From contig NC_013216.1 of NCBI RefSeq assembly GCF_000024205.1, forward strand, positions 4,216,001 through 4,280,000: a stretch of 64,000 nt of DNA, written 5' to 3'. Shown in pieces: positions 1-64,000 of the stretch. A model generated the notes under the pieces. It did no database searches, was not told the DNA's origin, and saw nothing but the letters and a program-made list of their open reading frames with translations. Within the stretch, counting starts at the first letter, position 1. Each line of letters begins with the position of its first letter. The stretch comes from Desulfofarcimen acetoxidans DSM 771 (GTDB lineage Bacteria; Bacillota; Desulfotomaculia; Desulfotomaculales; Desulfofarciminaceae). The position numbers were made by a program, and so were the translations under genes.

Positions 1-997
1 AAACTGTCATTTCCCGGTTATAAACGGAAAGCGTAGTCCGGTATGCCTTAACATTTCTAAAATTATCACTGTTAACCGACTCGTATTCTTGAATTGGAAT
101 ATCAAGCAAGGATTTATTTTGAGAAAGCCTAAGAGAACCTACAACATTAAAAGCAAATTCACCGCTCATAACAAGATCCATATTATTTAGAGAATTGTTT
201 CCCTTATCAAAAACAAGGGTTGCATTTCCCGGTTTACCGCAAATATTAATATAGCGGTTCTTAAGTTTCTCAATAACTGCCTTAAACTCAACAGAGTCGT
301 TGTCATTGCCCGGATAAACATCATAAAAAAGAGGGACATTGAAATCGGGAGTAACCATCATTGCTAAACCGACAATCTTCAAATCAGACCTCTTTTCCTT
401 GCTGTGGCCCCGTTGTGGTAACTTATCGGCTGATAACGTATCAATATATGTAAAAAAGTTGGTTGCATCGTAAATAAGCAAATCGGTAGAAAGATTATAT
501 TTATCAACGATAAGTTGCGTAAATTCATTTTCAAAACTCTCAATAGCTGAGTCAGATAATAAACTCATATTATCCCAGAATCTTTGACTTGTTAATGATT
601 GTTTTGGAGCAGGCAGCATTCTATAAAGCATTGTTTTATCATACCATTCACCAATTTGGAACTTGCTAACAGGTTTAACGACCCTGTTTATAGCAGCCAG
701 CAGCATATATTCTCCGACACTTAACCCTTGTTCGCGTTTGGGAGCATACTTATCAATTATTTCAATAACACCGAGCTGCTTGGCAATATCATACAAAGCA
801 CACACGGTGCCAAACTCTAAAACAATACTGTACTTGGGATTTTCCAAATCAGATTTGCCTTCAACAGCCTTGGCAATATCCTCGGCACGTCCAAGATATT
901 TTTGCCGGACAATTCTTGGCTTACCGTTAACTCGGGCAGACTCTACCAGATAGTAATAAAATTGATTTTTTTTCTTCTTTTTAATGATCGAAGCCAT
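1..997 (-). CDS. IS1634/IS4-type transposase, C-terminus outside the window
   Basis: The minus-strand frame is open from an ATG at 997 to the window edge, giving at least 332 residues. It starts MASIIKKKKKNQFYYYLVES and contains VNGKPRIVRQKYLG near the N-terminus, then DLLIYDATNFFTYID and later NATLVFDKGNNS. These fit the first two acidic residues of the DDE catalytic core in the IS1634 branch of the IS4 superfamily. A ribosome binding site (AGGGAGG) lies just upstream. The visible frame has no stop or frameshift, so the element may be intact. The family assignment comes from motif recall and was not checked by a search. Confidence 0.75.
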   Translation of the reverse strand, partial: MASIIKKKKKNQFYYYLVESARVNGKPRIVRQKYLGRAEDIAKAVEGKSDLENPKYSIVLEFGTVCALYDIAKQLGVIEIIDKYAPKREQGLSVGEYMLLAAINRVVKPVSKFQIGEWYDKTMLYRMLPAPKQSLTSQRFWDNMSLLSDSAIESFENEFTQLIVDKYNLSTDLLIYDATNFFTYIDTLSADKLPQRGHSKEKRSDLKIVGLAMMVTPDFNVPLFYDVYPGNDNDSVEFKAVIEKLKNRYINICGKPGNATLVFDKGNNSLNNMDLVMSGEFAFNVVGSLRLSQNKSLLDIPIQEYESVNSDNFRNVKAYRTTLSVYNREMTV

Positions 998-1261
998 GGA
1001 AACCTCCCTTTATTATGGTAGGGTAATACATAACTTCGACACTTATGCATAAAATTCCTGCATACATCAATAAAGTCTTTGAAATTAAGCATTTCATAAC
1101 CAAAAAACATGTCTAAAATGTTAAATATGAGTTATGCGGTAGGGTAATACACTTTTTCTTCATCAATACCACTTTTTAATTGCAAAAAAGTCCTTTAAAA
1201 TCAAGGCCTCCACTAGTTTTTTAGATGATAATTTCTGTTCATTTGTTCATAACGACATGCT
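998..1261. other. Non-coding leader of the transposase element
   Basis: No gene seen. The sequence GGTAGGGTAATAC occurs as a direct repeat at 1017-1029 and 1138-1150. These may mark the transposase promoter region and the outer end of the insertion element, but no inverted-repeat partner is inside the window. Confidence 0.35.
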
Positions 1262-1757
1262 AATTCGTAAACTCCCGCTAGTCCGAGATTCAGTGGGACT
1301 TTAACCCACCTGACAGATATGCTGCCACGCACACACTACGATCCGTTCCGCCACCCTGACATCTGTCGTCCCACTTCCCGATCACGGTTATAGGGATAAC
1401 CTCCTCGATGAGTTTTCTTCACCGGATGTCGAGGGTTTCTCCAGTTTCCACAATATCTTTCACTCCATGTCGCCGTTGATACCCCGCCGGTGAGCACTGC
1501 CGTTTCAGACTCTTTTCGGTCAGCACTTGTTGCTTTCGCACGTTATCGACCGTCTCAGCCACCGGATTTCGTGTAACGAGGCTACATCTACGTTCATTGT
1601 GATTACAACCTGGAGTTTCGCTCACACTCCTTGAGTGTGTTGTCAAAGGGCTTCACCGTTTCATTTTCACTCCACGGTGCCTCTCAAGCTACGGGAGTGA
1701 AGTCTTTTCTCCCGGTCGGACTTTCACCGACTAGACATTGTGTCCTTAACTGGACAC
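1262..1757 (-). ncRNA. Group II intron 5' ribozyme fragment (no reverse transcriptase)
   Basis: On the minus strand the sequence begins GTGTCCAGTTAAGGACAC, followed by TCGGTGAAAGTCCGACC and a long run of G/C-rich stems. It ends near GGTGGGTTAAAGTCCCACTG. This is the layout of domain I and following domains at the 5' end of bacterial group II introns. The intron starts directly after the codons for RWGI of the IS4 transposase, so it is inserted in that gene. No intron-encoded reverse transcriptase follows, so only the 5' part remains. A 75-residue frame inside it is incidental. Infernal with the group II models would decide. Confidence 0.55.
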
Positions 1758-1759
1758 GC

Positions 1760-2506
1760 CAATCCCCCAACGTTTAAAATAAAGCTCCTTGAACTCCTGG
1801 ATACTAAAGTTTTCATCCAATAAATTAGTGACGAGGATCTCTTCCTCTCCGGAATCTAACATTAGTCGAATAACACGAATCTTGAACGGTTCTTTTTTAA
1901 CATTTACCACGACAATCTGATCGGGTTTCCTAGCCTCATTGACTTCTTTAATTTTTCGATTAGTTCAATGGCAATGTCCCTCTCGCCGGTAGTATATCTG
2001 GTGATTTTTGATGTAATCATCATGTCGTTTTCTATATCATAGATACCGGAGGCCTTGGCACGTGCGAGTTTTACAGTCTTGCCTTCACTATACCAGAAGG
2101 CATTTCTCAACCGCTCTGAATTGGTAATTTCCAAAACCGAGGCATCAATTGCAGAAAGCCTATATCCTTTGAATGTTTTAAAGTCATTATCACCATAATA
2201 CCAGGTGATTATGGCATCAGCCATTTTAATAAAAGCATCTGGTGATATTTTCTGTCTTGCTTCGGAATATCCTTGCTTAGTTATACTGTTTTCAACTCCC
2301 TTTATGATTTTAAAGAACGAGTCTAATTCTAACTGAAGGGTTTTTCTCACAAAGTTTAACTGGAACAGGATTAGACTCTTAAAATCCATCTTGCAGTTAG
2401 TAGGTCGCGTAAAATAGTTTGGTTTCGTCCGTGTTTCAAGCATAAACATAATATCATTAATAAGTTGTTCAGTGATACGTATTGCTTCTAAAAAAGTTTT
2501 TTTCAT
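1760..2506 (-). pseudogene. IS4-family transposase, frameshifted and interrupted by an intron fragment
   Basis: The likely start is MKKTFLEAIRITEQ, with GGTGAT just upstream. The frame contains the first catalytic aspartate in SAIDASVLEITNSERLR and runs to IELIEKLKK. There an internal deletion and frameshift move it to another frame, which continues PDQIVVVNVKKEPF and ends YFKRWGI, the start of the YREK signature. The group II intron fragment begins immediately after this. The second-aspartate region, present in the other copy as ILFDRRYA, has been lost here. The copy at about 8.4 kb shares the 5' leader. Confidence 0.8.
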
Positions 2507-2657
2507 TAAAATCACCATAGTTGTTTGATATACCAAAAAATGGCATCCAAAACAATTATGGTGATCTTTTTGAAAAGTCAAGTCTTTTTATTGTTTATTT
2601 AAAAATTTATTAATTTTACCCTAATTCCTTTTTATGGAATGATAGCCTGATGACATT

Positions 2658-2732
2658 GGGACAGACCCCGGTAAAAATTTGGAAAGAATGCTTTTCTCTT
2701 TTCAAATTTTTTCGAGCATTTTTTTTCGAGCA
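2658..2732 (+). repeat. Palindromic element, type A hairpin, with a doubled right end
   Basis: GGGACAGACCCC precedes AAAATTTGGAAAGAATGC and CTCTTTTCAAATTTTTT, which pair as a stem, and the element closes with CGAGCA at 2718. A second short tail TTTTTTTTCGAGCA follows at once and ends at 2732, as though the right end had been added twice. The same doubled tail occurs in the copy at 8.9 kb. It lies upstream of the transposase relic. Confidence 0.85.
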
Positions 2733-2971
2733 ATTGGTAATCTTTTACCGAGGTCAGAAATTATGTTGCTCTTAATCAGTTAATAAGGTATGATCTTACC
2801 ATCAAGTGCAACATAAAAAATGACAATGCTAGGTTTGGTTTTTATGTACAACATAATTAAACGGGCAACTTACAGGGGATTATTACTTCAACGCCAAGAA
2901 TGTACCTGATCCATACACATTAAGGCCGCTTAATATAAATCTCATTAAAAACCTCAGAGGAGGATTAAAAA

Positions 2972-3235
2972 ATGATATGGGAAGAAGTTAAAAATGCATA
3001 TCCAAATCAGTGGGTAATCATTGAAGCTATTGAGGCTTATACCGAAGGGGATAAAAGAATTATAGCGCAAATAACTGTAGTTAACAATTTCCAGGACGAC
3101 AATAACAAGGCTCTATTGCAATATTTGCAATTACACCGAAAGCATAGGGAAAGAGAGCTTTACGTTGTTCACACTTCACGTCCTGAATTGGATATAATCG
3201 AGCAAAAATGGATTGGGGTGCGGGCCGACATATGA
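2972..3235 (+). CDS. Conserved small protein paired with a retropepsin-like protease
   Basis: This 87-residue protein starts MIWEEVKNAYPNQWVIIEAI, with a GAGGAGG ribosome binding site 9 bases before the ATG. I do not recognise a named domain. It is rich in charged residues, has no membrane segment and reads as a compact alpha/beta protein. Its stop overlaps the start of the next gene (ATGA), so the two are translationally coupled. A role linked to the protease next door, as partner, substrate or inhibitor, is inferred from this arrangement only. Confidence 0.7.
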   Translation: MIWEEVKNAYPNQWVIIEAIEAYTEGDKRIIAQITVVNNFQDDNNKALLQYLQLHRKHRERELYVVHTSRPELDIIEQKWIGVRADI

Positions 3236-3606
3236 ATCTAAAAATAAAATATGGGATGCCTTTTACTGAAGTTGTGCTGACTCACAAAGGCAAATCGTTC
3301 AGTTCCGATAATTTCTTGATAGATACTGGTTCTGCCTCCACCATCATTGCTGCCGAAATTGCTGTTAAATTGGGGTTAGGGCCTGAACCTTTAGATGTTA
3401 TACGAAAAATTCGTGGCGTTGGTGGAACAGAATTTGTATATGAGAAACATATTGATAGAATTCGGTTGGGCACAAAAAAACTGAATCAATTCAAAATACA
3501 AATTGGTGATATGGACTATGGATTCGATATTGACGGAATTCTGGGAATGGATTATTTGATGATATCTAAAATAGTTATAGATTTGGAAAACATGATGCTT
3601 ATGTGA
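3232..3606 (+). CDS. Retropepsin-like clan AA aspartic protease
   Basis: The protein has 124 residues from the ATG that overlaps the preceding stop. An upstream in-frame ATG at 3208 is less likely. It contains FLIDTGSASTII (the catalytic DTG/S motif) around residue 30 and GILGMDYL near the C-terminus, matching the flap-distal hydrophobic-hydrophobic-Gly motif. One domain of this size would have to dimerise to form an active site, as retropepsins do. There is no signal peptide, so it is cytoplasmic. The two-gene operon is followed by a hairpin terminator about 200 bases on. The natural substrate is unknown. Confidence 0.8.
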   Translation: MNLKIKYGMPFTEVVLTHKGKSFSSDNFLIDTGSASTIIAAEIAVKLGLGPEPLDVIRKIRGVGGTEFVYEKHIDRIRLGTKKLNQFKIQIGDMDYGFDIDGILGMDYLMISKIVIDLENMMLM

Positions 3607-3806
3607 GCTAAAATACAAGCAATGCTCCCGGGATACTGGTGCAGGGCAGCAGGGCATACATGATGTGCAGTTACTAAATGAGTGCTGTCCATTTTTATTT
3701 ACTATCAACTGTAAATTTATGTCACAGTTTGAGTAAAATCGCGGAATATCTTCCAGTTGTTTTTTAATAGGCTTTGTTGGAATTTTGGCGGTACCCCTAT
3801 AATATA

Positions 3807-3842
3807 AGAAAGGCCAACCACCTTTTAATGATTGGCCTTTCT
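3807..3842 (+). terminator. GGCC-type hairpin repeat / terminator
   Basis: AGAAAGGCCAA and TTGGCCTTTCT form an 11-bp stem followed by a T-rich tail. Near-copies lie at about 5018, 11614 and 18080, each followed by TATCAAATTA(A/T)AT and a variant of CGT(G/A)TTGCATCTGAG. It is therefore both a terminator-like hairpin and a second dispersed repeat family. Confidence 0.65.
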
Positions 3843-3903
3843 TGTATTATCAAATTAAATCGTGTTGCATCTGAGTCTTTGTGAAAGAATAATCGGTAAT
3901 ATA

Positions 3904-4458
3904 TTACCGGGGCCAGACCCTAGGGAATGTAAGTATATTTTGACGGTATTTTACGGGGGTCAGACCGGTAAAAATTTGGAAAGAACGGTTTCTCTTTTCA
4001 AATTTTTTCGAGCACTGATACGGTACAACAATTTCCAAAGCAGGATGTGGTACAAATTTAAAATCGTCAGGGTTCCTTGTATATAAGGGAAGATCATTTA
4101 CAATTGCAGTAGCCGCAATATAACAATCTTCAATATGGTGATCTCGGTATTCTGCTGATTGACGAGAGAGTAAACCAGCAGTTCTAGCAACTTTTTGGTT
4201 CGTAGGTAAAACTCGAAAAAGTGTTGGCAAAAGCAATTGAGTTCTATTTTCCTCTTGTAAAGATATGTGTGGATACTGGAGTAATTCTTTTATACTATGG
4301 CAAGAAATGTATCTATTAACTCTTTCATCAATTAGTTTATCAATTAACGATACAGCCATTTTTGAATTAAATTCATACATTTTATTTTTTGGCCGCGATT
4401 TTCGATGACTTCTAAGCACATCAATTAAAATATTTGTATCAATAAGAACACTATTCAT
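3904..4458 (-). CDS. vapC: VapC-type PIN-domain toxin with a repeat-derived C-terminal tail
   Basis: This is a PIN-domain ribonuclease toxin. Residues 1-10 carry LIDTNILIDVL (first acidic residue). SIKELLQYP and HIEDCYIAATAI follow, with a final LYTRNPDDFKFV, the usual acidic set of the PIN fold. The body matches the 155-residue copy at about 17 kb up to VVPYQ. After that point this copy reads CSKKFEKRNRSFQIFTG and onward, which is the palindromic element translated backwards, ending 35 residues later. The element has replaced the last eight residues of the original protein (YSVQASF in the other copy). An antitoxin gene sits 8 bases upstream. Whether the altered tail affects toxicity is unknown. 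Confidence 0.85.
   Translation of the reverse strand: MNSVLIDTNILIDVLRSHRKSRPKNKMYEFNSKMAVSLIDKLIDERVNRYISCHSIKELLQYPHISLQEENRTQLLLPTLFRVLPTNQKVARTAGLLSRQSAEYRDHHIEDCYIAATAIVNDLPLYTRNPDDFKFVPHPALEIVVPYQCSKKFEKRNRSFQIFTGLTPVKYRQNILTFPRVWPR
3954..4014 (+). repeat. Palindromic element, type A, inserted in vapC
   Basis: GGGGGTCAGACC, then a stem AAAATTTGGAAAGAACGG with CTCTTTTCAAATTTTTT, then CGAGCA. The right end joins the vapC coding sequence at CTGATACGG, where the other vapC copy continues differently. A further single palindrome, GGGGCCAGACCC, stands 35 bases to the left. Confidence 0.9.
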
Positions 4459-4466
4459 TTATTTTA

Positions 4467-4631
4467 TTACCTTTTATCGAAAAATGATGTGTCTTTGTCT
4501 TCCCATAAACCAGTTAATTCTTTCAAAGCCGCTTTTTCTTTTTTCATCTTTATCTTTTCCAATGGAGATAGATACTTGCTAATTTTTTTCTTTATATCTT
4601 TAACACCATAAACAATTTTAACTGTTGCCAT
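4467..4631 (-). CDS. vapB: VapB-type antitoxin, 54 residues
   Basis: A short frame starts MATVKIVYGVKDIKKKISKY, with AAGGTGAG upstream of the ATG, and ends FFDKR eight bases before vapC. It is lysine-rich and short for an antitoxin, with no clear DNA-binding fold in view. Position, size, spacing and identical linkage in the duplicate at 17.5 kb support the call. A good promoter lies directly upstream. Confidence 0.7.
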   Translation of the reverse strand: MATVKIVYGVKDIKKKISKYLSPLEKIKMKKEKAALKELTGLWEDKDTSFFDKR

Positions 4632-4652
4632 TTCACTCACCTTCTTTTTTAA

Positions 4653-4681
4653 ATTATCTCACGGGAAATATATACTGTCAA
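4653..4681 (-). promoter_or_regulatory. SigmaA-type promoter of vapBC
   Basis: On the minus strand TTGACA is followed after exactly 17 bases by GATAAT, 22 bases before the vapB ATG. The duplicate block carries the same promoter at 17715-17743. Confidence 0.65.
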
Positions 4682-5159
4682 TTATCACCCTATTTTTACC
4701 ACTCTTTGCTAGCTTAATTATATCCCAAAGCAATACAACTTTTTTAGTAACTCCAAAACTTTCTTATAAATGGACACCAATAATATTGTACCAATTACAG
4801 AACCCTCCAAGTTATTTCCTGGAAGGTTTTGAGAGACGAGTTTAAGACATCTTATGTGTTGCTTTTTATCAGTATGTTGTCATCTAACTACTGACCTTTA
4901 TTCACCATGCTGCCAGGCATTAAGATATGCTTCCTGTTCCGGTCACCTCGAAGATTTTCATCCAAACTAACTACAGTGCCGTCGAATACCTTAGTTCCGA
5001 TAAAAAACATTATGAAAGACCAACCACCTTTCCAATGATTGGCCTTTATCGAATTATCAAATTATATCGTGTTGCATCTGAGTCTTGGGGTGAGAATAAT
5101 TGGTATTTATTTGCTGGGGCCAGATCCTAGGGAATGCAAGTATTGATTTAAAACATTAA

Positions 5160-5184
5160 GGCAGGCTAAGGGTGCCTGCCTTTT
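5160..5184 (+). terminator. GGCAGGC hairpin with T-run
   Basis: GGCAGGC and GCCTGCC flank TAAGGGT and are followed by TTTT. Closely related copies at 18222, 28820 and 36702 are embedded in the same flanking sequence, so this terminator travels as part of a repeat. Confidence 0.7.
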
Positions 5185-5356
5185 ATTGACAAATAAAGGT
5201 ATTGGACAAATTTCCTTCAGATCCCGGACAACATACAACGTTATCATACTCGATTTGTTTACTGGAGTCAGACCGGATCAGACCTATGTATATTAATTGC
5301 AAAATCTTACTGGGATCTGATCCTAGTTAATGCAAGGAATTTATGGTATTTTTTAC

Positions 5357-5420
5357 AAGGCCAGACCCCAGGGAGGAATTGTAAATAACGCTTTTTGTTA
5401 TTTGCAATTCCGACTCGAAC
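5357..5420 (+). repeat. Palindromic element, type B hairpin
   Basis: GGCCAGACCCC precedes GGAATTGTAAATAACGC and GTTATTTGCAATTCC, an AATTGCAAATAAC-type stem unlike type A. It ends CGACTCGAAC, 20 bases downstream of the DUF3368 toxin stop codon on the other strand. Confidence 0.8.
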
Positions 5421-5440
5421 ATGGTCTAGAATTTGGAATG

Positions 5441-5929
5441 TTATCGAATCTCTTCTGCTTTCCTGAGTACTGTAAGGTATAGCTTTCGGCTTATATAACG
5501 GTTGTGTATAATCATTAAATCCATCAAAGACCTTATTTCTTCAACAAATCCAAGTTTTTTACCGGTCAGAAGTATACCTAACACACCTGTGACCTTCAAT
5601 CCAAGTAGGGAAGCATATTGCCTTCCTGCAAACTCGTCAATGATGACATTCTGTATTCGTTTTTCTTTGGCTATTGCTATTACTTCGGCTTCACCTTCAT
5701 CTAATTCAAGCATGATGGTATCTTTTACTACTCTATTCCCTGCTTCCAATATTGTGAAGCGATTAAAGATCTCCAATTTATCACTGCCTGTCTTGCCTTT
5801 GCCTTTGACTATAACTTCATTGTACACTGATTTCGGTATTATAATCTCTTCATATAACTTTGGTAATAGCTCTATTTGTCCAACCAGAGACAGACTTATA
5901 AGCGGAGACGAATTAATTACCGCTTTCAT
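5441..5929 (-). CDS. DUF3368-type PIN-like toxin
   Basis: The protein has 162 residues from MKAVINSSPLISLSLVGQ, which I prefer to an upstream in-frame ATG because it restores the short overlap with the antitoxin. The N-terminal VINSSPLISL, the central ELDEGEAEVIAIAKEK and VIIDEFAGRQYASLLGL are hallmarks of DUF3368, a PIN-like nuclease family that pairs with UPF0175 antitoxins. It probably cleaves RNA when free of antitoxin. It overlaps the antitoxin stop by 17 bases, so the two form one transcript. A palindromic hairpin lies 20 bases after its stop and could terminate it. Confidence 0.8.
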   Translation of the reverse strand: MKAVINSSPLISLSLVGQIELLPKLYEEIIIPKSVYNEVIVKGKGKTGSDKLEIFNRFTILEAGNRVVKDTIMLELDEGEAEVIAIAKEKRIQNVIIDEFAGRQYASLLGLKVTGVLGILLTGKKLGFVEEIRSLMDLMIIHNRYISRKLYLTVLRKAEEIR

Positions 5930-6209
5930 TCTTAAAGTCCTCCACAAACCTGTCTATGGCTTCAAACTCTCTCTCTAATTCTTTATCAGTATATTGGTAA
6001 ATATCAATCTGATTCTTTCCAAGCAAAATCACAAAATCATTCTTGTCCATACCAGCCAATTCAGCCGCTTTACCAAGAGATAGCTTACGTTCCTTAAAGA
6101 ATTGCAGAGCAAGTATTTTTCTTGCTTCTTCCTGTAAAGACTTTTCATCCTTCTTAAGTACAAACAGTATTTCTTCCGATATAGGGATATTTATATTTAA
6201 CATCCGCAT
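5913..6209 (-). CDS. UPF0175-family antitoxin
   Basis: This 98-residue protein contains LQEEARKILALQFFKERKLSLGKAAELAGM, the helix-turn-helix region typical of UPF0175, and ends in an acidic helix (EREFEAIDRFVEDF). Three ATGs cluster at the start. The one at 6209 lies 9 bases after AGGAG and is preferred, though 6215 is possible. It neutralises and probably autoregulates with the overlapping DUF3368 toxin. Confidence 0.8.
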   Translation of the reverse strand: MRMLNINIPISEEILFVLKKDEKSLQEEARKILALQFFKERKLSLGKAAELAGMDKNDFVILLGKNQIDIYQYTDKELEREFEAIDRFVEDFKNESGN

Positions 6210-6300
6210 GAGCATCAACTCCTAAAATAATTCGTTAAACACTCAAAATTCCTTTTACTGGTAGTATACTCTCTTTCTACTTTAAGTGCAATATAGATTC

Positions 6301-6324
6301 CTCTCTTTTCAAATTTTTTCGAGT
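6301..6324 (+). repeat. Right half of a palindromic element
   Basis: Only CTCTTTTCAAATTTTTTCGAGTA remains, lacking the left arm. It joins directly to the IstB remnant, so element and IS21 relic share a breakpoint. Confidence 0.75.
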
Positions 6325-6327
6325 AAA

Positions 6328-6426
6328 GATACTCTGGCAGATGCTATTCTTGATCGGATAGTTCATGATTCATATACGGTATTTATTGATGGCAAGGTCT
6401 CTATGAGAGAACGCCACGGGCTATAA
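6328..6426 (+). pseudogene. IstB C-terminal remnant (IS21 family)
   Basis: The frame reads DTLADAILDRIVHDSYTVF and then DGKVSMRERHGL before a stop, the C-terminal end of the IstB ATPase helper of IS21 elements. About 32 of roughly 250 residues remain. The left edge coincides with the half palindromic element. The following 250 bases hold no gene and may be the outer end of that IS. Confidence 0.8.
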
Positions 6427-6683
6427 GATAAATAGTTAATTGATTATAAAGTTCGAGAGCCATCACCACCAAATGTGGTGCATCTCTCATGAACACATTG
6501 GCTTGGCTCTATTTGATGCACATAGTGGCTTTCGAAAAATATACTAGTGCTGAGTGGCGTAAGTACGTACACACCATAAATTTACAGCAAAAATTCAAGT
6601 AAAATGGAATATTAAACCTTTCACAAAAGGACAACCCATCGTATAATTAAGAAAAGCAAACAAATATAAGAGGATTAAAAACA

Positions 6684-6974
6684 ATGGCAGAAAATCAATT
6701 AAAGTCCATTTCCCTGGAAATTGAATCATATATTCATCAACGTGGTCTGACACATTTACATGCTATGGTTCATGGCAAACATATAATTATTTATTCAAGT
6801 TATGATGGAGAAAAAGAACCGCGTGCCCGATTAAGCCAGATAAGACCAGACGTTTTTCGATTAAGTATGTCCGACCACAAGGGGCGATGGGAGGCTACAC
6901 CTTATATTGGAACAACCGACAAACTTCTGGAAATACTTCTGGAACAATTCGGTTTTACACTAATAGATTTTTAA
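6684..6974 (+). CDS. Conserved hypothetical protein
   Basis: The 96-residue protein MAENQLKSISLEIESYIHQR has AGAGG-like spacing before its ATG and a clean coding pattern. I recognise no named domain. The stretch GRWEATPYIGTTDKLLEILLEQFGF at the C-terminus looks like a folded alpha/beta end, and no membrane segment is present. It stands alone between an IS21 relic and an IS630 relic. Its function is unknown. Confidence 0.6.
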   Translation: MAENQLKSISLEIESYIHQRGLTHLHAMVHGKHIIIYSSYDGEKEPRARLSQIRPDVFRLSMSDHKGRWEATPYIGTTDKLLEILLEQFGFTLIDF

Positions 6975-7050
6975 ATGGTTCATATTGCTCGGCTATATAA
7001 ATTAAGATGTCAGTTGTTTTAAGAGTTTAAGATTATGGAGGTGTATAATT

Positions 7051-8215
7051 ATGGCATACCCAAAAGCCCACGAGATTATTTTAAGTAAAAAACAAAGAGC
7101 AATTCTTAATAAATACTCTCGTGGTACACATACGCCTTTGCATCTTAAAATCAGGGCACAGATTATCTTGAAAGCAGACGAAGGAAAACCCAATATTACT
7201 ATTGCATGTGAACTCAATCGCATAAGTTAAAATCTATTATTAAATCGGCACTGAAAGATAAGTACCGCATTGGTAAACCACTATTTTTTACACCGGAACA
7301 AATTGCTCATATTGTTTCATTAGCTTGCCAATCGCCGATCGAAAACGGTGTTCCCTTAAGTCACTGTACACCAGCAGCATTAGCTCATACGGCAATAGTA
7401 CAAGGAATGTAAACAGTATCCCAGCGCGAACAGTTGCGCGATACTTATCTGAAGCGGATTTGAAACCGCATCAATATAAAGGTTGGTTAAATGCTAAGAT
7501 TGATAATCCGGAGCAATATAAGCAACAAGTGACGACTGTCTGCCAGGTTTATCGGAATTCTATACAGATGGAATCCTCTGGTTGTCATGTATGCTGTACG
7601 GACGAAATGACCGGTGTCCAAGCATTGGAACACATTCATGAGGCATTGCCTATGCGTCCGAATCAAGTGGAGTGTATTGAGCAAGAGTATAAAAGACATG
7701 GAACAACCACTTTAATCGCTTCATGAAATGTGGTAACTGGAGAAATTGTTGCTCCGCTTATTCAATCTACCCGGACAGAAACCGATTTCGTAAAGCATAT
7801 CCGTGAAGTAGTGGCAACTGATCCAAAAAGCTCATATATTTTTGTCATGGATCAACTGAATACACATAAATCAGAGACACTGGTAAAGTGAATTGCAGAA
7901 CAAGAAGGAATCCCGACAGAGGAATTGGGTAAAAAAGGTGTAGAGGGAATTTTAAAATCAATGGAGACGCGGGCAGCATTTTTGTCAGACACGGCACATC
8001 AGATTCGTATTGTCTATACACCTAAACACTCATCATGGATGAATCAGATTGAAATATGGTTTAGTATATTAAAGAGACGATTAATCAATAGACGCTCTAG
8101 TTTTTCATCGGTTCAAGATCTGGAATTGCGTATTCAACAGTTTATTGATTACTATAATCAGTATTTGGCTAAACCATTTTGCTGGACATATGCAAATAAA
8201 CTCTTGGCTGCATAA
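7051..8215 (+). pseudogene. IS630-family transposase with several stops and frameshifts
   Basis: The gene starts at MAYPKAHEIILSKKQRAIL, after GGAGGTG. It breaks at HRIS, continues in another frame through YRIGKPLFFTPEQIAHIVSLA and RTVARYLSEADLKPHQYKGW, and ends IYTPKHSSWMNQIEIWFSIL, which carries the last acidic residue of the DDE core in IS630 proteins. At least one frameshift and three in-frame stops are present, so it cannot make a full protein. Target duplication was not resolved. Confidence 0.85.
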
Positions 8216-8261
8216 TACTTAATTGGTTGTTATTGGTGTGCATGTATTTGCGCCATCGTGC

Positions 8262-8400
8262 ACTAGTTTGCTGTCTACACTTAGAAACACGGGTCGCCCC
8301 GTGCTTCCCAAGACTCGCTATAGAATGATTGGCTAAACCTTTTCTAGTGGGATTCCCACCCACTATATGATACGTCCTTAGCTTGGCGTACGGCCATACC
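8262..8400 (-). ncRNA. Group II intron 5' fragment, second type
   Basis: On the minus strand GCCAAGCTAAGGACGTA is followed by AGTGGGTGGGAATCCCACTAG and GCGAGTCTTGGGAAGC. This parallels the 5' architecture of the fragment at 1757 (stem around AAGGAC, then a GGTG-AA-TCC-AC stem). Only about 140 bases remain, between an IS630 relic and an IS4 relic. Covariance-model confirmation is needed. Confidence 0.45.
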
Positions 8401-8402
8401 CA

Positions 8403-8888
8403 ATGTCATTGGACTATCCCTCCATAAAAAGGAATAAGAGTGAATTTAAAAGTTTAAAAAAAACAATAATAAGACTTGACTTTTCAAAAAGATCACCAAA
8501 TGCTTTTATTAAAATGGCTGAGGCCATAATCACCTGGTATTATGGCGATGATAACTTTAAAACATTCAAAGGATATAGGCTTTCTGCAATTGATGCCTCT
8601 ATTTTGGAAATTACCAATTCAGAGCGATTGAGGGATGCCTTTGGGTATAGTGAAGGCAAGACTGTAAAACTCGCACGTGCCAAGGCTTCCGATATCTATG
8701 ATATAGAAAATGACATGATGATTACATCAAAAATCACCAGATATACTACCGGCGAGAGGGATATTGCCATTGAACTAATCGAAAAATTAAAGAAGTTGGT
8801 ATTAAAAAACGATCTTATTCTTTTTGACAGACGATATGCACTGGCAAAAATTTGGAAAGGGCGCTTTTCTCTTTTCAAATTTTTTTGA
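8403..8888 (+). pseudogene. IS4-family transposase, internally deleted copy
   Basis: This is the same family as the relic at 1.8-2.5 kb. The 5' leader matches up to GATCACC and then jumps to AAATGCTTTTATTAAAATGG, removing 319 bases present in the first copy. ATCACCA stands at both ends of the removed segment. It keeps the first aspartate (SAIDASILEITNSERLR) and the second (LILFDRRYA), then runs straight into the palindromic element, giving a tail KIWKGRFSLFKFF and a stop. It is not functional. Confidence 0.85.
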
Positions 8889-8911
8889 GCATTTTCAAGT
8901 TTTTTCGAGCA
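8841..8911 (+). repeat. Palindromic element, type A, with doubled right end
   Basis: CTGGCAAAAATTTGGAAAGG pairs with CTTTTCAAATTTTTTT and ends GAGCA. A second tail TCAAGTTTTTTCGAGCA follows. On the left it truncates a transposase. On the right it abuts a HEPN relic of the opposite strand within two bases. Confidence 0.85.
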
Positions 8912-8912
8912 G

Positions 8913-9139
8913 TCGTTCTATGGTATATCGTCTTCATAGGTTTTGAGGTATATTTTAACCCCCAAATAAATCTGGAGGCATTTTCGATTGATGAAAGAGC
9001 TTCTTCACAGCTAACCAAGTAAAAAAATTGTCATATTCACCAGCTTATCTCAGATACCTACAACTTTTTAAGATTTTACCGTAATCCCTTAGCAAAATAC
9101 CAGTCTTTACAAGTTGTTCGTTAAATAGACCAATTAGAG
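8913..9139 (-). pseudogene. HEPN-domain toxin relic downstream of an MNT gene
   Basis: The minus strand reads SLIGLFNEQLVKTGILLRDYGKIL and then, past a stop and one frameshift, EEALSSIENASRFIWGLKY. This is the C-terminal half of the HEPN proteins that accompany minimal nucleotidyltransferases. The N-terminal half is missing and the C-terminus ends at the palindromic element. With the gene at 9158-9596 it forms a broken MNT/HEPN module. Confidence 0.6.
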
Positions 9140-9157
9140 AGTCCACAAGGTTTCACC

Positions 9158-9596
9158 TTATTTAACCACATTAGTGGCAAATGGTGCGTTTAACAGTAAC
9201 AGTTTGCTGAATTGCTCATCCTCATAAATGTTGACTGAGATATCAATACCATGCTCTAATTCGGAATCTAGGACAAAATCATAGATTTTATCGCGATCGA
9301 TATTTTTCTTGTTTTTTACCGGAATGAGAACATCCATATCTGAGTCCAAACGGTGATCGCCCCTAGCCCTAGGAGAGTGTTTCAAAAGTCATAATTTTAA
9401 AAATTAACTACTATATATAGCTCTAATTGGAAGTATAAATACTATATATAGAAATAAAAAGATAAAAAATCTACTTTTGAAACGGTCTCCTAGAACCATA
9501 TAAAAGCACCTTAGTAATCTCGCCAGGATGTATTTTATTTAGGTACCGAACAAAATATTTTAAAACTTCCTGTTCTGTGTTTGTTAAACCGGGCAT
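9158..9596 (-). pseudogene. Minimal nucleotidyltransferase (MNT) split by a MITE
   Basis: The gene begins MPGLTNTEQEVLKYFVRYLN. It reads into VLLYGS, is cut by a 119-bp insertion plus a duplicated TA, and resumes RARGDHRLDSDMDVLIPV. Removing the insertion and one TA restores the catalytic GSRARGDHRxDSDxD motif in frame, giving 105 residues. It is an MNT antitoxin-type protein for the adjacent HEPN relic. In HepT/MntA systems such proteins AMPylate the HEPN toxin. The present gene cannot encode an intact catalytic loop. Confidence 0.85.
9372..9490. mobile_element. 119-bp MITE with TA target duplication
   Basis: Terminal inverted repeats GGAGAGTGTTTCAAAAGT and ACTTTTGAAACGGTCTCC match at 16 of 18 positions. 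TA flanks both sides (9370-9371, 9491-9492), the target of IS630/Tc1-mariner-type transposases. The AT-rich centre has no coding capacity. Related ends occur at 23531, 46082 and 47929. Confidence 0.85.
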
Positions 9597-9955
9597 TTAG
9601 ACCACCCCATTTAATATATGTCTTCCTTTAATATTATAACATGTATTAGATTGGCATCAAGTATGCACTGGTCTGAAACCAATCTACTATATCAATATCA
9701 TGAAAATCTTATTAATCTCAGTAAAACACCTTAAGCTATTAATAAAATACTTAGATTAACTCGAAGATATTCAAAAAACTAACTTCAGTGCTGCTGTTAT
9801 TGATACCACTACCACAGAAATCATCGCCGGTTCATAAAAAAAGAGGATGTTAACCATACATCCCCACCAAAATATTAGCTTATTAGATAGTATCACAGTT
9901 GCAGGCTCCTGACCATAGTTTTTTGTACGATATAATCCGGGGGTAAAGCATCAGA
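9597..9955. other. Intergenic, no gene recognised
   Basis: AT-rich sequence upstream of both the split nucleotidyltransferase (minus) and the YvrJ gene (plus). I see no hairpin of the named repeat families and no long open frame. Confidence 0.5.
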
Positions 9956-10180
9956 ATGGACGAAGTAGTCAAACTGGCAGCCAATTATGTCTTTCCCATG
10001 GTTGTGGCGGGATACCTTTTAGTGCGCCTGGAACCGGTGATCAAGGATCTGCAAAAGTCAATCTCCCTACTGACCGTTGTGGTGGCCAGGCAGGGTGAAG
10101 TTGACTACGAGGAGGCCAGGCGGCTGCTGGAAAGAAGCCATATATCTTACATTCCGGACCCAGAAAAAACTGTTTCGTAA
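9956..10180 (+). CDS. YvrJ-family small membrane protein
   Basis: The 74-residue protein MDEVVKLAANYVFPMVVAGYLLVRLEPVIKDL has one hydrophobic segment at residues 8-24 followed by an amphipathic helix, the plan of the YvrJ family. Such proteins often sit beside phage-type lysis genes and may act like holins. The coding GC is clearly higher than the surroundings. The truncated amidase gene 200 bases downstream supports a prophage lysis origin. GGGGGT precedes the start at a slightly long distance. Confidence 0.75.
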   Translation: MDEVVKLAANYVFPMVVAGYLLVRLEPVIKDLQKSISLLTVVVARQGEVDYEEARRLLERSHISYIPDPEKTVS

Positions 10181-10379
10181 TACATGTATTAACAGGGATT
10201 TATGCATCATAAATGTATGCATAATATACAATACCTAAAGTTATACATTGTAAAATAAGTACTTATACGTAATTATACCAAAAACAGTTATATATGCCCT
10301 GTGGTTTTATGTCTTTTATGGATTATATATGCCTTATAGTATTTTTTAGGATATAAGGGTCCGGAAAGTGAGATATATA

Positions 10380-10508
10380 ATGAAACACACTCACATTATA
10401 CTGCATCATACCGGAGCGGAAGAGAAGGATGCAGCTCAAATCCGCCGACAATCACTTAAGCCTGGGCTGGCAGGATATAGGCTAATCCTAAAGAGTATGA
10501 ACAGTTAA
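10380..10508 (+). pseudogene. N-acetylmuramoyl-L-alanine amidase, N-terminal remnant
   Basis: After GGAAAGTGAG an ATG opens MKHTHIILHHTGAEEKDAAQ, the zinc-binding start of amidase_2-type endolysins (HHTG with the first histidine ligand). After RRQSLKPGLAGYR the sequence leaves the family and stops at 42 residues, so the enzyme is lost. It lies behind the YvrJ gene. Confidence 0.65.
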
Positions 10509-10522
10509 TAAAATTCTAAAAG

Positions 10523-10555
10523 AAACCCGTATCGCTGTTAAAGTGATACGGGTTT
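10523..10555 (+). terminator. AAACCCGTATC hairpin repeat
   Basis: AAACCCGTATC pairs with GATACGGGTTT around CTGTTAAAGT. A variant at 16647-16677 and a half-copy near 15020 share the loop and the following GCTAATAAAGC, so this is a third small hairpin repeat that usually precedes the palindromic element. Confidence 0.6.
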
Positions 10556-10590
10556 GCTAATAAAGCCACAATGAACTGTAATTATTTAAC

Positions 10591-10687
10591 AAGGGTCTGC
10601 CCCTTATGAAAAAAATTATTTTACTAGGGACAGACCCTGGTAAAAATTTAGAAAGAATGCCTTTCTCTTTTCAAATTTTTTCGAGCA
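10591..10687 (+). repeat. Palindromic element, full type A
   Basis: AAGGGTCTGCCCCTT, a 20-base spacer, TAGGGACAGACCCTGG, then the stem AAAATTTAGAAAGAATGC with CTCTTTTCAAATTTTTT and a final CGAGCA. This copy shows the complete order of palindrome, palindrome, long hairpin. Confidence 0.9.
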
Positions 10688-10764
10688 CAAGATCCAAACT
10701 CCAAGGAAAAACCGGAAATATATGAGTCACGGCTCATAAATATTTCTAAAGTATAAATCTAAAA

Positions 10765-10793
10765 TTGACAATTTTTCCTAATAGAAGTATAAT
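10765..10793 (+). promoter_or_regulatory. Consensus sigmaA promoter of the abrB/relE operon
   Basis: Perfect TTGACA and TATAAT separated by 17 bases, 52 bases before the antitoxin ATG. An AAAGGAG ribosome binding site follows. Confidence 0.75.
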
Positions 10794-10845
10794 ACAAGGA
10801 AACAAAATTTCCTTACTTACATCACTTGAATAAAAGGAGCGTATA

Positions 10846-11241
10846 ATGATGTTAGAAACTAGAATAGAACAGGAGAAAACTTCTATAGAAAAACGTCGTA
10901 TTCATATTTCATCAAAGCGGCAAATAACGATTCCATCTAAATACTTTGAAGCTTTAGGTCTGTCAGATGAGGTTGACTGTATCTATGCAAACAACATGCT
11001 CATCCTCATTCCTGTTAAAAAGGAAAATCCAGCTTTTGCAGAGGAGATACTATCAGATCTCATCGAGCAGGGGTATTCCGGCCAGAAACTATTAATTGAG
11101 TTTAAGCGCATCACCCGACAGGTACGTCCTGCTGTAGAAAAACTCATTGAAGAAGCAGACGCATTAGCAAAAGAAGCCTCTACAAACTATATAGACCGTA
11201 CCGATGAGATTTTTGGAATCAATGATGAAACGGAGGCTTAG
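10846..11241 (+). CDS. AbrB/MazE-like antitoxin
   Basis: The 131-residue protein has an N-terminal swapped-hairpin DNA-binding domain, seen as RRIHISSKRQITIPSKYFEALGL (residues 17-39), followed by a long acidic helical part that would wrap the toxin. It probably binds its own promoter. The stop lies 2 bases before the relE-type gene, so both are one operon behind a consensus promoter. Confidence 0.8.
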   Translation: MMLETRIEQEKTSIEKRRIHISSKRQITIPSKYFEALGLSDEVDCIYANNMLILIPVKKENPAFAEEILSDLIEQGYSGQKLLIEFKRITRQVRPAVEKLIEEADALAKEASTNYIDRTDEIFGINDETEA

Positions 11242-11243
11242 AA

Positions 11244-11540
11244 ATGCTTCCGGTAATCTACACACCAATCGCAGAAAAATATTTTAAAAAACTAAAAGAT
11301 AAAGCACTGAAAAAAGTTTTTAAAGAAGCAGTGTTAAACATTAGGAAAAACCCTGCTATTGGACAAGTTAAAACCGGTGACTTAAGTGGGTTATACTCTC
11401 TTGACATCTATCACAACCACACCAACTATGAACTGGCCTATAGGATCTCTAAATTAGAAAATGGCGATATGGTAGTTATTATCATGGCCGGTACCAGAGA
11501 AAACTTCTATAAAGAACTTAAACGATACTTGTTCCGATAA
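11244..11540 (+). CDS. RelE/ParE-family toxin
   Basis: The 98-residue protein MLPVIYTPIAEKYFKKLKDK shows the RelE/ParE pattern: YTPIAEKYFKKL helix, RKNPAIGQVKTGDLSGLYSLDI strand-loop, LAYRI and VVIIMAGTRENFYKEL. It is probably an mRNA interferase or gyrase poison, and the sequence does not distinguish these. It is coupled to the AbrB-type antitoxin. A GGCC hairpin 73 bases downstream can terminate the operon. Confidence 0.8.
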   Translation: MLPVIYTPIAEKYFKKLKDKALKKVFKEAVLNIRKNPAIGQVKTGDLSGLYSLDIYHNHTNYELAYRISKLENGDMVVIIMAGTRENFYKELKRYLFR

Positions 11541-11613
11541 CAGATATGAATAACACTTTCAAGCTACCTATATAGAATTGTATTCTGCTCATTATTCAGA
11601 TAAAAAACATTAT

Positions 11614-11648
11614 GAAAGGCCAACCACCTTTTCGATGATTAGCCTTTC
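11614..11648. terminator. GGCC hairpin repeat between converging operons
   Basis: GAAAGGCCAA and the degenerate TTAGCCTTTC pair over 10 bp with one mismatch. It lies between the plus-strand relE and the minus-strand MNT gene and could serve both. Confidence 0.6.
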
Positions 11649-11690
11649 TTGAATTATCAAATTAAATCGTATTTCATCTGAGATACTCCC

Positions 11691-11996
11691 TCACCCGATA
11701 CGACGACCAGTCGCTATTACCTCTCTAACAAAAGGGTTATCCTTTCTCAAAGGGTGAGGTTCTATTCGAGTATCAACTTTCCTTCGAATCTTCATTAACT
11801 TTAAGGTATCCTCAATAATATCGCCGGAAAAATCATCAGTAATTACTGCGATATCTATATCACTATCCCGATCATGGTTTCCATTAACGAAAGAACCAAA
11901 CAAATAGACCGATTCCACGTTCATTTCCTCTTTGACCAAGTCGGCATATTTTTCTGCGATAGAAGTTATTTCTTCTCTAATACTACTAAAAGCCAC
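11691..11996 (-). CDS. Minimal nucleotidyltransferase antitoxin (MntA-like)
   Basis: The 101-residue protein carries VYLFGSFVNGNHDRDSDIDIAV, the GSx10DxD catalytic motif of the MNT nucleotidyltransferases. It overlaps the upstream HEPN gene by 31 bases. In characterised HepT/MntA pairs this enzyme transfers AMP to the HEPN toxin and silences it. The same role is expected here from context. Confidence 0.85.
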   Translation of the reverse strand: MAFSSIREEITSIAEKYADLVKEEMNVESVYLFGSFVNGNHDRDSDIDIAVITDDFSGDIIEDTLKLMKIRRKVDTRIEPHPLRKDNPFVREVIATGRRIG

Positions 11997-12370
11997 GTCT
12001 TCAACTCCTCAATAGCCACCAAGTTTTCTTTTGTAAAAGCCGGAGTACACTTTTGGTAAAAACTATGCTTGTAGTCCGGATATCTGGCTGCAATATTGAA
12101 ACTGGTTATCATGTCCAGTTGGTCCTTCTGTTTATCATTAGTGTTCAAAGCAGCTTTCTCCGATAGTCTTAGCAGATCATGAATTCTGGGAACCTCTGTA
12201 TCAATTCGCGCCACATAAACCGCTTTCAATAACTTTTCTAAAACCAGGTGGCCCATAAATAAACTCCAGTGATAATCCTTGCTGTCATATAAATGCATCA
12301 TAGTTTGATAATCTCGCTCTGCAGAGGTGATCCAGTACCTAATAATTTCATTTTTAGTCAAAACGGCCAC
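11966..12370 (-). CDS. HEPN-domain toxin (HepT-like)
   Basis: The 134-residue all-helical protein has LVLEKLLKAVYVARID, a conserved HDL (PRIHDLLRL) and AARYPDYKHSFY, which supplies the arginine and histidine of the RNase motif (R, five residues, H) with a tyrosine three residues on. The MNT partner lies directly downstream and overlaps. It is likely a translation-blocking RNase held in check by AMPylation. Confidence 0.85.
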   Translation of the reverse strand: MAVLTKNEIIRYWITSAERDYQTMMHLYDSKDYHWSLFMGHLVLEKLLKAVYVARIDTEVPRIHDLLRLSEKAALNTNDKQKDQLDMITSFNIAARYPDYKHSFYQKCTPAFTKENLVAIEELKTWLLVVLEKK

Positions 12371-12449
12371 CTTCCTTAAAGTTATTTCAGACTTAATCTA
12401 TTATACTTGTAAATATTGGATAAAGCAATATAAAAAAGGACTGACAACT

Positions 12450-12675
12450 TTTTAAAATTGGCTTTTTTGTTAACACCCCTCGTGGTGCTCAGGCCAGTGC
12501 TATTTAGCATGGTTGAAACTGCTGAAGGAGAATGGACTTAATCCTTTTATTTATCTTAGTTATCTCTTTGAGAAACTTCCCAATATGGCTACCCAAAATC
12601 GGGACGGACTCATTAGATAAGTTACTTCCTTGGTCAAATACTTTACCTACTATCTGTCGAGTACATATTAAGAAT
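12450..12675 (+). pseudogene. IS66 TnpC C-terminal relic
   Basis: Across two frameshifts and stops the plus strand reads KNWLFC, TPRGAQASAI, VETAE, then ENGLNPFIYLSYLFEKLPNM, and ends NRDGLI. This is the C-terminal region of IS66-type transposases. No complete IS66 element remains. Confidence 0.65.
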
Positions 12676-12743
12676 ACTTAAATCTCCAACCTATTTCAAG
12701 ATGGGGATTATTTTACGCTGACCGATAAAAAGCATTATGTACT

Positions 12744-12786
12744 AAAAAGAGCCAACCAGCACGAAAGATGGTTAACTCTTTTGTCT
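12744..12786 (+). terminator. AAGAGCCAACC hairpin repeat
   Basis: AAAAGAGCCAACC pairs loosely with GGTTAACTCTTTT, followed by a T-rich tail. Near-copies at 16878-16919 and 29990-30030 share about 230 bases of flanking sequence with this one. The preceding text (GATAAAAAGCATTATG) resembles that before the GGCC hairpins, so the two families may be related. Confidence 0.6.
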
Positions 12787-12885
12787 TTTTTCTATGATAC
12801 TAACCCTAAGAAATAGTGGTTTTTATATATTTTACCCAGGATCTGGCACTAGTGAATATAAGGTATTTCTGGTAGTTTTTTTTAC

Positions 12886-12939
12886 AAGGGTCTGACCCTT
12901 ATGAGTGAACGGTTTTCTCTTTTTAAATTTTTTCGAGCA
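12886..12939 (+). repeat. Palindromic element, shortened type A
   Basis: AAGGGTCTGACCCTT leads directly into CGGTTTTCTCTTTTTAAATTTTTTCGAGCA. The left stem arm is deleted. It abuts a HEPN relic. Confidence 0.8.
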
Positions 12940-12940
12940 G

Positions 12941-13030
12941 GAGTACTTTCCAGTATCTTTCTTCTATTCTCTGGATAACGTCCTTCAATGTTAAATGGCT
13001 ATAATTCGGATAATAAATCAACTACGCAAT
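12941..13030 (-). pseudogene. HEPN toxin C-terminal relic
   Basis: The minus strand reads VVDLLSEL, a stop, then PFNIEGRYPENRRKILESTP, like the RYP-containing C-terminal part of HEPN toxins. It ends within two bases of the palindromic element's CGAGCA. Only about 30 residues remain, so the assignment is tentative. Confidence 0.4.
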
Positions 13031-13109
13031 TGACATCAATAGGTAAAAACACGGTATTTGGTGATGGTTTATATGAAAAGCTCATTCAACACTGAAATTA
13101 AATAGAATA

Positions 13110-13303
13110 AGTTTGCTCGCCACACAGACTGTCCCGACCTTACATACTTTTTTAGTACATAGGCCGCCGTGACTTTTACGTCCGGGCACACCGCAGTTTG
13201 TTACCTCCCTGCGTTCCGGATATGCTAATCAACTGAATCGGCTAATTGGTGATAGGCGACTTTCACGCCATTAGATTCTCAGCCTTGACGGCTGCTCCCG
13301 CAC
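13110..13303 (-). ncRNA. Group II intron 5' fragment, third type
   Basis: On the minus strand it starts GTGCGGGAGCAGCC, with GTCAAGGCTG, then ATGGCGTGAAAGTCGCC. This matches the GTGYG start and stem order of the other two fragments. The 5' end falls directly against GGTCTGACC of the type D palindromic element, so the intron entered next to that hairpin. The copy in the other Rpn block (23904-24097) is almost identical. No reverse transcriptase is present. Confidence 0.5.
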
Positions 13304-13354
13304 GGTCAGACCCTGATGAAAAATGTCGAATGCTTTCGGCATTTTTCCCGAGCA
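13304..13354 (+). repeat. Palindromic element, type D hairpin
   Basis: GGTCAGACCC, then GAAAAATGTCG paired with CGGCATTTTTC (one G-T pair), then CCGAGCA. The stem sequence differs completely from type A but the order palindrome-hairpin-CGAGCA is kept. It lies 38 bases past the Rpn stop. The second copy is at 24098-24148. Confidence 0.8.
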
Positions 13355-13392
13355 CTAACAACATTTTATTAATCCCAAGGAATGTACTACTC

Positions 13393-14391
13393 TTAATGCA
13401 ACTCGTTTTTAATTTTCTGTACAATTTCTTTATCCAGTGCAGTTATTTTACATATAACATCAACCGATATACCTTCTTTCAAGGCCGCCCTTGCTGTTTC
13501 TAAAGCCTTTTTCAACTCGCCTTCTTTTATGCCTTCCTTAATACCCTCTTTTATACCCTCTTTTTTCGCCTGCTGCTGCATCTCATCTAGTGTTACCTCA
13601 AGGTTCATAATCATAAATTCCACCTCCAACTGGTTGGCTTCCTCCATAATACGGTCAACTTCCTTATGCAAATGGACCGGCATTCTCGGCTTGATGACAT
13701 TTTTGAGCCAAATCATAATTTGCCTGAATTCATCCTGAGTTAGTTTTCTCAATACCCTGATTAATTTCCTCAGGCGTGTAATTAATTCCTTATGGTTCAT
13801 TGTCTGGTCGAGAACAAATACGCTGGCTATCAGGTTTGCCATTTCGTACAGTTCCTCATCTTTGTATCTGTTGACATCAAACAATATGTAACTAAAGTCC
13901 AATACCCGCCCACCGAATATTTGACAGTCAGACAGCATTTCCCTGAAATTCATCTTTGCCGTCCAGTTGTTCTTGCCATTGTACAATACCGCCGGGACTA
14001 TAGCCGGCAGCCTAAAGTCTTTACGATCCCTTTCTTCTTTCTGTGTGTTATTGTACGTTTCTCTCCATATCTGCACCATGTACTGCAGTAAACGAAAGGG
14101 CATCAGAAAATCTACAGTAGATTGTAACTCCAGCAGTACGTAGAATATGACATCCTTTTCCTTCGTCCGGAGCCGATACACCACATCTGCCTCTTTTTCA
14201 CTGAAATCTTCCAGCACGAATGACTTATCAACTAGGAGCAACCCATCTTCTTCTATTTCGTTCACCCAATCCTCTTGCACAAAGGTTTTGATTAATTCCA
14301 GAAATATCTTTTTATTGCTGAGAAGCTGCTTATAACCCTTGTCATGGGGATGGTGTGGATGTTTTAGGTTAGGTTGGCCACTTTCCGTCAT
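13393..14391 (-). CDS. Rpn-family recombination-promoting nuclease / putative transposase, copy 1
   Basis: The 332-residue protein starts MTESGQPNLKHPHHPHDKGY, with AAGGGAGTGAT upstream. It has the PD-(D/E)xK nuclease layout of the Rpn (transposase_31) family: DKGYKQLLSNKKIFLELIKTF, EADVVYRLRTKEKDVIFYVLLELQS, then the DxLPxFV-like middle. Near residue 285 it holds three copies of the tetrapeptide KEGI. Rpn proteins cut DNA and raise RecA-independent recombination in E. coli. The second copy has five such repeats. Confidence 0.85.
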   Translation of the reverse strand: MTESGQPNLKHPHHPHDKGYKQLLSNKKIFLELIKTFVQEDWVNEIEEDGLLLVDKSFVLEDFSEKEADVVYRLRTKEKDVIFYVLLELQSTVDFLMPFRLLQYMVQIWRETYNNTQKEERDRKDFRLPAIVPAVLYNGKNNWTAKMNFREMLSDCQIFGGRVLDFSYILFDVNRYKDEELYEMANLIASVFVLDQTMNHKELITRLRKLIRVLRKLTQDEFRQIMIWLKNVIKPRMPVHLHKEVDRIMEEANQLEVEFMIMNLEVTLDEMQQQAKKEGIKEGIKEGIKEGELKKALETARAALKEGISVDVICKITALDKEIVQKIKNELH

Positions 14392-14548
14392 GGGATCACT
14401 CCCTTCGTAATTATTATATCACAGACTGCCAGTAAATGGTCTTAGCATTATGAAAGCCTTTTGTTGTAAAAGTGGATAATTACCTCCGCAACTTTATCCT
14501 ATTCTATTATTTGGTCCGATCTATTTGAAAAAATTACTGTTCTCCTCA

Positions 14549-14998
14549 TCACAAAAAATATTCCAGACAATCAGCTTTCTTAAACACGTTTTCTAATACT
14601 CTATCAAAATTAGTCGTAATTACCGGACCCATCGCTAATTGTGGTAATAAAAAGACTGATGTATCAGTGAGATCCTTATCATCTAATAAATGTTCTCCGA
14701 AGGCATCTTCTATGGCATTTATAAAGGCCCTATTACCAATATTATTCATTATTTCCTCTGCAGCATTTTCATATTTGCTCTCATATAATAATGGTTCTAT
14801 TTTATCTTCTAATCCATATTGTTCTGAAATATCACTAAGAAAAGAATACCAGCCAGGATATCCAAAAGGGATAGATAATCCTGCTCCTACAAAGGGAACG
14901 ACTCCTAATTTGGATTTCATTTGATTTATTAATCGACGAATGTTACCTTTGTTTTCTTTCATTTCAAATATCGCAGGTATTTTATTAAGCTGTTCCAA
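14549..14998 (-). pseudogene. SIR2-like domain protein, truncated
   Basis: A TTG start behind GAGGTGAT opens 149 residues. KLGVVPFVGAGLSIPFGYPGW is the NAD-binding start of SIR2-like domains and GPVITTNFDRVLE is the conserved TTNFD motif. Such domains degrade NAD+ in several antiphage systems. Known proteins continue well beyond this point, but the frame here ends abruptly where the duplicated Rpn block begins. It is probably a defence gene inactivated by that insertion. Confidence 0.75.
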
Positions 14999-15082
14999 TA
15001 TCTAATCACCTCTTTTTAGTAATCACTGTTAAATTGGTACGGGTTTGCTAATAAAGCTAGAATAAACTGTTAGTATTTACCA

Positions 15083-15192
15083 AAGATCTGACCTTCTTGA
15101 GTGAGAGCGAATAACTGGAAATGTTTTACTAGCAACGGGTCCCGGTAAACATTTGGAAAAAACGATTTTCTTTTTTCAAATGTTTACTAGCA
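15083..15192 (+). repeat. Palindromic element, type E hairpin
   Basis: AAGATCTGACCTTCTT, spacer, CGGGTCCCGG, then GTAAACATTTGGAAAAAACG paired with CTTTTTTCAAATGTTTAC, and TAGCA. Compared with type A an A-T pair is now C-G, and the stem is extended by TAC. Confidence 0.8.
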
Positions 15193-15352
15193 TGCATGAT
15201 CTTGCCATAAACAACATACAACGTCACCCCATGAACAAGATAGGCTAAACGTAACGTCATAATACTTAATTCGAAATCTTTGAAGCAACTGGCAGTCTTT
15301 TAAATGGTCTGACCCTTATGAAAGGTTATTTTTATTTATTACAGGAATGCTC

Positions 15353-16366
15353 CTAATCTCCATATCCATCCGGATTGCTTGACTGCCAGCGCCAGGAGTC
15401 TGCACACATCTCCCTGATACCCCTTTCAGCGGCCCAACCAAGTTCTTTCTTTGCTTTTGTTGGATCAGCGAAACATATGGCCACATCACCAGGCCTTCTT
15501 TCTACTATGCAATAAGGCACCTTCCTGCCAGAAGCATTTTCAAAGGACGCTACCATTTCAAGTACGCTATAGCCTCTTCCTGTGCCTAAGTTATATGCAT
15601 CGATACTGTTACCGAACATAATCCTCTCAAGAGCCTTTAGGTGCCCCAGAGCAAGATCCACTACATGAATATAATCCCTTACTCCAGTACCATCTGGGGT
15701 AGGATAATCATTGCCAAACACTTTGAGTTCCTCCAGTTTCCCTACCGCAACCTGCGTGATATAGGGCATGAGATTGTTAGGTATACCATTGGGATCCTCA
15801 CCGATAAGACCGCTCTCGTGTGCACCTATCGGATTGAAATAACGAAGGAGTGCTATGCTCCAAGCTTTATCTGATAAATAAAGATCCTGCAATATCTCCT
15901 CTATCATAAGCTTAGTACGTCCATAGGGGTTGGTAGCTGCCAGTATGAAATCCTCCGTGATTGGGACACACTCGGGTATACCGTATACTGTAGCCGATGA
16001 GCTAAATACTAACTTCTTTACACCGTATTTCTGCATAACCTGACAGAGCACAAGAGTACCGGTTATATTATTATGATAATAGTGCAGGGGAACCTGTACC
16101 GACTCTCCCACTGCTTTAAGCCCGGCAAAATGAATTACTGCTTCTATGCTATTCTCAGAAAAAACCTTCTCAAGTCCTTCCTTATCTAAAACATCATCTT
16201 TATAAAACTTAATAGCCTTTCCTGTTATTTGATTTACCCGCTTTAAAGACTCAGGTTTGCTGTTTGACAGATTATCAACCACAACAACATCATAATCGGC
16301 ATTAAGCAGTTCTACACAGGCATGACTGCCAATATATCCTGCTCCTCCCGTGACCAATATAACCAT
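15353..16366 (-). CDS. galE: UDP-glucose 4-epimerase, copy 1
   Basis: The 337-residue protein has the NAD-binding GGAGYIGSH at residues 7-15, SSSATVYG with the catalytic serine/threonine, and YGRTK with the Tyr-Lys pair. It ends [12 protein letters not shown] and [15 protein letters not shown] as in full-length GalE. It interconverts UDP-glucose and UDP-galactose in the cytoplasm for polysaccharide synthesis. Start ATG with AGGAGG spacing is good. A second, diverged copy lies at 36.8 kb. This copy is isolated from the main cluster by toxin genes. Confidence 0.92.
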
Positions 16367-16574
16367 GAATTTTACCTCCTATATTCATCATCAGAATAAA
16401 ATCAAAACGCATGTGGAAGGAAAACTCTTTCTTCCGATTTACAGTATATACTGAAATAAACTATTATAAAAAAATACTATCTTAAAAACTACATCTTGTC
16501 AATTTATGGACCATTGTAATTAGTAATGGCTCAGATCCTCACCAGCAAGATAGATTACTTTTATTGACCAATTA
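16367..16574. other. Upstream region of galE copy 1, no gene
   Basis: AT-rich promoter-side sequence. No open frame or repeat recognised before the palindromic element at 16575. Confidence 0.4.
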
Positions 16575-16638
16575 CTGGGGCCGGACCCATGTAGAATTAT
16601 AAAAAGAACGCTTGTCTCTTTTAAAATTTTTTCGAGCA
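16575..16638 (+). repeat. Palindromic element, type A
   Basis: TGGGGCCGGACCCA, then TTATAAAAAGAACGC with GTCTCTTTTAAAATTTTTT, and CGAGCA. The changed left arm (ATTATAAAAAG) is only partly matched by TTTTAAAATT on the right. The AACCCGTA hairpin follows eight bases later. Confidence 0.8.
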
Positions 16639-16975
16639 CTAAAAGTAACCCGTATTACTGTTAAAGTAGTACGGGTTTGCTAATAAAGCCAAATTGTTCG
16701 AATTACAAATGGGCCGGCATTCACTCACAGCATTACATACATCGGCTTAATTAAAGGACCAGGTAAAGGATCAATAGGCTATAAGGATGATCTATATGGC
16801 AACAAGAATACTTAAATCTCCAGCCTATTTCAAGATGAGGATTATTTTACGCTAACCGATAAAAAGCATTATGTACTAAAAAGAGCCAACCAGCACGAAG
16901 GATGATTAACTCTTTTTGTCTTTTTATATGGCATAACCCTAAGCAATAGTGGTTTTTTACAGCTTTTTCCGGGGG

Positions 16976-17033
16976 TCAGACCCTAGGGAAAAGAAAAGCC
17001 AGGTCCGGGAAAATAGACCGACCTGGCTTTTCT
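16976..17033 (+). terminator. GGGTCAGACCC palindrome with type F hairpin
   Basis: GGGTCAGACCCTAGGG is followed by AAAAGCCAGGTC, a loop, and GACCTGGCTTTT. The stem is a 12-bp perfect hairpin that ends 20 bases before the vapC copy 2 stop codon on the opposite strand. It keeps the palindrome-plus-hairpin plan with a new stem and would work as terminator for vapBC. Confidence 0.7.
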
Positions 17034-17052
17034 ATGAGGGTAGAGTCCAAAA

Positions 17053-17520
17053 TCAGAAAGATGCTTGTACGCTATACTGATACGGTACAACAATTTCCAA
17101 AGCAGGATGTGGTACAAATTTAAAATCGTCAGGGTTCCTTGTATATAAGGGAAGATCATTTACAATTGCAGTAGCCGCAATATAACAATCTTCAATATGG
17201 TAATCTCGGTATTCTGCTGATTGACGAGAGAGTAAACCAGCAGTTCTAGCCACTTTTTGGTTCGTAGGTAAAACTCGAAAAAGTGTTGGCAAAAGCAATT
17301 GAATTCTATTTTCCTCTTGTAAAGATATGTATGGATACTGGAGTAATTCTTTTATACTATGGCAAGAAATGTATCTATTAACTCTTTCATCAATTAGTTT
17401 ATCAATTAACGATACAGCCATTTTTGAATTAAATTCATACATTTTATTTTTTGGCCGCGATTTTCGATGACTTCTGAGCACATCAATTAAAATATTTGTA
17501 TCAATAAGAACACTATTCAT
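17053..17520 (-). CDS. vapC: VapC-type PIN-domain toxin, normal length
   Basis: The 155-residue PIN toxin is nearly identical to the copy at 3.9 kb but ends VVPYQYSVQASF, which I take as the native C-terminus. Differences from copy 1 within the body are few (for example PYISLQEENRIQ against PHISLQEENRTQ). All acidic PIN residues are present. The antitoxin lies 8 bases upstream and the type F hairpin just downstream. Confidence 0.87.
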   Translation of the reverse strand: MNSVLIDTNILIDVLRSHRKSRPKNKMYEFNSKMAVSLIDKLIDERVNRYISCHSIKELLQYPYISLQEENRIQLLLPTLFRVLPTNQKVARTAGLLSRQSAEYRDYHIEDCYIAATAIVNDLPLYTRNPDDFKFVPHPALEIVVPYQYSVQASF

Positions 17521-17528
17521 TTATTTTA

Positions 17529-17693
17529 TTACCTTTTATCGAAAAATGACGTGTCTTTGTCTTCCCATAAACCAGTTAATTCTTTCAAAGCCGCTTTTTC
17601 TTTTTTCATCTTTATCTTTTCCAATGGAGATAGATACTTGCTAATTTTTTTCTTTATATCTTTAACACCATAAACAATTTTAACTGTTGCCAT
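17529..17693 (-). CDS. vapB: VapB-type antitoxin, copy 2
   Basis: A 54-residue frame almost identical to the one at 4467-4631, with the same promoter (17715-17743) and the same 8-base gap to vapC. Confidence 0.7.
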   Translation of the reverse strand: MATVKIVYGVKDIKKKISKYLSPLEKIKMKKEKAALKELTGLWEDKDTSFFDKR

Positions 17694-18419
17694 TTTACTC
17701 ACCTTCTTTTTTAAATTATCTCACGGGAAATATATACTGTCAATTATCACCCTATTTTTACCACTCTTTGCTAGCTTAATTATATCCCAAAGCAATACAA
17801 CTTTTTTAGTAACTCCAAAACTTTCTTATAAATGGACACCAATAATATTGTACCAATTACAGAACCCTCCAAGTTATTTCCTGGGAGGTTTTGAGAGACG
17901 AGTTTAAGACATCTTATGTGTTGCTTTTTATCAGTATGTTGTCATCTAACTACTGACCTTTATTCACCATGCTGCCAGGCATTAAGATATGCTTCCTGTT
18001 CCGGTCACCTCGAAGATTTTCATCCAAACTAACTACAGTGCCGTCGAATACCTTAGTTCCGATAAAAAACATTATGAAAGACCAACCACCTTTCCAATGA
18101 TTGGCCTTTATCGAATTATCAAATTATATCGTGTTGCATCTGAATCTTGGGGTGAGAATAATTGGTATTTATTTGCTGGGGCCAGATCCTAGGGAATGCA
18201 AGTATTGATTTAAAACATTGAGGCAGGCTAAGGGTGCCTGCCTTTTGTTGACAAATAAAGGTATTGGACAAATTTCCTTCAAATCCCGGACAACATACAA
18301 CGTTATCATACTCGATTTGTTAACTGGAGTGGGAGTGGATCAGACCTATGTATATAAATTGCAAAATCTTACTGGGGTCTGACCTTAGTAAATGCAAGTC
18401 ATTTATGGTAGATTTTTAC

Positions 18420-18486
18420 GAGGGTCAGACTCCAGGGGGGAATTGCAAATAACGCTTTTTGTTATTTGCAATTCCTCCCTGGAGCA
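18420..18486 (+). repeat. Palindromic element, type B, near-perfect 22-bp stem
   Basis: GAGGGTCAGACTCC leads into CCAGGGGGGAATTGCAAATA and AC, paired with GTTATTTGCAATTCCTCCCT and GG (21 of 22 pairs). It ends GGAGCA five bases after the stop codon of the ugd pseudogene on the opposite strand. Confidence 0.88.
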
Positions 18487-18491
18487 CTACT

Positions 18492-19868
18492 CTATGCCGG
18501 TTTAAGGCGGTGGTTCGTGTTGTGTGTATTGCTTAACCTGATAGCTTTATTCTCTACAACAGCTTGTCTACCAATAGAATAATACTCCACTCCGGCATCT
18601 TTCATATCTTCAATGTCATATATATTTCTACCGTCATATACCAGCGGTGTCCTCATTTGCTTTTTATAGTCTTCCGGCTTAACTGCTTTAATTTCGTCCC
18701 ATTCGGTGAAGATAAAGCAAACATTAGCACCGGAAAGTGCCTCCTCTGGGCTCTTAACGTAAGTAATCTTATGCTCACTCTCCGGATACTTCTGCCTAAA
18801 ATTATCACTACCCACGGGGTCATAAGCATATATCATTGCCCCTCGATCCAACAGCAGCGGAACATTTTCAAGTGACGGTGCTTCCCGCAAATCATCTGTT
18901 CCCGGCTTAAAGGTTAGTCCCAACACTGCCACCTTAAGACCATCAAAAGTAATTAGCCTGTTCGAAGCCTTTCTGTATAATACTGTTTTCAGGTCATTAT
19001 TTACCGTGATGGCAGCCTTAACCGTCCTTAGCTGATAGCCATTTTGCCTAGCTAGATAATCCAGTGCCTTAGTATCCTTGGGGAAGCAGCTACCGCCGTA
19101 ACCGATTCCGGCATTTAAAAATTTACTGCCAATACGTTCATCAAATGACATTCCCCGTGCTACGTCCTGGATATCTGCGCCTACAAGCTCGCAGAGGTTA
19201 GCAATGTCATTCATATAGGATATTTTTAAGGCCAAAAAGTCATTGGCAGCATATTTGATCATCTCCGCCGACCGTCTACTTACTGATACAACTGGTAGAT
19301 TAAATGGCTCATATATTTTCATGAGCATTTCCTCAGCCCATTTACTATCGTACCGATGATAATTCTTGCCGCCTCCAGAGTATCACGTACCGCTGTACCC
19401 TGGGCAAGAAATTCAGGATTACTAGCCACCTCTACTTTAACACTATTAACTAAAAAATCCTTAATAAATTGCTCTACTTTATCATTTGTGCCAACAGGAA
19501 CTGTTGATTTTACCACCACAAGGCAGTCCTTCTCTATGGTTTCTGCAATTTGCCTGGCGACGGTAGCTATATAGGAAAGATTGGCGGAGCCATCGGGCTG
19601 CTCGGGAGTACCTACACCTATAAAAACGGCGTCTGCATCTTTGTATGCCTGAATATAGTCTGTGGTAAAATCAAGCCTACCAGCAACATAATTTTTTCTG
19701 CATTAGTTCCTCTAATCCTGTTTCATAGATAGGAGAAATGCCTTGCTTAAGCATATTGACTTTTTGTTCATCGATATCAACACAAGTAACATTGTGACCA
19801 ACTTCGGCAAAACATACTCCGGCTACCAGACCTACGTAACCTGTACCGGCTACTGAGATTTTATGCAT
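18492..19868 (-). pseudogene. ugd: UDP-glucose 6-dehydrogenase, two single-base frameshifts
   Basis: Aligned with the intact gene at 31.2 kb this copy is closely similar but has one extra T in a T-run at 19692-19697 (after ELMQK) and one missing G near 19350 (ATCGTACC against ATCGGTACC). The N-terminal [12 protein letters not shown] and catalytic GYGGSCFPKD regions are otherwise preserved in different frames. Either a recent pseudogene or a sequence error is possible. It lies alone, with a palindromic hairpin at its 3' end. Confidence 0.85.
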
Positions 19869-19979
19869 AGTACTGAATACCTTCCTTCTCATATATATTT
19901 AAGATGTTAATCCCAGAGTTATACTCTATTAGGAACGTCTTAATATTAATCTATCTATAGCGACTGGTAATCTCTGACG

Positions 19980-20021
19980 TGGGTCTGACCCTTATGAGGA
20001 CCCCAGGGAGGAATTCGAGCA
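19980..20021 (+). repeat. Collapsed palindromic element
   Basis: TGGGTCTGACCCTTATGAGG runs directly into ACCCCAGGGAGGAATTCGAGCA. The long stem has been lost, leaving both outer parts. Confidence 0.7.
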
Positions 20022-20190
20022 CTGAAATCGACCCGCGCAAAGACTATTTTGGTAACCTCCGAACTGAGCGAATCCAATTGGAATGAAAAATTTTGGGATT
20101 GGATTCAATTATACCTTTTAGCTAACTGGCAAAATTGTTATAATATTAATAATATATTACGTGGTCTTACTACAGTAGGGTTATTTTAGA

Positions 20191-20589
20191 ATGAGAACTC
20201 AATCATCCGTTTGGATTAGCATTGCCGACGATGACTTAGAGGCAGCTGAACACTGCTACCAAGGCCAGCAATACCTCTGGGCTATGTTCATGTGTCAACA
20301 AGCGTTAGAAAAATCCATAAAAGCGCTTTGTTTTGAAATGACTGGTGAAACCCCACCCAAAAAACATGACTTAATCGCCTTAGCTGGAATTACAGGAGTT
20401 TTGGAGGAATGCCCCAAAGATATGCGTGACTTATTCCGTCGTCTATCAGTTTATTATATCGAAACAAGATATCCTGATAAGCGATCAGAACTTGAGGCTA
20501 AATGTAACGCGGCATCTACCAAAAACCCATTGGCCAGTTCAAAGGAGGCTGTTGAATGGCTAAGAAGCAAATTGAGCAAATTGAAATAA
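20191..20589 (+). CDS. HEPN-domain toxin lacking the usual histidine
   Basis: The 132-residue protein contains SIADDDLEAAEHCYQGQQYLWAMF, QQALEKSIKALCFE, KKHDLIALA and YYIETRYPDKRSELEAKC. The arrangement is that of HEPN toxins, yet after the RYPD arginine no histidine follows at the expected 4-6 residue distance (RYPDKRSEL). It may be catalytically weakened or use another residue. It overlaps the MNT gene by 34 bases in the order toxin then antitoxin, as in HepT/MntA loci. Confidence 0.8.
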   Translation: MRTQSSVWISIADDDLEAAEHCYQGQQYLWAMFMCQQALEKSIKALCFEMTGETPPKKHDLIALAGITGVLEECPKDMRDLFRRLSVYYIETRYPDKRSELEAKCNAASTKNPLASSKEAVEWLRSKLSKLK

Positions 20590-20888
20590 TCATAAAGGAC
20601 TATGTAAAGGCAATAAAAGCTAGAAATATACGTATTGAAAAGGCTATCTTATTCGGATCCTATGCCAATGGGCAGGCTAATACTGACAGTGATATTGATA
20701 TCGCTATTATCTCTCCTGATTTAGGTATAGATTATATTGAAGAGGCCGTTATGTTAAAAGAAATAAGCGAAGAAATAGACCTTAATATTTCACCAAGGCC
20801 TTATTCTGTGGATGAATGTAGAAAAGCAAACATCGGGCAGTTCCTCTATGATGAGATTATCAGCAAGGGTAAAACTATAAATACATAG
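20556..20888 (+). CDS. Minimal nucleotidyltransferase antitoxin (MntA-like)
   Basis: The 110-residue protein has AILFGSYANGQANTDSDIDIAI, the full GSx10DxD motif, and ISPRPYSVDECRKANIGQFLYDEI at the C-terminus. It is the partner of the overlapping HEPN gene and would be expected to modify it by nucleotide transfer. AGGAGG lies inside the HEPN coding end and sets the start. Confidence 0.85.
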   Translation: MAKKQIEQIEIIIKDYVKAIKARNIRIEKAILFGSYANGQANTDSDIDIAIISPDLGIDYIEEAVMLKEISEEIDLNISPRPYSVDECRKANIGQFLYDEIISKGKTINT

Positions 20889-21037
20889 ATTTTATTTTAA
20901 GTTACACTGCTTTTCTATGTTGGGGTACGACCTCGAGTAGAATTGTATCGTGTAGGATCTGATCTCTTTGGAGAATAATAGCCGGTAATTTTTTATGGGT
21001 CTGACACCAATGTCATCTATCTGGTAGTTTTTTATGA

Positions 21038-21102
21038 TGGCCAGACTCCGGGGAGAAATTGGAAATAAAGCCTTGTGTTATTTCCAATTTCTCCCCGGGG
21101 CA
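21038..21102 (+). repeat. Palindromic element, type C, perfect 21-bp stem
   Basis: TGGCCAGACTCC, then CCGGGGAGAAATTGGAAATA and A, paired perfectly with TTATTTCCAATTTCTCCCCG and G, and the end GGGGCA. Relative to type B a G-C pair has become C-G. The element ends two bases from the stop of the antitoxin gene on the other strand. Confidence 0.88.
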
Positions 21103-21104
21103 AT

Positions 21105-21428
21105 CTAGAATTTTGTAATCTGATTTATTTTTTCTAATGTTTTCTCCGGCATTTTATAGTGTTCATCAATTACCGATATACCTTCATTCTGCAAGATATT
21201 ATTCATCTCAAAATAATCTACTCCTAACATATCAGCACATTGTCTTATACTTAATCTTCCGTCCCTATATGCTTTTATTACTTCGCCTTTATTAAGCTCT
21301 CTTAAAGCAATATCAACTAATTGCTGAATAGCTGCCGATCTATCTGTATATCGCTTATTTGCATAAGCATCTATTCTTTTCAAAAGCTCTGGTTCAAAAT
21401 TAGTACTTATTTTTATTTTTTCTCCCAT
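21105..21428 (-). CDS. Orphan RHH/UPF0175-type antitoxin
   Basis: The 107-residue protein has an N-terminal ribbon-helix-helix (KIKISTNFEPELLKRIDAYA) and a C-terminal UPF0175-like helix-turn-helix (DGRLSIRQCADMLGVDYFEM). The family normally precedes a DUF3368 toxin. Here the type C hairpin starts two bases after the stop and no toxin follows, so the gene is an orphan, perhaps because the repeat replaced the toxin. It could cross-regulate the UPF0175/DUF3368 pair at 5.4-6.2 kb. Confidence 0.7.
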   Translation of the reverse strand: MGEKIKISTNFEPELLKRIDAYANKRYTDRSAAIQQLVDIALRELNKGEVIKAYRDGRLSIRQCADMLGVDYFEMNNILQNEGISVIDEHYKMPEKTLEKINQITKF

Positions 21429-21531
21429 TGACTTTTCACCCCTAGATAATATTCTAACGCTGAGATAGACAACCTTTTATAACTTACCAAGTATTTTAAT
21501 GCTCGTTCATACTGTTCTTGACAGTAAAAAG

Positions 21532-22974
21532 TTATGAAGCTTCTTCCAGCCGATGCATAAAGGGCTTTCTGCTTTTGGACATAATTATTCCGTAAATCAC
21601 ACTATTTCTGAAATTGAAGAAATTATGGAAAAATTCTTCCCGAATAACAGACATAACCGTTTCCTCAGAAGGAACTTCTGAAGAGACGGTTCTTAACCAC
21701 CCACAATATTTTTGATTAATATACCGTTCATGGTTTATGGCAATAATTTGTAGAATTCCGGTAGCAATGCATCCAAAGTTTACAAAGCCTTCAATTGCAT
21801 TTATACTACTCGCTATTAACTGTTGTTTTTGGGAACTTAAGTTTGTGAGATCACTGGTAGTTTTGTTACCGAGTTTCGGCCATGCAAGAGTCCAAAAATG
21901 GTAGCAAAAAGAACCTATCAGGTGCTTCATCACCTTAAAACTAACTTCGATTTTAAAGCGATAACTGTAAGCGCGAATAACATTTAATGGATCTATGTTC
22001 AAATCGGAACACATAAGGATAAACTGGTTTTCTCCGTCTTAAACCAATACAAAGCGAACCTTCTCCTTTATGGGTTTCCAAAGAAGGTCGATACATAAAA
22101 AGGAAATAGTTTTCTGCTGATTATAAATTATGATTTCTGCCTCTTGGAAATCTGTATGCCGTAACTTGAATAATTTCATAAGTTTAAGTGCGTTGCCATA
22201 GGTACGTGGTCTACCCCGCTTGCCTGTTTTCGGAGGGGGATCCTCATATGCAACAACATTCTTTTTAGCACGTGTTATCAAATGCAATAACCGGTTACCA
22301 TTTTGGTCTACTAACTCCTTAGCTATAAGAAAAGTAGGGCCAACTGAAAAATAACCGTCCAGTATAATGAGACATTTTTTGCCTAACTGAGTTGCCATGC
22401 GAACGGCTGCTGAGGCCATCAAAGTTACCAATGTTGTTTGTTCTTTACCCTCTAATATTGGAGAATCTTTGCCTTGAAAATCCCTTATTTTGTCTACACC
22501 TTCATGAATTTCAGCCATGATCGGTATGCAGAAGATCTTTCTTTTTTCTTTGCCAGCCAGTAGACCAAGAACTCCAAAATGATGTCCAGTGATATAGGAA
22601 GGCTTTCCAGAGTTATCAGATTCCTGGTGAAGCTTTTTGACACCCGGCATATAGTTTGCTTCTTTAGATACTTTAGTACCATCACCGACAAACAACAAAT
22701 GATCTTCGATTGTTACTGTTGGACAACGAGACTTTACAATGGTTAACCAGCACTGTTGGATATTCTCCAGTTTCCATGATGATGCTCTAAAAAAGTTCAA
22801 AAAGGAAACATAAAGATTGGGTTTAAGACCAAGCCACCGGATTATGGATGAAATCCCGTGATGATCGAGACGAATGATCAAACCCACAATGGTTATAACA
22901 AACCAATAGAATGAGGCACTCCGGCTAAAGCACTGGTAAAAACACATCAATATTTTGCTAACTTCACTAATCAT
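21532..22974 (-). pseudogene. IS4-superfamily DDE transposase with one in-frame stop
   Basis: From ATG 22974 the frame carries FVGDGTKVSKEAN (first Asp), CLIILDGYFSVGP (second Asp) and, past a TAA at 22039-22041, YSYRFKIEVSFKVMK, the Y(2)R(3)E(6)K signature of IS4 proteins. The stop lies in the same frame (FVLV-stop-DGENQFIL), so a single base change, for example AAG/AAA to TAA, probably killed it. It is downstream of and overlaps a HARE-HTH gene. I could not find convincing terminal repeats. Confidence 0.8.
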
Positions 22975-23287
22975 GCCCGTCACCCTTCTTTAATGAAAAG
23001 GTGTTAGGTGCAGTTCTAATAAACTTCTGTCCTACTTTGACCTTTTTAACCAGTGCTGAAACGATGGAGTCTCGTTCAAGAGTAACATTAAAGCGTCTTT
23101 CAGCAATTTCAATGATTTCCGAAATGTGAAGTGGCTTCCCGGCAGATCGAAGTATATCTTCAACAAGATTAAGCTTATACGTACGTTGCTTCTTGGGTGC
23201 TTCTTCACCTTTGTACTTATCTATGATCTTTAATGTAGCCTCTGCTATTTCTCTTTGAATATCGAGAAATTGGTCAAATTCGCTCAT
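22967..23287 (-). CDS. HARE-HTH winged-helix accessory protein of the insertion element
   Basis: The 106-residue protein begins MSEFDQFLDIQREIAEATLK, 8 bases after GAGGAGG. An upstream in-frame ATG is less likely. Residues 45-100 read LVEDILRSAGKPLHISEIIE and ERRFNVTLERDSIVSALVKK, matching the HARE-HTH winged helix. It overlaps the transposase start by 8 bases. It probably helps the transposase bind DNA or sense its state, though this is inferred from position. Confidence 0.7.
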   Translation of the reverse strand: MSEFDQFLDIQREIAEATLKIIDKYKGEEAPKKQRTYKLNLVEDILRSAGKPLHISEIIEIAERRFNVTLERDSIVSALVKKVKVGQKFIRTAPNTFSLKKGDGHD

Positions 23288-23329
23288 GGATGTATCCTCC
23301 TCAAACTTTTCGTTAATGAAATGATACAC

Positions 23330-23800
23330 CCATGATTATGAGTATGTTAATATATTTTATACTCTTACTAATTCTAATAATTACGGAAATTTATTATTGA
23401 GATTAGGTATGTAAAAATATTGGGCAAACATTACTTGAATTTGTTTCAGACGCTGACTGAAAAGGTATGGGTTTGTTGTTTACAGCTTATGGCAAACTTT
23501 TTTCTCTTGAGGTATTATGTTAGGAAGATTGATTTTTGAAACGGTCTCCTAGGGGATATTAGTTCTTTAGATTACACGCGCACTTCCGGTGAGGAGATTT
23601 TTATAAGCCAACCATACTGTACGAAAGATTAATTTGAGAATGTGTAATGGCTATCAACATTGCGAGTGTTGAATTCACAATTCAACCTATTGATAAAGCA
23701 ACTGGTAATCTTTAACGTGGGTCTGGAACTTATAAGTAGAAACTTGGCCATAAACATTTTATAGGCCTACCTTTTTGTAAATCAACTGTCACTATTTAAC
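23330..23800. other. Element flank with a MITE end
   Basis: Non-coding. TTTTTGAAACGGTCTCC at 23533-23549 followed by TA is a right end of the MITE family seen at 9372-9490, but I could not find its left partner. The leader sequence that usually precedes the palindromic element (AAACTTGGCCATAA) starts near 23740. Confidence 0.5.
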
Positions 23801-23867
23801 AAGGGGCTGACCCTAATGAGTGAAAATTTGAAAAGAACGATTTTCTCTTTTCAAATTTTTTCGAGCA
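23801..23867 (+). repeat. Palindromic element, type A
   Basis: AAGGGGCTGACCCT, then AAAATTTGAAAAGAACGA with CTCTTTTCAAATTTTTT and CGAGCA. Here the stem has G-C to A-T repair compared with the common GG form, making it better paired. It joins the second Rpn block. Confidence 0.88.
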
Positions 23868-23868
23868 T

Positions 23869-25371
23869 GAAAAGCTCATTCAACAATGAGATTAAATAGA
23901 ATAAATTTGCTCGCCACACAGACTGTCCCGACCTTACATACTTTTTTAGTACATAGGTCGCCGTGACTTTTACGTCCGGGCACACCGCAGTTTGTTACCT
24001 ACCTGCGTTCCGGATATGCTAATCAACTGAATCGGCTAATTGGTGATAGGCGACTTTCACGCCATTAGATTCTCAGCCTTGACGGCTGCTCCCGCACGGT
24101 CAGACCCTGATGAAAAATGTCGAATGCTTTCGGCATTTTTCCCGAGCACTAACAACATTTTATTAATCCCAAGGAATGTACTACTCTTAATGCAACTCGT
24201 TTTTAATTTTCTGTACAATTTCTTTATCCAGTGCAGTTATTTTACATATAACATCAACCGATATACCTTCTTTCAAGGCCGCCCTTGCTGTTTCTAAAGC
24301 CTTTTTCAACTCGCCTTCTTTTATTCCTTCCTTAATACCCTCTTTTATGCCTTCCTTAATACCCTCTTTTATACCCTCTTTTTTTGCCTGCTGCTGCATC
24401 TCATCTAGTGTTACCTCGAGGTTCATAATCATAAATTCCACCTCCAACTGGTTGGCTTCCTCCATAATGCGGTCAACTTCCTTATGCAAATGGACCGGCA
24501 TTCTCGGCTTGATGACATTTTTGAGCCAAATCATAATTTGCCTAAATTCATCCTGAGTTAGTTTTCTCAATACCATGATTAATTTCCTCAGGCGTCTAAT
24601 TAACTCCTTATGGTTCATTGTCTGATCCAGAACAAATACGCTGGCTATCAGGTTTGCCATTTCGTACAGTTGCTCATCTTTGTATCTGTTGACATCAAAC
24701 AGTATGTAATTAAAGTCCAGTACCCGCCCACCGAATATTTGATAGTCAGACAGCATTTCCCTGAAATTCATCTTTGCCGTCCAGTTGTTCTTGCCATTGT
24801 ACAATACCGCCGGTACTATAGCCGGCAGCCTAAAGTCTTTACGATCCCTTTCTTCTTTCTGTGTGTTATTGTACGTTTCTCTCCATATCTGCACCATGTA
24901 CTGCAGTAAACGAAAGGGCATCAGAAAATCTACAGTAGATTGTAACTCCAGCAGTACGTAGAATATGACATCCTTTTCCTTCGTCCGGAGCCGATACACC
25001 ACATCTGCCTCTTTTTCACTGAAATCTTCCAGCACGAATGACTTATCAACCAGGAGCAACCCATCTTCTTCTATTTCGTTTACCCAATCCTCTTGCACAA
25101 AGGTTTTGATTAATTCCAGAAATATCTTTTTATTGCTGAGAAGCTGCTTATAACCCTTGTCATGGGGATGGTGTGGATGTTTTAGGTTAGGTTGGCCACT
25201 TTCCGTCATGGGATCACTCCCTTCGTAATTATTATATCACATACTGCCAGTAAATGGTCATAGCATTATGAAATCCTTTTGTTGTAAAAGTGGATAATTA
25301 CCTCCGCAACTTTATCCTATTCTATTATTGGGTCCGATCTATTTGAAAAATTAATGTCTCCTCACCATTCC
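23869..25371. repeat. 1.5-kb duplicated Rpn block, copy 2
   Basis: Partner of 13074-14556. It includes the group II intron fragment (23904-24097), the type D hairpin (24098-24148) and the Rpn gene. The right end overlaps the last codons of dprA. Confidence 0.9.
24187..25209 (-). CDS. Rpn-family recombination-promoting nuclease / putative transposase, copy 2
   Basis: The 340-residue protein is the close duplicate of the gene at 13.4 kb, with the same PD-(D/E)xK family layout and start. The main difference is five instead of three KEGI tetrapeptides before ELKKAL, a 24-base in-frame expansion, plus scattered substitutions. It lies immediately downstream of dprA, where many Firmicutes have topA. 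Confidence 0.85.
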   Translation of the reverse strand: MTESGQPNLKHPHHPHDKGYKQLLSNKKIFLELIKTFVQEDWVNEIEEDGLLLVDKSFVLEDFSEKEADVVYRLRTKEKDVIFYVLLELQSTVDFLMPFRLLQYMVQIWRETYNNTQKEERDRKDFRLPAIVPAVLYNGKNNWTAKMNFREMLSDYQIFGGRVLDFNYILFDVNRYKDEQLYEMANLIASVFVLDQTMNHKELIRRLRKLIMVLRKLTQDEFRQIMIWLKNVIKPRMPVHLHKEVDRIMEEANQLEVEFMIMNLEVTLDEMQQQAKKEGIKEGIKEGIKEGIKEGIKEGELKKALETARAALKEGISVDVICKITALDKEIVQKIKNELH

Positions 25372-26457
25372 ACCAGCAAGCAGCTCTATTTTTCCTTCTA
25401 ACTCCATGGCACAAAGGATTCTTAGTAATGCTGACGGATTACTCCCTAATATACCGGCCAATTGTTCAACACTTTGTGGGATCGGGCTAAGGTGATCGTA
25501 GATTTCTTTTTCAATCTGTGATAATGGCGGTATTTCGTTAACTCTTTTGTTCCTGTGTGCCTCATTAGAGTTTATTCTTCGCTCATGCTTCTTTTGTCCC
25601 GAATCTAACAGCAACTGGTTAGGATGAAGATAAATTTTAGCACCTTTATGAATCAGTTGGTTACATCCAGTACTTTCCTGACTATATATCTGACCGGGTA
25701 CTGCCAATACTTGACGATTCTGTTTTTCTGCCAGTTGAGCAGTTATTAATGCCCCGCTTTTTTCTCCTGCTTCAACTATCAACAGCTTATTTGACCAGGC
25801 AGCAATCCACGTATTTCGCTGTGGAAAATGCTCGGCTCGTACCCTTGTCTGCGGCGGATATTCCGAAAGCAATACGCCTTCCTCAGCAATTCGATCCATC
25901 AAGCCACGGTGCTCTGCAGGGTAGCATACATCCACCCCACAACCTAAAATAGCTATCGTAAAACCACCTGCTTTGAGACAAGCCGTATGGGCATAACTGT
26001 CAATTCCCTTTGCCATACCGCTAATTACCGGAATATCTTGCTTTGCTAAAAAAGTGGCAGCTTCTTTAGTTACCTGCTTGCCGTAATCCGTACATCTCCG
26101 GGCACCGACGATACCCACCCCGGTACTGTTTGGCCAAAGGTTACCTCGATAATAGAATAGTACCGGTGCTTTTGAAAAATCTTTAACTTGTACCGGGTAG
26201 AGGGAATCATGATATGTCAATAAACGGATATTTTGTTTCTCTGTCCTGTCCAGGATTCGCCTGGCCTGTTCTAAGGATTTTGAAGCCTGGATTTTCTCAA
26301 CGGTCTTATTATTTATTCCGGCTATCGTCATTAATTCCGTTCCAGATGCCAGATAAATACTTTCCGGTGATCCAAACTTATCTAACAGCTTCTTTTGCAG
26401 AATTGGCCCAATACCTTTTAACTGCGTCAACCATATCCAATATTCTTTCACCATCAC
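25351..26457 (-). CDS. dprA: DNA processing protein DprA/Smf
   Basis: The 368-residue protein binds incoming single-stranded DNA and loads RecA during transformation. An N-terminal helix-hairpin-helix/SAM-like part is followed by the Rossmann-like core with VGIVGARRCTDYG, VISGMAKGIDSYAHTACL, GCGVDVCYP and EAGEKSGALITAQLA, and a C-terminal winged helix. The usual RNRIIAGLS is RNTWIAAWS here, a noticeable change in the ssDNA-contact loop. The start (GTG, or ATG three bases later) overlaps the comM stop. The last residues lie in the Rpn block. Confidence 0.9.
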   Translation of the reverse strand: MMVKEYWIWLTQLKGIGPILQKKLLDKFGSPESIYLASGTELMTIAGINNKTVEKIQASKSLEQARRILDRTEKQNIRLLTYHDSLYPVQVKDFSKAPVLFYYRGNLWPNSTGVGIVGARRCTDYGKQVTKEAATFLAKQDIPVISGMAKGIDSYAHTACLKAGGFTIAILGCGVDVCYPAEHRGLMDRIAEEGVLLSEYPPQTRVRAEHFPQRNTWIAAWSNKLLIVEAGEKSGALITAQLAEKQNRQVLAVPGQIYSQESTGCNQLIHKGAKIYLHPNQLLLDSGQKKHERRINSNEAHRNKRVNEIPPLSQIEKEIYDHLSPIPQSVEQLAGILGSNPSALLRILCAMELEGKIELLAGGMVRRH

Positions 26458-28001
26458 TAGATAGCCAGCATGGTCACACGGTCTTTATCCAAATCTCGGG
26501 ACATTAATGCGGCAGCAATATCCTGTTTTCGGATCTGCCTTGAACCCTCCAAATCGGCAAAGGTTCTCGCCACTTTTAGAAATTTATTAAAGGTTCTGGC
26601 GCTGTACTTAAATTTATCATGGGCCAGGCGCATAAGTCTCTTTCCATCCTCCTCCAGTAAGCAAAATTCTTTGACCAGTGCCTCCGTCATTTGTGCATTA
26701 CAATTTACACCAGGAGTGTTAACATAACGTTTTTGTTGTATTTGCCGAGCAAATTCTACTCTCTCCCGGAGTTGTGCTGAGCTCTTTACATTGCTTTGAC
26801 CTGATAAATCCAAGAAATCAACTGACTGAACATATTTTTGCAAATCAATACGATCTAAAATTGGCCCGGAAAGCTTCTGACGGTATTTCAGTACTTCATA
26901 ATCACTGCACCGACATTTATCTTGTCCATAATAACCACAGGGGCAGGGATTCATGGCAGCTACCAACATAAAGTTACTGGGAAATGTGCAAACACTTTTA
27001 ACACGGGAAATTGTAACCTGCTTGTCCTCCATAGGCTGGCGAAGGGCATCCAAGGTTTTTTTATTGAATTCAGCAATTTCATCCAGGAATAAAACTCCAT
27101 TATGAGCCAGAGAAATCTCACCGGGAATGATGGGACTACCGCCACCGATTAGAGAGTTTAGGGAGGCATTATGGTGAGGAGCACGAAAAAGACGACGTGT
27201 AATAAGTTCGTTCCGATCCTTAAGTAGTCCCGCTACGCTGTATACCTTGGTGATTTCAATTGCCTCTTCATCACTCAAGCTAGGCAGTATTGTCGGTATA
27301 CGCTTAGCAATCATTGATTTTCCACATCCGGGGGCACCTATCATCAGTATATTGTGTCCACCGGCTGCTGCGACCACAACATATTCAAGCAGAGTATCCT
27401 GCCCCTTAACATCCTGAAAATCTCCGCAATGATTTACTTCATCCAGAACAGAATCCTGTCCTTTTACCTCATCAGGAACAACATATGGGGCAGACCCGTT
27501 TAAATAATTAACCACTTCTTGTAGGTTGGAAAAGCCAAGAACATTAATATCTTTAACAACTGAAGCTTCTTTAATATTTTCTTTAGATACGATTAGTGTT
27601 CTAATTCCCTTATTGCGGGCAGTAACTGCCATTGGCAAAATGCCTATACATGGTCTTAAATCGGCATTTAGTGAGAGCTCACCAATAAAACCGAATTGCT
27701 CAACTTCAGGCACAGTAAGCTGGCCGGATTGAATTAACAAGCCTATTGCCATAGCTAGATCAAAATGGGATCCACTTTTTTTAAGGCTGCTTGGGGCCAA
27801 GTTAATCACGATTTTCATTTTGGGAAATTCATATTGGGCACAAGTAATAGCTGATTCTAATCTCTGCCGGGCTTCTTTCACTGCAGCATCGCCCAGGCCC
27901 ACGATGGCAGTGACGGGTTGCCCGTGCAGCGTCATGGTTTCTACGTCCACTAAATATCCATCAACACCGGCAATGGCAAATGAACGAACAACTACTGCCA
28001 T
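26457..28001 (-). CDS. comM: YifB/ComM-type Mg chelatase-like AAA+ ATPase
   Basis: The 514-residue protein has an N-terminal S5-like domain (DVETMTLHGQPVTAIVGLGD), Walker A GAPGCGKSMIAKRIP near residue 227, Walker B VLFLDEI, a cysteine-rich CPCGYYGQDKCRC insert and the C-terminal Mg-chelatase lid. ComM proteins are helicases aiding branch migration in natural transformation. The start ATG follows AGGGGC. It is coupled to dprA by overlapping codons. Confidence 0.92.
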   Translation of the reverse strand: MAVVVRSFAIAGVDGYLVDVETMTLHGQPVTAIVGLGDAAVKEARQRLESAITCAQYEFPKMKIVINLAPSSLKKSGSHFDLAMAIGLLIQSGQLTVPEVEQFGFIGELSLNADLRPCIGILPMAVTARNKGIRTLIVSKENIKEASVVKDINVLGFSNLQEVVNYLNGSAPYVVPDEVKGQDSVLDEVNHCGDFQDVKGQDTLLEYVVVAAAGGHNILMIGAPGCGKSMIAKRIPTILPSLSDEEAIEITKVYSVAGLLKDRNELITRRLFRAPHHNASLNSLIGGGSPIIPGEISLAHNGVLFLDEIAEFNKKTLDALRQPMEDKQVTISRVKSVCTFPSNFMLVAAMNPCPCGYYGQDKCRCSDYEVLKYRQKLSGPILDRIDLQKYVQSVDFLDLSGQSNVKSSAQLRERVEFARQIQQKRYVNTPGVNCNAQMTEALVKEFCLLEEDGKRLMRLAHDKFKYSARTFNKFLKVARTFADLEGSRQIRKQDIAAALMSRDLDKDRVTMLAI

Positions 28002-28027
28002 TAATTAATGCCCCTTCCTACATTATT

Positions 28028-28597
28028 TCATTGGTCATTAAGTGTGCTCTTTCTTCTATCTTGACGTGGAGTTTCTACATATTTTTTATACAATGAAGCA
28101 TCGGAATTCGGAAAATAGGCTAATATTTTCTCCGTTGTAACGAGAGGATCTGTCTCTACCCCCATATAAACAGAATAACTGCTCCACGGATAATCCAAAG
28201 GGTGTTCCACTATATGTGCATCAACCGGGTTTAGATGAATATACCGGCTTATTTCCAGTTGATAATTATCAGTTTTAATTAACTCATCCCGAAATCGTCC
28301 TTGAAAAAGATGTCCTACAAAATTGTACTTTTTATTAAAAGAGACAGCATACTGCATGTTAATAAGTTTCATGATCTTGCTGATATCCATATCGCTGGTT
28401 TCTAAATGAAGATGAACATGGTTACTCATCAAGCAGTAGGAATGAAGAAGAAAACGGTAGGACTTTTTAGCCCATGCTAAAATCAGTAAATATGATTGGT
28501 AATCTTCCTCATCACGAAAAATATTGTGTCTATGGTTACCTCTACACATTACATGATAGGTAGCTCCAGGATACCAGACCCGGGGTTTTCTAGGTAT
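28028..28597 (-). CDS. REP-associated tyrosine transposase (RAYT), with an ATA start codon
   Basis: This Y1 HUH-type transposase has the metal-binding SNHVHLHLE, QYAVSFNKKYNFVGHLFQGRF with the probable catalytic tyrosine, and RYIHLNPVDAH, all typical of RAYT proteins. Homologous N-terminal residues (IPRKPRVWYPGATYHV) continue upstream of the first ATG at 28549 to an ATA codon placed 7 bases after GAGGAGG. ATA is therefore the likely original start position, making 189 residues. Whether it is used, or the gene is translated poorly from the internal ATG, is unclear. It sits in the middle of the zone rich in palindromic elements. Confidence 0.82.
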   Translation of the reverse strand: MPRKPRVWYPGATYHVMCRGNHRHNIFRDEEDYQSYLLILAWAKKSYRFLLHSYCLMSNHVHLHLETSDMDISKIMKLINMQYAVSFNKKYNFVGHLFQGRFRDELIKTDNYQLEISRYIHLNPVDAHIVEHPLDYPWSSYSVYMGVETDPLVTTEKILAYFPNSDASLYKKYVETPRQDRRKSTLNDQ

Positions 28598-29186
28598 GGT
28601 AAACCCTCCTCAATATTTTTTAGGGACCAGGACGCAATTTCATTTGATTGTATTAAATAAGGCTACCTAAAAACACAAAATTTAAATATTTTTAAGTTCT
28701 TAAGGAATATTATATCATTATTACCAGTTAGCTAAAAGAGTTATTTGTCGTTTATAAATATAATGAACATGATAACAACGAAGATTTTGCCATACAAAGA
28801 CATTGATTGAAAACATTAAGGCAGGCTAAGGGTGCCTGCCTTTTGCTTACAAATAAAGGTATTGTACAAGAATCCTTTCAAATCCCGGACAACATACAAC
28901 GTTATCATATTCGATTTGTTTACTGGGGACAAACCCGGTATTGGTTCCCATATGATGCGATATGTATAAAATCCTTACCCCTACTATGTATGTAAATTGC
29001 AAAATTTTACTGGGGTATGTCCATAGCTAGTGAATTTACGTGTGGCTCTTTCATCCCCTTCTCTATGCCGGTTTATCCCGATGCTTTCGGACAGACACCA
29101 GTTAAGACCTTAGAAAGAAACTAAACCGTAACATTTTGTATCATGCTGGTTCTACCTCTTTACGAAATCAACTGTTAGCATTTAAC
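28598..29186. other. Intergenic, terminator repeats only
   Basis: Contains a GGCAGGC hairpin terminator at 28820-28844 in the same flanking context as in the vapBC blocks, ending in a degraded palindrome. No gene is supported. A 62-residue plus-strand frame here is a by-product of the repeat. Confidence 0.55.
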
Positions 29187-29297
29187 AAGGGGCTGACCCT
29201 CTTGAGTGAGAGTGAATAATTGGAATTATTTTACTAGGGTCAGGCCCCGGTAAAAATTTGGAAAGAACTGTTTTCTCTTTTCAAATTTTTTCGAGCA
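29187..29297 (+). repeat. Palindromic element, full type A
   Basis: AAGGGGCTGACCCT, spacer GAGTGAGAGTGAATAATTGG, TAGGGTCAGGCCCCGG, the AAAATTTGGAAAGAACTG stem with CTCTTTTCAAATTTTTT, CGAGCA. It is preceded by the leader CTACCTCTTTACGAAATCAA shared with other full copies. Confidence 0.9.
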
Positions 29298-29375
29298 CTC
29301 GCATTCTACACAAAGCCAGTGAAACAAAAATACATAATATGGTTAGTTAGATATTGGTAGCATAACCTGATGACA

Positions 29376-29478
29376 TTGGGTCTGACCCTTATCAGTATGA
29401 GTGAGCGAATATTTACTGGGGCCAGACCCTAGTAAAGATTTGGAAAGAACGATTTTATCTTTTCAAATCTTTCGAGCA
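29376..29478 (+). repeat. Palindromic element, full type A
   Basis: TGGGTCTGACCCTT, spacer, CTGGGGCCAGACCCTAG, AAAGATTTGGAAAGAACG with CTTTTCAAATCTTTCG and AGCA. Both arms have changed (AAATTT to AAGATTT, and AAATTTTT to AAATCTTT), keeping the pair. It runs up to the start of the next gene. Confidence 0.9.
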
Positions 29479-29480
29479 TT

Positions 29481-29765
29481 ATGGAAAATAATATTTTACC
29501 AATAACTACAAATATGGAAGGAGATATGGAAGCTTATTTTATTGCTACCGGTTTTATTGATTTATTGCCGCTGGCAATAAAATTAGCCCGCCAGGTAGGT
29601 TATGGTAAGGGTGAGATTATTGAAGCAATTTGTAAAGTATCTGATAAGTTTAAAATATACCCACCCACCAGGAACAGAACAGCATGGTTTAGAAAGGTTT
29701 TTGTAGAAAAATTAGATGAAGCAAGGGCGGATATTGTAAGAAGAAATTATTTGCAAAACAGGTAG
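29481..29765 (+). CDS. Hypothetical protein, possibly N-terminally replaced
   Basis: The 94-residue protein MENNILPITTNMEGDMEAYF begins two bases after a palindromic element and has no clear ribosome binding site, so the original 5' end may have been replaced. A second ATG (MEAYFIATGF) is possible. It contains IDLLPLAIKLARQVGYGKGEIIEAI and RNRTAWFRKVFVEKLDEARADI, a helical, basic protein without known domain. A strong terminator follows 9 bases after the stop, which supports real expression at some time. Confidence 0.5.
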   Translation: MENNILPITTNMEGDMEAYFIATGFIDLLPLAIKLARQVGYGKGEIIEAICKVSDKFKIYPPTRNRTAWFRKVFVEKLDEARADIVRRNYLQNR

Positions 29766-29773
29766 TGATTATT

Positions 29774-29804
29774 GCCAGTTACCCTCTTGGGTACTGGCTT
29801 TTTT
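29774..29804 (+). terminator. Rho-independent terminator
   Basis: GCCAGTTACCC and GGGTACTGGC pair around TCTT, followed by TTTTTT. Confidence 0.8.
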
Positions 29805-30173
29805 ATATGCGGGACTGACTGACGGATTGACTGAGTCTATTTTAATCTAATTATTCTAGTCTAAATTAAAGTGACCGGTAACACCAAGTCCTGAAACTTC
29901 TTTGAATAGTCTTAACGGTAATATTAAAATACCTTTCAAAGACCGGGATCAGTACATTGGTTTTTCGATAATAAAGATTACGTACGTACTAAAAAGAGCC
30001 AACCAGCATGAAGGATGGTTAACTCTTTTTGTCTTTTTTCTATGACACTAACCCTAAGGAATAGTTGTTTTCTTGTGGTCTGACCCGAAGCAATGTATAA
30101 GTAGTAACTTAACCATAAGTTTTTATATCATACTGATTCTACCTCTTTGCGAAATCAACTGTCAATATTTAAC

Positions 30174-30295
30174 AAGGGCCTAACCCTCATAAGTGAGAAC
30201 GAATAATTGGCATTATTTTACTATTATTTTACTAGGGACAGACCCTAGTAAAAATTTGGAAAGAACACTTTTCTCTTTTCAAATTTTTTCGAGCA
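30174..30295 (+). repeat. Palindromic element, full type A
   Basis: AAGGGCCTAACCCT, spacer with a duplicated TTTACTATTA, AGGGACAGACCCTAG, the AAAATTTGGAAAGAACAC stem with CTCTTTTCAAATTTTTT and CGAGCA. About 75 bases of shared leader precede it. Confidence 0.9.
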
Positions 30296-30334
30296 AAATG
30301 GAGATAATTAAATTTTAAAGGAGATGTTAGAACT

Positions 30335-30510
30335 ATGACAAAAGAAAAGGTTTTAGCCAAGTTAAAATTCGATGTAGAACTTAGAGGGTTAAGCAAGCAT
30401 ACCTAGACCGAATACTATACCAAAGTTAAACTCTTTCAGGACCACTTCGATAAACCTGTAACTGAGCCAGGTGTAGAGGATGTTATGCAGTTTCTTCATT
30501 GCCCTTTTTA
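30335..30510 (+). pseudogene. Tyrosine recombinase N-terminal relic
   Basis: After AAAGGAGATG an ATG opens MTKEKVLAKLKFDVELRGLS, then a TAG stops it after KHT and the same frame continues EYYTKVKLFQDHFDKPVTEP. This is the SAM-like N-terminal domain of phage-type integrases that often accompany IS91-like elements. The catalytic domain is absent. Confidence 0.65.
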
Positions 30511-30515
30511 ACGTC

Positions 30516-30974
30516 TGTGACAATTTGTGAGATAAATGCATTCTTATGACCCTCTATGGGTAAGACTTTACCTAAGTGAAATGGCTATATCCAATAAACG
30601 TATCGTTAGCATTGAAAAGAATACAGTTTCCTTCAAATGGAGGGACTACAAGGATGACAGTAAACAAAAGGCAATGACGATTTCCGCCAATGAGTTTATT
30701 CGCAGATTTCTTATTCATATCCCACCGAGTGGCTTTATGAAATCAGACACTACGGCTTGCTAAGCAATCGTAATCAGACGACCAAACTAAAGATTTGCAA
30801 ACAGTTAACCCATATACCTCTTTTAACCAGAGAAAAATCTTCTACGCTTCAACTTGTTCTGAAACTAACCGAAATAGATTTATCTAAACGCCCTAACTGC
30901 AGATCAGAAAGACCCAGACGGTTTATGAGCTTGGATAAATCTCCCCCTATCAATAACAAAACTGCACGTGTTTA
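30516..30974 (+). pseudogene. IS91-family transposase C-terminal relic
   Basis: The frames read LSEMAISNKRIVSIEKNTVS, FKWRDYKDDSKQKAMT and NEFIRRFLIHIPPSGFMK, then LSNRNQTTKLK after a frameshift. These are conserved C-terminal motifs of the Y2 IS91 transposases. With the recombinase relic it marks a decayed IS91-type unit. Confidence 0.75.
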
Positions 30975-31143
30975 AAAAATGCCCTGTCATGGGGAAGGAG
31001 AAGCTATGTCTATTTCAGCATAAATGATGGCTAAAATCTTTTTGTCTTTTTTTTTGACACTAAACCCAAGCAATTTACAAGTAGCAACTTAACCATAACA
31101 TTTTGTATCATGCTGATTCCACCTCGAACTGTCATTATTTAAC

Positions 31144-31231
31144 AAGGATCTGACACTCATGAATGAGAGTGAGTGATTGGAATTATTTTACTAGGAATAG
31201 GCACCAGTAAAAATTCAAATTTTTTTGAGCA
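31144..31231 (+). repeat. Palindromic element, shortened type A
   Basis: AAGGATCTGACACT, spacer, AGGAATAGGCACCAG, then AAAAATTCAAATTTTTTTGAGCA where the stem middle has been deleted. It ends 9 bases after the stop codon of the opposite-strand ugd gene. Confidence 0.8.
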
Positions 31232-31240
31232 ATTCTTAAC

Positions 31241-32617
31241 TTAAGCACTATATAGGCGGTGGTTCGTGTTGTGTGTATTGCTTAACCTAACAGCTTTATT
31301 CTCTATAACAGCTTGTCTACCAATAGAATAATACTCCACTCCGGCATCTTTCATATCTTCAATGCCATATATATTTCTGCCGTCATATACCAGCGGTGTC
31401 CGCATTTGATTTTTATAGTTTTCCGGCTTAACTGCTTTAATTTCATCCCATTCGGTGAAGATAAAGCAAACATTAGCACCGGAAAGTGCCTCCTCTGGGC
31501 TCTTAACGTAAGTAATCTTATACTCACTCTCCGGATACTTCTGCCTAAAATTATCACTACCCACAGGGTCATAAGCATATATCATTGCCCCTCGATCCAA
31601 CAGCAGCGGAACATTTTCAAGTGACGGCGCTTCCCGCAAATCATCTGTTCCTGGCTTAAAGGTTAGTCCCAACACTGCCACCTTCAGGCCATCAAAAGTA
31701 ATTAACCTGTTCGAAGCCTTTCTATATAATACTGTTTTCTGATCATTATTTACCGTAATGGCAGCCTTAACCGTCCTTATCTCATAGCCATTTTGCCTGG
31801 CCAGATAATCCAGTGCCTTGGTATCCTTGGGGAAACAGCTACCACCGTAACCGATTCCGGCATTTAAAAATTTACTACCAATACGTTCATCAAATGACAT
31901 TCCGCGTGCTACGTCCTGGATATCTGCACCTACAAGCTCGCAGAGGTTAGCAATGTCATTCATATAGGATATTTTTAAGGCCAAAAAGTCATTGGCAGCA
32001 TATTTGATCATCTCCGCCGACCGCCTACTTACAGATACAATTGGTAGATTAAATGGTTCATATATTTTCATTAGCATTTCCTCAGCCCATTTACTATCGG
32101 TACCGATGATGATTCTCGCTGCCTCAAGAGTATCACGTACCGCTGTACCCTGGGCCAGAAATTCAGGATTGCTAGCCACCTCTACTTTAACATTATTAAC
32201 TAAAAAATCCTTAATAAATTGCTCCACTTTATCATTTGTACCAACAGGAACTGTTGATTTTACCACCACAAGGCAGTCCTTCTCTATTGTTTCTGCAATT
32301 TGCCTGGCGGCGGTAGCTATGTAGGAAAGGTTGGCAGAGCCATCAGGCTGCTCGGGAGTACCTACACCTATAAAAACGGCATCTGCATCTTTGTATGCAT
32401 GGATATAGTCTGTGGTAAAATCAAGCCTACCAGCAACATAATTTTTCTGCATTAGTTCCTCTAATCCTGTTTCATAGATAGGAGAAATGCCTTGCTTAAG
32501 CATATTGATTTTTTGTTCATCGATATCAACACAAGTGACATGGTGACCAACTTCGGCAAAACATACTCCGGCTACCAGGCCTACGTAGCCTGTACCGGCT
32601 ACTGAGATTTTATGCAT
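31241..32617 (-). CDS. ugd: UDP-glucose 6-dehydrogenase, copy 2
   Basis: The 458-residue enzyme oxidises UDP-glucose to UDP-glucuronate with two NAD+. It has the Rossmann motif [20 protein letters not shown] at the N-terminus, VVVKSTVPVGTNDK, the catalytic GIGYGGSCFPKDTKAL and the C-terminal VLGLTFKPGTDDLREAPS domain. It is intact, and nearly the same as the frameshifted copy at 18.5 kb. It lies apart from the main capsule genes, next to a BNR-repeat protein. The product would supply glucuronic acid for the exopolysaccharide. Confidence 0.95.
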   Translation of the reverse strand: MHKISVAGTGYVGLVAGVCFAEVGHHVTCVDIDEQKINMLKQGISPIYETGLEELMQKNYVAGRLDFTTDYIHAYKDADAVFIGVGTPEQPDGSANLSYIATAARQIAETIEKDCLVVVKSTVPVGTNDKVEQFIKDFLVNNVKVEVASNPEFLAQGTAVRDTLEAARIIIGTDSKWAEEMLMKIYEPFNLPIVSVSRRSAEMIKYAANDFLALKISYMNDIANLCELVGADIQDVARGMSFDERIGSKFLNAGIGYGGSCFPKDTKALDYLARQNGYEIRTVKAAITVNNDQKTVLYRKASNRLITFDGLKVAVLGLTFKPGTDDLREAPSLENVPLLLDRGAMIYAYDPVGSDNFRQKYPESEYKITYVKSPEEALSGANVCFIFTEWDEIKAVKPENYKNQMRTPLVYDGRNIYGIEDMKDAGVEYYSIGRQAVIENKAVRLSNTHNTNHRLYSA

Positions 32618-32825
32618 GGTGCTTTAACCTTCCTTTTCATTTATATTTAAGATATTAATACAGGAGTTATACTCTATTGGCAACGTCTTAATATAAATCT
32701 GACAACAGTATGTATTTTAGTTGCATAGAGGACAAGAACTCTTATAATCCTGGACGAGATAGGTCAACAATATATTGTATCGTGTTAGATCCTCCCGTTT
32801 GGAAAAGCAGCTGGTAATATCTTAC

Positions 32826-32940
32826 TAGGGACTGACCCTTATGAGTGAGCATGAGTGATTGAATGGTATTTATTTACTGGGGCCAGACCCCAGTAAAAAT
32901 TTGGAAAGAAAGCTTTTCTCTTTTCAAATTTTTTCGAGTA
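32826..32940 (+). repeat. Palindromic element, full type A, inside a coding region
   Basis: AGGGACTGACCCTT, spacer, CTGGGGCCAGACCCCAG, AAAATTTGGAAAGAAAGC with CTCTTTTCAAATTTTTT and CGAGTA. The right half is the 3' end of the opposite-strand gene, where it replaces the native C-terminus. This is the last copy before the long capsule region. Confidence 0.92.
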
Positions 32941-34379
32941 TATCTGGCAGGCAAAAATGTTCTGTTATCACGAATAATAACAGGAGCGTCTATTTTACTT
33001 GTTTTTCCGTTAATGCTCATCATCTTCTTACCAACTGTGAAAACAACTGACAAATCTTTATTAGTCAGGTTAACCGATTTAGATTTTTCGTCCCATTTAA
33101 TTTCGGTACCCAGTGCTTCACCCAAATAACGAATAGGCACATAAACCCTATCATTATCAATAAATGATGCTGTATCCATGCTAATGTCTTTGCCGTTTAC
33201 ATTATAATTTTTCTGACCCACAATAAATTTAATATTTGGCACCTCTGGTACTGCGCTATTCTTTTGATTGTTCTGTTTGCTATCTTTAACTGTTTGCTGT
33301 TTTTGGTAATCCATTCGCAGCAGTCCTTTAGGAGTTGAGGCAAAAACAATTACACCATCACCCACAGCAGTACACTCAATGTCCGTTACCTTACCCAAAA
33401 CACCTTTAGTCACAGGACTCCAAGTTACTCCATAATCCTCTGACACCAATACACATTTATCTGCTGCAGTACCCGCAAAGATACGTCCTTTGGTAGTTCC
33501 CGCAATACTTACGATTTTACTTTTTGAATATTTTGGCAACCATTCAAATTGAGGCCGGTTCCACGAAAGCCCACCATCTTGAGAAATATATATGCCGGCT
33601 GAAATAATAGGATTGCATGCAACTAAAGTATAATTATTGCCATCCGCTATGGAAATAATTTTACCAAATTCTGATGAGGAAGAGGAAGAGGATAATTTAA
33701 TACCCGTATCGCGCCAGTCAACTCCACCATTATTTGTAGATAATATACTTTCATTGTTGTCGTATATAACAAAATAAGTTTTATCATTAATAACTGCCAC
33801 ACTATCATTCTGTTGTGGTATTTTTCCCTTTATAAAATAGTTCCATGACTTACCACCGTCATCAGAAGCCATTAAATTTTTCTTACCAAGATGTATGCCA
33901 AATACTCGTTTTTCGGCACCTTTTAAATTATAAAAGGCTTTTTGATCATCAAGATATTCCCAGCGATTACCTCCATCTTTACTGGATACTGTAAAATATT
34001 GTTTCTTAATATTATGGCGACCAGACAAAACAAGAGTTTTATCCTTTAAAAAAGCTATATCGTATAAAGTGCATTTATCTTTTAAAATTGTGTTATTGAT
34101 ATTTAAGTTAATTTCATTCCATGTATTACCATTATCATTGCTTCTATATAATTTGTCATCTATTATGTCATCTGATTTATTATCTACTATTACATATAAT
34201 ATCTTGTTTAATTGAAAATCCGGATGAATACAAATTTGCTTAACCTTTTTATCGAAAACTTTATCAAATTTATACTCATCGGCTATACACATTGATGGAA
34301 TTATAAAAAATATAAAGGTTATAATTGTAATATTAAACAGCTTACGAATAATAATCCCTCCATTATAGATATATTTCAA
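32874..34379 (-). CDS. Exported BNR/Asp-box propeller protein with truncated copper amine oxidase-like domain
   Basis: The 501-residue protein starts at TTG with GAGG seven bases upstream. A second GGAGG lies inside, before an ATT codon. A signal peptide (KLFNITIITFIFFIIPSMCIA) leads into Asp-box repeats such as SNDNGNTW, SKDGGNRW, SDDGGKSW, STNNGGVDW and SQDGGLSW, forming a sialidase-like propeller. Residues 400-480 match the CuAO_N1-like domain of Clostridia surface proteins (VPIRYLGEALGTEIKWDEKS). After FLPARY the chain leaves the family and reads TRKNLKREKLSFQIFTG, encoded by the palindromic element, so the domain is cut. Its ligand is unknown. Confidence 0.8.
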   Translation of the reverse strand: MKYIYNGGIIIRKLFNITIITFIFFIIPSMCIADEYKFDKVFDKKVKQICIHPDFQLNKILYVIVDNKSDDIIDDKLYRSNDNGNTWNEINLNINNTILKDKCTLYDIAFLKDKTLVLSGRHNIKKQYFTVSSKDGGNRWEYLDDQKAFYNLKGAEKRVFGIHLGKKNLMASDDGGKSWNYFIKGKIPQQNDSVAVINDKTYFVIYDNNESILSTNNGGVDWRDTGIKLSSSSSSSEFGKIISIADGNNYTLVACNPIISAGIYISQDGGLSWNRPQFEWLPKYSKSKIVSIAGTTKGRIFAGTAADKCVLVSEDYGVTWSPVTKGVLGKVTDIECTAVGDGVIVFASTPKGLLRMDYQKQQTVKDSKQNNQKNSAVPEVPNIKFIVGQKNYNVNGKDISMDTASFIDNDRVYVPIRYLGEALGTEIKWDEKSKSVNLTNKDLSVVFTVGKKMMSINGKTSKIDAPVIIRDNRTFLPARYTRKNLKREKLSFQIFTGVWPQ

Positions 34380-34608
34380 AATACTTCCTCAATATAAATT
34401 AGCAAGGCTTGATCATTAGACAATTTCTATTATTTTAGCTCAATTTTACAAACATGTAAATAGAGAAAAAATGAGTAGCTAGTTCAGGAAAATCTTGATC
34501 AATGATACTTTGAATTAAAACAATACTGTCTAAATATACTTAAGAATTAAAGTTGTCAACAGATAAAAATTTGAAATTAAAATTGCTAAATTTTAAAAAT
34601 CAGATCCA
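34380..34608. other. Intergenic, no gene
   Basis: AT-rich spacer between the dehydratase 3' end and the BNR protein start. No named repeat seen. Confidence 0.4.
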
Positions 34609-36447
34609 CTAACCAACCATATCTTTTCGATATATCTTTATATTTGGAAGGAGAACCGTCAATGCTTTAAAAACGTCCCCAGTCACAACATCCCATCCCA
34701 ACTCCCTCAAACGAAGAATTTCCAACTCCAATGTCTCCAAATTCACACTCCCCGCATTAGCCACAAATATCCTCCTATGCCGGGTAGCAGAAGAACCCTC
34801 TTCTGCCGTCAGCAATTCCTCAAACAGCTTCTCCCCCGGCCTAATCCCGGTAAATTTAATTTCACAATCCACTCCCGACAAATCAATAATACATTTAGCT
34901 AAATCCACAATCTTCACCGGCTCACCCATGTCCAGCACAAATATCTCCCCGCCCTGAGCCATAGCCCCAGCCTGAATCACTAACTGCACAGCCTCGGGTA
35001 TAGTCATAAAGTACCTCTTCATTTCCGGGTGAGTAACAGTAACCGGCCCTCCCTGAGCAATCTGCCGCTTAAAGATAGGCACTACACTGCCATTGCTCCC
35101 CAAGACATTGCCAAACCGAACAGCCGCATAAACAGTATCACTTATACTGTTCATCTGCTGCAATATCAGCTCAGCCAAACGCTTGGTAGCCCCCATAACA
35201 CTGGAAGGATTAACTGCTTTATCTGTTGAAAGCATAATAAAAACATCTGTTCCAACCCTGTCGGCTGCTTCTGCTAAATTCTTTGTACCCAAAACATTCG
35301 TCTTCACTGACTCATCAGGATGCAGCTCCATCAGAGGTACATGCTTATGCGCAGCAGCATGAAAAACCACTGACGGTCTATATTTCTTAAAAATCAAATT
35401 AATCTTTTGCCTGTCCCTTATATCAGCAATCACTATCTCAATAGGCAGATCGCTGCCATGCATTTCACGAAGCTCAAAGACTATATTATGTATGCTGTTC
35501 TCACCATGCCCCAAAACAACCAGAAGCTTGGGCTTAAACCTGACCACCTGCCTGCATAGCTCTGAACCAATCGAACCGCCGGCACCGGAAACCAAAACCA
35601 CCCTATCTGTTAAATAACCGGCAATCTCGCTTAAATCTACCTCAACAGGCTCTCTGCCCAATAAATCTTCCACCTGAATATCGCGAATATGATTTACGGT
35701 CACTTGCCCGCTGATTAACTGGTAAACACCCGGCAATATCTTTAATTTTACCTGTGAATTGTGACACTTCTCGACAGTTTCCTTTATAACTTGTCCGGAC
35801 ACTGACGGCATAGCGATAATTACTTCTTTAATTCTGTATTTTTCGATAATCGACGGCAATTCTTCACGTTTCCCTAACACCGGTATGCCCAGGATAACCA
35901 TACCCTGCTTACTTGCATCATCATCAATAAATCCTACCGGCAAATACTCACTGTTATGGTTCATTAATTCGCGAACCACCAGCACCCCGGCATCACCGGC
36001 ACCAACTATAAGCGTTTTCCTTTTATCCAGTGGGCAGCCGGCCACGGCAAATTTCTTCTTCTGTACATATATTCTCCAGCACAACCTGGAACCGCCAATC
36101 AGAATAATACTAAAAGCCCAGGACATTAATACTACACTTCTGGGTAACGGGGTAAAAATAAAATATGTCAAAGCAATGACAACAAGTTTTCCTGTTGTAA
36201 CCGCTTTTACTATAGTCACTAACTCACCTATGCTGGCATAGGCCCATACTCTTTGATAAAGGCCAAAAAAATAAAAAAAGACAAGCATAACAAGCGCACA
36301 AACCGGGGCAAAATTAATATAGTTAACTAAAGCCTTGCTTAATTCAGGCCAACTGGGGAAACGGATAAACAGTGAAACGAGCAAAGACATAATCACCAAC
36401 AGAAAATCACAACACAGTAAAACCAGTAATCTTGCCTTACCACTCAT
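34609..36447 (-). CDS. CapD/PglF-type nucleoside-diphosphate-sugar 4,6-dehydratase
   Basis: The 612-residue membrane protein has four N-terminal transmembrane helices, a first Rossmann domain (LIVGAGDAGVLVVREL) and a second SDR domain with VLVSGAGGSIGSELCRQ, AAAHKHVPLMELHP, LSTDKAVNPSSVMGATKRLAE (Ser-Met-Lys catalytic set in place of Tyr-x3-Lys) and RPGEKLFEELLTAEE. The family makes 4-keto-6-deoxy sugars such as those leading to bacillosamine or FucNAc. It is probably the first step for an amino sugar of the polysaccharide. A decayed copy of its N-terminal part remains at 56.3 kb. Confidence 0.9.
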   Translation of the reverse strand: MSGKARLLVLLCCDFLLVIMSLLVSLFIRFPSWPELSKALVNYINFAPVCALVMLVFFYFFGLYQRVWAYASIGELVTIVKAVTTGKLVVIALTYFIFTPLPRSVVLMSWAFSIILIGGSRLCWRIYVQKKKFAVAGCPLDKRKTLIVGAGDAGVLVVRELMNHNSEYLPVGFIDDDASKQGMVILGIPVLGKREELPSIIEKYRIKEVIIAMPSVSGQVIKETVEKCHNSQVKLKILPGVYQLISGQVTVNHIRDIQVEDLLGREPVEVDLSEIAGYLTDRVVLVSGAGGSIGSELCRQVVRFKPKLLVVLGHGENSIHNIVFELREMHGSDLPIEIVIADIRDRQKINLIFKKYRPSVVFHAAAHKHVPLMELHPDESVKTNVLGTKNLAEAADRVGTDVFIMLSTDKAVNPSSVMGATKRLAELILQQMNSISDTVYAAVRFGNVLGSNGSVVPIFKRQIAQGGPVTVTHPEMKRYFMTIPEAVQLVIQAGAMAQGGEIFVLDMGEPVKIVDLAKCIIDLSGVDCEIKFTGIRPGEKLFEELLTAEEGSSATRHRRIFVANAGSVNLETLELEILRLRELGWDVVTGDVFKALTVLLPNIKIYRKDMVG

Positions 36448-36804
36448 TTAAATTCACCAAATCCTCTCTTAATAAAGCAAATTATACTAACAACAGTCAT
36501 ACTTTCATCTAAAGTTTTATTTACTTCATACACTCTTAAAATCCTGCAAAAGATTAAAAAATTGTTGTATATTTATGTTGTCTATTTATATAAATTCCAC
36601 CTTGAAGCAAATTTTCCTGCATCCCGTCTCTGGTATTAATATCAAAATAATTAAGTTTAGATTAATTATTTATTAAAAATTCTCCGGTTTAAAAACGTTA
36701 AGGCAGGTGAAGGTCCCCTGCCTTTTGTTAACAAATAAATTAGAGTATTGTACAAGAATTCTTGCAAATCCCGGGGTTGTAGCGACCACGGTCCCGGAAC
36801 CAAT
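36448..36804. other. Spacer with GGCAGG terminator
   Basis: The hairpin at 36702-36726 (GGCAGG/CCTGCC, T-run) is a degenerate relative of the repeat-borne terminators at 5160, 18222 and 28820. No gene seen. Confidence 0.5.
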
Positions 36805-37818
36805 CTAATCTCCATATCCATCTGGATTACTTGACTGCCAGTTCCAAGAATCAGCACACATCTCCTCAATACCCCTTTGGGCAACCCAGCCAAGTTCTAT
36901 CCTTGCTTTTGTCGGATCAGCATAGCAAATAGCTACATCACCGGCCCTTCTTTCTACCAGTAAATACGGCACCTTCCTGCCCGAGACATTTTCAAAGGAC
37001 GCTACCATTTCAAGTACACTATAACCTTTTCCCGTACCCAAGTTATATGCATCAATGCCGCTGCCGGATATAATCTTCTCCAAAGCCTTCAGATGTCCAT
37101 GGGCAAGATCCACAACATGAATGTAATCCCTTACTCCTGTGCCATCGGAAGTAGGATAGTCACTGCCGAACACTTTGAGTTCCTTTAGCTTACCTACCGC
37201 AACCAGTGTAATGTAGGGCATGAGGTTGTTAGGGATACCACTGGGATCCTCACCGATAAGCCCACTCTTGTGCGCACCTATGGGATTAAAATAGCGAAGA
37301 AGTGCAATACTCCAAGCTTTATCAGATGCATAAAGATCCTTTAGCAGTTCCTCTATCATCAGCTTAGTACGTCCATAGGGGTTGGTAGCCCCCAATAAGC
37401 AATCCTCAGCGATAGGCACACATCCGGGTATACCATATACTGTAGCCGATGAGCTAAACACCAAATTCCTCACACCGTATTTCTGCATAACCTGGCAAAG
37501 CACAAGAGTACCGGTAATATTATTGTGATAATAGCGCAGGGGAATTCGTACTGACTCACCTACTGCTTTAAGACCGGCAAAATGTATTACCGCCTCTATG
37601 CTATTCTCGGAAAAAACCTTCTCAACCCCTTCACTATCTAAAACATCAACCTCGTAAAACTTGACATGCTTGCCCGTTATCCAGTTCACACGTTTCAAAG
37701 ACTCAGTCTTGCTGTTTGATAAATTATCTATCACTACAACTTCATAACCGGCATTGAGCAGTTCCACACACGTGTGACTACCGATATATCCTACTCCTCC
37801 CGTAACCAGTATCGCCAT
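36805..37818 (-). CDS. galE: UDP-glucose 4-epimerase, copy 2
   Basis: From the ATG after GGAGG ([17 protein letters not shown]) the protein has 337 residues. An in-frame upstream extension of 21 residues lacks support. It carries [15 protein letters not shown] and [12 protein letters not shown]. It is clearly homologous to but diverged from the copy at 15.4 kb, and the NAD loop reads GGVGYIGS instead of GGAGYIGS. It lies behind ugd copy 3 as part of a UDP-sugar group. Confidence 0.93.
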
Positions 37819-38004
37819 AAATTTAACCTCCAACAGATCTATTAACACCTGCAAAAATCGTATCAAACCTAACAATGACACACCTTCCAGACATTTACCT
37901 AAACTGAACCTCTATTAATACTACAGCATTATACTTTTGAATACTTTTAATAATATTGTGAAATAAGCCAGATAAGATTTTTCTTCATTTTTTTTATATC
38001 TTTC

Positions 38005-39381
38005 TTAAGCACTATAAAAACGTTGATTTGTGCTGTACTTATTGCTTAAATTAATAGCTCGATTTTCTACTACAGCTTGTCTTCCAATAGAATAATACTC
38101 CACTCCTGCATTTCTCATAGACTCAATACCATAAATATTCCGGCCATCAAATACCAGCGGCGTCCGCATCAGATTTTTATAGTCCTCCGGCTTAATTGCT
38201 TTAATTTCGTCCCATTCGGTGAAGATAAAACTTACATTAGCATCGGAAAGAGCCTCCTCTGGTTTCTTTACGTACTTAATTTTATACTCACTCTCTGGAT
38301 ACTTCTGCCTAAAATTATCGCTGCCGACAGGATCATAAGCGTATACCCGTGCCCCTCGCTCCAATAGTAATGGAACATTTGCAAGAGAAGGAGCCTCCCT
38401 TAAATCATCCGTCTCGGGCTTAAATGTCAATCCCAATACTGCTACCTTCAGACCATCAAAAGTAATTAGCCTATTTGAAGCCTTTCTATATAAAATTGTC
38501 TTCTGATCATTATTTACCATAATAGCAGATCTAATAGTCCGTAGCTCATAACCGTTCTGCCTGGCCATATAATCCAGTGCCTTAGTATCCTTAGGGAAAC
38601 AACTACCACCATAACCGATACCGGCACTTAAGAATTTACTGCCGATACGTTCATCAAATGACATTCCTCGCGCTACATCCTGAATATCTGCGCCAACAAG
38701 TTCGCATAGATTAGCAATGTCATTCATATAAGATATCTTTAATGCCAGAAAGTCATTGGAAGCATATTTAATCATCTCCGCCGAACGCCTACTTACCGAT
38801 ACAATTGGTAGATTAAATGGCTCATATATTTTCATAAGCATTTCCTTAGCCCATATACTATCGGTACCTATGATGATTCTCGCCGCCTCCAGAGTATCGC
38901 GTACCGCCGTACCCTGAGCTAGAAATTCTGGGTTACTGGCAACCTCTACTTTAACATCATTAATTATAAAATCCTTAATAAACTGCTCCACTTTATCATT
39001 GGTCCCAACTGGAACTGTTGATTTTACTACCACAAGACAGTCTTTCTCTATAGTTTCCGCAATTTGCCTTGCAACGGTAGCTATGTAGGATAGATTGGCA
39101 GAACCGTCGGGCTGCTCGGGAGTACCTACACCAATAAAAACGGCATCTGCATCTTTGTAGGCTTGAATAAAATCTGTAGTAAAATCGAGCCTACCTAGGG
39201 CGGAATTTTTCTGCATCATTTTCTCCAATCCTGTTTCATAGATAGGAGAGATACCTTGTTTAAGCATATTAATTTTTTGTTGATCAATATCGACACATGT
39301 GACATGATGACCAACTTCAGCAAAACAGACTCCGGCTACCAGACCTACATAGCCCGTACCGGCCACTGATATTTTATACAT
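38005..39381 (-). CDS. ugd: UDP-glucose 6-dehydrogenase, copy 3
   Basis: The 458-residue protein has [44 protein letters not shown] and LTFKPETDDLREAPS (Glu in place of the Gly of the other copies). It is the most diverged of the three and lies in the capsule cluster between galE and the galU relic. Its retention beside an intact second copy suggests either redundancy or different regulation. Confidence 0.94.
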   Translation of the reverse strand: MYKISVAGTGYVGLVAGVCFAEVGHHVTCVDIDQQKINMLKQGISPIYETGLEKMMQKNSALGRLDFTTDFIQAYKDADAVFIGVGTPEQPDGSANLSYIATVARQIAETIEKDCLVVVKSTVPVGTNDKVEQFIKDFIINDVKVEVASNPEFLAQGTAVRDTLEAARIIIGTDSIWAKEMLMKIYEPFNLPIVSVSRRSAEMIKYASNDFLALKISYMNDIANLCELVGADIQDVARGMSFDERIGSKFLSAGIGYGGSCFPKDTKALDYMARQNGYELRTIRSAIMVNNDQKTILYRKASNRLITFDGLKVAVLGLTFKPETDDLREAPSLANVPLLLERGARVYAYDPVGSDNFRQKYPESEYKIKYVKKPEEALSDANVSFIFTEWDEIKAIKPEDYKNLMRTPLVFDGRNIYGIESMRNAGVEYYSIGRQAVVENRAINLSNKYSTNQRFYSA

Positions 39382-39484
39382 AGTACTCTATACACTCCTT
39401 TCCATATTTATTTAAGATGCTAATAATATGATTTATCTCTAATTTGTATTGGTTGATTGTATTACTTTTTAAAACCAATAGTCA

Positions 39485-39604
39485 CATTGATTGAATCGCA
39501 GGATTGCCTACTATTAGCAGCATTTTCTTTAGGCATCACTTTTGTAGCAGGTAAAAACAATTACCTAAACCTGCTGCTGGTATGACTGCTTTGGCTACTT
39601 TCAT
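39485..39604 (-). pseudogene. galU: UTP-glucose-1-phosphate uridylyltransferase, N-terminal relic
   Basis: The minus strand begins MKVAKAVIPAAGLGNCF, shifts frame to LPATKVMPKE and again to MLLIVGNPAIQSM. This follows the GalU N-terminus (AVIPAAGLGTRFLPATKxxPKEMLP). About 40 of roughly 290 residues remain, with Thr-Arg of the nucleotide-binding loop changed to Asn-Cys. It stands just upstream of ugd, so the original order was probably galU-ugd-galE. Confidence 0.75.
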
Positions 39605-39648
39605 TAACATCATCCCTCACCATAAGTGTTTTGTAATAACAATAATTT

Positions 39649-40443
39649 CTACCAATCAATACCAAACTGGCCTAAGCTGTGTTCATCATTATGAAAATCT
39701 GAACCGCCTGTCATTAGCAAACCAAACTCTTCGGCAATTTTTTTATAACGTTTGTTATCCTCTTTATCCTGCTTACGGTGCCAAACTTCAATACCATCAA
39801 AGTTAAGATCTAAAAGCTCGCGAACCAAATCATCATCACCTATTAAAACGGGATGAGCTAAAACAGCTAAACCACCTGCATTATGTATTAATTCTATTGC
39901 TTTTTGGGGTTTTATAATTAATTTATCTATTGCTGCAGGTTTACCATCAGCCAGATATTTATCAAACACTGTTTGTATATCAGATACAAAGCCATTCTTA
40001 ACAATGGCTTTGGCAATGTGAGGGCGCCCTATGTTTCCTTCACCGGAAAACTCTCGTACATCTTCTATTGTTATAGACATATTCAGTTCTTTAAATTTAT
40101 TAATAATCCGTAATGCCCGTGCCTCTCTACCTTCATTTAACTGGACCAATATTTCGTTTAACTCCATATTTTCAAATATATTATAACCCAACACATCTAC
40201 ACTTTTTCCCTTATGCTTGGCGCTAAGTTCTACTCCTGGAATCACTTTAATTCCTAGTTCTTTTCCGGCTTCTACCGCTTCTTTAACACCACTCATTGTA
40301 TCGTGGTCTGTAATTGCTATTGTTTTCAAGCCCAGCCCATAAGCCTTTTGCACTATGTCACTAGGAGTATAAACACCATCTGATGCTGTAGTATGTATAT
40401 GGAGATCAAAATTACCTATTTTAAGAATCTGCTCTAATTGCAA
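39649..40443 (-). CDS. PHP-domain phosphoesterase, possible PAP phosphatase
   Basis: The 264-residue protein has all PHP metal motifs: DLHIHTTASDG, ITDHDTMSG, GVELSA, HPVLIG and GGSDFHND. It resembles the YciV/TrpH branch (RNase AM), in which a characterised relative hydrolyses 3',5'-adenosine bisphosphate. Its placement 18 bases downstream of the APS kinase suggests removal of PAP left by sulfotransferases, an inference from family and context. Start MQLEQILKIGNF follows GGGAGG. Confidence 0.8.
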   Translation of the reverse strand: MQLEQILKIGNFDLHIHTTASDGVYTPSDIVQKAYGLGLKTIAITDHDTMSGVKEAVEAGKELGIKVIPGVELSAKHKGKSVDVLGYNIFENMELNEILVQLNEGREARALRIINKFKELNMSITIEDVREFSGEGNIGRPHIAKAIVKNGFVSDIQTVFDKYLADGKPAAIDKLIIKPQKAIELIHNAGGLAVLAHPVLIGDDDLVRELLDLNFDGIEVWHRKQDKEDNKRYKKIAEEFGLLMTGGSDFHNDEHSLGQFGIDW

Positions 40444-40461
40444 ATGTATACCTCCCTAAAA

Positions 40462-41100
40462 TTAACCAATATTTATTACTGTACTTTGGCCTTTTGAATT
40501 TATATAGCCATTATTCATTAGATAATTAATTACCTGATCTACGCATTCTTCTATTTTTAACTCTTCTGTATCCACTACCAATTCGGGAGTGATTGGGACT
40601 TCATAAGGTGAACTAATTCCCGTAAAATCTTTAATAATACCCTGTCGTGCTTTTTCATACAACCCTTTGGGGTCCCTTTTCTCACATACTTCTAGCCCAC
40701 ATTTTACATAAATCTCTATAAATTCCCCCGTTTTAAACAATTCCCTAACCTTTAGGCGGTCTTCTCTGAATGGAGATATAAAGGCTGATATAACTAATAA
40801 TCCAGCATCTACTAATAATTTTGACACTTCACCAATGCGACGAATGTTCTCTTGACGGTCCTCTGCACTGAAGCCAAGATCCTTATTTAAGCCATGCCTA
40901 ATATTATCTCCATCTAATACATATGAATGAACTTTGCACTTATAAAGTTCCTTTTCTACTTCCACTGCTAGTGTAGACTTACCAGAACCGGACAAACCTG
41001 TAATCCAGAGAACACAACTTTTATGACCGTTTATACGGTACCGATCTTCTTTTTTTACTTTATATTTGTGCCAAACTATGTTTGCTGCTTTAATGCTCAT
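40462..41100 (-). CDS. cysC: Adenylylsulfate (APS) kinase
   Basis: The 212-residue enzyme phosphorylates APS to PAPS, the sulfate donor. It has Walker [50 protein letters not shown] and FISPFREDR. It is a stand-alone kinase, not fused to ATP sulfurylase, which must be elsewhere. The gene is the first of a pair with the PHP phosphatase and stands in the same strand and cluster as two sulfotransferases, so its product probably serves polysaccharide sulfation. Confidence 0.93.
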
Positions 41101-41631
41101 TTTTATTCACCTTTTCTTTTAAAGAGTCAATATTGATTTTTAGAGTATCCTATGAACTTTATCCACCCCAAAATATGAATGTGTTAAGGGTCGAAATCTT
41201 TTTTGGTAATCCTAGATGACCGAATAAACCTCTTAAATTTCCTCAAGCAATTCCTCAATACCCATAGTAATCCTAAACCACTCAGCAAATCTCATCAGGC
41301 CATCTCTATGCTAGGTTAAAAATCAAAATCCCTCTCAATCTTGGAAGTCAAAACATAAGTTCTTCGGAACGTCACCCATCTACATTGACAAGTATTTCTT
41401 CCTGTCTACCATGCCTTTTCCAGGGTTTTAATAAAATATACAATCTGCTCCAGATTATTATTGCATTATAATAGTCATTTATATTGTTTATCTCAATCAT
41501 ATGGCAACCATGCTCCAACAGTCGTTTGAATAGAAAATATCCGATAAACCCTACCCCCGATAATCAGATATATCCTTGTTTTGTCTAGTATAGTTGGCAA
41601 GGGTGCATATCCATTGTTCTGGAAAGAGAGA
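41101..41631. other. Intergenic before ISL3; possible degenerate coding
   Basis: Non-coding overall. On the minus strand near 41230-41300 a short stretch reads MRFAEWFRITMGIEELLEEI before a stop, which may be the end of a lost gene. I cannot name it. Confidence 0.3.
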
Positions 41632-43400
41632 GGCTCTTCCTTAATTTTGAGTGAAACACCTTTGTGAAAATGTGTATTTATGGTATTATTAATGTTAAAT
41701 AACACCATAGAGGCACTCAAATTGAACGATAAAGATGCATTATTACTTAGCAATTTTTATCCTAAAGAAGTTAAAATTAATCAAGTTATAGAAAACAACA
41801 GCGGTATTACTATCTTTCTTAAATCTATAACCCATAGCCATGTTTGTCCTAAATGCGGACAAACAACAAAATTCTATCACAGCACCTATAAACGTAGAAT
41901 TCAGGACTTGCCGATTTTAGGGAAATCCGTCTACCTCAATGCCACAGCGTATCGATATAATTGTGAGAATACATCCTGTGACTAAAAAGTTTTTTGTGAA
42001 GAGCTTAGTGGTTTTACCGGTAAATATCGTAGAATGACTTCTCGCTTGGAAGACTTTATCATCACGCTTGCACTTAATACGAGTTGTGAAGGTACTGCCC
42101 GTATTTGTAAACAGATGAATATCAATATTAGCGGTGATACTGTAATTAAGATCCTGTTACGCAATGCCAAATCCATCGATCCTGAGTACGGTGAATTTAT
42201 AGGTGTTGATGATTGGGCCTATAAAAAGGGACATACCTACGGGACCATTATATGTGATGGTGCTTCCCATAAACCAATTGCCCTCTTAGATGGTCGCGAC
42301 GGAAGTGCCTTAAAAGAATGGCTAGAGAGAAATCAACACATTAAAACAGCTACGAGAGATAGAGCCAGTAGTTATGCAAAAGCCATTGAGGAAGCACTGC
42401 CACAGGCGATGCAGATTGCCGACAGATTCCACCTTCACCAAAATCTTTTAAAAGCGATCAAAGACGCACTGGGACGAGAAATTCCAGCAAAAATAATGAT
42501 TCCTATAGCGAATTCAGCTCCTAATTTAGCTGACTCACCAGCTATGGACGAGCCTAAATTAAAAAAAATGTGTTAACTGATGCTGAGAAAAATCGAAGAG
42601 AAACGATTATTAAGATTCAATCTTACTTATCTCAAGGTTATTCAAGTAAAGCCATTTGTGAGATGATGCACACAACTTATAGGCAAATTAGGAAGTTTTC
42701 AATAGGTGATCCCGATATTCTATGCTGCAGTAATAAATTGAAGTCAAATTCCTTATGTAGATCCGAGCTTGATCAATATAAAAACATCATTTTGGAACAA
42801 TTAGCTTTAAAGGCAAAAATCAAAAGTATCTATGAATTAATCCTTGAGAGAGGACATACCGGAAAACGCACTAACTTTTATGATTATTGCAAAAAACTTA
42901 TAGAGAAAAATGATGTTGCTCACCCTACAAACACCAATATTCTTGATGTCAAACTTAATAAGAACAAACCCAAAGGCCATTTCATTGAAAGAAATCGAAT
43001 ATTAAAATACCTTTGGTCTAACTTGAATATTCCATTGGCAGATATTGATTTCATTTTAGAGAGGTATCCATTCTTAAAAGAAATGGGAGATTGTATTTCA
43101 GACTTTCGAAATATTTATGTCAACAAGAGCGTTACACTCTTAAAAGAGTTTGTAGATAAATATGTTAAAAGCAATAACAAGAACCTGAAGTCATTTGCAA
43201 ATGGTATTTTTAAAGACTTTATAGCTGTTAAAAATTCAGTTATCAGTGAATACAGTAATGGATTTATTGAAGGTAATAACAATCGTCTAAAAATGATCAA
43301 ACGCACCATGTATGGAAGAGCCGGTTTAAATCTTCTCAGAGCTAAGATTATCTATTAGCTTTTTATTTTAACTTTTCACACCCAAATTTACGGAAGAACC
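41632..43400 (+). mobile_element. ISL3-family insertion sequence
   Basis: Inverted ends GGCTCTTCCTTAATTTTGAG and GGTTCTTCCGTAAATTTGGG bound a 1.77-kb element, as in ISL3 elements. No matching target duplication was found at the flanks. Confidence 0.8.
41680..43358 (+). pseudogene. ISL3 transposase with one stop and one frameshift
   Basis: The frame opens with a zinc-finger part (HVCPKCGQTTKFYHSTYKRR), is stopped by TAA at 41983-41985 after TSCD, and continues in the same frame with the DDE core (GVDDWAYKKGHTYGTII, RDRASSYAKAIEEALPQ, IADRFHLHQNL). At a run of eight A (42561-42568) the frame shifts into an 262-residue C-terminal part with FANGIFKDFIAVKNSVI and SNGFIEGNNNRLKMIKR, the last acidic region. 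The A-run could allow slippage but the upstream stop makes it a pseudogene. Confidence 0.85.
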
Positions 43401-43415
43401 GGATCTTAGCCAAAA

Positions 43416-43620
43416 GCTCATCATATTATTATGGATTGGAGTGTCTTTTTAGCCACTTGTAATACCCAGCTACACTAATCTGCAATACCTTACATATTGT
43501 TTTTATGCTTTACTTTGTTTTCTCTCTGTTTTCTGTATCCTTAGCCGTTGAAATAATTCTCGTGCAGCTACTTCTTTTGGCTCTTTGCAAAAATATAAGC
43601 ACTTTTTAAAATATCATTAG
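43416..43620 (-). pseudogene. IS3-family OrfA/OrfB relic
   Basis: The minus strand reads KEPKEVAARELFQRLRIQK, then in another frame ICKVLQISVAGYYKWLKRHS, the junction of OrfA and OrfB in IS3 elements. Two stops follow. The next 290 bases to the wzx gene show nothing recognisable. Confidence 0.65.
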
Positions 43621-43911
43621 CATTTTAAGGTTCTTAAATCTTTTTTCTGTAGCTTTGATTTCAGCTGTTTTGGACTCAAAAGCTTATTTTTATTACCCAC
43701 AAGCGCTACTGACCAATGCTGCTCTATCCAGCTTCTCCATGTGTATAACATGGTTAGTATTATTCCCAGCTGTTCTGAGAACCTTTTTCGCAGGACAATT
43801 TAATGACTTCTACTCCTTGAACTTTTTTATAAACTCGCAATTGGATTACCCACCTTACTGCTTTCCAAATTTGACGAGTTTGCTGACCCTACTAAAATTA
43901 TACTACTCCAT

Positions 43912-45204
43912 TTATATCTTTTTAAATGCAAACGGAACAATACCTACTTTCCTATGCATAAAAATCATTCTTAAAACATTAGTTATTATAATAGACCCAG
44001 TACTTGAAAATGCTGCACCTTCTATACCATACATCGGTATTAGAATACTACTAAAAATTACTATCAATATAATCATGGATATATTAATATAGAGGTTATA
44101 ATTGGAATATCCTGTCATTGTTAATATTAGACCACACGGACCACTGATTGCATTAAATAGCTGACCACCGGCTATTATAATCATACAAGTACTACCAATA
44201 GAATATTCTCTTCCATATATTATCATAATTAAATCACTGCATAATATGATAATGAACATGATTATAAGAACAGTTACTAGCATTAAATAATTAATTTTAG
44301 AATATATATTATTAATTTTGTTGATTTCCCTTTTATAATATAAAGTAGAAATCATAGGAGCAAACACTTGATTAATTGCCGTTAACATAAAACTTGGTAT
44401 TACAGCTATTTGTGCAGCACTATTATATATCCCTACACTAACATCATCTAAATAATAGCCTACCATATAAATTGATGTCTTATCAATCAAGACACTTAGG
44501 CTTCCAACAAGAACAAGAGGAAATGAAAACTTTAAAACATCGATATAATAATCCATATTTTTCAATCCTATTTGGCCTATAAATCTATGTCTTATGGCCT
44601 TATAGATAAGAAATAATAATGTACAACCACAAGCTATATATTTAGCGATAATTGGTATAAAAAAACCCTCTAAATTCATCATATATAATAAACCTAAAGC
44701 TAATAAAAAAATACCATTCTGCAAAAAATTCATAGCAAAAGAATATATTCTCATCTTTCCTCTTGCCTGAAATAATGATGCAAATATATATATTTCAGTT
44801 AATATTAATAATAAATACATTTGATTTTTGAAACCATCTCTATATTTTATATGTCCGAATATTTTTACTGAAAAATATTCGATATTATACAATATAATTA
44901 GCATAACAAAAAAAGACAGAGCTAGAGAAAATAATATTGCAAATAAGCTAATGCTCTTATTTATTTCATTATTATTATCCACTTCATTTTGTGGTATATA
45001 TTTTAGCAAGCCTTGGTCTAGTCCAAATCTAGAAATTATTGGAATAATTGTGATAATAGCAAATACATAAACAAATTCTCCATAAATCTTTGCTCCTAGC
45101 AATCTTGCCATAAAAATATTTGCTAAGACCAATAATGCTTTTCCAATACCATTCATTATAAACATGTATACTGACTTTTTTATTAATTCTTTTTCTTCCC
45201 TCAT
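43912..45204 (-). CDS. wzx: Wzx-type polysaccharide flippase
   Basis: The 430-residue protein has about twelve hydrophobic segments. The start MREEKELIKKSVYMFIMNGIG leads into FMARLLGAKIYGEFVYVF, the usual first helices of the polysaccharide transport (MOP) superfamily. It should move lipid-linked repeat units across the membrane for Wzy polymerisation. Very AT-rich coding sequence, unlike the higher-GC cpsBCD genes, points to a separate origin. Confidence 0.88.
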   Translation of the reverse strand: MREEKELIKKSVYMFIMNGIGKALLVLANIFMARLLGAKIYGEFVYVFAIITIIPIISRFGLDQGLLKYIPQNEVDNNNEINKSISLFAILFSLALSFFVMLIILYNIEYFSVKIFGHIKYRDGFKNQMYLLLILTEIYIFASLFQARGKMRIYSFAMNFLQNGIFLLALGLLYMMNLEGFFIPIIAKYIACGCTLLFLIYKAIRHRFIGQIGLKNMDYYIDVLKFSFPLVLVGSLSVLIDKTSIYMVGYYLDDVSVGIYNSAAQIAVIPSFMLTAINQVFAPMISTLYYKREINKINNIYSKINYLMLVTVLIIMFIIILCSDLIMIIYGREYSIGSTCMIIIAGGQLFNAISGPCGLILTMTGYSNYNLYINISMIILIVIFSSILIPMYGIEGAAFSSTGSIIITNVLRMIFMHRKVGIVPFAFKKI

Positions 45205-45589
45205 TTTAACACCTATATATTATTATTTAATATGATATCACAATCTTCTAGAGCAATTATTAAATATTATCAGAACCACATATTAATATATAAAGCAAAA
45301 TAATGATAATTCAATAATCATAAGCTGAAAACCCTAATATATTAAGTAGACCATGCCAATTATGTTAGAAATTAAGTACTACACGCTATAAAATTTAAGC
45401 ATAGTTAAATAATTATAACTTGCACAGGATTTTTTTACAGTCAAATTTTCAAACAATAGAAATAAATATTATCTTGGGTCAATATTTCACGATTACACAC
45501 GCTAACCACTCATACTTTCTGTGATTCTTGGTTCACTTGCCCCAAAGTTATATAGGTACTCTTTAAAAAAGGATACTATCTGATTAGTG
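45205..45589. other. Upstream region with a lone IS end
   Basis: GAGCAATTATTAAATATTAT with CAGAACCACATA at 45249-45280 matches the left end of the IS630-type element at 55411 and stands without its body. No gene seen. Confidence 0.45.
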
Positions 45590-46070
45590 GGCTAAAAACC
45601 AACCGCTTTTTTATCCTAAGGGAATCCACACTCATGTTCATGAATTTGCCAGCATATTAAAAAAGGCAATGTTCACCTCATTTCAGTGAAAGGTTCTTCC
45701 TTCTGGGTATATCATTATGAGGGGACTCTCAATCAGATTGATAATGGTTGTGGTCTTGTTGCGTTGGACAGGTAACAGCCTTTAAAAAGCCAAAATCCTC
45801 ACATGCCTTTTTATATAACGATGTTAATCTTGATACCCAGACCATCTTAGAATATTACAGAAACAAATGGTATATTTATCGCAAAAGAAATGTCAATCTG
45901 TTTTAAATAAATATCGGGTTCAATCGACTTTTTCTGTTGACAGACTATTGGTACTAATTACTCTTTCCTATTTATTTTGCTGTAATAGGTAACTGGTACT
46001 TATCGAACATTTGCTTTGGTATGGGCATTAAGCAACTTCTTGAAATAGCCGAAAGAGAACGAATAGCCTA
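45590..46070 (+). pseudogene. IS4/IS701-type transposase C-terminal relic
   Basis: Fragments in several frames read KTNRFFYPKGIHTHVHEFA, NDVNLDTQTILEYYRNKW and RVQSTFSVDRLLVLITLSYL, consistent with the C-terminal DDE-YREK part of an IS4-superfamily transposase. Multiple stops are present. Confidence 0.5.
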
Positions 46071-46081
46071 GGTATATGCTA

Positions 46082-46153
46082 GGAGACCGTTTCAAAAATA
46101 GATTTCTTGTTTGCCTAATTCAATATATAATACGACTTTTGAAACACTTTTCT
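46082..46153. mobile_element. Shortened MITE of the 9.4-kb family
   Basis: Left end GGAGACCGTTTCAAAAAT follows TA. Right end ACTTTTGAAACACTTTTC is eroded. The centre shares TTCAATATATA with another partial copy starting at 47929 (GGAGAGCGTTTCAGAATTAG). Confidence 0.65.
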
Positions 46154-46887
46154 GATATGAAATGGCCTTGTCAAGAACCCCAACAAATTTTTTTATGTTA
46201 GCTAAAAAACACAATAACATCATTGTCCCAAAAAGTAAATTCAAATTAGAATATTTGTAAATAATTTAATTAAGCTCTTATCCGTCTGGAGGATAGGGCA
46301 ATGCTGAGGAGCAACCCAAGCGCCAGGCGGAGTTCTATCGGGGATAGCAGGGACAATTTAACGTTGTCCCTTATCCTATTTTATTTGATCTCCAGACTTA
46401 TTTTTGCTATCCTTGTGGAGAACAAAAGCGTTAAACCTTTTTTAGGCGATTTCATCTCCTTTGCAAGGGTGCATGGAACAATAGGTAGTTGGGCTAAATC
46501 GACGGTTGCTCAATCTTATATACGTGTATTGGATAACACAAGACTTAAATACGTCGGGAGCTACCTCGGTCTAGTAACGTGCATTAGATATAAAGTGTCT
46601 AGAACATAGGAGTATAACCGAGGGTTCTCCTTACCGTGGCCGAACGCCCCTACACCCCACCTGATATTATTCTTGGATCATACTTCTCTTTACAAATTGT
46701 CATTGTTTTTTCTTAGATTTTTAAGAAATTTTCTTACTATCCTGTCCTAATTCTTGAGATATAGCACACATGAATTCCAGTAATTCCCGCGCAACTGCAA
46801 CTGCTGCTATTTGACTTGATTTACCCCTAGCTATTAAACGACGAAACTCTAAGTTAAGCCGATGTTGTGCCTACTATGATATGTTCT
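46154..46887. other. Region without a supported gene
   Basis: A 102-residue plus-strand frame from 46301 shows no family resemblance and uneven codon use, so it is left uncalled. The sequence around 46620-46680 is probably an IS flank. Confidence 0.35.
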
Positions 46888-47823
46888 TTACTTTTTCTGA
46901 TTGTCCCTGACGTTTTTTAGTATTGCACTTACTGATGGTGGACGCCGGTAACGCCAGGCAGATTCCACTATTACTCGACGAATATGAGCGTTACCTAATT
47001 TAGTTATTCTTCCTTGATACCGACCACCTCCACTGGATGATTCAGCCGGAACCAATCCAACATAAGCCATTAATCGCTTTGCTGAATCAAACCGGCATAA
47101 ATCTCCTGCTTCAGCTACCACTGTAGCAGCAGTAATAAGACCAACTCCACATAATGACTGAAATGCTTCAATAAACGGAGCTTATTGGCTATCCTTAACC
47201 AAAATCTCCATCTCTTTTTCCAAGCGTTTTTTAATAGATTCCGCTTCTTCCAAAACATGAATATATTTTTTTAAGTATTATCACATTAGCAGCTTGATCG
47301 AAACTCAATTTATCTAACCATTACCGGTATTTAATAGTCCAGGATTTTACACCTTGAGGTGGCTTTTTTTCTAAGCGTAATAGAAATTTGCTAATTTGAT
47401 TACGCTTAGAAGAATATCTTCCACTACATCTTCACGAGTTCGCACCAGATCTTGCAGGGCCTCCTACTTTTCATCCGGTACCCAGACAGCAGCTAATTCA
47501 GCACTACGCAATAATTGAGCTAATTTTTTAGCATCCCGTCGGTCAGTTTTCACTTTTTCACCAGGTTTTCTTGGTATTAGTGATGGCGCCACTACCATAC
47601 AGGTTGCTCCTATTGCTGTTAGTTGATGGTATATCCCATAACCACATTGGCCAGCTTCATAACAGAAGTACAGATTTTTCGCCGAACCAAGTTTGCGTAC
47701 TAGCCTTGCTATAGCTTCTGGACTATTGATTATCGTGCTCATGAATTCCACTACTTCTATTCCTTCCTTGGCAACCGCAACTGCAATGGTTTCTTTATGT
47801 ACATCAAGTCCTACAAATGTGGT
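46888..47823 (-). pseudogene. IS110-family transposase
   Basis: The minus strand reads TTFVGLDVHKETIAVAVAKE (N-terminal DEDD start), then KVKTDRRDAKKLAQLLR, and after breaks RFDSAKRLMAYVGLVPAES with GRITKLGNAHIRRVIVESAW (transposase_20). A stop precedes the first recognisable residues and further frameshifts lie between 47121 and 47464. Confidence 0.85.
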
Positions 47824-48163
47824 ATAACTTCATACTAGGCCAGATTCCTTCTTTTAGCTTGTAGCTCTGTGCTGTGTAGTATAACCTACGTATCGCTATT
47901 GGAGTGGCTGCCCCTTCCATTATGTCTGGGAGAGCGTTTCAGAATTAGATTTTTTTATTTATATAGATTCAATATATATTGAATTCGTATTTTAAATTTT
48001 AGACTTTACAAATCTGTGCTAGCGCAAACAAAAAGGCACTATCTCACATCTATAAAATTTTATATTAATAAGTAGGTTTTTATAGTTATACGCATGTGTT
48101 CCAGCGTTAGCTTCAATTGCATAACAAATAGTTTTTTAGTTTCTTTTATTTCAAATATATTTT
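47824..48163. other. IS110 flank and partial MITE
   Basis: Contains the MITE-like left end from 47929. No gene or terminator is evident. Confidence 0.4.
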
Positions 48164-48724
48164 TTATATACTTTTAATAATATTATCCTTTTTATTGTAA
48201 ATAATTGTACTAGCACCAACATCTTTATTTATTAAACTTCCTGCTCCTATAACAGCGTTGTCACCTATTGATACTCCTTTCAAAATTACAACATTAGCAC
48301 CTATCCACACATTATTGCCAATAATAATTCTCTGAGACACTATTGGTAACATGCTTGTTTTCTCCCCTTGTCGAAAAGTATGATCATGGTCATATATTTT
48401 AACATTTTCGCCAAATAAACAGTCATCACCTACCTCAATATGTTCCCTACAGTTTAAAGATACGAAATTATTAAAAAAAACATTATTACCTATTCTTATA
48501 ATACCACTTGTGCACTTTAAATTGCACATTTTTCTTATTCTCACGTTTTTACCCATAAAAATACATCCATTTTTATTAATTTCTATATTAACAAAGCTAT
48601 CGATATAGGTATAAAAAAAGTTTCTTAGCTTAAGCTTCTTACCTAAAACAACTTTACAAAGCAATAAACGAATATATGACTTTAAAATTTTGATAAAATT
48701 TAAAATTACCATATTACCACCCAT
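48164..48724 (-). CDS. Hexapeptide-repeat (LbH) O-acetyltransferase
   Basis: The 186-residue protein has left-handed beta-helix repeats (IRIGNNVFFNNFVSL, IEVGDDCLFGENVKIYDHDH, IIIGNNVWIGANVVILKG, VSIGDNAVIGAGSLIN) with the catalytic-type histidine pair near DHDHTF. It probably acetylates a sugar of the repeat unit. Two ATGs compete for the start (48724 and 48712). The latter is preceded by GGTGGT. Confidence 0.85.
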   Translation of the reverse strand: MGGNMVILNFIKILKSYIRLLLCKVVLGKKLKLRNFFYTYIDSFVNIEINKNGCIFMGKNVRIRKMCNLKCTSGIIRIGNNVFFNNFVSLNCREHIEVGDDCLFGENVKIYDHDHTFRQGEKTSMLPIVSQRIIIGNNVWIGANVVILKGVSIGDNAVIGAGSLINKDVGASTIIYNKKDNIIKSI

Positions 48725-48768
48725 ATCTGTTTATAATCTCTAGTATTATAGAATTAAACTATGGAATT

Positions 48769-49617
48769 TTATGGAATTTTATTGAATTTAATGTCGTATT
48801 CATAAAGCTTAACAAAAAAATAATTAAAGATTAAAAAAATTATATTATTCATGGAACTAAAACTATTTTTCCATCCATCATCGGTTCTAAGAGATATTGT
48901 ACGTTGGCTTCTTAATCTATTTCCGGATATCTGGTGAATTGTTGGTAGTTCATTAGCTTCTTTAATTCTTTTGATCTCTTCTTGAAAACAAATATCTAAA
49001 AAAACACCAATCTTTTTCATTACATTCTCAAAATCTCCTGTAAAATCCTCATATCTAATTCTCAAATATTTATCCTTATGTAGAATTTGAAAAATATGAG
49101 CAGAAAAATTAGATATCATCCATCCCAATGTCCCCCTTAGTACTGGAAAATAAATTTTTGGTTCCTCACCATTCTCCATTTTTTGATTAGAACCTCTAAT
49201 CAATGACTGAATGCACCCTCTACCATCCCTAACTATATGTATCATATAAATATTTTTCCCTAATAATTTTGCAAGTCTTATTGGCCTAAAATGATTCTTC
49301 CTTGCAGTTTTCGAAGAATCAATAACATAATGAATATTCTCTGGAGTGTTTTTAAAAATTAAGGCCCATAATTTTTTTTGCCCATTAATTGCTATTTTAT
49401 TATTTAAATCATATTCTTTAATAATATTTCTCCAAAATTCACATTCCTTTAAATATTTGCCGCAAGAACATTTGGCCTTATCCTTATGTTTAATTGTATC
49501 AAAATTAGTTAATTCACCCAATGGGTAAATTTTATTATTTGAACCAATTATCATTTCTAGCAATGTTGATCCACTTCTACCATAACCCGCAATATATATC
49601 ACATTTTTTCTATCCAT
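48769..49617 (-). CDS. Sulfotransferase, first copy type
   Basis: The 282-residue protein begins MDRKNVIYIAGYGRSGSTLL, the 5'-phosphosulfate loop that binds PAPS, and later has MIHIVRDGRGCIQSLI, the 3'-phosphate-binding motif. A CSCGKYLKECEFW cysteine cluster lies near residue 55. It should transfer sulfate from PAPS to a sugar of the exopolysaccharide. It overlaps the upstream glycosyltransferase by 8 bases. Confidence 0.85.
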   Translation of the reverse strand: MDRKNVIYIAGYGRSGSTLLEMIIGSNNKIYPLGELTNFDTIKHKDKAKCSCGKYLKECEFWRNIIKEYDLNNKIAINGQKKLWALIFKNTPENIHYVIDSSKTARKNHFRPIRLAKLLGKNIYMIHIVRDGRGCIQSLIRGSNQKMENGEEPKIYFPVLRGTLGWMISNFSAHIFQILHKDKYLRIRYEDFTGDFENVMKKIGVFLDICFQEEIKRIKEANELPTIHQISGNRLRSQRTISLRTDDGWKNSFSSMNNIIFLIFNYFFVKLYEYDIKFNKIP

Positions 49618-50674
49618 AATTGCTCCTTCTTAGTCTAAAATATAATTTGTTATATTCATCATGCATTTTGTCTAATGAAAAACATTTTTTAATTAAGAAA
49701 ATATTATTTAATTCTTCATATGAATTTATATATGAAAAACTAAAATAAGGTAACCAATTATCTATAGTATCTATGTCTACAACATCAACATTATCAAGCT
49801 TTTCTTTGATTTCGACGTGTGGTGCAATATCCGATAATACAGCTGGCATGCCTAAATACAGTGCCTCCAATACCGCTATAGGTAACCCCTCATAAGTAGA
49901 TGTGGAAACAAATAAATGGCATTTTATTATTTCCTTGTATACATCTTCTCTACTTATTTCGCCCAAAAAACATACTCGATTTGCTATTTTTTTCTCACAA
50001 CAATAATTAATTAACTCATTATACAGATATCCATTACCAATAATTTTGAGTTGTACATCTGGTAAGCGTAATAAAATTTTTAAAAGTAACTTTTGATTCT
50101 TTTCTTTTACAAGTCTACCTACACAAACAACTGTAAAATTGTCGTGTTTTTTAGATTTATTTAACATATTATTAATAAAACTTTCAATTTTCTTACAGTT
50201 AACTCCATTTGTTATTATTGTTATTTTTTTATTAAATATATTTTTAATTATTTGGGGTAATGATAGATATGCTGCCTTACTAACAAGAGTAATTTCGTCC
50301 GATAAAGCAATACATAAAAGAGTAAATAGTTTTACCTTAACTGTATATCGCTCGAACATACTATGTATAGTGAACAATACTCTGTTCCTTTGTCTTAAAA
50401 ACAAAGATAAAAAAAAGTATAAAACACCAACATGACTATTATGTATATGTACAATATCTCCTTCGTTTAATAATCTTAAATTTCTAAAAAAAGTAATAAT
50501 ACTATTATTACTTCCTTTAACAGTAACTAAATCTTCTTCATATTCTTGCTCACCTTTAAACGATATTACCAATTGCTTGCATTTTAGCAATTCTTCAGAA
50601 TTTCGATACATGACAAATTCATTATATGGCATACTAGTATCGCCAATTGAATTTACGATAGTTGCTATCCTCAT
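49610..50674 (-). CDS. Glycosyltransferase family 4
   Basis: From MRIATIVNSIGDTSMPYNEF the protein has about 354 residues, with the GT-B layout: VVCVGRLVKEKNQKLLLKIL opening the donor domain and STSTYEGLPIAVLEALYLGMPA with the E-x7-E motif. The ATG lacks a well-placed ribosome binding site. A perfect GGAGG lies instead 7 bases before an in-frame ATT at 50692, giving INSNSEMRIATI. An even longer frame from 50740 is less likely. It acts at the cytoplasmic membrane in repeat-unit assembly. Confidence 0.85.
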   Translation of the reverse strand: MRIATIVNSIGDTSMPYNEFVMYRNSEELLKCKQLVISFKGEQEYEEDLVTVKGSNNSIITFFRNLRLLNEGDIVHIHNSHVGVLYFFLSLFLRQRNRVLFTIHSMFERYTVKVKLFTLLCIALSDEITLVSKAAYLSLPQIIKNIFNKKITIITNGVNCKKIESFINNMLNKSKKHDNFTVVCVGRLVKEKNQKLLLKILLRLPDVQLKIIGNGYLYNELINYCCEKKIANRVCFLGEISREDVYKEIIKCHLFVSTSTYEGLPIAVLEALYLGMPAVLSDIAPHVEIKEKLDNVDVVDIDTIDNWLPYFSFSYINSYEELNNIFLIKKCFSLDKMHDEYNKLYFRLRRSNYG

Positions 50675-50740
50675 TTCTGAATTTGAATTAATATAAGACA
50701 CCTCCGCGTATAATACAACTGTAGTAATTATGCTGTACAA

Positions 50741-51098
50741 AATACTTCATGGTTGTCTACTACCCAACCTGAACGTATTGGTTGTTAGCAAGAAAAAAGG
50801 TACTTATATATTACATCATTGCAAACCGAGTTTTTTTACCTGTAAGATTCCGTATCACCTAGAAAAAACAGCCCACTTTAGATTCCTCGATATATGTTTT
50901 TGATCTCCTAGAAGAGGATCATTTAGTGCTACAATCAAGCCAAAAACCTAAGCTTTATCTATATGTAACATGAAAAATAATTGTTTTCCTCAATGATAGG
51001 GTTGATAAGGGGCAATCCCTACTAAGATTCTGGTTTTTAACTTCAATAATAATGTGTTTCCTATAATATAATTGTTTGTTATATAGAAAAATTGTCTA
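50741..51098. other. Spacer with possible degenerate transposase-like coding
   Basis: The plus strand translates in pieces (GTYILHHCKPSFFTCKIPYH, then frameshift) that look like eroded protein-coding DNA, but I cannot assign a family. Confidence 0.25.
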
Positions 51099-52439
51099 TT
51101 ATTTGACTTGAAGCTTACCAATAACCTTCTGAGCAAGAACAAATGTTATAAAAGCAAGGAATACATATACCCAAAGATAAACTTTAAAAACAGCAAAGAT
51201 TTCAGACCTAAATAGTTTGTAAGCATATGAAAGCGAAAAAATATAAATTAAATAACTAAAATCATTTTTATTCTTATTTGATGCCAACCTAGCAAATATC
51301 AAACCATATAATAAGGCTGTAATTATGACACCACACCAGCCAAAATTTAATATAGATTCTATTATCGTAGAAAAGCCTCTACCTCCACCAAGAGAGAATA
51401 TACCACCATAATAATTTTTTATATACCAGACTGATAACGATTCAAAATCATATAACGGCAAAATAAGTCCAATAATTGAATCCAAATAACTTTTACCATA
51501 TAATAGGTTATGACTCATAGTACTTAGGACATCTTCACCAATAAAATACCATATAGAAAACTCAGATGGCAAACCAGGAAAAGATATCTGGTTACTTTTG
51601 TTAAGAATTATTAAAGGTATTATTTGCTTCCAAAATGCAAACAAAACTAGTAATGATAAAGAAACATAAATAACAGTTGTTTTTTTTATTTTTTTATAGT
51701 CTAGCAAAACATATAACATAGGTATAATTTGAAACAAAAAATCACCACGTGAAACAGTGAAAACTGCATAAATAACATTATGAATAAATGATACTACAAA
51801 TAATGATGTCAACCCTGCTCTTTTAGGGTTGTATTTTATGATCATATAAAAACTAACTATGGACACAAATGCGCTAACATCTGTATACAAAGCTAATAAA
51901 CCAGAATGTTGTATTATCAACAGCCTACTAGCCCTACTTGCTGAAAAAAAATCGATAAATCCTACTGTACTAATTACATTGATCTCCATCAGCAATCCAA
52001 TTGTAAATATTGACCACAATAGCAAAGTATAGGAATTATTATATTCGAAACCTATTTCATTAGAGTTATTTTGGGTATTTATTTGGTTATAATAAAAATT
52101 ATACCCTAGAGAAAAGAATACATATGTAATTAATGATGCAATTGCAAGATAATGCATTGAATCCAAATATAAATAATTTTCTTTTTGAAAAAATATATTA
52201 TTTATATAAATACTATTTGTATATAAATAAAAATACACACCATAAATATTTATATAATCCAACAAGTTCTTTGTCCTGACGTAATTGAAAGCAAATAATA
52301 TTCCAAATAACGTTGTATTTAAAAATAAAATTGCACTATCCACGCTATAATAATTATTGTTAAGCATAAATAATGTTAAAATAAAAATAATTACACTAAA
52401 AGCAATAATGCTTATAACTATGTTATTATACTTTATCAT
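51099..52439 (-). CDS. wzy: Wzy-type polysaccharide polymerase
   Basis: The 446-residue protein has about eleven membrane spans and a large loop in the second half (GKSYLDSIIGLILPLYDFES) with FSLGGGRGFSTIIESILNFGW, like oligosaccharide repeat unit polymerases. It would join repeat units on the outer face of the membrane. Low GC and poor conservation are normal for Wzy. The stop overlaps the downstream spacer, and its start overlaps the upstream sulfotransferase by 14 bases. Confidence 0.8.
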   Translation of the reverse strand: MIKYNNIVISIIAFSVIIFILTLFMLNNNYYSVDSAILFLNTTLFGILFAFNYVRTKNLLDYINIYGVYFYLYTNSIYINNIFFQKENYLYLDSMHYLAIASLITYVFFSLGYNFYYNQINTQNNSNEIGFEYNNSYTLLLWSIFTIGLLMEINVISTVGFIDFFSASRASRLLIIQHSGLLALYTDVSAFVSIVSFYMIIKYNPKRAGLTSLFVVSFIHNVIYAVFTVSRGDFLFQIIPMLYVLLDYKKIKKTTVIYVSLSLLVLFAFWKQIIPLIILNKSNQISFPGLPSEFSIWYFIGEDVLSTMSHNLLYGKSYLDSIIGLILPLYDFESLSVWYIKNYYGGIFSLGGGRGFSTIIESILNFGWCGVIITALLYGLIFARLASNKNKNDFSYLIYIFSLSYAYKLFRSEIFAVFKVYLWVYVFLAFITFVLAQKVIGKLQVK

Positions 52440-53310
52440 AAATCAACCATTTCCCTAAATCTATATTTAGAATTGCTTCTAATTCTTTTATATCTTCTTT
52501 ATACTTCTCACTCAATAACTTCCTATAGTTAGCATCAATGGAATATTCCATACGCTTTTGATTTATTTGATATATTTTTAATGCAACGTATTTTCTAATT
52601 TTACTGTTTGGAATAATCAATCTTATAATCTTTCTTGTTAAATTAGATGGATACATAATTAACTTACTTATTAATTCAAATCTTGATTTTGATGCCGCGT
52701 TACTTTTAATATTATTAATTACTTTTATTCTCTCTACTTCTAGGAAATCATAAATATTATTTAGAATAAAATCCTGATTTTTAACAAACTCTTCAAACAA
52801 TACTATTAAAATTTGTTTTTTATCATAATACCTTAGTATGCGCTTTATTTGTTCGGCATATAAACCTCTAGAAAAATAACTATAATTCAACTTATTTTCA
52901 TTACTGAGTTGGATCCTTCTTTTCTCGTTCTCAATCGCTTCTCTAAATGATAAACTTTCAATTCCATTTCTAGTGTTCATTAAGTAATGAGAATAAGCTC
53001 TATCAACCGGGTTTCTTAATATTATTATGATTTTAAGATCCTTGCCTAAATCCTTTATTATTCTATCTAGCGCTTTTTCTTCAAAAATATAACCAGTACT
53101 CATATCCCCAATTACTTTTTCATTAATAACATCACTGTAATAATTCTCCTCATACCAATTAATACCTTTTAAATATCGTTCTTCAACATGAAAAAAGCCG
53201 GGCTCCTTCAATTTTTTAGGCAAATATATGTCAGGATGCTGTTTTAATATATCATACAAAGTTGTGGTGGCTGACTTTTGAACCCCAGGGCATATAAAAT
53301 TAGGGAGCAT
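52426..53310 (-). CDS. Sulfotransferase domain protein, second type
   Basis: The 294-residue protein starts MLPNFICPGVQKSATTTLYD, a PAPS 5'-phosphosulfate loop of the heparan N-deacetylase/sulfotransferase type. It has IIILRNPVDRAYSHYLMNTR as the 3'-phosphate-binding motif. It differs from the first sulfotransferase, so two positions or two sugars may be sulfated. AGGAGG lies before the ATG. Confidence 0.88.
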   Translation of the reverse strand: MLPNFICPGVQKSATTTLYDILKQHPDIYLPKKLKEPGFFHVEERYLKGINWYEENYYSDVINEKVIGDMSTGYIFEEKALDRIIKDLGKDLKIIIILRNPVDRAYSHYLMNTRNGIESLSFREAIENEKRRIQLSNENKLNYSYFSRGLYAEQIKRILRYYDKKQILIVLFEEFVKNQDFILNNIYDFLEVERIKVINNIKSNAASKSRFELISKLIMYPSNLTRKIIRLIIPNSKIRKYVALKIYQINQKRMEYSIDANYRKLLSEKYKEDIKELEAILNIDLGKWLIYDKV

Positions 53311-53431
53311 AATTTCCTCCTTATAAGCATATATTTCTTATCCTAAAACCTATTACATATAAGTAAATTTAATTGGTTTTAAGTCTACCGTTTAACAAAT
53401 AATAAGCCTGCTAGCTTAATTATTAATTTTT

Positions 53432-54520
53432 TCACTTTACTTCTGCCATATATGCTTTAACCACAATCTGTCTATCAAATTCCCTTTCTACCTTTTCTCT
53501 ACCTGCCATGCCCATCTTCTTTTTCGTCTCATAATCTAATTCCAAAAAATTCATAACCTTATTTATCAATTCTTTAATATTTCCGCTTTCAAATAGATAA
53601 CCTGTAACTCCATCCTCAACAACGTCTTTAGAACCATTAACTGCTGATGCAATACATATTCTTCCTATAGCTGCAGTCTCTAAAAGCACATTCGGTACAC
53701 CCTCTCCCCCATAAGATGGTAGGATTGTACAATGACATTTTTGAATAAGTGACTTGATATTCTTTTCAAACCCTATATAATTAATAACGCCTTTTGCATG
53801 ATAATAATTAATTACTTCTTTATATTTATCTTCTTCAACAAAACCTGCAATGTAAAAATTTGTTCTAGGGTACCTCTCTTTAATTACTTTAGCACACTTA
53901 AGGTATAGATCAATACCTTTTAATTTCATAATCCTACCTATAAAAACAAAATTAATCTCATCACCGAGTGGTAAATCACATAGTTTATATTGATTTAGGT
54001 TCACTCCAGAACCAGGAATCATACAAAAATTATCTCCAACCATCCCGTTTTTAATAAATAAATCCCTGTCACCAATATTTTGAAAAAAAATCTTGTATGA
54101 CTTCTTAACCGAAATCTTGTACATTACCTTTGCTATTAAACTAACAGCATTGTTCCTCATAAATGTCGAACCAGTTCCCGTTATATTGCAAATTTGTGCA
54201 TTCTTTGTTATGTTAGAGGCTATGGCTCCATAAATATTGGGTTTAATAGTATATGAGAATATGATATCGGGTTTCGTTTTCTGCATTATTTTAATGTAGT
54301 TAATAATCAGCCTTAAGTCTATAATAGGGTTAATTCCCCTGCGATCTACGTGAGTTTCAATAACCTTACATCCCAAGTCACTAAAAAAAATATTTTCTTT
54401 AGCTTTTGGTAAAGAAATAATAACCTCATGTCCGCATTTAACCAGATAAACAATCAATTCTTTTCTAAAATTGTATAGTGTTATAAAATGATTTGATAGT
54501 ATCAGTATTCTCTTACTCAT
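53432..54520 (-). CDS. Glycosyltransferase family 4, CapM-like
   Basis: The 362-residue protein begins MSKRILILSNHFITLYNFRK (GT4 acceptor domain) and has VFIGRIMKLKGIDLYLKCAK and LPSYGGEGVPNVLLETAAIGR, the donor-binding E-x7-E region. It resembles transferases acting on undecaprenyl-linked sugars as second step. It lies behind the initiating sugar transferase. Confidence 0.88.
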   Translation of the reverse strand: MSKRILILSNHFITLYNFRKELIVYLVKCGHEVIISLPKAKENIFFSDLGCKVIETHVDRRGINPIIDLRLIINYIKIMQKTKPDIIFSYTIKPNIYGAIASNITKNAQICNITGTGSTFMRNNAVSLIAKVMYKISVKKSYKIFFQNIGDRDLFIKNGMVGDNFCMIPGSGVNLNQYKLCDLPLGDEINFVFIGRIMKLKGIDLYLKCAKVIKERYPRTNFYIAGFVEEDKYKEVINYYHAKGVINYIGFEKNIKSLIQKCHCTILPSYGGEGVPNVLLETAAIGRICIASAVNGSKDVVEDGVTGYLFESGNIKELINKVMNFLELDYETKKKMGMAGREKVEREFDRQIVVKAYMAEVK

Positions 54521-54656
54521 ATTTCACACCAACCTATTTTCAACTATCCAAACTCAGGCTTTATAAAATTAAAAATCTGAAAATATGTCCTAATATTCCT
54601 GCCTACATACTAGTATTAATATTTATTAACATATCACTCTTCTATTGCCATAAAAA

Positions 54657-55292
54657 CTATCTTTTTGATCCCAATTCATTCTCAATAATTTCATTATGTG
54701 CCGTTGTTTGAGTTCCACCCTCAACAATACCATCACCTTTCAAAACTGACGCAATAGTCCAAATGAAACACTTAAAGTCCATCCAAAAACTTATCTTCTC
54801 AACATACTCCCCATCAAGTTTTGCTTTAACTTTAATAGAAATTTCATCTCTACCATTTATCTGGGCCCATCCAGTAAGCCCGGGGATTATATCATTAGCA
54901 CCATATTTGTCTCTTTCTTCTATAAGATCATATTGATTCCACAAAGCTGGTCTCGGGCCTATAATACTCATTTGCCCAAGCAGGACATTCCAGATTTGAG
55001 GCAACTCATCCAGACTAGATTTCCTTAGGAATTTCCCAATCCTTGTAATATATTGCTCAGGGTTTTCCAATAAATGAGTCGGAGTATCTTTAGGGGTATC
55101 TATCCTCATAGTTCGAAACTTCAATATATTAAAATGGCTCTTATATATACCCACACGCTTTTGTTTAAAAAACACAGGGCCTTTCGAGTCAAACTTAATT
55201 GCTATGAATAAAAATAAAAATACAGGCGATAATATAAAAATAGTTATTAACGAAAAAATAAAATCTAAAAGTCTTTTAATTTTGAAATACAT
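54657..55292 (-). CDS. Initiating undecaprenyl-phosphate sugar-1-phosphate transferase
   Basis: The 211-residue membrane protein has one N-terminal helix hairpin (LLDFIFSLITIFILSPVFLF), KFDSKGPVFFKQKRVGIY, FRTMRID, LRKSSLDELPQIWNVLLGQMS and GPRP, all typical of the short PglC/WcaJ-core family. It puts the first sugar phosphate on the lipid carrier. The sugar cannot be read from the sequence; galactose or a diacetylated bacillosamine-type sugar would both fit nearby enzymes. Confidence 0.9.
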   Translation of the reverse strand: MYFKIKRLLDFIFSLITIFILSPVFLFLFIAIKFDSKGPVFFKQKRVGIYKSHFNILKFRTMRIDTPKDTPTHLLENPEQYITRIGKFLRKSSLDELPQIWNVLLGQMSIIGPRPALWNQYDLIEERDKYGANDIIPGLTGWAQINGRDEISIKVKAKLDGEYVEKISFWMDFKCFIWTIASVLKGDGIVEGGTQTTAHNEIIENELGSKR

Positions 55293-55493
55293 CTTTTTGA
55301 CTCCTCACAAGTTTGCTGGTAGGATCATTCCTTAAAATTGATGTAGTGGTGGGGGCCTGTACCACAGGTAAATATAAAGATATTGATTTAACTACCATTG
55401 CTCCCTAGTAGAGCAATTATTAATTATTATTGAACCACAAATCAACATGGTATATAATTCCCTGTAATAAATAATAAGTGGGGAAAATAACTA

Positions 55494-56290
55494 TGCCATT
55501 CATGAGCCAAAGAGCAGAATTAGACTTAACAACAGAAGAAGTAAATAAATTGGAAAAAATTATACATTCAAGAACAGAAAGTGTAAGTCACATTGAATGA
55601 ACTAAAATGTTTCTCTTGTATCATTGAGGAGAAACAATAGCATCAATGCTAGAATATTAGAGACAAACCGTGCTAAAGTAGAGCGTCATATAGATAAGGT
55701 TTTACAATTTGGTTTGGATGCGGCACTCAATTAATATTCCAATATATGCCTATATATCATGTGATGAAAAACCTGATATTCAGGCTATAGAAAACACTGT
55801 TCCTAATCTCCCTCCTTTTCCTGGAACTTATTCATGTTTTACTCGTGATTATGAATATATTCGCCGTGGCACACTTAGTCTAATGGTTGGTATTGATTTG
55901 GTAACAGGTCATATATTGGCTCAAGTAGAAGACCATCATCGTAACAGTGAGTTTGTAGAATTCCTAAAAATGATAGATGAGCACTACAAAGATAAAGAAA
56001 AAATTATAGTTATATTGGACAACCACTCGGCTTATATTTCTAAAGAAACTCGGGCTTACCTTAATACTGTTCCAAATCGTTTTGAATTTGTTTTTATACC
56101 TAAAAATGGATCTTGGTTGAACTTAATAGAATCATTTTTCGGTAAAATGGCCCAAACAATGCTGAGGGCTATCAGAATAAAATCAAAAGAAAAACTTAAA
56201 GATAGAATCTATAAATACATAAAGGAAATTAATGATTTCCCGATAATCTATCGCTTCAGAAATAAAATGGATGATATGGTGATTTTCTAA
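55494..56290 (+). pseudogene. IS630-family transposase, degraded
   Basis: An ATG opens MPFMSQRAELDLTTEEVNKL, stopped by TGA after SHIE. The DDE part follows in another frame: SLMVGIDLVTGHILAQVEDH, IVILDNHSAYISKETRAYL and PKNGSWLNLIESFFGKMAQT. Outer ends GAGCAATTATTAATTATTAT (55411) and its inverted partner near 56320 are both next to TA, as expected for IS630. Confidence 0.8.
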
Positions 56291-56321
56291 ATAATTAGCA
56301 TTAATTATAATTGCTTAGCCA

Positions 56322-56663
56322 TTATTTACATCATCATCAATAAAGCCTACCGGCAAATACTAACTGTCATAATTTATCAATTCACAAAGCAATAACAATA
56401 ACTTTTTCTGTCGTAACCACCTTAACTATAGTCATTAGCTCACCAATACTAGCATAGGCCCATACCCTTTAATAGAGGCCAAATGCATAAAAAATACAAG
56501 CATAACAATTGCACAATTTGGAGCAAAATTCATATATTCACCAAAAACCTTACTTAATTCAGCCCACTAGGGAAACTAATAAGAACTGGAATAATCATTG
56601 ACAAGATTATCAACAGTTTAATGACACACCAGTAAAATTAGTAATCTTGCCCTACCATTCATG
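56322..56663 (-). pseudogene. Relic of the CapD/PglF dehydratase N-terminus
   Basis: Start MNGRARLLILLVCH parallels MSGKARLLVLLCCD of the gene ending at 36447. NFAPNCAIVMLVFF and the stretch around GPMLVLVS follow, with stops. The far end matches the region near DDASKQGM and CATCATCAATAAA at 35.9 kb. An internal part is missing. It lies directly beside the initiating transferase, separated by an IS630 relic. Confidence 0.75.
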
Positions 56664-56937
56664 TAAATTCAACTAATACCTTCTTAACTCTCATGTTTTT
56701 TGAAATCACAACCCACAAATGAAAATAGGTAGCATTTTTAAATGAGACATCTTGTATTAAATTTAGAGTAAGGCAAAAGAATAGAAGTTGATTCTTAATT
56801 GGTGGATATTACACCAATACTTAACTTGGCCCTCTTCGAGTACAACCCACTGTGACATCCTCTGGATAGCACGTGCATTAAATTTCTTATAACTCAGGGG
56901 GCCATTCTTGCCAAATCAAAACATGAGATGTTATTAA

Positions 56938-58178
56938 ATGGAAGCCATTCTTAATTACTGTTGTGGTCTTGACGTACATAGAGATACAATTGTAGCTTGC
57001 CTACTAAAAGAACCTTTTAATCGTAAACATGAATCAACTATAAGAGAATTTTCAGCTTTACCATATGATTTAAAGCAACTCCGAGACTGGTTAATTAAAG
57101 AGAACTACTATCACGTGGCTAGGAAAGTACCGGAGTTTATTGGCAACCAGTATATAATGTATTAGAAAACGCCTGTGATGGTTCAATGGTAATTTTAATT
57201 GTAAACGCTCGGCATATGAAAAACGTCCCTAGTAAAAAAACTGACATTAAAGATGCCGAGTGGATTGCCCAGTTACTTAGATCCGGGCTTCTTAAGGGTA
57301 GTTTTATCCCATCAAAACAGCCAAGAAATTACGTGTGATTTAACGAGATATCGCAAAAGTATAGTTGAAGAAGCTACTACTCAGAAAAACCGGATTGAAA
57401 AGTTCCTACCAAGCTGTGGGATTAAATTGTCATCTTTTCTTTCCGATGCTTTTGGTGTATCAGGACGAGCAATTTTAGAACATCTTTATAAACATGGAGA
57501 AATCTCAGTTGCACAACTAGAAAAATATCTTAAAGGTCGTCTCCGCAATAAAAAGGATGACGTAGCCCTTACTGTTAGAGGTAAACTTTCACCGCATCAA
57601 CAAAATTTTTTTGGCATGAAATTGAAACATTTATATCAACTGGAGGCTCATCTTCAAGAAATTGACGATAAGATTAATCATGCATTGATAATGTTTCAAA
57701 AACAGTTAAAATTACTTGATGAAATTCCTGGTATAGATGAGGTAGTCGCAGCAGCTATAATTGCCGGGATCGACACGGATATGAAAAATTTCTCCTCATC
57801 AGCCCACATATATTCCTAAGCCGGTCTTAGTCCGGGGAACAATGAGAGTGCAGGAAAAAAGTCTGTACGAATAACTAAGGGTAATAGATATATAAAACGA
57901 ATTTTATTTGAAGTAGCTTAGTGTGTTACTCGTGTTCGTAAAACATATCTCTCAAACTGGTATTGGAAAGTCAAACAGTGCCACGGAGCCAAAAAAGCCA
58001 AATATCTCTAGCCAGAAAAATACTAACTATAATCTTTGCCCTTCTGAAGAATAATGATAATTCATATGAGAAAGAAGTATATTTAGAACAGCAACAAAGA
58101 ATATCAGAACTACGTCAAAAAGCTATAATTAGAGAATTGACTAGTTGTGGTTTTATTATAACGCCTCCGAGTGCATAA
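56938..58178 (+). pseudogene. IS110-family transposase, second type
   Basis: Segments MEAILNYCCGLDVHRDTIVA, DLTRYRKSIVEEATTQKNRIEK and LLDEIPGIDEVVAAAIIAGI, then SPGNNESAGKKSVRITKGN and a C-terminal piece, are spread over three frames with stops. The DEDD start and transposase_20 motifs identify the family. Not functional. Confidence 0.85.
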
Positions 58179-58950
58179 ATAAATTTAAGTTTTATTTCTG
58201 AAATTATGGGGTGATTGATTTCCACATCCAGGGCTTGTTTTGCCCTTTTGGAATTTTGAAGTACTCAACACCCAAATGACTCCGAACAACTAGGACAACC
58301 TATTTTCTCATTAATCCCAAGTTTTGCATAAGATATTTCCAAGTATAGGCGTATCAAGGACTAAGGTATCTTTTAACAAAGACATTCGCTACTACACACT
58401 TTTTTCTACCGGTTCCAGACGCCTTATTCTGCATATTATTACTTATATCGGGTTAATTCTCGAATGAATGTAGTAAAATAGTTCCAAATAATAATTTCAA
58501 TTAACCGTTTATTTGTAATTTGTGGCTTCTTCCCTTGTATTTAATGGCTTGTATTAATTATATTGGTACATATGAACTCAATACATTGATACTACAAATA
58601 TTCTACCCAAACCCCTATATTTATCAAGGTCAAACTATATTTTAAATAATGTTATTAGCTACTACACTTTTATAATCTGCACCTCTTAGGCATTAATATT
58701 ACTGGAGTTAGTAAATATTTACGCCAAACTCCAGATTAATAGAGAAAGTTATAGTAATAACAACAATATTTATCAAGCTATTATTAATTTACCACATCTT
58801 CTCTTAAAATCCTGCAAATTATATAATTTTATTTGCTTTTTTTTAATTCCACTTTGATACCATAAAATCCTGCCTCATTTTTTTGCTAATATTATCAAAA
58901 TAAGTTAAACTAAAAACAATTGTTTGTTATAATAACATGGGGTGATAAAA
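58179..58950. other. AT-rich region without recognisable gene
   Basis: No open frame above noise, no named repeat and no clear terminator. It includes the promoter side of the ABC transporter. GGGGTGAT at 58939-58946 serves as its ribosome binding site. Confidence 0.5.
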
Positions 58951-59649
58951 TTGTTAATTAATATGGGAAATGTGAGCATGTCCTACAAAACCAAATCCGG
59001 TCCCACAAAAATATTACATGATATTAATCTAAATATTTATAAGGATGAGTTTGTAGCTATAACCGGCCCATCCGGTGCCGGCAAAACAACTCTCCTCAAC
59101 TTAATAGGCCTTCTGGAGAAACCTTCCGGCGGCTCCTACCATTTCATGGGTCAACCTGTTTCCTCATTGTCAGGTTTTAAACTTGGCTTAATACGCAACC
59201 GACATATCGGCTTTGTCTTTCAGGATTTTGAACTGATTAACGATCTCACAATTTTTAAAAATGTAGAGCTGCCCCTGATATATGGCGGTATTTCACACCG
59301 GCAAAGAATACAAAAAGTAACCAGGGTTTTAACCAAACTAGGCCTGTCCAAACACCTGCATTACCTGCCTGTACAGCTTTCAGGCGGCCAGCAGCAGAGG
59401 GTAGCCCTGGCACGAGCCATGGTAACCGAACCGGCTTTGCTCATATGCGATGAACCGACGGGCAATTTGGATTGCCAAACGGCTGAAGTAATCTTATCCC
59501 TGTTGGAGAAATTGCACCGGCAGGGGTGCGCCCTGGTTATTGTAACTCACGATATGAAAGTGGCAGCAAGGGCCAAACGAATCATTATTATGGAAAATGG
59601 TATGATTATATCCACAAAAAATATAATATCACAAGAGGAAGAAAAATGA
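58951..59649 (+). CDS. ABC transporter ATP-binding protein, MacB/LolD type
   Basis: The protein has about 232 residues from TTG, four bases behind GGGGTGAT. A GTG nine bases earlier is possible. It has Walker A ITGPSGAGKTTLLNLIG, LSGGQQQRVALARAMV signature and Walker B ALLICDEPTGNLD. The family drives FtsX-like permeases that export peptides or lipids or act in envelope stress. The stop overlaps the permease start (ATGA). Confidence 0.92.
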   Translation: MLINMGNVSMSYKTKSGPTKILHDINLNIYKDEFVAITGPSGAGKTTLLNLIGLLEKPSGGSYHFMGQPVSSLSGFKLGLIRNRHIGFVFQDFELINDLTIFKNVELPLIYGGISHRQRIQKVTRVLTKLGLSKHLHYLPVQLSGGQQQRVALARAMVTEPALLICDEPTGNLDCQTAEVILSLLEKLHRQGCALVIVTHDMKVAARAKRIIIMENGMIISTKNIISQEEEK

Positions 59650-60857
59650 AACTATTTGTTAACTTTAGGCAGGCTGTGAGGGGAATTTTTAAAAAGAAGG
59701 TGCGTGCTTTTTTGGCTATGTTAGGTATCAGCACCTCCATAGCTTCTATAATTCTTTTACTTTCACTAGGGCAGGGTGTGCAGGAAAAGGTATCTTCACA
59801 GTTTGAGGCTCTGGGGGCTAACCAACTTATAATCATTCCCATGCGCACTCTCAAAACCACCTCTAACCAACCGGACTTTTTGAGAGGTCTGCCTACATTT
59901 ACCGGCACTCTGAGTCTGGAAGATATTGATGCTATTCAAAAAGTACCTGACGTGGCTGTGGCAGCGCCTCAATCGGAAAATGTCCTCACTGTAGTAAGGC
60001 CGGGTGGTATTAACAGCGCAGATACCTTAATCACCGGCGTTACACCGGAGTACTTTACACTGGCAAAGCTAAATCTTTCAGCAGGTCAATTTTTCACTTC
60101 CGCTGATGAAACATCACAGAATGTTGTTCTTGGCAGCGCCGTTAAAGAAACCCTATTTGGTGAAGAAAACGCCCTGGGCCAACAAATTATCATTAGAAAT
60201 AAAAGATTTAATGTTGCCGGTGTGCTGGAACCTAAAGAAAGCATAGGTTTTTCTTTTAATGAAAGAGTATATCTGCCTATTGAAAAAGCTCAGTCTATTA
60301 CCGGGCTGGATAAGCTGTCCCTGATTCTGGTACAGGCAAAAAGCAATGATGTGGTAGACAGGTGCAAGGATAAAATCGGCTCAGCACTTCGCCCGCTGCA
60401 TAAAACCACTGACTACAGTATTCTAAAACAGGGTGAAATGCTCTCTATGATTGACAAGTTTTCTGCCGTACTGACTGCTATGCTAACCGGAATTACAGGA
60501 ATAACACTGGTCATTTCGGCAATCGGGATTACTAACGTAATGCTGTTGACAGCTATTGAGAGGACAAGGGAAATAGGGATCAGGAAGGTACTGGGGGCAA
60601 CCACTTTTGATATCTTCATACAATTTGTCTTTGAGGCCGTTCTTATAGCCGCCCTGGCAGGTTTAATCGGTATCGCGGCGGGTTACGGGTTTATCAAGAT
60701 ATTATCGCACTACCTGCCGTCCCTACCCTTTAAAATCACCTGGTTATCGATCGCCAGGACAGGGCTGGCGGCAACTACTGCCGGCATTATCTTCGGCCTC
60801 TACCCGGCTGTCCGGGCCGCCCTGCTGCAGCCGGCCAGAGCTATCAGACATAAATAA
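59646..60857 (+). CDS. MacB-type ABC transporter permease
   Basis: The 403-residue protein starts MKLFVNFRQAVRGIFKKKVR at the overlap with the ATPase. An N-terminal helix, a large extracytoplasmic MacB_PCD domain (residues 45-250) and three C-terminal helices of the FtsX domain (GIGRTREIGIRKVLGA-like, here ERTREIGIRKVLGATTFDIF) are visible. Its substrate is not evident. It is on the strand opposite to the capsule genes around it. Confidence 0.92.
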   Translation: MKLFVNFRQAVRGIFKKKVRAFLAMLGISTSIASIILLLSLGQGVQEKVSSQFEALGANQLIIIPMRTLKTTSNQPDFLRGLPTFTGTLSLEDIDAIQKVPDVAVAAPQSENVLTVVRPGGINSADTLITGVTPEYFTLAKLNLSAGQFFTSADETSQNVVLGSAVKETLFGEENALGQQIIIRNKRFNVAGVLEPKESIGFSFNERVYLPIEKAQSITGLDKLSLILVQAKSNDVVDRCKDKIGSALRPLHKTTDYSILKQGEMLSMIDKFSAVLTAMLTGITGITLVISAIGITNVMLLTAIERTREIGIRKVLGATTFDIFIQFVFEAVLIAALAGLIGIAAGYGFIKILSHYLPSLPFKITWLSIARTGLAATTAGIIFGLYPAVRAALLQPARAIRHK

Positions 60858-60860
60858 AGA

Positions 60861-60898
60861 CCTGCGGCACGGGCAGCAGGTCTTATGGTTATTTTTTT
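60861..60898. terminator. Hairpin terminator between converging genes
   Basis: AGACCTGC and GCAGGTCT enclose GGCACGGGCA, followed by a T-rich run. It serves the permease and possibly the PRC-barrel gene. Confidence 0.7.
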
Positions 60899-61146
60899 TG
60901 CCAGGCATCAACATCTACCAATACAGCATCCACACCGATTTTCCTGATTTTATCCCAGGGAACTACAATATCCTGGCCCGCACTCATCAAGCCCATGTAT
61001 TTCTTTTTAGGGGTTTTCAGCACTAATGCCACTACATTGCCGGCCGCGCTGTCGATATGGATATCTTTCACCGGGCCGAGACGCGACCCGTCAGACAGGT
61101 TTATAATATCCCTTCTAGCTAAATCAGAAATCTTAAACATCGTCAT
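60889..61146 (-). CDS. YlmC/YmxH-family PRC-barrel protein
   Basis: The 85-residue protein (MTMFKISDLARRDIINLSDG, SRLGPVKDIHIDSAAGNVVA, VPWDKIRKIGVDAVLVDV) is one PRC-barrel of the sporulation-linked YlmC/YmxH family. The function is poorly known. It follows cpsD on the same strand by about 50 bases but may have its own promoter. Confidence 0.85.
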   Translation of the reverse strand: MTMFKISDLARRDIINLSDGSRLGPVKDIHIDSAAGNVVALVLKTPKKKYMGLMSAGQDIVVPWDKIRKIGVDAVLVDVDAWQKK

Positions 61147-61196
61147 CCACCTCCTTGCACCAGACTATGCGGGAGGTGCTCAATTGGTTACCCGAA

Positions 61197-61937
61197 TCAC
61201 ATAGTAGCTGCCGGCAAATTTTTTTTGCGGTGGCCTTTATTTTTTGGCTTTTTGCCACCATCCTCGCCACTGTAATAATAGTAGTAATAATAATATTCTT
61301 CACCCTGGACATTCAACATATTCAAAACAGTTCCTATAATCCGGGCATTCACATTCAACAATAATTCTTTGGCCTTCAGCGTCATTTCTATCTTGGCTTG
61401 TCCGGATGCCACTACCAGCAAAACCCCGTCCACATTTGCTGCCATCAGCGCTGCATCGGTAACAGGCACTACAGGCGGAGTATCCACCAGAATAATGTCA
61501 AACACCTCATACAGCTCGGCAATAAAGTTTTTCATGCGCTGTGATCCCAGCAATTCAGAGGGGTTAGGCGGGGTCGGTCCGGTGGGCAGCAGCTTGAGGC
61601 CTTCAATTCCCACATCCAAAAGCCCTTTCATAAGTGAAAGCTCTCCAATTAAAACATTGGACAAACCTTTAATATTGCTAAGCTCAAATATTTTGTGCTG
61701 TGTGGGTTTCCTCATATCACAATCAATAATTAAAACCTTTAACCCGGCCTGGGCAAAAGCAACTGCCAGGTTGGCCACGGTTAATGACTTTCCTTCATTG
61801 GGCCCCGCGCTGGTTACCAACAAAGACTTAATCGGCTTGTCCAGGCTGGAAAACTGAATATTGGTTCTCAATATCCGGTATGCCTCGGCAATCGGTGATT
61901 TAGGACTATGCAATGTGATTAACTTCTCTACAGCCAT
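61197..61937 (-). CDS. cpsD: CpsD/CapB bacterial tyrosine kinase
   Basis: The 246-residue BY-kinase has Walker A SAGPNEGKSLTVANLA, Walker A' LIIDCDMRKP and Walker B IILVDTPP. The C-terminus carries eight tyrosines in a row (EEYYYYYYYYSGEDGG), the autophosphorylation cluster, and a basic tail. It works with the separate membrane activator CpsC upstream and is reversed by CpsB, setting chain length of the polysaccharide. Confidence 0.93.
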   Translation of the reverse strand: MAVEKLITLHSPKSPIAEAYRILRTNIQFSSLDKPIKSLLVTSAGPNEGKSLTVANLAVAFAQAGLKVLIIDCDMRKPTQHKIFELSNIKGLSNVLIGELSLMKGLLDVGIEGLKLLPTGPTPPNPSELLGSQRMKNFIAELYEVFDIILVDTPPVVPVTDAALMAANVDGVLLVVASGQAKIEMTLKAKELLLNVNARIIGTVLNMLNVQGEEYYYYYYYYSGEDGGKKPKNKGHRKKNLPAATM

Positions 61938-61958
61938 GCTGGTGACTCCCTCCGCCCG

Positions 61959-62624
61959 TTAAGCATCTATTTTGGGTATTACACCCAGCACCGGAAGTTC
62001 CAAATACCGGTTGATGTCTTCGTTGGTTTTAATTGTCTGGTCTAAAAACTCCAGTAAAAATACCAGCCCTACGGCTGCCATCAAACCAATAACACCCGCC
62101 AGCAGGATGTTCATTTTTTTGTTCGGCTTCACCGGTGCCGGAGCAGGCACTGCCGGATCTACAATGTTAACATTATCCAGCTTCATAACCTCAACAACTT
62201 TTTTCATAAATACCTGTCCGGAAATATTAGCCAGGCGCGCCGCTTTGTCCGGACTGGCATCTTCAATGGAAATTGAAATTAATTGCGTGTCACGCACCGG
62301 CTCCACATTTATCTTAGCGCTGAATGCCTCCGGAGTAATATCCAGCTTCTCCTGTTCAATTATTTTCTCGGCCACAGTCCGGCTCTTGGCAATCTGGCTG
62401 TAGGTTTTAACTAACTGGTTAGCCGTCAGGATATCATTATACTGCAAAAGCGGCCCGTTTTCGCCGGCATAAGTCTTGCCAACCATAAGAGTTGTGGAGG
62501 ACTTATAAATCGGGGTTATCAGAAAATAGCTGACGATTCCGCTGGTCAACATGGCTGCTATGGGCAAAATAATCAGGAACCACTTGCCTTTCTTCAATAT
62601 TCCAAGGATATCCCTCAGTTCCAC
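61959..62624 (-). CDS. cpsC: CpsC/Wzz-type chain-length determinant
   Basis: The protein has 221 residues from a GTG, eight bases after GGGGAG. An upstream ATG adds nine residues but lacks a ribosome binding site. It has two transmembrane helices (FLIILPIAAMLTSGIVSYFL, NILLAGVIGLMAAVGLVFLL) around an extracytoplasmic helical domain, with a proline-rich PAVPAPAPVKPNKK before the second helix. It activates CpsD and controls polymer length. Confidence 0.9.
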   Translation of the reverse strand: MELRDILGILKKGKWFLIILPIAAMLTSGIVSYFLITPIYKSSTTLMVGKTYAGENGPLLQYNDILTANQLVKTYSQIAKSRTVAEKIIEQEKLDITPEAFSAKINVEPVRDTQLISISIEDASPDKAARLANISGQVFMKKVVEVMKLDNVNIVDPAVPAPAPVKPNKKMNILLAGVIGLMAAVGLVFLLEFLDQTIKTNEDINRYLELPVLGVIPKIDA

Positions 62625-62758
62625 TCTTTTCACTCCCCAAATATAATACAATGCAATTTATTATATAACATGACAACAACCTATAAATTCTTCTACAAAG
62701 TTTAGAAATGTCCTGCTGTCAGCGGAAAAAATAAATTTTTACAATAAGACAGATTATG

Positions 62759-63559
62759 TTAATACGTTTTTCTTTTTCTGACTACAATTTGCCGTAATTT
62801 CCCCAGAAATCCTTTCTTGGCTTGCAGCATATCTAGAGGCCCGACATTTATATCCGCGTTATTTATTAATAATTGCGGGTTTTTCCTAATCCATTCTGTT
62901 TCTATTTGTAATATCTTTTCTATGTAATCGCTGGCTTTAACCAGTGAAGCCAGTCTCCTTCCCGGTGAATGGGCATCAGTGGCTAAAAAATGAACCCACC
63001 TTAATTTCAAAAACTGCAGGGCGGCAGCTTTTACCGATTCTCCGTACTCACCCAGCAGACTGGTGGCATTTACCTGTGCCAGTACCCCATTGCTGACCAG
63101 CTTGTACAAAAAAGACGGATCGGAAGCTATCCCCTTGTTGCGTTCGGGATGAGCAATAACAGGAGTTATTCCCAGCAGTTTCAACTCGTATATTACATGT
63201 TCCGTATACTGCGGAACAGTGGCCATGGGAAGCTCCATCAATAAATATCTGCCGCCGTCATTGACAGTCAGCACTTCCCCGCTTTTTACCAGAGCGGGCA
63301 GGGCGATATCACAGTAGGCCTCAGTACCGGGAAGGATGCTCAGGGGGAGCTTCTCCCTGTCTATGTGAGACTGCAATGCCCTGACCGCCTCAAGCACCTT
63401 GTCTCTCCTGTTTTCCATAACACCCGGTATAAAATGCGGGGTGGCTACTATCGTACCGATACCGTTTTCCACAGCGGCAGAGGCCATGGCCAGAGAGGTC
63501 TGCAGGTCCGGTGAACCGTCATCCAGGCCCGGCAAAATATGCGAATGCACATCTATCAT
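62759..63559 (-). CDS. cpsB: CpsB/YwqE-type tyrosine phosphatase
   Basis: The 266-residue PHP-fold enzyme has MIDVHSHILPGLDDGSPD, IVATPHFIPG, LPGTEAYCD, VIAHPERNKGI and FLATDAHSPGRR, the metal ligands of the Firmicutes capsule phosphatases. It dephosphorylates CpsD. It is the first capsule gene after the hexomutase and lies 135 bases before cpsC. Confidence 0.93.
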   Translation of the reverse strand: MIDVHSHILPGLDDGSPDLQTSLAMASAAVENGIGTIVATPHFIPGVMENRRDKVLEAVRALQSHIDREKLPLSILPGTEAYCDIALPALVKSGEVLTVNDGGRYLLMELPMATVPQYTEHVIYELKLLGITPVIAHPERNKGIASDPSFLYKLVSNGVLAQVNATSLLGEYGESVKAAALQFLKLRWVHFLATDAHSPGRRLASLVKASDYIEKILQIETEWIRKNPQLLINNADINVGPLDMLQAKKGFLGKLRQIVVRKRKTY

Positions 63560-63586
63560 AGCATTTTCCTTTCCTGAAATAAATAA

Positions 63587-63601
63587 CCCGCCTGAGGCGG
63601 G
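63587..63601 (-). terminator. Short GC hairpin behind the hexomutase gene
   Basis: CCCGCCTCAGGCGGG on the minus strand, followed by TTATTTATTTC. It separates the mutase transcript from cpsB, though the T-run is weak. Confidence 0.55.
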
Positions 63602-63609
63602 AATAATTT

Positions 63610-64000
63610 CTAGTCAAGCCCTAACACGCCTTTTATCTCCGCCTGCAGTTTACGCATTTCTTCTATTGAGTTGGCTTCCACATACACTCTGAACAGCGGT
63701 TCCGTTCCGGAAGGACGGATTAAAACCCAGGCACCGCTTTCCAAAACCAGCTTAAGTCCATCCACAGTCACTTTACCGGTAATTTTTTGCCCGGCCAGGT
63801 TATCCGGAGCAAGTTTACCCAGCATATCCATGATACGCTCTTTTTCCGCGGGTGAAGTTTTAATGTCCAAACGCTCACTGTATAATTTGCCGAACAGGTC
63901 AGTTATTTTCTCCATCATTTGAGTCAGGCTTAATCCGTGATGCGCCACAATCTCTGCCGCCAGCATAGTAGCCAGGATCCCATCCTTTTCGGGTATATGT
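63610..64000 (-). CDS. Phosphoglucomutase/phosphomannomutase family, C-terminal part
   Basis: The frame enters from the right edge with HIPEKDGILATMLAAEIVAH and ends 130 residues later. VLIRPSGTEPLFRVYVEANS is the phosphate-binding loop of the fourth domain of alpha-D-phosphohexomutases. It supplies sugar 1-phosphates (for example glucose 1-phosphate) for nucleotide-sugar synthesis. The N-terminal catalytic serine domain lies outside the window. Confidence 0.9.
   Translation of the reverse strand, partial: HIPEKDGILATMLAAEIVAHHGLSLTQMMEKITDLFGKLYSERLDIKTSPAEKERIMDMLGKLAPDNLAGQKITGKVTVDGLKLVLESGAWVLIRPSGTEPLFRVYVEANSIEEMRKLQAEIKGVLGLD

Follow-up and report, generated by a model that had tools for sequence, protein, structure and literature searches.

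Two pieces of general background bear on the gene described here: REPs are spread genome-wide, and AUA is a very rare and poor start codon, against which IF3 normally discriminates. The REP-associated tyrosine transposase (RAYT) of E. coli, TnpAREP, binds and cuts single-stranded REP (PMC8266576). TIRYTs are RAYT-like genes with flanking terminal inverted repeats, which contain the motif GGGGWSAS (Di Nocera 2013, PMC3733652). Most TIRYTs fall in subclass 2.1 of the TnpAY1 proteins, which carries the signatures NHVH, FQ and Y[IV]HLNP, and no repeats were found beside subclass 2.1 genes in the same study (Quentin 2018, PMC6006769). As to the start codon, infC, ccpN and citZ of S. aureus have AUA starts, extended Shine-Dalgarno motifs are present at infC, ccpN and cvfC1, and reporters of AUA/AUU sites in this species yielded about 10% of the AUG output, with ccpN reaching up to 30% in rich medium (PMC13009471). 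It is very rare for bacterial genes to have a conserved AUA start, and our literature search found no description of a transposase with an AUA or AUU start.

Relationship of the gene to described Y1 transposases

The window, i.e. the whole stretch of DNA analysed, comprises 64,000 nucleotides (positions 4216001-4280000) of the complete 4.55-Mb genome of Desulfofarcimen acetoxidans DSM 771 (G000). A RAYT coding sequence of the Y1/HUH, TIRYT-like type lies on its minus strand at 28028-28597; it is a single open frame of 189 codons, and its first codon in the window sequence is ATA. The initial annotation had recognized a RAYT by the motifs NHVHLHLE and RYIHLNPV, and this identification is borne out: the HUH motif NHVH occupies residues 59-62 (28412-28423, minus strand), YIHLNPV occupies residues 119-125 with Y119 (28241-28243, minus strand) as the candidate catalytic tyrosine, and the Pfam profile Y1_Tnp matches the protein with 54.2 bits (cut-off 23). 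The combination of the HUH and Y---NP motifs is that of the class 2 TnpAY1 proteins (RAYT/TnpAREP) in the published signature table (PMC6006769). With the NCBIfam profile for REP-associated tyrosine transposases, NF047646 (cut-off 80 bits), the protein scores 72.7 bits and the closest named homolog (L041, Dethiobacter, 58% identity) 81.8. The structure model of the protein is of low confidence (mean pLDDT 49).

Judged by these signatures, the protein is closest to the TIRYTs and subclass 2.1. Like the TIRYTs (TIRtrons), it is a RAYT-like Y1 protein, has close relatives flanked by GGGGWSAS repeats, on both sides in G061, G084 and L041, and is accompanied by related repeats elsewhere in its genome (33 element matches of the GGGTCTGACCC type). 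It differs from them in the absence of GGGGWSAS terminal repeats at the gene, in its AUA start and in the dense local zone of palindromes. Likewise, it contains all of the NHVH, FQ and YIHLNP signatures of subclass 2.1 (Bertels group 1; Quentin 2018, PMC6006769), but it has 189 residues and no C-terminal helix-turn-helix domain, Y1_Tnp being the sole domain found by Pfam. Full membership in TIRYT/subclass 2.1 therefore fails, because the gene-proximal repeats and the C-terminal domain are absent. With E. coli TnpAREP and its REP (4er8) the gene shares the family, the HUH motif with one tyrosine and a presumed hairpin nuclease activity; however, no GTAG- or GTGG-footed REP hairpin was found within 1 kb of it on either strand, a feature that is not valid for all RAYT subclasses, and the palindromes are of the form GGGGWCWGWCCCC. 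The IS200/IS605 TnpA proteins belong to the same Y1 transposase superfamily, but an identity with them was rejected, as the gene has Y---NP and not their Y---Q motif and scores 22 bits with the IS200 TnpA profile NF033573 (cut-off 55). In addition, no IS ends were found.

The ATA start codon and its conservation

The in-frame context of the start is TGA GGA GGG TTT ACC ATA CCT AGA AAA. The ATA (28595-28597, minus strand) follows, at a distance of 7 nt, a Shine-Dalgarno sequence GAGGAGG (28605-28611, minus strand), and an in-frame TGA (28610-28612, minus strand), also present in G001, overlaps the latter, which rules out a start upstream of the ATA. The first in-frame ATG is codon 17 (28547-28549, minus strand), and between the upstream TGA and this codon there is no in-frame ATG, GTG, TTG, CTG, ATT or ATC. 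The sole possible full-length start is thus the ATA. The description of the ATA as lying 7 bases past GAGGAGG, with 16 conserved codons before the first ATG, was accurate, and the residues before that ATG are conserved in homologs starting with ATG exactly at the ATA position. At the start, the RNA has no unusual structure, its folding being no better than that of shuffled sequences.

For a comparison of start codons, as the initial annotation had proposed, we searched 100 relatives, of which only one (G001), a member of another genus, shares the family; genome searches at the class level and at the order level give an identical set of 113 genomes. The RAYT of G001 is 74% identical at the protein level, has ATA at the same codon, and is preceded by TGAGGAGGG, again with a spacing of 7 nt. 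Furthermore, the 12-nt block ATTGAGGAGGGT, which includes the Shine-Dalgarno sequence, is identical in the two genomes, and the leader farther upstream does not align. Nineteen other close homologs (48-66% identity) start with ATG (15), GTG (2) or TTG (2), so that ATA at this position is confined to two genomes; their RAYTs group together in the tree (SH-aLRT 97), where one change suffices to explain the ATA. Between these two genes, dN is 0.166 and dS 1.90 (NG86), with dN/dS of 0.09, and dS is near saturation, which points to a long divergence but gives no exact time. The two genes differ at 38 first, 24 second and 79 third codon positions, and there are no stops in 183 aligned codons; in a simulation with 141 random substitutions the frame stayed open in 0.3% of cases, and stayed open with the ATA kept in 0.1%. 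Since ATA is common to both genomes and purifying selection is strong, selection has acted on the encoded protein during a time in which the gene already had its ATA start. The same two genomes start infC with ATT after GGGGGTGA (L077, L078), and therefore do make use of a type of start codon disfavoured by IF3. A sequencing error behind the ATA was rejected, as ATA is found in three places in two genomes. A search for further AUA cases found no viral relative, and plasmid relatives among the matches listed are less than 40% identical.

The initial annotation had left two readings of the ATA side by side, a rare and strongly limiting start or a near-silencing of the enzyme by a G-to-A change. 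The latter would make the gene a decaying pseudogene and its repeat neighbourhood a relic. It would agree with ATG as the probable ancestral codon on the tree, with the loss of the gene-proximal terminal repeats, and with the location of the duplicate, whose segment is rearranged and has a broken comM. It is nevertheless highly improbable, as ATA also occurs in another genus at a dS near 1.9 with dN/dS of 0.09 and no stops, an open frame would arise by chance under neutrality with a probability of about 0.003, and the Shine-Dalgarno block is identical in both genomes. In view of the strong purifying selection between two ATA genes, the ATA is best interpreted as a weak start that has been conserved, and of the two readings the rare, limiting start is the one supported. 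Translation of a shorter protein from ATG17, with the ATA not being a protein codon at all, is also improbable. Although no standard start codon precedes ATG17 in the frame and most close homologs have M at this position, several have V, I or T there, and the position is therefore not a conserved start; a start at ATG17 would drop PRKPRVWYPGATYH, which is conserved in the homologs with ATG at the ATA position, and residues 2-16 show the same degree of conservation as in those homologs. By inspection, there is no Shine-Dalgarno sequence at a proper distance ahead of ATG17, whereas a strong one is placed and conserved for the ATA. In addition, ATG17 falls inside the predicted strand beta-1, according to a weak alignment to 4er8 (E 0.025) and the low-confidence model (pLDDT 49).

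The gene resembles the AUA genes infC, ccpN and citZ of S. aureus (PMC13009471) in the combination of AUA with a strong Shine-Dalgarno sequence, and in conservation across relatives, which holds for ccpN. By sequence, it has a lone full-length in-frame start and a proper Shine-Dalgarno sequence, both conserved across genera. The S. aureus genes, on the other hand, are host regulatory and metabolic genes, whereas the window gene is a transposase.

Palindromes in the genome and around homologous genes

The elements in the window, which carry two GGGTCTGACCC-type palindromes and a AAATTTGGAAAG hairpin, were located with nhmmer; a regex scan misses most copies. Their palindromes, GGG(T/A)C(A/T)GACCC, agree with the motif GGGGWSAS, which GGGGTCAG fits. 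The nearest full element (29170-29297, plus strand), with the palindromes GGGGCTGACCC (29189-29199) and GGGTCAGGCCC (29237-29247) plus the AAATTTGGAAAG hairpin, begins about 570 bp upstream of the RAYT gene and is adjoined by a second element (29377-29478, plus strand). Further elements, all on the plus strand, are located at 30158-30295, 31127-31231 (hairpin part deleted), 32810-32940, 23779-23867 (shortened), 15065-15192, 10575-10687 and 3892-4014. No palindrome was found within 400 bp of the window copy of the gene, which, as noted before, is not flanked by full elements. A genome-wide count of GGGNCWGNCCC gives 43 occurrences. Of these, 23 fall in the 61 kb (4187.5-4249 kb) that include both RAYT copies, where 0.6 would be expected. 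The 33 BLAST matches of the element, which lie nearly throughout on the plus strand, comprise 21 in the RAYT zone, 9 in a second zone at 392-536 kb, where no RAYT of the window type was found, and 3 elsewhere. Many palindrome copies are carried by segmental duplications; the segmental duplications in the zone start exactly at the right ends of elements (window positions 4014, 12940 and 23867).

Palindromes also cluster around homologous genes in other genomes. In the 17 genomes with a close homolog, the regions up to 30 kb from the RAYT gene contain at least 69 palindromes against 4.4 expected; the 30-kb limit was chosen once the data had been seen, and the copies counted are not independent, because some were duplicated along with their neighbours. 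At least one palindrome lies within this distance in at least 9 of the 17 genomes (3.4 expected), and when G000, which had attracted notice through its repeats, is excluded, the count is at least 46 against 3.5. G001 has a repeat family of its own, represented by 6 copies in the 12 kb surrounding its RAYT, and all 7 exact copies of GGGGWCWGWCCCC in its genome lie within 23 kb there. The spelling of the palindromes is specific to the genome, being GACTGAC in G001 and G196, GACAGTC in G086 and G111, and GTCAGAC in G061 and G084. In G061, G084 and L041, GGGGTCTGACCCC or a copy with one mismatch flanks the RAYT homolog on both sides, and inverted pairs with two mismatches are present at the homologs in L031 and L040. 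The palindromes are dispersed in two other genomes, with 42 copies in G382 and 10 in G457, none of them within 30 kb of the gene among the matches listed. As a separate observation, G196 (L070, L076) has two RAYT copies with identical proteins at a distance of 9.7 kb, and their contig contains 12 GGGGACTGACCCC palindromes. Among the 100 relatives, with kinship ignored, exact GGGGTCWGACCCC is found in 27 of the 75 that encode a RAYT-like protein and in 3 of the 25 that do not, and two or more exact copies are found in 18 of the 75 and none of the 25.

These data bear on whether the palindromes have anything to do with the enzyme. They might instead be independent of it, being multiplied by segmental duplication or by another transposase, or being terminators, with both gathering in surface-polysaccharide islands. 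The many copies that ride segmental duplications speak for such independence, as do the second zone without a RAYT and a GGGGTCAGACCCC cluster in G052 (L079:5430-12624, L080:2653-6247), a genome with distant Y1 proteins only and no close RAYT. Polysaccharide-type genes are common to both AUA-gene regions, and the joint neighbourhood could therefore add to the association. We consider independence rather unlikely, however, given the repeats on two sides of the homologous genes in G061, G084 and L041, the identity of the palindrome motif with the published TIRYT repeat consensus, the clustering in at least 9 of 17 genomes with genome-specific spellings, and the presence of a RAYT-like Y1 protein in every genome with two or more exact palindromes. 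The link between the RAYT and the repeat family, put forward at the outset as a hypothesis, is thus supported, but not proven, by these sequence comparisons. Genomes that have the elements and lack any RAYT had been named as a refuting case, which is borne out in part by the G052 cluster and the 392-536 kb zone, and neither excludes the link.

Proposed mode of action and surroundings of the gene

The best reading of the locus appears to be a TIRYT-like RAYT with low expression, no longer flanked by repeats of its own, that sits amid a local population of its presumed substrate. Probably, then, this is a functional enzyme of the TIRYT type, whose AUA start would give a low dose and whose surrounding palindromes would form a non-autonomous local population. 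The strong Shine-Dalgarno sequence would select AUA as the start of translation, and little RAYT would be made, because AUA is a poor start disfavoured by IF3; a low dose has probably been maintained on purpose ever since the common ancestor of the two genera. The product, a putative single-tyrosine HUH nuclease, would probably bind single-stranded hairpins of the GGGG(W)C(W)G(W)CCCC type. By analogy with E. coli TnpAREP, it may bind the GGGGWCWGWCCCC hairpin when the DNA is single-stranded, make a cut next to it via Y119 and rejoin the ends. The both-side repeats of its relatives have been lost at the window gene, and its self-mobility is therefore probably gone. After this loss the RAYT could have become a resident enzyme with the palindromes around it as its substrate; these would persist as a non-autonomous population and spread locally. 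More tentatively, the long-kept AUA start may couple the dose of the RAYT to IF3, and a low dose together with local action may confine the palindromes to tens of kilobases, unlike REPs, though we hold this extension to be somewhat doubtful.

New in comparison with the described systems are the conservation of the AUA start and the presence of a local zone of palindromes. If real, an AUA start would be a simple way for a cell to restrain a domesticated transposase. Furthermore, the local swarms of palindromes at homologous genes make the question of the substrate of TIRYT-type RAYTs directly testable, each genome offering an enzyme and a genome-specific substrate that are both defined.

The stop codon of the RAYT gene is followed after 26 nt by an intact comM-like Mg-chelatase gene (26457-28001, minus strand) and then by a dprA-like gene (25351-26457, minus strand). 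Upstream of the gene, TGATATAAT (28709-28717, minus strand) resembles an extended -10 promoter with a weak -35; it was noted by inspection only, and the promoter scan did not list it. A terminator-like hairpin (28818-28842, minus strand) is located about 220 nt upstream of the ATA, and another is present in the RAYT leader of G001 (L047:10191-10216), roughly 30 nt before the Shine-Dalgarno sequence; such hairpins in both leaders would likewise hold the expression of the RAYT low. The second RAYT copy (4208627-4209193) lies 35 kb off in a duplicated segment that contains RAYT, comM and dprA, and differs by 2 nt in the gene, with ATA again as the start. The comM of this segment has a 408-bp deletion (L009:979-981 versus window 26474-26882). 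The window also contains three UDP-glucose/GDP-mannose dehydrogenase-like copies (18492-19328, 31241-32617 and 38005-39381), which are about 85-95% alike, the open frame of the copy at 18492-19328 being shorter than the other two.
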